Source: Spirogloea muscicola (Eukaryota; Streptophyta; Zygnematophyceae; Spirogloeales; Spirogloeaceae). Taken from it: a stretch of DNA of 36,169 bases. The position numbers and the translations under genes are program-made. Numbering within the stretch: position 1 is the stretch's first letter; every line of letters begins with the position of its first letter. Under the pieces are notes generated by a model that had not been told where the DNA came from, made no database searches, and saw only the letters and a program-made list of their open reading frames with translations. The stretch is taken from positions 1 through 36,169 of the forward strand of contig WELB01000295.1 of the NCBI GenBank assembly GCA_009602725.1. The letters are read 5' to 3'. Below, in pieces: positions 1 through 36,169 of the stretch.

Positions 1-84
1 GCTGCCGCCGGCGGTGGCAAAGCCGAGGCGCCGAGCGGCGGCGGCGTCGGCGCCGGCGAGCCGGCGAGGAGCGGCCTCGGGCAA
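1..84 (+). other. Possible upstream exon end of the TPR gene
   Basis: A very GC-rich stretch, open in frame 1 (Ala/Gly-rich), ends at a plausible GTACAC donor at 85. First exons of the other genes in this window are equally GC-rich, so this may be a 5' exon of the TPR gene that continues to 1965. Its frame relation to the next exon cannot be fixed because the window begins here. Confidence 0.3.
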
Positions 85-111
85 GTACACAGCTAGCATT
101 CCCGCCTGGCA

Positions 112-500
112 TTGCCAATTCAAGGACCTCTGTTCAAATCGACCAAGTGTCATGAGTTTCTGCTTTTGGAGAAGCTATTTGTTGCTGGCGCAAGTGTATC
201 GCATGCGCTTGGCCGTCTCGCTGCAGAGGTCCATGGCCCGTGCGCTGCACCTTCGTGCCGGAAGAGCCCTAGCTGCTGCCTCTGGCTCTGTCCAGGGGAC
301 CCACTTCCACGCCCCTAGCATCTCTGATCTGCGGCTGCTCAGCAGGAATTACTGAGTCATTCGTAGCTACTTTGTTTCTTCTTGTGCTTGTTTTTCTTAG
401 CGCTTCCCCTGGCTCCCTTCTCGTACTTTGTCCATTCTTTTTGGGCTGGCTGTTCCAGCCCCTATCCTCAATGGGCGAGCTCTTTCTGATTTGTTCACCT
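112..500 (+). mobile_element. 3' end of a REL-endonuclease retroelement (5'-truncated)
   Basis: The frame ending at the TGA at 353-355 reads YRMRLAVSLQRS near 200 and SISDLRLLSRNY at its end. The same C-terminus recurs at 29132, 32607 and 34584. It is followed by a 3'UTR containing the hairpin GGGCTGG-loop-CCAGCCC at 443-462 and the conserved block ending in GGGCGAGC. Positions 310-440 are almost identical to 20101-20225, pointing to recent insertion of both copies. It sits between possible exons of the TPR gene, so it is probably intronic. Only the last ~60 codons remain. Confidence 0.75.
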
Positions 501-501
501 A

Positions 502-1965
502 ATGGATTCAATTACAGTCAAACCTGAAGCTAGTGTCGAGCTTGGCATCGAGGTCAGCTCCCAGTTGAGGCCCTCAAGCCTCCCTCACAGGTCCCTCGGG
601 TCGTTGGTGTCCAGAAGCCTGTGGAAGGAGCGGAGCCACCGCCGCAGCCTGCCAGAGTCCCCGCAGCCGAGGCGGCAGCTGCTGTCGAGGATGACCCCAT
701 TGCAGAGGCGGAGCGGCTGAAAGCCCAAGGTCAACAACAACTAAAGTAGCAGCTGCATAAAATATAGCACGCATAGCAGACACGTTACCTTCAGTCTCAA
801 CAATATCCTAAGATGAAGTTTTGGTGGTTATATTTGCTGTGCCGACTCTCTTTGCTCATCGTGCGCCCGTTGTCAAACTGACGCCCAGCCCGAAGTTGTC
901 TCATGCGCACCCGCTGCTGAAGTTCCATCCAGCTTTGCTCTGCAGGTAATACCGCCATGAGTGCGCAGCAATACTACGAGGCGCTGGAGCTGTATACACG
1001 GGCCCTTTCCCTCAATGATCGCAGCGCCATCTTCTATGCCAACAGGTGCACCCCTGCACTAATTGCGGCACAGCAGGGTCACATCAACAAGTGTTGGGAC
1101 GCGTCATGGGGTTTAGCACAAATGGCTGAATCTATGAGAAAACTCGATGCTGGCATCCTCAGAGAAATATCAGTTCTACGTGCTTGTTCATTCCTAGTGG
1201 AGTATGACACCAATCTTGGCAATTGCAGAGCGGCAGCGCATATGCGCCTCGGCGGGTATGCAGCAGCGGTGCGGGATTGCAAGGAGGCTGTGGCGCTCAA
1301 CCCCAAGTACGTCAAGGCGTACGGCCGCCTGGGTTCAGCATACCAGGCCCTTGGCCAGCACGGCGCGGCCATTGCTGAGGACTTTCAAAAAGGTGATGCT
1401 CAAGCCAGAAGCTAGAGTTCTGGCTTGAGCACTGGTTTTGGTATTACTGACAGTCTGTGTGCCTTTGACCTCTTCAGTCTTTGACACGTCGGGTTTCACT
1501 TGCAGTCGTCTACCCCAGATGGTCTGTCTATGGAGGTTCAGGTTTCAGAGTCTAGCTGGCATATGAGTGCAAGAGTCCAGCTAAGGTTGCTCGATGCTGC
1601 CCCAAGGCCATATCGTTCCTCTGATGTCCTGCTGAGCTAACCTCTGCAAAGGATATGGCCCCACACTTACAATCTCTACTGTGCTTGGATGTTGGGCCAG
1701 CCCTGGCAATTGACCCTCAGAATGCGGCATACAAGGCCAGTTTGGAGGTCAGTCTTGCTGCGTCACCCAGGCCTTCTTAAGGCCGTTACTGGCGAAAGCA
1801 TGCCTGTTTTCTGACTGGTTGCTGCAGAAGCTGCAAGCGGCAATCCTCTCAGGCGGCTTACTGCGTCAATCAATGCGTGAGCAGTTATCGCTACGGGAGG
1901 AGGCGGAGCAGGCAACGCGGCGGCAGCAACAGTGGCAGCAGCAGCAGCAGCAGCAAAAGCACTAG
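502..1965 (+). CDS. Small glutamine-rich TPR co-chaperone (SGT/SGTA-like), 5' end uncertain
   Basis: Exons read as 502-552, 591-729, 946-1045, 1229-1392, 1701-1747 and 1828-1965, all GT-AG and in phase, giving 212 residues if ATG 502 is the start. About three TPR motifs lie at residues 57-160, with signatures AERLKAQGN, YYEALELYTRAL and YVKAYGRLGSAY; residues 204-210 are a Gln run just before the TAG. SGTA-type proteins bind Hsp70/Hsp90 tails through these TPRs and handle tail-anchored or mislocalised proteins in the cytosol. The N-terminal dimerisation domain of the family is not seen, so 5' exons are probably missing (compare 1-84, with an inserted retroelement tail). An exon start at 517 after TTACAG is an alternative to ATG 502. 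The glycine/methionine-rich part between TPR and Q-run is also short. Confidence 0.8.
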
Positions 1966-2650
1966 CAGCAGCCGGTTTTTGAGGGCCTCCACCCATCAAG
2001 TGTCTCAAGGAGCACTGGCATGCCAGGGCTGCTATGAAACCTCTGCAAGAAATCCAGCAAGACCATTGGCTTGTGTGTAAGCCACTGGTTATTGTCCCCG
2101 GCACAGCTGGGGTCTTTGCATATGCGCTTCCAAGTCAGTGGACAGACTGATGGCAGTCTACTAGCACAATTGAGCTGCATGCAACCGGCATCCCAGGAGG
2201 AGCGCTTTGGAGCAACGAGCAGAGGTGCAGCTGCTTGTCTGTGCACGTTCAACTGAACTGTGTGATGGGCATACTGTCACGAAAGAGAATTTCATGACAC
2301 CACAACTCCAAGCTTCCTGGCAAGCAGAGGAGCCATCGCTGGCCACAGAACCAGCCAAGGTCAAACTTGACAGGCAAATAATGGCAACTTGGGTTTCGAA
2401 TGTACAGGTGACAGGTGCCTCAAGACCACCTCCAGCGTTACGAAATGTCGTAACGACCAGAGCCATACATAAGTAGGAAGCTGTCTGAAGGAGAGGACGA
2501 CGCACACTTGCACACACAATGCATAGGACGGCGGACTGCAATGGTGACAATGAACAAGAGTCTAGTTGTTGCCAGTCGTTGACCATTGAAGAGTAAAACG
2601 CTTCACAGGATGGCTGTTTTGAATTCAACTCAGCAGACTGCTGTCGAGCT
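1966..2650. other. Intergenic, convergent 3' ends
   Basis: This lies between the stops of the TPR gene (+) and the ClpS gene (-) and presumably holds both 3'UTRs. Open frames here show no family resemblance and I see no repeat. Confidence 0.5.
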
Positions 2651-3378
2651 TCAGCAGCTGGCAGGCTCAATTGAGCTGACGAGGCCATTGCCGCGCAAAG
2701 CCTGACAGTGCTCTTCGGCCTCCTCCTGTCCGCAGACGATGGCGCACGCCATCCCGTTGACATGTGCCTCCTGCATGATGTTGACAGCGATGTCGACAGT
2801 CATAGCAGGGATGACCTTCATGAGCACCTGCACCACGTACTCGCGCTTGTTGAAGTTGTCGTTGTGCAGCAGTACGCGGTATGGCGGCGACTGCTTCTTC
2901 TTGCGCCTGCGCATCGCCACCCACCACAGCCGCCAGAACTCGACCATTAGAAAGATTGTCCAATCGCAACTGCAAAGGTCCTCATAGATGGTACGACACT
3001 AGCAAGCGCATACCACGACCATTCACCAGCACCTACTGAAGCCAGAGAGAAGGCGCGCCGGTGCGCATGGAAATGGAAGTGTGGCCGACTCAAGCCAATC
3101 CATTGTTCAGGCGACAATTAGTGCAAACGATGGGGCTACGTGAAACGAAGCTCTATGCTAAGGTGGTTAAGGTAACAGCTAAGTCAACAGCCAAGGTGAC
3201 GGAGGAGGGGCGGTGCCACTACAGCTGCCGGTGTGGGCGCGGGGGCTCACTTGAGGTCGAACTCGGACTCGCGGCCCGGGAGGCCGCGCTCGATCGTGGG
3301 CTTCTCCAGGAGGCCGCCGCCGGAGCCGCCGCCAGGCGCCAGCGTCGCGCCCCGCGCGCCGCCGAGGCTGCTCCCGCN
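2651..3378 (-). CDS. clpS1: ClpS-type N-end-rule adaptor of the Clp protease, plastid type, 5' partial
   Basis: Two exons: 3378-3251 and 2906-2651, joined AA|G across a GT-AG intron. The first reads LLEKPTIERGLPGRESEFDL, the linker before the ClpS core in plant ClpS1. The second is the complete core: PPYRVLLHNDNFNKREYVV, then VLMKVIPAMTVDIAVNIMQE and an end in SSIEPASC. In plant plastids ClpS1 delivers N-degron substrates to the ClpC/ClpP protease; the HNDN region forms part of the substrate pocket. The chloroplast transit peptide and start codon are missing because a single N at 3378 interrupts the GC-rich first exon, and AT-rich sequence that does not continue the frame convincingly follows. 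This looks like an assembly break rather than a broken gene. Confidence 0.93.
3378..3378. other. Single-base assembly gap (N)
   Basis: One N falls exactly in the GC-rich first exon of ClpS. Sequence composition changes abruptly from GC-rich to AT-rich across it, so more than one base is probably missing. Confidence 0.8.
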
Positions 3379-4030
3379 GCAAATTGACAATATCAGTAGC
3401 TTGCCAAGGTTTACTACCTGAATTTGTGCAACATTTTTATGGAGGACCTTGATGTTGGTACATGGTTATGCTGCTCTGCATGCTCGCCTGACAATATTGC
3501 AATATCAATCGTCGCTCGGCTCAATGATTGAGTCCACGTCCATTCCCCGAGAATCTAGATTCTCACATGCATTTTTCTGAGATTCGGGGTGTTTTGCGAC
3601 AGAGGCTTTGTCGAGCTGTCCTTTATAAGCGCCACCAATGAGGACGTCCACAGGTGAATACAGACCTCAAAGCCAGATGCCGAAGGTGTACTCTTGGGTG
3701 ACGACTCTAGCTTGTGTATTGCTACTGTCGTACTTGTTGATTGACAAATGGAATGTGTGTAATTTGGAGGTCTCCAGCTCTGAGCTACGAAATCCATCAA
3801 AGTCCACAGAACTGCATACGGCTGCTCATGGAGTTGCTTCCCGCTTCGGCACACCCGCCTCAGAAGTCAAGCAGCATGTACTGGCACATGGAGCAGGAGC
3901 TGAAAGCGACAAGGCTGGGGTGTGAGAGCCGACGAGGCGCGGTCGCGAAGGCATCTGCGGGGGCGTCTCGAGGTGGTCGATGCACGCCGCCAGGTGCGCG
4001 CGGGTAAGCGGTGCAGGAGGAGAGCTTCCT
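3379..4030. other. Intergenic; no recognised gene
   Basis: This region separates the divergent ClpS (-) and Pol kappa (+) genes and should hold both promoters. A short minus-strand open stretch of about 53 codons ends with a stop at 3505-3507 and has an acidic C-terminus (SIIEPSDD). I do not recognise it and it may be chance. No other feature is supported. Confidence 0.4.
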
Positions 4031-4042
4031 TGAAACCGGTGG

Positions 4043-4262
4043 ATGGAGCGGAGGCCAGTGGTGTGGGTTCCACTATGGTCCCGTTCAGGCGACCATGGGG
4101 AGAAACAACGTGGCTCTCTGGAAGAGAGAGAAAGTGCGGCCAGATTGACTGGTGGCTGGGAAAGGCCAGCCCAGAGGAATGGACAAGGTCTGCAACAACG
4201 TGGCTCTCTGAAAGGGGTCGAGGGCTGTGAACAACCGGCCCAAAAAGAATCGGTGGAGCGGT
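4043..4262 (-). repeat. Retroelement tail repeats in reverse orientation
   Basis: CAACGTGGCTCTCTG occurs twice (about 4107 and 4197). GGCTGGGAAAGGCCAGCCC near 4153 is a reverse-oriented copy of the hairpin unit found in the 3' tails near 20890 and 28470. The block adjoins the Pol kappa start and would lie in its promoter or 5'UTR. Confidence 0.6.
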
Positions 4263-4324
4263 GGAGCGGCGGTGGCGGTGGGTTGAGGCGGAGCGGCCGC
4301 GGCCGCGGTCGCGGCAGAAAAGCG

Positions 4325-7300
4325 ATGGCCGGGCGAGCGGATAACGAGGCGGCGGCGGCGGCGGTGGCGCCGCCGCCGGAGGCGTGGGCCGGCTACGAGA
4401 CGGTTTTCACCAACGCCAAGGCCGGTGAGCTCGCGGCCGCAACGGCGCCCCCGCCGCGCGCCGCGCTTCGCGGTGGCGGCGGCGGCGCTGGAAGCCGGCC
4501 AGCGCCGCATTCAGTGCGCAGTCCCCATCGTGGTAGGCGTGCTTGCAGGAGCCGCATTCGGCCAAGCCATGGCCAAGTCGCTGCGATGGTCCCACGCGAG
4601 CTTGGCGCTGAGACGGCAAGCCCGCCGCCGCCGCCGCCGCCGCCGCGCGTCGCGGCGTCGCAGGCATGGACGGCGTGGACAAGGACCGCGTGCGGCAGGT
4701 GGTGTACGAGATGTCCAAGGGGTCGCGCTTCTTCGGCAACGAGCAGCGCAAGGACGGGGCCGTGCGCGAGCGCCTGGCGCGCATGCGCGCGCGTGCCGCC
4801 GCCGTCGGCGCCGACGAGCTGGCTGCGCGCCGGCGGGCCATGGAGCGCCGCGCGGCGGCGCTGGAGGCCGGCCGCGACCTCTCCCGCACCTGGCTCCACG
4901 TCGACATGGACGCCTTCTACGCCGCCGTCGAGGCGCTGGACGACCCGTCGCTGGCCGCCAAGCCCGTCGCCGTCGGCGGCCTCGGCATGATCTGCACCGC
5001 CAACTACGAGGCGCGCAAGTACGGCGTGCGCGCCGCCATGCCAGGCTTCATCGGCCGCCGCCTCTGCCCCGCCCTCGTCTTCGTCAAGCCCAACTTCGCC
5101 AAGTACACGCGAGCCGCCGAGGCTGTCCGCGCAGGTGCGACTTGAATAGGCGCCCTGTGGGAGTTAAGGCCTACTGCTTGTCACTAGCTAGCTGGTGCTG
5201 GTCTCGAGTCCTTGAACGGCAGCTTCTCAAAGTTACCGCCAAGTTACGGTATTTAAGTCAAGTGATGTCCAATTAAGTTACTGCCAACTTCTGGTTTTGG
5301 GATGGGACAAGGGGAACTTAACTGATGATTTAGCAGCCATATTCACGCTAACTTGCCCTGCTGCGTGGCAGTGCTTCGAGAGTACGACCCAAACTTCATC
5401 GCCCGCAGCCTGGACGAGGCCTACCTCGACCTTACCGAGTGCTGCCGGCGGCGGAACCTTAGTGGTCCTGAGGTGCAGGCCTCCACTCGCTGCATTTGCA
5501 TCCTGGCGCGTCATTCGGGCATTTCCCGTGCTCACAGGACAGACCTATGACTGTGCAGATTGCTGAGGAGATTCGGCGTCGTGTCAAGGAGGCGACCAAG
5601 CTGACGTGCAGCGCTGGCATTGGGCCCAATCGACTCATCGCCAAGGTCAATTGCAGCGCACCCTCTCCGCGCTCATCTCCTGCAGCTCTGTCTGTGCGTG
5701 CCGGCCTCTGCACCAGGGTGCTGCACCGTGCCGCGTGCTCAGCGAGCATGGCTGCTGCTGGCGCAGGTTTGCTCGGACATCAACAAGCCTGACGGGCAGT
5801 ACATAATGCCCAATGACCGGGCCGCCGTGATGCGCTTTGTCAGTACCCTCCCCATCCGCAAGGTGATGGCAAGCCCTGAATCCCACGTCCTTGGTGCCAG
5901 GACTACTGGTTATTAGCTGCAAATATACGACTTGTTGTAAGCAGTAAGTCTCTTTGAAGTCATTGTTTGGATGAAGCAGTCAGCTGACGCTGCAGACAAG
6001 GTGGTGCCAGGTGACGGGTATCGGCAAGGTAACAGAGAAACTCCTTAAGGAGGGTCTGGGCATCAGCACGTGTGGTGAGCTGCTCGACAAGAGTGCCTGG
6101 CTCTCTGCGCTCTTCTCCCAGATCTCCACAGGCACGCACTTGAAAAGACTTGAGTATGCCTGCTACAAGCAGCTGTTCTAGCTCCTAGTGTGCATGAAGT
6201 TTTCACGTGCCTGCATATGAGTATTCATATGAAGCTATACACCTAGCAGGTTCTGATCAGAAGGCCGTACTATAGGCAATGGAGTAGCCATTGTTACCTT
6301 CAGACCTGCATCCAGATGATTGTGCGATGATCCTATACTATTTTCTTATATCACAGTATTGATTTGTGATTTGTGATTTGTCATCAGCTGATTGTAATTA
6401 AGTCGTTTACTGCATACAAATTCTCATTTGCAGACTTCTTCCTGGCGGTGGGCCTTGGCATCGGTGGCAGTGAGCCTCCAGAGGACGAGCATCGCAAGAG
6501 CATTGGTTGCGAGCGTACATTCGCGTCCATCAGCAGTGAGGCCGACCTAGTCGCTAAGCTTGGTACATCATGAAGACCTTTCTGTTTCACATGTGCAGCA
6601 GATTGCACATTGTTCGTGTATGCTACACTCGCAGGCATTGGCTTGCTTGTGATACAGTGTTGTTCGATCTTGCAGATGAGCTTGTCGTGCACCTTGTTGA
6701 TGACATGGCTAAGGAAGGCCTGCATGGCCGGACGCTTACGCTGAAACTTAAGACTACGGGCTTTGAGGTACTTTGGACTATTAGGCCTATGCATCCAGTA
6801 TAAGGCTCTGGGCTTTACGATGAGAAGTTCGGAAATTCACCTAAGCTTAGCAGCGCCATCCTGCTACTCCTTTTGAGCCTCCCACTTGAAGGCTATATGC
6901 TGCAATTCTTGGAATGTAAAGTAATGATAGATATATTCGGGCCTTGGCTGAGAACAGGTCAGGACGCGTGCCGCATCCCTGAGCTCGTATGTCTCGACAC
7001 TGGAGGAGGTTCGGCCTGTTGCAGTGAAGTTACTCAAGGCTGAGTTGCCGATTGAAGTACGGCTGATGGGTATGCTTTTGTGGCAACTTGCAGTTAGACT
7101 TTGCATAAGAAGGTCGTGGTGTTTTGCCTCAGATAGTGATGTCAGGCTTGCAGTTGAGCTATAGACCTCCTTTAGTGGCTCAAATGCGAGCTTTGTGCCC
7201 AGGCATCAGGATGTCAAGCTTCAAGGAGGAGAAGGCGCACAATACCGATCCGCAGCAACCAACGCTTGCGGGCTTCCTGTCGGCTGATTCGCCAACAAAG

Positions 7301-8252
7301 GGGCTCGCAAAGGAGTGCCTTTCTGTGGGGCACAACGACATGCCGACAGAGACTGCAGGGTTGGAGGCTGCAGTACCGCAGTCTAGAGCAAGTGCCGAGC
7401 ACTTTCTGAGGCAAGGTGCCGTGGTTGCTGAGCCTGGATCATTGCCAACAGAAGAAAGTGGTCAAGTCTATGACCACAGTCATGATTATGACCGTGGTTA
7501 TGATTTATATCATGACCACAAATGCCAAGCTTGCGGGCGCACAAGCAGCCTTGAGGAGGTTTACTGCGGCAGTGGTGACCGAAGAGGGTCCGCAGCACCC
7601 ACGCCGGAACCAGTCTCGCAAGCACTTGAGCAGGATTTGTGGCAATGGCCTCCTTCTAGTTCACCAACTGCTGCTCAACGCAATCGTAGAGGCAGTGAGG
7701 AGCAGGGAGACGAGCACGTCAGGTGGAAACAGCGACGTGGTGGAGACGTCCGGTGGCTGGAGGCGTCCTCGGCCGCAGGAGATATTCCGCTGGTGGCCTG
7801 CTCCCTCTGCGGTGCAGAGTTTGCGGAGGTTGCCCAGGATGCAATGCAGGAGCATGAAGACTTCCACTTTGCACTGTCGCTTCAGGAAGAGGAGGTTGAG
7901 GCCAATGTTCCCATGCATCGGTTGCTGCCTGAGAAACGTTCCACTGAGAAAAGACTAGGAAGGTAAGGATTGCAGACCCCACAAGCTACCTCGACTTAGG
8001 GGCGTGAATTTCACTTTATAGCTTCCAATGTTCAAAGTTGAAATTGCTTCATCTCTCCAGGTTGTGCTGCCTGCCTGTCTCAGCCACGTCAGCTTAAGTT
8101 GCTGCTCGTGCGTTGGGCGTGGCAGGTCCTCCCCAGAAGATCGTTTGAAAGCGAAGAAGCAGGCCACATCGGGCAGCATAGGCAGTGGAAGGGTCCACAA
8201 GGTCGGAGCGCTTGATGCATTTGTAACAAAGTTGAAGCCACAGCAATCTTGA
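4325..8252 (+). CDS. POLK: DNA polymerase kappa (Y-family, DinB type), complete 11-exon gene
   Basis: Exons: 4325-4424, 4664-5134, 5372-5472, 5538-5645, 5767-5862, 6011-6131, 6434-6562, 6676-6767, 6958-7069, 7203-7962, 8126-8252. All are in phase and encode 738 residues. The enzyme performs translesion synthesis in the nucleus. The N-terminal clasp typical of Pol kappa (MDGVDKDRVRQVVYEMSKGS) starts at residue 35. Palm carboxylates are D114 and D116 (HVDMDAFYA) and D205/E206 (SLDEAYLD). A helix-hairpin-helix region (TGIGKVTEKLLKEGLG) and little finger (RKSIGCERTF, GRTLTLKLKT) follow. A zinc finger C643-x2-C-x14-H661-x3-H665 resembles the ubiquitin-binding UBZ3 of Pol eta. The C-terminus GALDAFVTK resembles a weak PCNA-binding box. 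Exon 6 uses a GC donor (ACAG|GCACGC). The start at 4325 is the first ATG after the repeat block; the exon-1 CGG run codes an Ala tract. Confidence 0.95.
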
Positions 8253-9051
8253 TGATGGGTGTCCTGGTTAAGCATGTTTTGGGAAGAGCTCAAGAGGCCT
8301 TCGTCACAGTGGCCACCATGGTCATTATCAGCATTCCTGACATTATGATGGTATTGTTCATAAGCACTTCAACCAGACAGCTCCACCCAGCTCCTCTGCT
8401 TGTAAGAAATGTAGAAGTCAAGATCAGATTGAAGAGCTCGAAGCGCTTCCTGTCATTCTCGAAGGTCTCTCTATGATAAGGGGATCTGCGTCGTGCTGAA
8501 AGCTGTGGGCCAGCTAAGCTTCTCCATATAGAGCCACGACATTTGAGGGCTGCCAGCCCACAGAGGCAAGTATTGAAGCCTAATTTTGGGCACCCACCCT
8601 GCCGCAGACCTCGGCGCATGGCAGACTCCACACTAAGACAAGCTTGGCAAGTCAAACAACCAGGATGTCTTCAGCAAGATCGTGGCGCCTCTGCAAGTGG
8701 ACAACGACTGTCAATTTTTGGGCGAGGCTGCGTCTGTTGCATGTTGGGGGGAGTTCCTCTGACGAGCAAGTGCATTGCCAATTTCCTATAGAGACTGTGC
8801 TAAAAGGGGTGGTTCTTTAGATACTGATTTTATAGCAAGCAATTTTGGCAGCGATTGGCAGCAATTGGGGCGATGGCTGTGAAAGGCCAGCCCAAATAGG
8901 TCTGGACAAGGCTGGAAATAGTGGGCTGTTCCATCCACTTAGGTACAGGGCTTGGAATTCAAGGAATCATCATGGGAGAGACCAAGTCTTGCCGTGTTCC
9001 AGAAACTATCTTGAACCTGCGACCTTGGCCTAAACAGTGCTACATACAGCC
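8253..9051. other. Intergenic, convergent ends; one short retroelement-tail repeat
   Basis: This lies between the stops of Pol kappa (+) and the next gene (-). Positions 8866-8930 hold a reverse-oriented hairpin unit (GGCTGTGAAAGGCCAGCCC) of the retroelement tail family. No gene is recognised. A His-rich reading near 8310-8410 recalls the composition of the Pol kappa His/Asp-rich stretch at 7478-7540, but it contains a stop. Confidence 0.5.
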
Positions 9052-11600
9052 TTAAGTATCAGCAAGAAGAAATTGGGCAATGTCTGAATAACCTCCCTCA
9101 ACATACAAAGAAGCGAGGCGCTCCCGAGAGGCATCCCAGCTTCCCTCAGCTGCAGCCAAGTCCAGTAAGAAGGCAGCCTGGTCGAGTGCTACCTGTCAGG
9201 ATGGCGGCAACGTCGTGATACTGATTACGAATGGAAGGGAAGGTCCAGGGTGGAGCGCCAATAAGCTGTGGAATGGGCCAGAGAAGCAGCGCCTCATCTA
9301 CAAATAAACTGTGATCCTGCTTCAGACCACCAAAGCTTACCTGTGCTAGAGCCTTGCCCTTGGTGAGGTCCTCCCGGCGGCCCTCCTCAGAGAGCTTCTC
9401 CCGCACGAACTCGAGCTGCGTGCTGCCATAGCCTGACAAGTCGGCCACTTCCTGCATTGCACGATGTGACAGCAGCATCACCAACTCATAAGCATCAGTA
9501 GTGTCCTCACTCCTGCTTTTCTGCATACACTCCAAGTAACGCACGCAACTGTGACCCAATTAGTAGTTACGCACAAGTCAATGCACCTGGAAAGGAGCAC
9601 CAAGAGTCCACCAAGGAGACTTTAGTGCAATGCGGGCTGCATCCCTTGCTTCAGCTTCCCGCCCTACTCTACATCATCAGGCACAGCCGTGTCAGTGAGC
9701 ACGTGCAATGCAAGGTCGACATTTCAGAAGTCAAGAGCTCAAGGAACAAGGGCAACATAGACAAGTAATGGATGCATGTAGTTGCAGCAACTATGTGCCT
9801 TGTAGAGCTACTCAATAAGACTCAGAAATGACTGAGAACCTTGTTAAGGTATAAATCTTGCAATCAGGGTTTAGACTGCCATACTTACCTCAGCATGAGC
9901 TGGGCGTTGAATGTGAATGGGCGGCCAAAACCTGGAAAGTGTTGTCTGCTGGCATAGTACTCGCCGGTGACAAGAGCAGATACCTGCCCCGCAGAAGTCA
10001 AATCGTCACACAAAGTAAATCAGCAGTTCTTCTGCAGTAGCAGCAGCAGCAGCAGCAGGGTTAGGCCTATATACTGATCAATAACTAGCACCAACTCCTA
10101 AGGTTTTCTGATTGCAGATTTGAGTTGAGATAGGCTCTACCTCATCTCCACGTTCCAGATGTCCGAGCGCAAGAGCCTCCAGCACGTCAGGGAACATACC
10201 CACCTGCACTAAGGCACTCTCGCATCAACCATCTATTGTCAAAATACATACAATCTGTCAATTTGAGACTTCTGTCCTGGCCTGCAAGGATCTCACCTTC
10301 TTCATCAGGAAAACCTCCAACTTGCCGATGCCAGACGCTGCAAAGCTGCCGCTATTGTAGAGGTTGGTGCCGTCATCCCCAGCAGCCGCCGCAACCGTGG
10401 ACCTGCTGCCCTCAGCATCCTCCTCTGCCAGCAGCCTGCGAATATACTCTTCCACCTGCACGCAAGCACAAAAGGCTGCATACGTATCACCCTGGTGCAG
10501 TACCTGACATGACAAGAGCCTTTCCTACAAATAGCTAGCTGCAGAGCAATTTGCCTCTGAGCAAAAAGCACAGCTGAGCAGTCGAGGAGCTCCAAACTGC
10601 AGCTCCTGGTAAAGCCTATACCGTCTTGGCCATGAGCAGGACGCCAGTGTCATTGACAACAACGATTGGCAGCTCCATGCTGTGGGAAGCACAACAAAAT
10701 AGAGATGTCTGGATAAGGAATACATTTAGCAATGGTTGTTGATGCGATGCCATTCTGTATGCACGCGTGGAATGAGCAGCTGGGAGAGTGGCCAACTGAC
10801 CTTGTTGGAGCAGTCGGCCATCTCAGGAGTGCTTTAGTGCTGCCTGCGCTTCAGGAAAAGCAGAACAGCAATCGGCCGTTACCATTGGACAGGTCGATGA
10901 CATCTGCATCAAGCTGTAGGGAGCAAGTTACAATGCCGTAGTATCTCTTGATAAAGTAAAAGTGGCAGTCCAATCTGGGGTTTAACCAACCAAGAGCCCG
11001 ATTAATTGCAAGGTGTCCTTGACAACCAACAACCACGAGTCGGCTACCAATCCATGATCCCAGGAATCCAATTCGGGCTTTGACATAGTCAGTACGAGTC
11101 AGCAGCGCCACGACCTCCGATACTTATCATATGGGGTTGAAGTTTTAGGATTTGGGCTTCAGGGTTTATGGTTCAGATGTCTTCTGCAGCAGTTAAGAGC
11201 AGCGCATGGGGGCGTACCTGTGGCAGGGTCCCTAGACAGCGGCACGACGAGCGGGAGGATGCCGCGGCGGTCTCCGGGCGGCACGAGCTCCTCCCCTGTC
11301 GCCGTCAGCGCCACCCGCCCCCGTCTGTCAGCTGTGACGGCTCAGCCGAACGACCAGTTGCAGGCAGAGCCACAGCCGCCGCGTCCGCCGGGCCTGCCTT
11401 GACCACTGCCGGCGAAGACCCAAGTGGCCATGACGCGGCGACAGGCCGCCATCACCAACGCCGCCTTGGCTGCGCAGGCGGAATGGCCGGCGCCCACCTC
11501 GGGCCTCGAGGACTCGGAGGAGAGCAGGGAGCAGGGCCGGCGGCGGCACCTTCGCCACGCCCTCCAGGAACGCCGCGTGCTCTGCGCCGCGGCGGCCATG
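9052..11600 (-). CDS. Conserved plant-type protein of unknown function (possibly plastid), 5' partial
   Basis: Exons on the minus strand: about 11600-11498, 11331-11218, 10903-10882, 10679-10622, 10455-10297, 10203-10141, 9983-9889, 9668-9587, 9451-9341, 9192-9052. They join in phase into one continuous protein of more than 280 residues. Conserved-looking blocks include LVPPGDRRGILPLVVPLSRD, VEEYIRRLLAEEDAEG, MFPDVLEALALGHLERGDE, HFPGFGRPFTFNAQ, ARIALKSPWWTLGAPF, DLSGYGSTQLEFVREKLSEE and a C-terminal VALDQAAFLLDLAA. I recognise this block order from a land-plant protein but cannot name it; no catalytic motif is evident. Plastid targeting is inferred only from the Ala-rich GC block at 11750-11955, which could be the first exon (ATG 11955). 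One intron (10881-10680) has boundaries that are not GT-AG in the only in-frame solution. Confidence 0.8.
11120..11165 (-). repeat. Degenerate telomere-like tract in an intron
   Basis: The plus strand shows GGGGTTGAAGTTTTAGG, then GGGTTTATGG, diverged TTTAGGG-type units. It lies in the intron between exons ending 11218 and starting 10903 of the minus-strand gene, so the gene's sense strand carries the C-rich version. Confidence 0.5.
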
Positions 11601-11685
11601 GCCGCAGTGCCAGAAGCTCAGAGGCCACAGCGCCCTCGCCGAAGGCTTAACCCCAGAAGCTGAGTCTGAAATGCAGTGAGGCCTT

Positions 11686-11745
11686 CATTAGGGTTTTGGG
11701 TTACGATTTAGAGTTAAGGTTCAGGGTTGAGGGTTAGGGTTTAGG
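11686..11745 (-). repeat. Degenerate plant-type telomeric tract (TTTAGGG-like)
   Basis: The plus strand reads as six to eight imperfect units (TTAGGGTTTTGGG..., then GAGGGTTAGGGTTTAGG). It lies between two GC-rich blocks at the 5' end of the minus-strand gene, probably in its first intron. The transcript strand carries the CCCTAAA sense. Confidence 0.75.
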
Positions 11746-11749
11746 CGCA

Positions 11750-11955
11750 GCCGGGGCTCTTGGTGGGCACCCACCGCTGCCAGAGACGCCGACCGCAGGA
11801 GCCCGGCGCGGCGCCGCCGCCGCCGCCGCCGCCGCCGAGCTTGGTGCTCGCTCGCCGCCTCGAGGCCAAGGCCGCCGCCCCAGCTCGGGCTGCCGTGCCG
11901 CAGCCGAGGCGCCGCCGCCGCCGGCTGCGGCGGCTGCAAACGCAGCACTGGCCAT
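11750..11955 (-). other. GC-rich block, candidate first exon of the 9052-11600 gene
   Basis: On the minus strand an ATG at 11955 opens a frame beginning MASAAFAAAAAGGGGAS, with a long Ala run from (GCC)n, ending before GTGGGT near 11770. Composition resembles a plastid transit peptide and the first exons of neighbouring genes. Splicing to the next exon is not established. Equally long frames exist on the other strand because of the GCC repeat. Confidence 0.35.
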
Positions 11956-12035
11956 GCTTGCCGTGCTCAGCTGGTGTGTTGTGTCAATGCTAGCTGAAAA
12001 TGCTAGCCAAGGAGAGGGTCTGATTAGCTACATCT

Positions 12036-12153
12036 GTGCTACTTATTTGTGCTACTTTTGTGCTACTTGTGCTACTTTTGTGCTACTTGTGCTAAGTTGT
12101 CTGTGCTACTTTGTGCTACTTTTGTGCTACTTTGTGCTACTATGTGCTACTTG
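12036..12153 (+). repeat. TGTGCTACTT minisatellite
   Basis: Roughly ten tandem copies of an 8-12 base unit (TGTGCTACTT, with TTTGTGCTAC variants) run through this stretch. Unit length varies by insertion of T or TT. Confidence 0.9.
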
Positions 12154-12784
12154 GGGTTATATCCCTTGTTATTCTCAGTGCTCCAGTTACTCCTCACTGC
12201 TTAGAGCTAAATTTTGACATCCATCATATCAGTGCTCGTGCCAACTTTCCAACTCAATTGGGCCTGCCCTAGCCACAGGCTCGTGAGCAGGACCCGCCAG
12301 ACCCCAAGCTACTAATGCCAAGCGGCAACAAGCGTCACTTGGACAGCCAGCTATCTGAGCCGTGTAGCGCTTGACAAACATATCACCTCTCACCAAGAAC
12401 GTCACTGAAACTGCAAAACTACACTATAAGCAGGCGCTTAGATAGTTGTTTGACGATGCTGACAAAGTACCACCATTGAAGCTTGACAGTCAAACTTGGA
12501 GGATAGACGACCTTTGTAAAGGCCCGGAGCAAGACACTGACCACAAAAAAAGTTTAGAGTCAATGTCAGTGGCCACAAGTGGCTTTCCTTATTTACAGTA
12601 TATGCTATGCGTCAATAATAGACAGCCTGCTCGAAGCTGTTGCAACCTAGACTCAACTTCCACCAAGTAGGTCACTGGCTACGTTGCTGCCAACTGCTTG
12701 GCAAGTCATTGCTGCCACTTACATATTGCTCCACTGCATGCTTCTGGTACCACAAGCAGTAGCAAGGGCTACAGTGACTTCTAC
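12154..12784. other. Intergenic; nothing recognised
   Basis: This stretch lies 5' of the conserved minus-strand gene and 3' of the HIR gene. It holds only short open frames without family resemblance. Confidence 0.5.
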
Positions 12785-14763
12785 TTACAACTCATATTCC
12801 TGATTTGCCTGTGCTTGAAGCAGGCCATTGCGGACCTGGTTGGCAATATCACCGACATGTGCAGGACCGTGGGGAATGAAGACGGTGTGGCTCTTGGAGT
12901 TGGCCCCAATGTCTTTCATGGTGTCAAAGTACTGTGTCACTAGGACGAGGTCCATCACATCCTTGGGTGAGGTCCCAGGAACATTGTGCGAGAAAGCAAG
13001 CACGCTTTCCCTAAGTCCATCCACGATCGCCTGATATCAAACAGGCCAGGAGTATGATATTGAGAACAATTGGAATTTCTCCATAGGATTTGGGAAGTAA
13101 ACACCCACAGTCTCTTCAACCATGAGAGGCTCTCATAACAATAGCTTATATCCTACTTAAACACAAAAGGCACAACTTTTACAAGGTCATACAGCCTGCT
13201 GACCTGTCTCTGCCGTGCGATGCCCACACCCGACAAGTACTTGGACTCGGCCTCTGCCTCAGCCCGCTTCACTTGCAAGATCTTCTCTGCTTCCGCCTTC
13301 TCTGTCGCAGCCATCCTCAATCGTTGAGCTGCACCACAGGGTACCATCCAAAATCAGCACGATGCAAACAACGCATGAGAAGGATGACAATACTATTGTT
13401 TTCTGGCCATTGTTAACTAATTAAGCCTGCCGAGACACTTAAAATACTTCGGGTGCACCAAGAGTGGAGCCTTGCTCCAAGAGAATCCCCAATCAGGAGA
13501 AGGATGACGATACTATTGCTTTCTGGCCATTGTGGACTGTTTAGGCCAGCAGAGACACATAAAATACTTCAGGTGCACCAGAGTGGGGCCTTGCTGCCAG
13601 AGCATCCCAGATCCCGCACGCTTACAATAGGCCCGACCACACTCAAAGTACTGCATGATGCATGTAAGGCAGGAGGAAGAGGCACACCTGCATTGATTTC
13701 GTTCATGGCACGACGCACTGTTTGATCAGGCTCGACATCCACAATCAAGGTTTGTTGGATGGTGTATCCGTATGCTCCCATCACCTGAGAAGCATAGCCA
13801 AACCGATACAAGTCAAAGAAAGTACTCTCTAGCCTCCTCAATCTGCAAGCAATATTAGGGGTTCTCTTAAGCAAAAGTAGGCTTACTTCCTCTACAATCT
13901 GTAATTTACTTTGAACTGTAAGCAGCCTAGGCAACCTTTTTGTGCAAGCTACAATTTTCTGTGCTGGCTACAAGGCATCGCCTCTGCTGGTATGCCGACC
14001 TTCTCCAATTCATCGGCAACGTTGCGTGCAATCTCATCCTTCTGCTCAAACACGTCATCCAGTGGCATCTTCGGCACGCTCGCCCTCACAACTGCAAGGA
14101 CACAGAGCAGCCTCAGGAGGAGACTGCGCGGCCCAGCTTCTAAGTGACTTGTAGCTCGGCAATATGCAGTAGATCTTTTTCGCAGGTGCACCCTAGATCC
14201 TCACCGTCAAAGACATACGCCTGAATCTGCTCGCGCGGGTTCTGGAGCTCGTAGAACGCATCGTCGGCGCTCTGGCGCACGACGCGATACTGCACCGAGC
14301 ACACCACCGTCACGAAGACGTTGTCCTGCACGCAAATGGCAGCAGTTGCGGGAGAGGCACAAGGAGCAAGCCGGAAATAAGATGAGCCAAAGTAGCATAA
14401 ATTCCGAACACTGAGTACTACGAAAATTTTATTCAAGATATTGTTTCTGTTTCTGTTTCTGTTTCTGTTTCAAATTTTTATTTGAAGTTTCTGCTGCATA
14501 GCCAGACGCGCAAGCGGCCATCGACGGCAGCAGCGGCTCTGCTCCACAGGAGTCGGGCTGGCGAGGAGCACCTTGGTCTTGGTGTCGCAGCGCACGTCGA
14601 GCTGCTGGACGCGGAGGGAGAGGACGCCGGCGAGCCAGGAGCCGGCGAGGACGTTGAAGAAGTGGAAGCCCGGCTGCGCCAGGTGCGAGAAGCGGCCCCA
14701 GCGCTCGACGACGCCGACGTTGGACTGCGCGATGCACGCGCAGCACGGGAAGCTGATGCTCAT
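12785..14763 (-). CDS. HIR: Hypersensitive-induced reaction (HIR) protein, SPFH/band-7 family, complete
   Basis: Six exons: 14763-14572, 14325-14205, 14091-14000, 13784-13688, 13328-13204, 13030-12785, all GT-AG, giving 290 residues, the usual HIR length. HIR proteins are SPFH-domain scaffolds of plasma-membrane microdomains that oligomerise and act in plant cell-death and defence signalling. Hallmarks: [17 protein letters not shown] (residues 48-64), [19 protein letters not shown] across exons 2/3, [71 protein letters not shown], and the C-terminal [15 protein letters not shown] and FIPHGPAHV. The start [10 protein letters not shown] lacks the Gly2 of land-plant HIRs that is N-myristoylated, but keeps a Cys cluster that could be acylated. 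A (CCG)n run lies about 100 bases upstream of the ATG and a hexanucleotide repeat in intron 1. Confidence 0.97.
14443..14471 (+). repeat. (GTTTCT)n microsatellite in HIR intron 1
   Basis: Nearly five perfect tandem hexamers. In the transcript sense this is AGAAAC, in the first intron of the minus-strand HIR gene. Confidence 0.9.
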
Positions 14764-14861
14764 GGTGGCGCCCCGCGGACGCGGCCTCGGCTGCCGCTCC
14801 TCCGGCTCGGCACGGCGTGGAGCGGGCTCGCCCGGCTCGGCTCGGGGGACGGAGCGCGAAC

Positions 14862-14909
14862 TGCGGCGGCGGCGGCGGCGACGGCGGCGGCGGCGGCGGC
14901 GGCGGCGGA
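14862..14909 (+). repeat. (CGG)n repeat in HIR 5' leader
   Basis: About sixteen CGG units with one interruption (GACGG), 100-146 bases upstream of the HIR start codon on the opposite strand. It is probably in the 5'UTR or core promoter. Confidence 0.85.
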
Positions 14910-15765
14910 AGGCAAATGTATTAAAATCGTAAGCAAACACATTACATGCATATTCGGCAGCTGTGTACAGTCATACCTCGTTATAGGCACGTCGGCCGGT
15001 TTGGCGAAAATGTGTGACTATATCGAGGTGTTCTTGTGTCGTTGTAGAGGCACTATTGCCCCCAAATGTGCCTTTACCGTGACAATCAGCAATATACAAG
15101 ATTATATTGAAAAACGGCGAATGAGCAAAGCTCAGGTGGCAACGTGGTTGCAAGCATCATTCTCTTGGCACCACAATCGCCCACATGGGCATCCACTTCT
15201 ACCACAAAGAGACACGAACGCAGGCAATGGTGGCAACCACTCTCAAGGTGGCCATGGGGGCGAAGGAGGGGAAGCCGCTCGAGAAACACGGCAATCGAGA
15301 TGGCAATTCACTTGTGAGCAAGTACAAAAGACACATTGTGATGGAGCCAGCACCTAGAATGAGCGGCTACCATCGCTCATCGCGCCCTCAATGCAACGAT
15401 GCAAGATCGCAGGACACCGATAGGAGGTGGACTGTAAGCTCGCATACAAGTGTAGGCAGGCTGACTAGTAATATCAAGGGTGATGTAAGGACGCATTAGA
15501 TGGGACCGCAAGTCGATGGGGTTGGCTAAGACAAGCAAAGTGCGATGTGGGCTACATTGTGGACCAGCCTCGGCAAGGGCACATATGGCCCGAGCATGCA
15601 TAGGTGCCTTGCTTGCACATAAGAGGGCAAGCAAGCGCACCTGAAAGTAGGAGGAGGAAGCGAGGGAGTGCACATTTCAGCTCTACCTAGCCTCAAGACG
15701 TGCTCGATGTTGGTGAGCCTTGCAAGCTCAATGAAAAATGAAGACCAGCGAATTCTGATGCGCTC

Positions 15766-16265
15766 CTACTCGTCGTCGATGTTGTTGGAGGCCACGTAGT
15801 CCTCGATTGTTGTTTGTATTTTCTTCCTCAGAGCGTTGCTTGTCACAGAGTTCCTCCATCGTTCGCACGTGAGCAGAGCTTGTGGACCGAAAAATTGCAG
15901 TTCTTGTGCGAGGTAGTGAGAGACACACCTCAGATGGTCACTGGCTTCCTCATGAGTCATCCTCGGTGGTGGGAGGTCGCCGGGGATTTCCTCTTCGACG
16001 ATTGTCACTGGGGGCATCACTTCAGCTATGATGTCCTCATCCGTCATTGGAGACTCCACCTATTAAGACCGTCAATAGAAGATGTAAGTACCGTCCACAA
16101 TGCACTTAGATGAACAATGCCACACACAAGATAAGACGTAGTACGATAGATATACCCACTTGATTTTCTCCTGGCAAATTGATGTACTCTGAAGCCGTGA
16201 GGGCGTCCGGGCCAAGCTCGAGGCCATCAATAGCTTGTTGTAAGACACGCATATCGAACACGTCA
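15766..16265 (-). pseudogene. C-terminal remnant of a pogo-like transposase
   Basis: Two exon-like pieces: FDMRVLQQAIDGLELGPDAL to EYINLPGENQ (about 16265-16163), then a frame starting VESPMTDEDIIAEV and ending with TAA-type stop at 15766 (VASNNIDDE). They join across a GT-AG intron. Acidic, proline-rich and leucine-spaced C-terminal tails of this kind follow the DDE domain in pogo/jerky transposases. The DNA-binding and DDE domains are absent, replaced by the nested retroelement tail, so the copy cannot make active transposase. Confidence 0.6.
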
Positions 16266-16334
16266 TCTTGTGATCCACCTGGAAGCGGCGCTGGAAGCGG
16301 CGCCTGGAAGCGGCGCTAGCGGCGAGCAGTGGTC

Positions 16335-16500
16335 TCAAAGGGGTTACTGAGTAATTTGTAGCTGCTTTCTTTCTTTGTGTGCTTTGGTTTCTTAGCGCTT
16401 CCTCTGGCTTCCTCTGGCCCCCTTCTCGTTCTTTGTTCATTCTTTTTTGGGCTGGCTTGTCCAGCCCCTATCCTCAATGGGCGAGCCCTTTCTTCTCAAT
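16335..16500 (+). mobile_element. Retroelement 3' tail nested in the pogo element
   Basis: It begins with the last codons of the retroelement ORF (reading QRGY then TGA, about 16339-16350). The standard 3'UTR follows: TTGTAGCTGC, the T-rich stretch, the hairpin GGGCTGG-CTTGT-CCAGCCC (16449-16467) and GGGCGAGCCC. Its position between the TIRs dates it after the pogo insertion. Confidence 0.75.
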
Positions 16501-16904
16501 GAGGGCCTCGTGACGCCGTGGCTTGGAGAAGGGTGGGGGCCGTCTGGGAGACGTGGAGACTGGTGGGGGCCGTCGGGGAGACGGTAATGAGCCGCTCTGC
16601 GCTGGCTTTTCGAGGCAGTAAAGCCCCAAACCCTCGCGCCCGGTTCATTACCCCCCGGCCTGTAGAGAATATAAGAGATATGTTGATTTGTTTTCATCTA
16701 GGCACTTCTAGTGGGGGAATTTGCCCCGAAAAACTGTGCCTGTACATAACGGCACGTTCCCTTATCGAGTCACTTTTGCCTGGGGAATAAAGTGCTTCCC
16801 GCAAAAAGGTGCCACTATCGAGGGATTGCCCTAATGTGCCCTTATCCGTGGGTGCCTATAACGAGGTATGACCGTAGTGCCTTCGCCGTCCGGCCCTTTC
16901 CCTT

Positions 16905-17330
16905 CGAAGATCCTTTACATTCCTTGGGGCTGGCCTCCCACACACAGCGCTTGCCCAAAGAGCCTGAGAGCCTGAGAGAGGCCACCAGTCAATCCCAAAA
17001 GCCCAAAAGAAATGGACCAGGACAGAAGAAACCTAGGTGAAAGCCAGAGGCTGCAGCTTGAGCAGGGCCATCACGCAGATGCAAGACGTGGGCCATGGAC
17101 TGCTAGAGGGATATGGACAGGCGCATGCGAAACACCTGCGCTTGCGAGCCAGCGGCGTTGAAGTCGGCCTGTTTATAACCCCCTCAGTGAGAGTTCAGCC
17201 CAAAGGAACATACAACTTGTAACTTGCACGGGGTGCATGATCTTCTGCTGGAGCCCTCAATCGACACACACTGAATGCAAGGCAATGGCTGTGAGATGCC
17301 AGCCCAAAGGATTGTACAAGGAAGAGCATG
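16905..17330. repeat. Fragments of retroelement tail repeats
   Basis: CCTTGGGGCTGGCCTCCCA near 16921 is in forward orientation. GGCAATGGCTGTGAGATGCC followed by AGCCC near 17281 is in reverse orientation; both match the hairpin unit seen at 28470. The sequence between them holds no recognised gene. Confidence 0.55.
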
Positions 17331-17766
17331 GACCATCATCATGAACATATACGCACACCTCATAGCTGAAAATCAGTACATTGGGTCACGTTACAGCGCT
17401 GAATGACCTGTAGAGGATCACATCGCCAATGCAGAAACAAGGCGACCTTCTAGAGCAAGGTGACAGTAGGTCATATGTACCAAAATGATCTGGGACTGCC
17501 TTCGCTGCACATAAGCAGCAAACTCCGAAGACATGTATACCATGCAATCAGTCCTATTAGGTCAATGTCATAGTAGCATAGCGCACACAGATGCACTGAG
17601 GCCCTTGTATATACCAAGTTCAAGTATGTGAGAATCGGACATATAAACACCAATATGTACAGCGATGCTATGTGGCCTGCTGAGTACGAGACTGCATAGC
17701 AGTCGCCCTCCTCTCCAAGGCTTGGGGTGTTTGCACCCGGCGAACAGGAATTAAAAGTGTCTAGAT
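17331..17766. other. Intergenic; nothing recognised
   Basis: AT-richer sequence downstream of the alpha-crystallin gene. Only short, unconvincing open frames are present. Confidence 0.5.
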
Positions 17767-18674
17767 TTACTTCCTCGGCATCAAAATGTGCAATACCCCA
17801 TCACTGCAAGAAAGTCACCATGGGGAGACTATCAGGAAATGATCAACTGGTGGCAAGGATCTCAGAGTAACGAGTCAGTGAATAGAAAAGACGACTTACA
17901 GGAATTCAGCGTTGACACTCTCCACCTTGCAGTCAGCTGGGATGCGAAAGATTGCACGATATGGTCCATTGACAAGTTCACGCTTGTGATACACCGAACT
18001 TTTCTGGCCTGACTTCTCTGTGGTCCAAGCTTTCCCTGCTCGGTTTCCCGTGATGACAAGGCTGAAACCAAGTCGATAGTGGGCAAGCATGTGAGCAGCT
18101 TTCAAGCACAAACAGAGACCGTGCACAGAGACCAGGATGCCTAGCAGCAAGAAGAATGCTGACGTTGGTTGCCCTCAGACAGAAAGCAAGCACTTCCTTT
18201 GCTGCAGTTTCTAGGCTCGTTCGTAATGAAGGCCCAACCTGCCACCCACAATCTCTGCACGAATCCCTTCAACGTTCACTCCAGGCAAGTCCAGGGTGAT
18301 CTTGTATGCAGCTGGGGTCTCAACAACATCCATCCTAGGCACCCACTCACCAGTGACTGCACAGCATTCACCAGATTTTGTGTCATGGCGAAGAGCCGAA
18401 GCACAGGTAAAAACATGGCTTCCACCTTTGCTCTTGCAAGACTGTAAGCAAGGTGGAGGCCTGAAGCTTCTGAGGACTCACTCTTTGCAGAGCAGATAAG
18501 CGGATCGTGCTTCTCAGAGGATGGCGTTTGCCATCTCTGCTCCTTCAAGTCAGTAGGACAAGGTGGGTGGCTACTTTGGACAGCCCGAGCAAATGCAGGC
18601 TCCGCTTCTGCCCCACTCTTCGTTAAAATGTTGGTGTGCCTTTGAGATTCTCCTTCCTGTTCGAAGGCAACCAT
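17767..18674 (-). CDS. Alpha-crystallin domain protein (HSP20 family)
   Basis: Exons 18674-18482, 18356-18239, 18061-17900 and 17803-17767 join in phase (GT-AG) to 169 residues. HSP20 proteins are ATP-independent holdases. The alpha-crystallin fold is complete: WVPRMDVVETPAAYKITLDL, then PGVNVEGIRAEIVGGSLVI, VYHKRELVNGPYRAIFRIP and the last strand AEFLDGVLHILMPRK before TAA. The order matches the family consensus (LPGV...I, GxFxRxFRLP-like, NGVLxIxxPK). The protein stops at PRK, so the C-terminal I-x-I/V tail that small heat-shock proteins use for oligomerisation is absent. The ~65-residue N-terminal arm is polar and not recognisable, and its start (ATG 18674) is uncertain. It could equally be a specialised ACD protein rather than a classical heat-shock protein. 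Confidence 0.85.
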
Positions 18675-19121
18675 GAAGCAGACAGACCACTTGACAGCAG
18701 CCTTCAAGAACCACCCCTAAGAAGCACCAGTCAACCTTGGGCATTCGTTGATTGAAGGAATCTTCTATAAATAGACTCAGTCACATAAGTGTTTTCCTCT
18801 ATGTATGGAAAAAAGTGATGAGTCCACACAAGCCTACTACTATGACACTTAACACAGCCCTGAAGGGAAGGTTTCATGGAAGACAATGCAACTTGCTGTT
18901 TGAGAACATGCCTGATTGGCGGCCATTGGCCGTCCACTGGTGCTACTTGCAGGCCTGGCATAGTATGCTTCAAGAGCCTGGTGCTGCTTACTGCTGTGCT
19001 GCCTCTTATCACTGCCATTGCTCTCCTGCATGCGCAGAGCATGGACGGTAGGCATCAAGCGTGTGGGTCATGCCAATGGATGCTATTCACGCGGTGCATC
19101 TAAGAGGCGAGCTTATTGACT
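18675..19121. other. Intergenic; nothing recognised
   Basis: Putative promoter side of the alpha-crystallin gene. No repeat or gene could be supported. Confidence 0.45.
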
Positions 19122-19359
19122 CTATTGAATTATGGGTTGATGACAAGTGAGCATCGTCACAACGACATCTTCAACCTCAGATTGCTCTCCAATGCCCTGT
19201 AAATATCACACACAAGATTTGTTGTCTCCGCATCTATACCTCCTGTAGTGAACCACTGACGCGCATGTAGGTGGCGCAGCTGTCCCGGGTCTGCCGCGCG
19301 TACATCACCAGATTGTCTCGCCTCGGCGGGAAGGCCATCGGCCCTCCGCCCATGCAGGG
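19122..19359 (-). CDS. Two C-terminal exons of an unrecognised gene
   Basis: Exon 19359-19261 (33 codons, CAG acceptor, GTCAGT donor) reads MAFPPRRDNLVMYARQTRDS. Exon 19196-19122 (25 codons) reads GIGEQSEVEDVVVTMLTCHQ and ends at a TAG. Both are phase 0, so they join directly. A GC-rich first exon with an ATG near 19826 (frame starting MAAPEGPAA, interrupted by the N at 19808) is a plausible 5' end, but intermediate splicing is unresolved. I do not recognise the family. No transmembrane segment is visible in these exons. Confidence 0.45.
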
Positions 19360-19399
19360 CTGCACACGACACGCACATCAGTGCCATAACCCCGTCCAA

Positions 19400-19900
19400 A
19401 GGAACCTCAAATCGACACCAGAAAAACCGGCAAATCGTTCGAAGCCAGACATGCTGAGGACGACGCCGTTCGGCATCTCCTCCAAGCCTTTAGCGCAGAC
19501 TTGACAGCGCCAGAGCACGCAATGGCCGCAAGAAGACATGCCCCCACGCCGCCAATTGATGAGCAAAGCCGGGAGCGGCGCTGGAGAAGAGAGTCGGCCC
19601 AAGCCTGTGCGACTGCCGCCAGACGCAGAGACGGGAGACGAGACGAGACGTGGAGACGAGAGACGCGACGAGACGTAGAGACGAGACGACACAAAGGTGC
19701 AGCAGCCCCGAGGAAGGCGCGGCGAGGAAGGGCTGACCAGGGCGGCGAGCGGCGGCGGCGGCGGCGGCGCCGCGGGGCTGCCGCGGACGTGCGCAGCCAG
19801 CCGCTGCNGGCGGCGGGGCCTTCCGGCGCGGCCATGGCGACCAAGGCGCAGTGCGGCGTGGCGCAGCGGCGGCGACGAATGTGGTCCCTAGCGGAACTGC
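19400..19900. other. GC-rich block with GAGACGAGAC repeats and a single N
   Basis: 19625-19690 is an imperfect GAGAC/GACGA repeat and 19748-19770 a GGC run. A lone N at 19808 marks an assembly break. It is probably the promoter and first exon of the minus-strand gene ending at 19122. Confidence 0.45.
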
Positions 19901-20099
19901 TCAGATAGAAGATTGTTTACGGAGCCACAGGCTGGGCAGACAAGGGCGAGATCTGCTCAGATATCAGATCTAAGCGCGAACTTACTGAGCAGCCACGAAG
20001 TATTCGTAATTACTACAGATGTGAGAAACCGTGGGATCTGGGGATTTTGATGTGTGCTGCCGGCCCCCCGAAGGCAGTCCGTGACAGTCTTTCTTTTTT

Positions 20100-21000
20100 G
20101 GACCCTAGCATCTCTGATCTGCGGCTGCTCAGCAGGAATTACTGAGTCATTCGTAGCTGCTTTGTTTCTTCTTGTGCTTGTTTTTCTTAGCGCTTCCCCT
20201 GGCTCCCTTCTCGTACTTTGTCCATTCTTTTTTGGGCGAGCTCAATGGGCGAGCTCTTTCTTTCAACGTGGCAGATCGCAGACAAGGCCTACGTGCTGGC
20301 CGTGCTCTCGCTGCGGCCTCCGGCTTTCGTCAGGGGGATAGTTTTCCGGCACTTTGTTCGTTCTTTTTTGGGCTGGCTTTTCCAGCCCCTATCCTGAATG
20401 GGCGAGCCCTTTCTTTCCGGCAGCAAGTCTGTCGTATCTGAGGCTCCTCACTGGCTCTGGCCAGGGGACATACTTCCAGGAGCATAGCCTCTCCGACCTG
20501 CGCCTGCTTAGCAGGGGTTACTGAGTGGTTAGTAGCTGCTTTGTTTCTTCTTGTGTGCTTGTCATTTCTGCTGCTTCGCCTTAGGGCTTCGCCTGGCTTC
20601 CCCCCCCCCTCTTCTTGTACTCTGTTCATTCTTTTTTGGGCTGGCTGTTCCAGCCCATATTCTCAATGGGCGAGCCCTTCTTCTCACTCGTAATTACTGA
20701 GTGATCCATCCTCCCCCTGTTCTGACATAGCATCTTCCGGCCCCTTTGTAGCTGCTACGCGCTTGTAGGCCCCTCCGAACATTGTCAATTTTTTTGGGCT
20801 GGCTTTTCGCTGCCCTTGCCCCCATTGGGAGTGCCACTTCTTTCTCTTACTATCAGCGTGCTGGTCCAAGTCAGACCTTGTCCATTCCTTTGGGCTGGCC
20901 TCTCACAGCAACCAGTCAATCTGGCCGCGCTTTCTGGCATTACGACTTCCCAAGTTAGCCTGTCACATTTGCATGTGCTCACTCGTGGGTACCAACGTCA
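20100..21000 (+). mobile_element. Cluster of retroelement 3' ends in direct orientation
   Basis: At least three successive C-termini are seen: SISDLRLLSRNY with TGA near 20142, LSDLRLLSRGY with TGA near 20521, and SLSHLHVLTRGY near 20990, where the stop is replaced by CAA. Each of the first two is followed by the T-rich 3'UTR. Hairpins lie at 20370-20388 and 20638-20656. 20880-20940 holds the GGGCTGGCCTCTCACAGC variant. 20101-20225 is nearly identical to 310-440. The pieces are too short to encode anything and represent repeated 5'-truncated insertion or tail duplication. Confidence 0.8.
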
Positions 21001-21861
21001 CACCGTCCTTAGACACCTCAATATAGGGCTTCGTCTTACGTAGCCCACTTGTCGCACTAGCTTTTGCCTGAACTATCGTATTGGCTTAAATTTGCCACAA
21101 TTCCTTTTTCATGGGCGCCGCGAGTTCTCTCTCCCACCCAGCCCCAACGAAGAGAAGGCGCGCGGCGCACGGGCAAAGTAAGCAAATAGACTGTTCGTGA
21201 GAAGAACCAAGAATAATATAAGAGGGGGCCAAAGGTAATAAACAATAGTTTACAACCCAAGGGGTCTCTAGTACCCACGAACAAAGACGAAGAAACAACT
21301 CTTCTGAACATAAGGCAATGGCTTTGGGAGGCCAGCCGCAACAACGAAGGTGCGACTAGAAGTGACCTGAATTATGCTGATCTTCACGTGCCACATTTGA
21401 ACTCGTTTCTATGTGCAAGCAATTTCTTTCTTTCTAGGCGCCACCTTCTGTCAGTGGTTGCCTAACATGTTGTGAGTGCAGTTCTCATGAAGCAGACCCT
21501 TGTTGTAATTTCAATCTGCCGAGTTGGTCTGGCCAAGAATGTAGCAGCCAGAAGACTTGCCTGCAACGGAGTGCAAGTTTCTGAAGGAATTGGATTTGCA
21601 GGCGTAACCACTGGGGAGCCTAAGTATTGATGGCAAGTCTCTCGGAGCTGCTCTTCATTGTAGTCGAACATCACACTGGATCTTCTTTGGAGCTCTCGCC
21701 ACGTGTTGCTGGACTCTTCGCAATCAGGCACTCACTGGGGAAAATTTAACAGGTTGTCAAGCCAAGTCCAATATTGTGAGTGGACGCCGCCACAGGTGAA
21801 GGACCCTTGAGCCTACTTGATGCTGAGTGGAAATAATTGAATGGCAATTTGGTGGGCATTG
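21001..21861. other. Retroelement tail remnants, then unassigned sequence
   Basis: 21040-21130 (TGCCTGAACTATCG...TATTGGCTTAAATTTG) matches the distal tail near 34195-34250. A reversed hairpin unit lies near 21316-21335. 21340-21861, downstream of the receptor gene, holds a minus-strand open frame (21731-21462, polar) that I cannot assign. Confidence 0.45.
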
Positions 21862-23761
21862 TTACAAGTCATCTAGCATGTCCTCATCAATAGGGTCCTT
21901 CTCGTCAAATAGTTGATAGACGGACTTCAGGAGCAAGGGCCTGCACTTGTACAATAAGCACAGGTAGACTCCTAGGGCAGCCATTTCCTGGCTAAAAAAG
22001 CAAGTCCACGCAAAGGAGTATGGCACCGAAATTGCAATGTACTGCACCAGAGCTGTTGTGACAACGGCTAATATAATCAAGGAGGCAAGGAAACCCCGAA
22101 TAGGGTCATCGTCCTCCTCCTCCATCCAATTAGCCCACTGCTGCTTCTTGTGCCGGAAGCAGAAGTGCTTCAAAATCCATGAGAGGGCGTAGGATATAAC
22201 CATCAGGATGAGCAAGCACCAGCACACGTCTGCGAGCGTGTCAATGCTCCACAGGCTCCACTTGAAGGCGAGGAACTGGTCTCGCCATTGCAACCCCAGC
22301 GGTGGGTGAAGGAGCGAGCTCTTTACCCGCTTCACAGTGAGCACTGCTAGGAGGCCGACCACTGCCCACGGAAGCACCAGCCTTTCCAGCGCGGACAGGT
22401 AGGGGTCGAACCTGTTGACGAGGAGCACTATCGCGAGGAGCTGTAGAGCCTTCTGTACACCCAGCAGAGCCCAGTTGACAATCTGCCAGGGGCCGGCGGT
22501 ACCCTTGGTCTGCACCATGGCATAGAGGACGGCGTAGGAGACCATGAGGAGTCCCGTCGAACAGAGGAGGCAGGACAGTACGACCTGCAGCCCGTGCGGG
22601 CTCGCCGGCTGGCTCCACAGCTTCCGCACTCTCCACGACCAAACGGCGCTCGCTATGAGGAAGACAGCGGCCACAGCAATGTACACATATTTCAACGGCG
22701 CCATGCCATCTGAGAGGTAGTCAAGAGGGCCTGTCGGGTCTTGGTTGTAGAAGGTGGCAGCGATGTCTGGGATGGTGACAAGGTGGGAGGCTTCGCAGTT
22801 GGCAAAGTAGAGGTAATATTCGTCTGGCTCCAGAATCTGTCATGCATGCACAAGAGATGGCCTGTCAAAGAATGCGGAAATGTGGAACAATTATGATATG
22901 GCGTGTGCCACCAATGACTGTCTTCGCCCTCGTATTTTGGGCCTTAAATCCTGAACCCGGACTCCTGACAATAACACCATAAGAATGCTGTACGCAATAT
23001 GTGTCAAGGAGCTTCTGGAGCTATTTCTGCATATACAATTCTGTGGAGCAGGCGGCGAGTAGAGGAGCATCCAGCATTTGCTCTTCATGTAGTCATCTGT
23101 CTACGTGACATGTACTGTGCAGCTCAGCTCAACCTGTGCAGCTCGCTGCACACTTGCCTAGCGCACGGCTACTGAGCACCAAACCTACGCATTGCCGTCG
23201 TTATCTAGCCAAAACCTGGTCCTTGTGCATGTGTATGCTAAGGCTCATCTAAACCTGGTCTTCCTGAGAATGTGTGCGAGCCCCCAGACACTACGGAGGC
23301 TCGTCGCTTGCAGGAACGCAGCCGAGAGCAGAGAGACCGATGCCAGATGCTGAGGGTAAGCAGGTTATGCAGATGGCCAGCCACTCACCTGCTTGAAGTA
23401 ATGGTAAGCAAGGCTGGGGTCGACAACGTCGCGCAGCGTGAAGAGGCGGCTGACATTGGCGCTGGCGAGCACACAGGGTGCCGCCGACGAGTTGCCGCCG
23501 CCGCCGCCGCCGTCGCTGCCGCAGTGGAGCTTGAGGGCGACGGGGGGCCGGGCGAGGAGGAAGCCCATGGCGGCGAGGTCCGGCGGCGCGGCGCGGGCGG
23601 CGTCCGAGTGCACGGCGAAGCCGCGCGTGAGGTTGAGGTCCAGCACGCCGTTTGCGCGGAAGGCGAAGACGTGCAGGAGGCGCAGGCAGGCCGTCGTCGT
23701 CTCCAGCGCCAGCGTCGCGCGCTCGCCCGCCGCGGGCCGCGGCGCCGCCGCCAGCAGCGCC
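21862..23761 (-). CDS. GOST-type seven-transmembrane protein (GPR107/TMEM87-like), 5' partial
   Basis: Exon 22836-21862 (325 codons including stop) follows exon >23761-23389 via CAG|GTGAGT and CAG|ATT. The 5' exon encodes a lumenal domain: LHVFAFRANGVLDLNLTR, AAMGFLLARP, an NVSRLFTLRDV block and a Gly run. The 3' exon completes it with EPDEYYLYFANCEASHLV, then seven hydrophobic helices from KYVYIAVAAVFLIASAVW on, and an acidic cytosolic tail ending DEDMLDDL. The lumenal beta-domain followed by seven helices defines the GOST group (GPR107/108, TMEM87, plant candidate GPCRs), which sit mainly in Golgi/endosomal membranes and act in trafficking. Two N-x-S/T sites (NLT, NVS) are present. The signal peptide lies in the N gap. 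Assignment to a GOST subgroup is not possible by eye. Confidence 0.85.
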
Positions 23762-24554
23762 NNNNNNNNNNNNNNNNNNNNNNNNNNNNNNNNNNNNNNN
23801 NNNNNNNNNNNNNNNNNNNNNNNNNNNNNNNNNNNNNNNNNNNNNNNNNNNNNNNNNNNNNNNNNNNNNNNNNNNNNNNNNNNNNNNNNNNNNNNNNNNN
23901 NNNNNNNNNNNNNNNNNNNNNNNNNNNNNNNNNNNNNNNNNNNNNNNNNNNNNNNNNNNNNNNNNNNNNNNNNNNNNNNNNNNNNNNNNNNNNNNNNNNN
24001 NNNNNNNNNNNNNNNNNNNNNNNNNNNNNNNNNNNNNNNNNNNNNNNNNNNNNNNNNNNNNNNNNNNNNNNNNNNNNNNNNNNNNNNNNNNNNNNNNNNN
24101 NNNNNNNNNNNNNNNNNNNNNNNNNNNNNNNNNNNNNNNNNNNNNNNNNNNNNNNNNNNNNNNNNNNNNNNNNNNNNNNNNNNNNNNNNNNNNNNNNNNN
24201 NNNNNNNNNNNNNNNNNNNNNNNNNNNNNNNNNNNNNNNNNNNNNNNNNNNNNNNNNNNNNNNNNNNNNNNNNNNNNNNNNNNNNNNNNNNNNNNNNNNN
24301 NNNNNNNNNNNNNNNNNNNNNNNNNNNNNNNNNNNNNNNNNNNNNNNNNNNNNNNNNNNNNNNNNNNNNNNNNNNNNNNNNNNNNNNNNNNNNNNNNNNN
24401 NNNNNNNNNNNNNNNNNNNNNNNNNNNNNNNNNNNNNNNNNNNNNNNNNNNNNNNNNNNNNNNNNNNNNNNNNNNNNNNNNNNNNNNNNNNNNNNNNNNN
24501 NNNNNNNNNNNNNNNNNNNNNNNNNNNNNNNNNNNNNNNNNNNNNNNNNNNNNN
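23762..24554. other. 793-base assembly gap
   Basis: A run of N flanked by very GC-rich sequence on both sides. It separates the 5' ends of the minus-strand receptor gene and the plus-strand aladin gene, so it hides both start codons and the shared upstream region. Confidence 0.99.
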
Positions 24555-24564
24555 CGCGGGGGCT

Positions 24565-27500
24565 GCGCTCGACGGCGCAGCAGCTGCTCGGGTGGCTGCG
24601 GGCCGCCGCCTCTCGAGTCGCGCCGGCGGCGTCGCTCGGCGGCCAGGTCGGTGGCCCTCCCAGCTGTGCGCCGGCTGCCGGCTCGTCATCTGCGCTGACG
24701 GCCAGCCTCCACTTAAACCCAAACCCTTAACCCTCAAACTTAAATCCCTAAACCCTGACCACTAACCCCAAATTCCACACCCTCAAACCAGAACGCACCT
24801 CCAGAGTGGACGTGGTGGCTGGCTGAGCTGCCGCTTGCAATCGCATAGCTACCCTTGCACGACCTCCTACACTGCGACAGCTCACATGTGATTGATTGTC
24901 GTTCTTGTGTTGATTGCATGTCAGGATCATCCCTTTCTTCACTTGAACTGGTGAAGGCTCGTCTGGCACGTCCTTCTCACAACTCGTATCCTGGTTCATC
25001 TGTTGAGCAGGACAGCTTCCGGAGGCAGACGGTCAGCTGCCACTGGAGACGGCAGAGGCTTGCTGTTGTTGACGCCCGTGACCGCGTGCTCCTGTACGAT
25101 CTTGATGACCAAGGTACCGCTCCACATAATGCATTGCATTACCATTACCATCTCCGTAAAGCTCGGAGGCTTAGGAGCTTGCATGGAGATTGACATGATA
25201 TCATGGGCTTTCTGCCTAAGTTTCTATCTTGGCCAATTTATTTTATCCAGACAAGGCTGCGCAGCCATCTGTGCTGGGTCATGAGTTCCAGCGCCAAGTG
25301 GCTGCAGTTGCTTGGAGGCCTCGTGCTGGTCAATCTTTAGCAGCAGCCTGCCGGTATGTTGGTGAGCTTGCTAGGCACCTCAAGTGGCCGGTTATGAAGA
25401 ATAGTGGAGTTGCACTGCATCAGTAATCGCTTGTGCTATCCAATTCATTGCATCTGGAGGTCTTTGGGCGTCAAGATGCGACACTTATGCTGGCTCTCTC
25501 AGATGCCCTCCAATGACTGTAATCGAAGTCATTGCCCGGTAAGTCATAATGACATTATGGTAAGTACATTGATGTGCAGGTCAGGGATATGCCTGTGGGT
25601 GGTCTCTGGAAGAGGGCAGGTGACCGCCGGGCACTGGGGCAGGGCCAAACATGGCACTGGCCTGCTCGCAGACGCAAAGATGACCTTTCTGAAGTCAGAG
25701 AGCGCCACGCCTGTCACGTCACTGACCTGGAGCCCTTGCGGACAATATCCAAAGCCCCAATACTGACCTTGCATCTCAATCGCTTGGTAGCTACGACTTT
25801 GCCAGCATCGTGATCGGGACATGTGGAAATTACACGTAATAACGTCATATACTTAACAGCTGTGTACAGTACTACTTTGTGTAAGAAGTGAGGTTACTAG
25901 AGCAGGTGTGATGCTGCATGATGGCGAAATCAATTTTGTATAGAGCTTCCTCTGATATCAGGGCTTGTCACAAGCCACTGAGGAAGGACCTACTGGCAGC
26001 TTGTCCTTAACGAATCTCCACTTACCTTGCTTCAGCTTCAACAAGCAGTCCCACATTTATCGTGTGGGACGTAGCTACTGGTGAGCAGTTGGCTTTCTCT
26101 GAGCTCTGCTCAGTGGTCTCGCAATAACTGCACTGGCTGCAAGATGCTTGGACTGCAAACGTTAAGACACATAGACTGCAATTTGTTGAGCTAGGTTGAT
26201 GGCACCAGAGTGCACCCAAGCTTACATAGCACTAACAGCACTTTGAGTTCCTTCATATTTGTAGCTAGTGATCCTGTAGACAGTCTTACGCCCATATTGT
26301 TGTTGTGAAGGTTCTGGGGAGCCCTTGCGGAGAGGGTTTGCTGGTGTTTCGCTGGTGGAGTGGTCTCCCTCAGGAAACTACTTGTTCTCAGCTCATACGT
26401 AAGCATCATAGTCATACGAACAGATGTGACTCCGCCTAGTCAACTTCAGATTTCTTGCGTGCAACGCACTTGTTGTTCCCTGCTCAGACCACACTAGTTT
26501 TGCTATTCCTGGTTGCGTAAGAGCACTGTAATGGGTTGGTTGTATCCAGGGATGCTACTTTCCACATATGGGAGACCACAACGTGGACGTCAGAGCTGTG
26601 GTCTTCCGTCCACGGCAATGTTGTTGTGAGAGAGCTTCTCTACAAGCTTCGTCTATCCACAGGAGCTGCACATTGGTCATAGACTATCTGTATTTTGATG
26701 CATACTGATGTGCTTGTTGTTGCACTGAGAAGACCTTGCCTTTGCAATCTCGTATTGGGCAGAGTGCAAGGTGGAGCTCCAGTGGCAAAGTGATCTTGGT
26801 TGCATTTGAAAGTGCAACAACGCTGGCTGCTATCCATCTGGCAGGACAGCCACCCTCCTTAGGTGACAGATGCAGATGCTCATCTGTGAAATGTCAAGAT
26901 TTTTGCAATGGCAGTGGCTCCCCAAGAAGCAATAATCCAATGAAGCCTCCGGAGTGCATATCGAGGAGATCGCGATCGTGGTTAATTTGACCTGTGTTTC
27001 TTTCTTAGTCTGTGAAAATGTCATATAGTATGAAGCCATCCTTTCAGCTTATGACTAAGATGGTGTTTTGCTTCATACGTCATTTGCTAGATGCAACCCT
27101 CATCCCTGTTGACCTACCGGAGCTTGACGCCGTGGCGGGACCTGCTGCCTCTGCTCATCAGTATGTACATCACCTGTCTCATGCATATACATAGCAACAT
27201 AGCACAAACATGCAGTCTTGATCGAGTTGGTTGTGTTGAACTGCAGAATTATACTAAGTCTCCGGTGCTGTCTGCAGGGTCGGCATTGAACGCATGGTCT
27301 GGGACTCGACAGGGCAGCGGCTGGCCGTAAATGCAAGGACTGGTGATGCCTCCACTGACGGCCTGATTGCCATCTACGACACGCGTACTGCTCCTATTGT
27401 ATCAGTGTCCTTCATGTAAGGACTTGGACTCATTACGTCACTTGGATCAGTAACCTCGATTCTGCCTTCTAGAATGCATCCACCTATAAGGACAGCGTCA

Positions 27501-27836
27501 TAGAGTATATACTTCTGTCCATCACAACTTGTTGCTTTGTTGCAGAGGCTTTTTGAGAGGACATGATCCTAATGCAAAGCCCATCTCCTTTGCCTTCTTC
27601 GAGAAGATACGTTGGGGAGCTTTACTGGCAGTGGTAAGCTGCAGAAATTGCTAAGTCTGTGGTGTTTCTGCCATATACTTGATCTACCCTTCCCATTAAT
27701 GCAGCAATGCATAAATTGTACCAAGCAAATCGTGCGTGCTGCCAATCTCTGTCCAATTTGATGCTCTCCTCCTTTACTGCAGCATTGGAGCACTGGCCGT
27801 TGTTGCTTCTATCCGCTCCTTTTTGGAACTTCTTGA
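24565..27836 (+). CDS. AAAS: Aladin, WD-repeat nucleoporin (AAAS/ALADIN), 5' partial
   Basis: Solid exons: 25011-25113, 25251-25353, 25580-25744, 26022-26080, 26311-26398, 26550-26622, 26763-26862, 27091-27160, 27278-27415, 27546-27633, 27783-27836; all in phase, 346 residues to the TGA. Aladin is a scaffold nucleoporin that folds as a WD40 beta-propeller. Blade signatures: VAAVAWRPRAGQSLAAACRS, GICLW, VTSLTWSPCGHYLASAS, FIVWDVATG, LVEWSPSGNYLFSA, TFHIWETTTWTSELWSS and, after a linker, MVWDSTGQRLAV. The C-terminus HWSTGRCCFYPLLFGTS resembles plant aladin ends. An upstream GC-rich exon (24565 to about 24645, reading LRSTAQQLLGWLRAAASR before GTCGGT) and a small exon near 24925-24950 are probable; the start is in the gap. 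The intron after 25744 has AT-AC ends; the others are GT-AG. Confidence 0.93.
24712..24790 (+). repeat. Degenerate telomere-like tract (CCCTAAA sense) in aladin 5' intron
   Basis: Imperfect units AAACCC, AACCCTTAACCCTCAAA and CCCTAAACCCTGACC run over about 80 bases, just after the putative GC-rich first exon of aladin. The orientation relative to transcription is the same as in the 11686-11745 tract. Confidence 0.75.
25745..26021 (+). other. U12-type AT-AC intron of aladin
   Basis: The intron starts ATATCC at 25745 and ends CTCCAC at 26021. TCCTTAAC at 26004-26011 matches the U12 branch-site consensus, its second A being 11 bases from the 3' end. Removing exactly this segment joins CA|T and gives SPCGHYLASAS, continuing the WD repeat in frame. 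No GT donor lies nearby. Confidence 0.85.
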
Positions 27837-28439
27837 CTCCATACGATAGTTGACAGTCTACGTACAGATCCTGCTGGAAGTTGCTTCGCCTGTCTTCCGA
27901 GCTCTGACACATCAAATTAGAGACATCTGCTGAAGTATCCTTCCATGCATAGACTTTTGTCTATTCTGTCGCAAGACCTTGGTTCACTGAGGATGCTTTG
28001 CACAGACAGCTTGCGTGAGGCATCTAGGACAGAGAAGCAGATTTGCCTTGCAGGGAGAGAGGCCGCTACGACCTAAGAGTCTCGATCTGTCATCAACGTG
28101 AGCAAATCTTTGTGCAAGCTCTGTGTCAAAAAGGGCAGCCAGCGGAAGCTTGGGTGACTAAGTACCTGCAAGGAAGACTTGTGCAGTCACTACCAACACT
28201 GGAACCCCACAGACGTGGTTCCTCTTTCTGGCCCCTTGAATTGCCGATCATTCTTTGTCTGAGTGGCCAATCACAGCCATCGCCTATCATTGGAAGAGTC
28301 TATTTTCTTTTGGAGGGGACCGTGGTTGCGGATGGCCAGCTCAAGTTGGTAGCAAGACAAGGGGGAGTCTATAAGACAGTCACGGAAGGCCAGATGGCAT
28401 GCCTCTGTCGTGCTGGGTTGTCGTCAGAACAGGCGGGCT
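27837..28439. other. Intergenic; 3' flank of aladin
   Basis: No gene is recognised. A diverged tail-hairpin unit (GTGGCCAATCACAGCCATCG) near 28262 announces the repeat block that follows. Confidence 0.5.
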
Positions 28440-28532
28440 CAATGCCTAGTGTCCCTCTGCTCCTTGTACGGTCCTTTGGGCTGGCCTCTCACAGCCATTG
28501 CCTTCCATTGGAAGAGCTGTTTCTCTCTGTAC
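28440..28532 (+). repeat. Tail-hairpin repeat upstream of a retroelement copy
   Basis: TTTGGGCTGGCCTCTCACA then GCCATTGCC near 28468 matches the units near 20890 and 29236. It directly precedes the retroelement coding sequence, suggesting head-to-tail arrangement of two copies. Confidence 0.6.
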
Positions 28533-29240
28533 ATTCCTTTTCTCAAAGACGCAATGTATGGCTTGGTGCGCGAGGCAGGTTATCATGCGGCCATGGAGGT
28601 GCCGGGCATCATGCCGGTACTCCAGAAGCGTGGCAGGCCTTACGTCAGGCGTCTGGATGTGGTGGCCACCCCCCGGAGTGGTGGGCCTCGTCTTCTCCTC
28701 GACGTCGTCCTCATCGACGCCTTCCAACCAGGGGCACCCACACCGACTGTGCCAGGTTGGGCGACACATCATGCGGAGAGGAAGAAGGAGAGACACTATA
28801 ACGACCACCCCCGGGGCGACCACTTCTTCCCATGCGCCATGGACATCTACGGCGGCTATGGAACGAAGTGGTCTGCCCTCCTCCATCGCCTGGCACTGCA
28901 TGTTGATGCCCGCCGACGTAGTCGGGCGGGTAGCTTAGGCCATTCTAGCGTCCTGCAAGCCATCGTTGCATGTTATAGGATGAGGCTATCATTGAGTCTG
29001 CAGCGCTCCCAAGCACTCGCGATTCACCAGCGTGCTGGTCGTGCATTAACCCAGGCTAATGGCTTCCGTGGAGGTGGTTCGGCTCCTCAGTATAGCTTGT
29101 CAGATATGCATGTGCTTACTCGGGGATATTAGCGTCCCCCTTAGCCAGCTCAATACCCAGTTTACAAGACATTTGTTAAGGCTAGTATTGGCCTCCCTTT
29201 CAATTTCATGCGCATCGTGCGCCTTCTCTCTTTCTAAGCT
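28533..29240 (+). mobile_element. Retroelement C-terminus with restriction-like endonuclease domain, plus 3' tail
   Basis: The frame ending with TAG at 29130-29132 gives about 200 residues, the longest copy here. It reads KRGRPYVRRLDVVATPRSGG, then PRLLLDVVLIDAFQPGAP, HHAERKKERHYND, FFPCAMDIYGGYGTKWSALL, YRMRLSLSLQRSQALAIHQR and ends SDMHVLTRGY. The D...DV...AE-x2-K-x3-Y layout followed by a F-P-A-E/D-x-x-G block resembles the C-terminal PD-(D/E)XK restriction-like endonuclease of some non-LTR retroelements. No reverse transcriptase is present, so it is 5'-truncated. 29133-29240 is the 3' tail, ending in CTCTCACAGCC. Confidence 0.75.
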
Positions 29241-29270
29241 GGCCTCTCACAGCCATCGCCTCGCCCACTA

Positions 29271-29411
29271 CTGGCAGCGACTTTCTCTGTCTCTGCTCCT
29301 TTGCATCCAAGAATCTGTACCATAACTGTAATCTCATACCCCCTCATTTATTACATCATACAGATTCTTGGATGCAGAGGAGCAGAGGAGCAGAGAGAAA
29401 AGTCGCTTCCA
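29271..29411. repeat. Near-perfect inverted repeat (about 50-base arms)
   Basis: The arm 29271-29319 (CTGGCAGCGACTTTCTC...) is repeated inverted at 29359-29411 (...AAAAGTCGCTTCCAG), with few mismatches, one GAGGAGCA duplication and a loop of about 39 bases. It could form a cruciform or RNA hairpin. It lies just after a retroelement tail and 310 bases upstream of the LRR gene start. Confidence 0.85.
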
Positions 29412-29723
29412 GTTATGACCAGCTATGCTTGGTGTTATGGTACACCTTAACCCACTTGGGCGTCGCTGAAAGGCAGCTTCCCATCTCGCGGCAGTCCATT
29501 CTAAAGCCAACACAGCAGCACCATCTGCCACTCCGACACAGTGACGGGACCGTCGGCTGCGTCGCAGCCACCCCGACGCTCGCGGCGCTCCGCGCGGGCC
29601 AGCAGGTCCATGCCCGTCGCAGCGAAGGCAGAGATGGCGAGGCAGGGCGCCTGCGCAGCGGCAGCCTGCCCTCCGCGGCGCAGGCCGAGCCGGCCGGCGG
29701 CCGCCGAAGGGCCGTGACGTGAC

Positions 29724-32094
29724 ATGCGGGAGGTCCCAACGCTCGCGCGCCTGGCCATGGCCGCCGTCGCGGCGTCGCTGGCCCGGCAGCCCCCGCGGCG
29801 CCTGCGGCAGCTGCCGCTGGAGGTCGCCGAGGAGCTCCACCGCCTCTTCCTGCGGGACGCCGGCCTGGCGGAGCTCCGCGCCTTTGCCGCGGCCTTCTGG
29901 CGGCCCCGGGAGCTGGCGCTGTCCAGTGAGCTTGCTCTACAGCAACCTGCGCTTGCACCCATCACACCTGTCAAATTGTACTTAGCCGCCAGTCAGGGGA
30001 GCCTAGCAGCATAGAGCTTCAGCGGTCAGCTGGCTAAGTAGCTGGACTCCACACTTCTGACCATGCAGATTGCAAGGTCTGCTGTGAGGCTTGGTGGCCG
30101 TAGAAGGTCTTGACCGTCTGAAGTCGCCGTGCCAGCGGTCTATGTGGTGGCCGCATGGCAGAGGTGCAGGGCATGAGCGGCCTTAGGCTACACGGCTTGG
30201 CCATCTTCTCAGGTGCTCATTATAGTCTTAAAAGAAATCTCTTTGCTCCTCGCCACAGCTGCAGTTGCTAGGCGGACCGATCTGAGAATGCAATGCTTCT
30301 GAAGGCCACTGCAATGTCTACTAGCCTTGTCATGCCTTTCCATGCCATGTGTTGCCTTGCCCTTTGCCAAGCTAGCTCCTGGTGTCACCCAAACAGACTT
30401 GTCGCGATGCAGATTCTTTGATGAGGCTGGACCTGAGCAACTGCGCTTGGCTGGAGGACCTTGCGCCCATTGCTGGTACAATTGCTGCTCACTGGATCAG
30501 TAGTTGCAGTGTCGGCGCATGCGACACGCAGCCACTGTTTCACTTTGCTGTTATATGTGAATTTGAATGACGTGCCCAAGCCAGTGTAGCCATTCCATGC
30601 CTTTTCTGGCATTCACTGCTTCTGCCATACATTCTGATATTCATCCCCACTCTGTTCTTCTTATGCACCTTCGTGGCAGCTCTCAGAGCCTTAAAGTGCT
30701 TGAGAATACGTAGCTGCAGCAACGTGCGAGGCAGTCAGCTGGAGTATGTGGCAGGCAAGAGGCCCTGAGAAGTCTCTGTATGCTGCAAGGCATGGGGTAT
30801 CACACTCAATAAGCCTCTCAGCAAGCATCATGCAGAGGTCTTGCTGCTCCCAGCGACCAATAACTCAAGGCTTTGCCTCATGCAGCTCTTCCCAAGTTGA
30901 GGTGCCTGGACCTGGAGAATGCAGTACAAGTCGATGAAGCAAGTGCCATACGCTTCCTTCCTGGTACTCCGCTTTCCTGTCTTGCAGCATACGAGGTTCT
31001 TGTTTCCAGTACATTCCAGTAGTACATTCCAGTTTCAAGTACCATGATGACAAAGTCCAGTCTTCTCATCACAGGAATGTCGTCTCTCATCGCGCTGAAT
31101 GCATCTGGGACAACCACTGGTACCACATTCATTGAGTTTGCAACATACGGCTTGCGACTGAGGATGTGGCAGTATGAACAAGGCAAGGCAAGCCGCAGGA
31201 GCATATCTTGTGTTGGCTATACCAGCTTTAATTTACTATGTCATGCTGTATGTAGGTTCTCCCATACATATGCATCCTCTTATATGAGTCTTGCAAGAAG
31301 GCAGCCTTCAAAGAAAGAGAGTCGCTTTTGTTATCAAAGGTGATGCTGTATACTGAGGTCTGGCTCATCTGCTGTTTTCTTATTCTTAGTAGCTGCACTC
31401 TCAGGAACTGGCTGAGAGCAACTGGCCACTATGCAAGTTGGAGTATCTTAGCCTGGCGAGAGCGCCTGTCTACCCTTCATCAGTCTCTCATTTCCTTGGT
31501 AAGCGTGCAGCCTGCTTCTTGACTGTTCAGTGCTTCAAAGGGGGGCTTTGTTGCACTGCTGTACCAGGGAACAAGCAACTACTAACCAACATTGGAGTCA
31601 TGCTCATTGCAGCTCTTAAGAATCTGGTACTCTTGGATGTGCGCCAGACTGAGGTGACTGGACGAGCTCTGCAGCCACTACGAGGTGAGCTTGGCCACAC
31701 AGGGAAATGCGTGTATATGGCCACACAGCTTGGCCACACAGAGATCGTCATGACAGTTGTGCCAACAGTTGTGATTTATGCACAAGGCAGAAGCTTGCAA
31801 GCGCAGTGAGCACACTTGGAGGTCTGCATGTACACGAAATTGATGTGCAAGTTGTCAATTATTGCTGTGCTCCTCTTCGGACTGGCAGCATTACTGAACC
31901 TAGTCGCGATTCCCAACAACGCGAAGCTGTTGGCTAGGTCGAGTGCTGTCCTCATGTCCCATCTTCAAGGAGCGTGCGGGTGCACGGCCCTGGGCTGGGC
32001 GAGTGCCAGACTGATGGATAACAGTGAGCGGAAGCAAGCGAATGCGCAGTCGAGCGGATGGGTAAGCACTTGGGAGCAACAAGGAGCTGAGTAG
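29724..32094 (+). CDS. Leucine-rich-repeat (RNI-like) protein, 3' part incompletely modelled
   Basis: Exons that join in phase: 29724-29925, 30413-30475, 30680-30754, 30886-30963, 31075-31119. Later exons with clear repeats are about 31412-31498 and 31613-31684, then probably 31810-31850 and beyond. The N-terminus (LRQLPLEVAEELHRLFL) resembles the helical cap before LRRs in F-box/RNI-like plant proteins. Repeats include LMRLDLSNCAWLEDLAPIA, LRALKCLRIRSCSNV, LPKLRCLDLENA, MSSLIALNASGT, KLEYLSLARAPVY and LKNLVLLDVRQTEVTG. Partner binding is inferred from the fold only. Intron 3 uses a GC donor (GCAG|GCAAGA at 30755). Phase between 31119 and 31412 does not close, so a small exon is missing from this model. 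The stop is uncertain; 32094 is the end of the last in-frame possibility. Confidence 0.7.
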
Positions 32095-32459
32095 ATACTC
32101 ATGCATGGAGCAACTTTGCTGCTCTAAGTTGCAAGGTTGTCCACATTGTGGGCATGATTTCCATATCTGCAGCATAGGAGGTAAAGCTCCACCATACTGG
32201 AGCCTTGCCGCACATTTTTTTGCCCGTCTTATCAAGGAGGCGCAATGACGAATTATGGCGTCCAGCAAGTCTGCATGAGCAGCAGTTGTTCCCCCAGCAG
32301 ACCTTCCAAGCTAATGTCTCTATTACTTGGCGTGGTGGTCGTCTTAAAATGAGGCGCTCTCAAAGTTGTGGCAAGACCAGATAGCAAGAACTGCAGGCAA
32401 GGCGTGTGCACTTTGTCTGGAAGATACATTGCATGTCTCAGAATGCAGATTTTGATAGC
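32095..32459. other. Intergenic; nothing recognised
   Basis: Minus-strand frames contain a CPQCGQPC pattern near 32150, but no continuing domain is visible. Confidence 0.4.
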
Positions 32460-32640
32460 TTGGCAGCGCTCAAGCTTTGAGTATGCATCAGCGTGCTGGG
32501 CGCGTGCTTTAAGCCAGGGCACTGGCTTCTGTGGCGGAGTTTCCGGCAGAGCTCCGGCTCTCCAACTTAGCTTGTCAAATTGGGATGTACTCACTCGTGG
32601 GTACTGAAATCTCTGTTGTGCAATATCCCGTCGGTGCTTA
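32460..32640 (+). mobile_element. Diverged retroelement C-terminal fragment
   Basis: CAGCGCTCAAGCTTTGAGTA and following bases align with the LQRSQALAIHQRAGRAL region of the 29132 copy. A frame shift separates it from the final frame, which ends LSLSNWDVLTRGY with TGA at 32605-32607. It is an old, broken copy of about 50 codons. Confidence 0.7.
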
Positions 32641-33126
32641 TTCGTGTCGATCTGACAAGCATGGTGAGCTGGCGGCACACATGAACATATAAGGTGGACT
32701 CACAATTGATAAGGTATGAAAAGGAGTTGCGGACATGGCACCTTCAGCTCAGCTCCAACTAGGAAGGAGCCCCTATGTGCCCGTGCCAGCCAATGGCATC
32801 GGTGCACAATCTATCCAACCGCCCGCGAGGCTCAATGAGAAGCCCAAAGAAAAGCCGAAAAGGTCGGAAGCCGCTTCGTTGGCTGTGACCCACCTTGACG
32901 AGAGTTGGCGGGTACTGGCTGGGCTAGCGGCGTGATCATAGGTAGTGGCGGAAGTGACGGTCCCAGGCTACACTGGTCATTGGAATCGGGGGTGCCAAAT
33001 TGGCCAGATGGCCTGCCCCAGTAAACGATGTTACTGTTTGCCTGACTGAGCATAAGGGGTGTAGAGGGCCGGGGCCGAGCAGTCTTCTCGGCCCAGTCTC
33101 CCGCTTTGACTGGATTCCCGACCTTG
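32641..33126. other. Unassigned sequence before the inverted duplication
   Basis: 33085-33110 (GCAGTCTTCTCGGCCCAGTCT) recurs with one insertion in the spacer at 33490-33517. No gene is recognised. Confidence 0.4.
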
Positions 33127-33905
33127 TGCCGTTGCCGCCGCTGCTGCCGCTGTTGCTGCCGCTGCTGAGTCAGTAGGTGTCGTGTGCGCGTCTCGGACCG
33201 TGCCAAGAGGGTGATGGCGAGGCCACCTGGCGGACGAATTGCTAGAGAGGCTACTCTGAGAAGCTCTGCATCCAGTTGCGTGAGACCGGCTCACACTTGG
33301 TAAGCCAAGAACACAGTGACCTTGTGTCTGACCACAGCGCAGTACTCGAACATAGTCTCGAGCTGCTTAGGCGCTGTTGCATACACCCTTGTACGAGATC
33401 ACATCGGTTTCCTGGGGTCGAACTTGACTTTATTCCGGACTCTACTTCTTGCACTGAGATTGTCGGCTTGTTTCTCAACCTCTTTTACTGGGCAGAGAAG
33501 ACTCTTCGGCCCAGTCTGTCAGACAAGCCGCACGCACAGAACCAGAGTCCGGGTTTAGGGTTAGGGAAGTCAAGAAATACCCTCAACTAATGATGTGATC
33601 GCAAATCAGTGTTGCTGAAGCAGTAATATGCAGCAGTCTCTGAGCAGCTCGAGACGACGTTCGACAATGGGATATTAGACACACATAAGGTCACAACTTC
33701 GTGGGGTACCAAGCGTGAGCAGGGCTCACGCAACCGGATGCGGAGCTTCTCCGAGTAGGCGACTCTAGCGACTGGCCGCCAGGTGGGCTCTGTCGGCGCC
33801 CTCTTGGCACGGTCCGAGACGTCGCGCACGACACCTACTCGCCGCTGCCGCCGCCGCTGCCGCCGCTGCTGCGGCAGTGCAATGCAGCGGCGGCGGCGGC
33901 GGCGC
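33127..33905. repeat. Large inverted duplication (arms of about 280 bases)
   Basis: The left arm 33127-33410 and right arm 33592-33905 are inverted copies. Each begins at its outer side with a GCC/GCTGCC repeat tract, followed by GTAGGTGTCGTG, a block containing TCTCGGACCGTGCCAAGAGGG, and then AGAAGCTC-GCATCC-GTTGCGTGAG. Identity is roughly three quarters by eye. The 181-base spacer contains a GGTTTAGGGTTAGGG telomere-like motif near 33553. It could be the terminal inverted repeats of a non-autonomous DNA element, or two opposed element ends. Confidence 0.75.
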
Positions 33906-33934
33906 TGGGCAGCTTTGGCAAGCGAGAGACACAC

Positions 33935-34145
33935 CTAGTTAGCGCTTCCCCTGGCCCCCTTCTCGTCTTTGGTTGATTCTTTTTTTGTGCTGGCTTTTCC
34001 AGCCCCTATCCTCGATGGGCGCGACCTTTCTAGTTACCTGGGCCGTGCTCCCAGTGGCCACTTGGGTTGCTGTGTGCTTTCTGCACCATCCGGCTTTGTC
34101 AGATTTGTTTGTGCTCACCCGTGGGTACTAATGTCATCTTAGGTA
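33935..34145 (+). mobile_element. Retroelement 3' UTR and a further C-terminal remnant
   Basis: TTAGCGCTTCCCCTGGCCCC at 33938 starts the standard 3'UTR. The hairpin GCTGG-CTTTT-CCAGC lies at 33989-34003 and TGGGCGCGACC follows. At 34091-34131 a second C-terminus reads LSDLFVLTRGY before TAA. Confidence 0.75.
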
Positions 34146-34149
34146 CCTT

Positions 34150-34584
34150 AGATTAGGTCTCCGTATTATGTAGCATTGTTTAGTCTGCACTCGACTCTGC
34201 CTGAACAATGTATTGGCTTGAATTGGCCTCCCTTTCAATTCATGCGCCCCGCGCGCCTTCTCTCTTTTGGGCGACGAATTTGTTCCCCTTGCAGTCGACG
34301 TACACGGGGCCTTCGGCGCAAAGTGGCTCGACTTGCTTCACCGCCTGGCGCAGCAGGCCGCGGCCCGCCGCCACGGGCAGCACGGCGAGCAGCCCGGCTT
34401 CAATGTCGCCGGGTCCCTCGCGCAGGTCTACCGCATGCGGTTGGCCGTCTCGCTTCAGCGGTCACTCGCGTTCGCGGTCCACTTGCGCGCAGGAGCTTTG
34501 GCGGCGGCCTCCGGCTTCCGTCAGGGCGACGTCTTTCCCCCGGCTAGCTACTCCGACTTGCATCTCCTGACTAGAGGTTACTGA
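34150..34584 (+). mobile_element. Retroelement C-terminal fragment, about 105 codons open
   Basis: The frame ending with TGA at 34582-34584 reads GDEFVPLAVDVHGAFGAKWL, then DLLHRLAQQAAARRHG, VYRMRLAVSLQRSLAFAVHL and SDLHLLTRGY. It aligns along its length with the 29132 copy, starting in the F-P-A-D/E-x-x-G block of the endonuclease domain. 34150-34260 is the distal tail of the preceding copy. Confidence 0.75.
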
Positions 34585-35192
34585 GCGTCCTCTGGCTGAT
34601 GTCTTCGTCCTAGTCCAAAGGCATGGACTGTAGTGTAGTATGTCGGCTCCTCTTTCTTTGGCTTGGGATATTGTCCATTCTTTTTGGGCTGGCTTTGCCA
34701 GCCTCTCTTCTCTATGGGCGAGCACATTCTTTTTTGGGCCTCTCACAGCCACCAGTCAATTTGGCCGCGCTTTCTCTTTATCGCTTTTCTGCCACTTCGG
34801 ACTTCAATCATTCTTTCGTTCTGGGCTGGCCAGTCACAGCCAAGTGAAAGAGTCTCCTTTGCATCCAGGAGTCTCCTTTGGGCTGGCTTTGCCACTTTTC
34901 TCTATGAGCGAGCACTTCCTCTTTGGGCTTCGTTTTATCTTTTAGGGTCTTCTCATTTAGAAGAAGTGCTCGCCCATAGAGAAGAGTGGCTGGCAAAGAA
35001 GAGAAGTGGCACTCCCAATGGGGGCAAGGGCTGCGCAAAGCCAGCCCAAAAAGAATGGACAGTATCCCAAGCCAAAGAAAGAGGTGCCGAAAAAGAACTA
35101 CACTACAGTCCATGCCTTTGGCACTTCTCTTTGGACTAGGACTAAGACATCAGCTAGAGGACGCTCAGTAACCTCTAGTCAGGAGATGCATT
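34560..35192. repeat. Tail-to-tail palindrome of two retroelement ends
   Basis: The left arm runs from 34560 (last codons LHLLTRGY, TGA, GCGTCCTCTGGCTGATGTCT, the CTCTTTCTTTGGCTTGGGAT block, hairpin at 34687-34703). The right arm is its reverse complement, ending at 35192 with the inverted last codons (AACCTCTAGTCAGGAGATGC). Outer 150-200 bases match closely; the right arm carries an extra AGAGAAGTGCCAAAGG-type insertion, and the centre (34740-34960) holds further hairpin units. Two insertions facing each other, or an inverted duplication, would produce this. Confidence 0.85.
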
Positions 35193-35329
35193 TATCTTGC
35201 ACTATTCTTAAACCTGAACAATGCATAGGCTGAATACAACGTGTTGATTCGAACCGGCATCCCTTCATTCATGCGCACGGCGCGCCTTCCTCTCTTTCTA
35301 CGCCTTGGGAAGAGCGGATTGAAGTGACA
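35193..35329 (+). repeat. Distal retroelement tail
   Basis: CTGAACAATGCATAGGCTGA through CATTCATGCGCACGGCGCGC aligns with 34195-34260. It ends where copia-like sequence begins. Confidence 0.6.
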
Positions 35330-35584
35330 GGGCTTTCCGCTGAAACGCCGTACCACGGTGTCGAGCTTCGTGGGTACTAATTGAAAACTGTCCTGTGCTG
35401 CGCGCTCTTGCACCTGACCTGTGTTGTACACGGGTCGCTCAGCATCTGTGTCTCTCCAGTCTTGCTCTTCCACTGAGCGTCCTCCAGGTCCAGCAGATCG
35501 GCCTCGTTGAGGCGGTGGCCCTCGTTGAGACGGCGGCCCAGCAGAGCGACCTCGTCGCAGTGACTCAGACGCAGATGTACTCAT
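35330..35584 (-). pseudogene. Candidate 5' end of a copia gag, truncated
   Basis: A frame opening at the ATG at 35584 (MSTSASESLRRGR) is Arg/Gly/Pro-rich, then reads LVPTKLDTVVRRFSGKP. That recalls the opening of the copia gag core (a short FxGKxxxF motif). It then runs into retroelement-tail sequence near 35330, so the rest is lost. Assignment rests on position next to the LTR and this short motif. Confidence 0.45.
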
Positions 35585-35589
35585 GGTGG

Positions 35590-35823
35590 TAGACAGACTT
35601 GGATCTCAGACAGACAGTCAGACAGCACAGGCTCCGCCCTCACCCAAGGTGGGTGGCAGCCTGGCTAGGGCGCACGGGCGCACCGCGTGGCCTCAGATGT
35701 GGAGAGTGAGCACGACGGGTGCCCGAGGCCTCCCTTATCCAGGGGAGACTCTCAGGGCCCAATAGACGGGCGGGATGGTCACCCACCCCGACCCGCCGAT
35801 TCAACATATTACAATATTCAACA
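35590..35823 (-). mobile_element. Ty1/copia LTR (single)
   Basis: On the minus strand a polypurine tract AGTGGGAG is followed at once by TGTTGAATATTGTAATATG, the standard copia 3' LTR start, immediately downstream of the pol stop. The other edge is not clear; the ATG of the putative gag is at 35584, and no convincing primer-binding site is visible. Confidence 0.65.
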
Positions 35824-35829
35824 CTCCCA

Positions 35830-36169
35830 CTAAATATGTGAATCAGCCAGACCTAGCAAACTTCTACATCTATCATACTCGGGCTTAAACAAGCCCTTGG
35901 TCAGAATATCTGCAGTCATATCTGCTGAACTACAGTGCTGCATCTTGATGACTCCTTCGTCTACCTTCTCTCGGATGAAATGATGTTGTATCTCAATATG
36001 CTTAGTACGAGCATGATAGACTGGATTCTTAATCAAAGCAATGCTACCTTGACTGTCGCTGAACAAAGTGGTTGCGCTCGATGAAGAGAGGAATCCACAT
36101 TCTTGTAGTAGTCTCCTCAGCCAGATTGCTTCTTTTGCTGCTGCAGTCGTTGCCATGTACTCCGCTTCA
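35830..36169 (-). mobile_element. C-terminal RNase H of a Ty1/copia polyprotein, runs off the window
   Basis: The frame is open from the window end to the stop at 35830. It carries EAEYMATTAAAKEAIWLRRL, then LFSDSQGSIALIKNP, HARTKHIEIQHHFIREKV and SADMTADILTKGL. These are the conserved RNase H blocks of plant copia elements (catalytic D in SDSQ). The frame is intact here, so the copy may be fairly young. Confidence 0.93.

Follow-up and report, generated by a model that had tools for sequence, protein, structure and literature searches.

The window, by which we mean the whole 36,169-nucleotide stretch of DNA analysed, carries on its plus strand an aladin gene whose eleven modelled exons join in frame to give a 376-residue protein (Table 1). 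The ATG at 24918 is a possible start of this model and the TGA at 27834-27836 is its stop; if the ATG is not the start, exons would lie further upstream. About 33 modelled residues precede the position matched to residue 102 of the structure 9sob, an assembly gap (793 N at 23762-24554) lies just upstream of the model, and two single N are also present in the contig. The name aladin, proposed in an initial annotation made from the sequence, is borne out by a match to the Pfam family PF25460 (Beta-prop_Aladin, a seven-bladed propeller) that scores 214.9 bits (cut-off 171.1), and by the best match among solved structures, 9sob ‘Aladin’ (E 7.3e-98), to which 156 of the 333 residues aligned over the propeller are identical. 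The next structures are 7wkk ‘Aaas-prov protein’ (2.4e-37) and 7r5j ‘Aladin’ (1.1e-35), which we take to be the Xenopus and human aladins, and 9hcj ‘WD40 repeat-containing protein’ (1e-26). The entry 9sob appears in a paper on the Arabidopsis nuclear pore. Judged by these alignments, the predicted gene is plant-like and, among solved structures, closest to Arabidopsis. The modelled frame is open across ten introns and its stop lies past the last conserved residues; the gene is apparently intact. Searches with a single protein as query, which reach close relatives only, returned 4 stretches that fit the aladin pattern in viral_contigs and 30 in genome_contigs, with none confirmed in either set.

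Other genes and repeats are present in the window. On the minus strand, a ClpS adaptor gene (2654-2998; Pfam PF02617, 63.1 bits) would fit a plastid-bearing host, and a multi-exon gene at about 9190-10680 yields a partial product, modelled to 216 residues, that matched no Pfam family at E 1e-5. A search with the SPFH protein gave two candidate loci, at 46 and 44 % identity. Three open reading frames (28353-29132, 32353-32607 and 34222-34584) have similar terminal residues (LTRGY), GGGCTGGC-type repeats recur near them by eye, and all three appear to be fragments of a single dispersed element. Neither 28353-29132 nor 34222-34584 matched a Pfam family, a single-protein query, reaching close relatives only, found no relative of the retroelement-like frame 28353-29129, and two dispersed repeat patterns had no exact match in viral_contigs. 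By eye, the minus strand of 35830-36169 resembles the terminal part of a copia-type retroelement. No Rfam family was found within the window at gathering score.

Table 1. Coordinates of the aladin gene model and of the parts of its AT-AC intron.
Feature	Position	Strand	Basis or remark
Aladin gene model, 11 exons, 10 introns (9 GT-AG, 1 AT-AC)	24918..27836	+	Exon joining, Pfam, structure-sequence match
Upstream exon, first part of WD repeat	25580..25744	+	Exon joining and alignment
Putative AT-AC intron, 277 nt, phase 2	25745..26021	+	Sequence, frame, homology
5′ splice site ATATCCAAA	25745..25753	+	6/9 match to RTATCCTTT; mismatches at +7 to +9
Branch site GTCCTTAAC	26003..26011	+	Branch A26010 (or A26009), 11 (or 12) nt from last intron base
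3′ terminal AC	26020..26021	+	Sequence
Downstream exon, remainder of WD repeat	26022..26080	+	Exon joining and alignment

The letters and coordinates reported for this intron in the initial annotation are correct: it starts with ATATCC at 25745 and ends with CTCCAC at 26021, and TCCTTAAC, matched at all eight positions, occupies 26004-26011 with 11 intron bases after A26010. For U12-type introns, the excerpted text of PMC2846911 gives the consensus RTATCCTTT for the donor and UCCUUAACU for the branch site, and that of PMC2831892 gives ATATCCTT and TCCTTAAC. The distance from the branch adenosine to the intron end, 11 or 12 nt depending on which of the two adenosines is used, lies inside the optimum of 11-13 nt from the 3′ splice site stated in the excerpt of PMC3584512. 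The same excerpt states that the first three intron bases are not paired by U11 and that U12 introns are without a pyrimidine tract; here, 11 of the 16 bases ahead of the terminal dinucleotide are pyrimidines, against a range of 6-14 in the 31 introns that we modelled. A possible hairpin close to the branch site was discarded, its z being -1.27 over 76 nt and +1.13 over 336 nt.

The donor is the weaker signal. Positions +7 to +9 are AAA, whereas the class has TTT, so that the donor (in its longer form ATATCCAAAG) contains RTATCC but not the RTATCCTT required by a strict rule that PMC2846911, as excerpted, cites with T allowed for one C. The initial annotation had given six donor bases only, and these are right; the full donor is ATATCCAAA, not ATATCCTTT. 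Its claim of a match to the U12 AT-AC class consequently holds for the branch site, the distance, the termini and the frame, and needs qualification for the donor.

The reading frame constrains where any intron can lie. Read through, the sequence reaches a TGA at 25764, the eighth codon past GGA (25740-25742), which is the final whole codon of the exon, and extending the following exon backwards in its own frame meets a TAA at 26008-26010; a donor must therefore precede that TGA and an acceptor must follow that TAA. Excision of 25745-26021 gives VTSLTWSPCG-H-YLASASTSSPTFIVWDVATG, which aligns to Arabidopsis aladin with no gap at the join, in agreement with the earlier proposal that excision restores a WD repeat. 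We enumerated splice pairs with donors at 25640-25859 and acceptors up to 26080 and scored the 3035 open combinations against the corresponding stretch of 9sob. The pair 25745-26021 scored 297; none of the other combinations in the top 25 has GT-AG, GC-AG or AT-AC ends. A second AT-AC pair, 25760-26021, scored 283, adding five residues and lacking an RTATCC donor; the highest-scoring GC-AG pair, 25754-26045, is in frame and reached 263, and the best GT-AG pair, 25694-26045, reached 216, which upholds the assertion that no GT-AG choice restores the repeat. Five registers of the same length scored 298, so the exact base is not fixed by homology alone; their ends are TA-CT, AT-TT, TC-TA, CC-AC and CA-CC, and AT and AC termini are present in the register that preserves the aladin protein. 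Pfam, applied to the 25745-26021 version and to the best GC-AG and GT-AG versions, gave 214.9, 196.5 and 178.9 bits, the same order as the enumeration.

How readily might such signals arise by chance? In a motif-only scan of the window, with weight matrices that (as for the branch-site scores below) are approximations of our own to the consensus strengths rather than published ones, the pair 25745-26021 ranked 15th (13.6; top 17.9). Counting its own sites, the window holds 56 donors on the plus strand and 48 on the minus strand that score at least as well, and 2 and 4 such branch sites. Motifs alone do not single out this intron; the reading frame makes the case. The region was also dinucleotide-shuffled 100,000 times, allowing 15 registers of length 277. 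The shuffled sequences had AT-AC termini in 7.2 % of cases and GT-AG or GC-AG termini in 10.9 %; 0.46 % carried RTATCC and 0.36 % carried CCTTRAC 9-16 nt ahead of the end, and not one had the donor and the branch site along with a terminal AC or AG. What carries weight is thus the joint occurrence of donor, branch site and ends at the very positions that the reading frame dictates. The octamer RTATCCTT occurs in the window only at 27935 (plus strand) and 1656 (minus strand), about the chance expectation: GTATCCTT at 27935 lies roughly 100 bases past the aladin stop codon, and ATATCCTT lies near 1656. On the minus strand near 9849, ACCTTAAC was considered as a further branch site and rejected, the frame-keeping acceptor of that gene being at 9669.

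Comparison with other introns of the window sets this one apart. We modelled 31 by eye (10 in the DNA polymerase kappa gene POLK, 5 in an SPFH-domain protein, 6 in an unnamed protein and 10 in aladin), leaving aside a TPR protein, ClpS and the HSP20-like, membrane and LRR-like proteins recognised by eye; with the 30 comparison introns placed on frame-keeping GT-AG or GC-AG sites, the set comprises 29 GT-AG, one GC-AG and one AT-AC intron. The AT-AC intron has a branch-site score of 11.5 (runner-up 4.3) and the lowest match to the U2 donor, 2 of 6 positions, where the remaining 30 introns match at 3 to 6. The GC-AG intron is in POLK (6132-6433), with the donor CAG/GCACGC; the end of the POLK model is shifted by two bases from the reading frame, with no bearing on its introns. 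Another POLK intron, GT-AG at 7070-7202, has a U12-like donor, GTATGCTTT (9.6), without a U12-type branch site (best -3.7).

From its sequence, frame and homology and its uniqueness among the modelled introns, we infer that 25745-26021 is very probably a U12-type intron of the rare AT-AC kind, lying in a plant-like aladin gene that is apparently intact, and that it would be spliced, by the minor spliceosome. In the mechanism that we propose, ATATCC and TCCTTAAC would be recognised jointly by the U11/U12 di-snRNP, the branch site would pair with U12, A26010 (or A26009) would attack position 25745, and 25744 and 26022 would be joined. Because TTT is missing at +7 to +9, weak pairing with U11 and U6atac is predicted; splicing may thus be slow, or the U11 and U6atac of the host may be tolerant.

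A few AT-AC introns are removed by the major (U2) spliceosome; we think it very unlikely that this one is, in a host perhaps having lost minor splicing. Such a reading would accommodate the incomplete U12 donor and the pyrimidine content near the 3′ end, which is unexceptional among the modelled introns; it fits poorly with the low agreement with the U2 donor, and no other modelled intron resembles this one in having a complete TCCTTAAC 11 nt from its end. It is still harder to believe that the real intron is GC-AG or GT-AG and that the protein lacks part of a WD repeat. The POLK intron shows that one GC-AG intron can be modelled in this window, and a frame-preserving GC-AG pair is available, but its use would remove the conserved LASAS residues and lower the score by 34; the best GT-AG pair is 81 lower, and the two versions lose 18 and 36 Pfam bits, respectively. 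A third reading is that the gene copy has decayed, or that an assembly error mimics an intron. The gaps in the contig and the short modelled segment ahead of the 9sob alignment point would be compatible with it, yet the frame stays open over ten introns to a stop past the conserved residues, and an error is unlikely to create TCCTTAAC at the right distance; we give this reading almost no weight.

A U12-type intron bears on the nature of the host. A green-lineage host is likely, since the predicted aladin is closest to that of Arabidopsis among solved structures. Excerpts of PMC2846911 report 0 U12 introns in Chlamydomonas reinhardtii, and excerpts of PMC10639083 report 166 minor introns in Chara braunii, 110 in Klebsormidium nitens and 77 in Cyanophora paradoxa; the main text of the latter makes no mention of Chlorella, Chlamydomonas, Volvox, Coccomyxa or Ostreococcus. 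Our literature search found no report of the minor spliceosome or U12 in chlorophytes, the sole chlorophyte match concerning sodium channels; for a minor intron in Klebsormidium it matched PMC10639083 only, and for a minor intron in aladin it found no report. At3g56900 is not named among the matches listed for the gene or U12 in literature to 2004, and two papers on plant aladin, as excerpted, do not give the intron position in land-plant AAAS genes. Given the intron, a streptophyte is more likely than a chlorophyte as host, and would cause no surprise, minor introns being known already from Chara and Klebsormidium. The support for a streptophyte suggested in the initial annotation therefore stands as a matter of likelihood only, drawing on the plant-like gene, on the reported absence of U12 introns from C. 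reinhardtii and on their presence in two streptophyte algae. It is unlikely, though worth stating, that the host is a non-streptophyte green alga or belongs to some other lineage for which minor splicing has not been claimed, with drifted U11 and U6atac and donors that need only RTATCC without TTT; the aladin gene would then be a first sign there of a kept, altered minor splicing.

These results have practical and evolutionary implications. A gene finder restricted to GT-AG would mis-model this intron, and the intron would imply a minor spliceosome in the host; were the host a chlorophyte, this would contradict the loss of minor splicing reported, in the excerpt of PMC2846911, for green algae such as Chlamydomonas. 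Among known systems, the protein resembles Arabidopsis aladin (9sob) over the propeller, at the identity given above, and the intron would join the minor introns of green-lineage algae represented by those of Chara braunii and Klebsormidium nitens in the excerpt of PMC10639083. With the U12-type AT-AC class, whose description the excerpt of PMC2831892 credits to Hall and Padgett, it shares the AT-AC ends, ATATCC at +1 to +6, TCCTTAAC and a branch adenosine 11 nt from the end, and it differs in having AAA, where the class has TTT, at +7 to +9. The aladin intron adds one more example to a known class and is unusual in one respect, the AAA after ATATCC, which would make donor tolerance testable.
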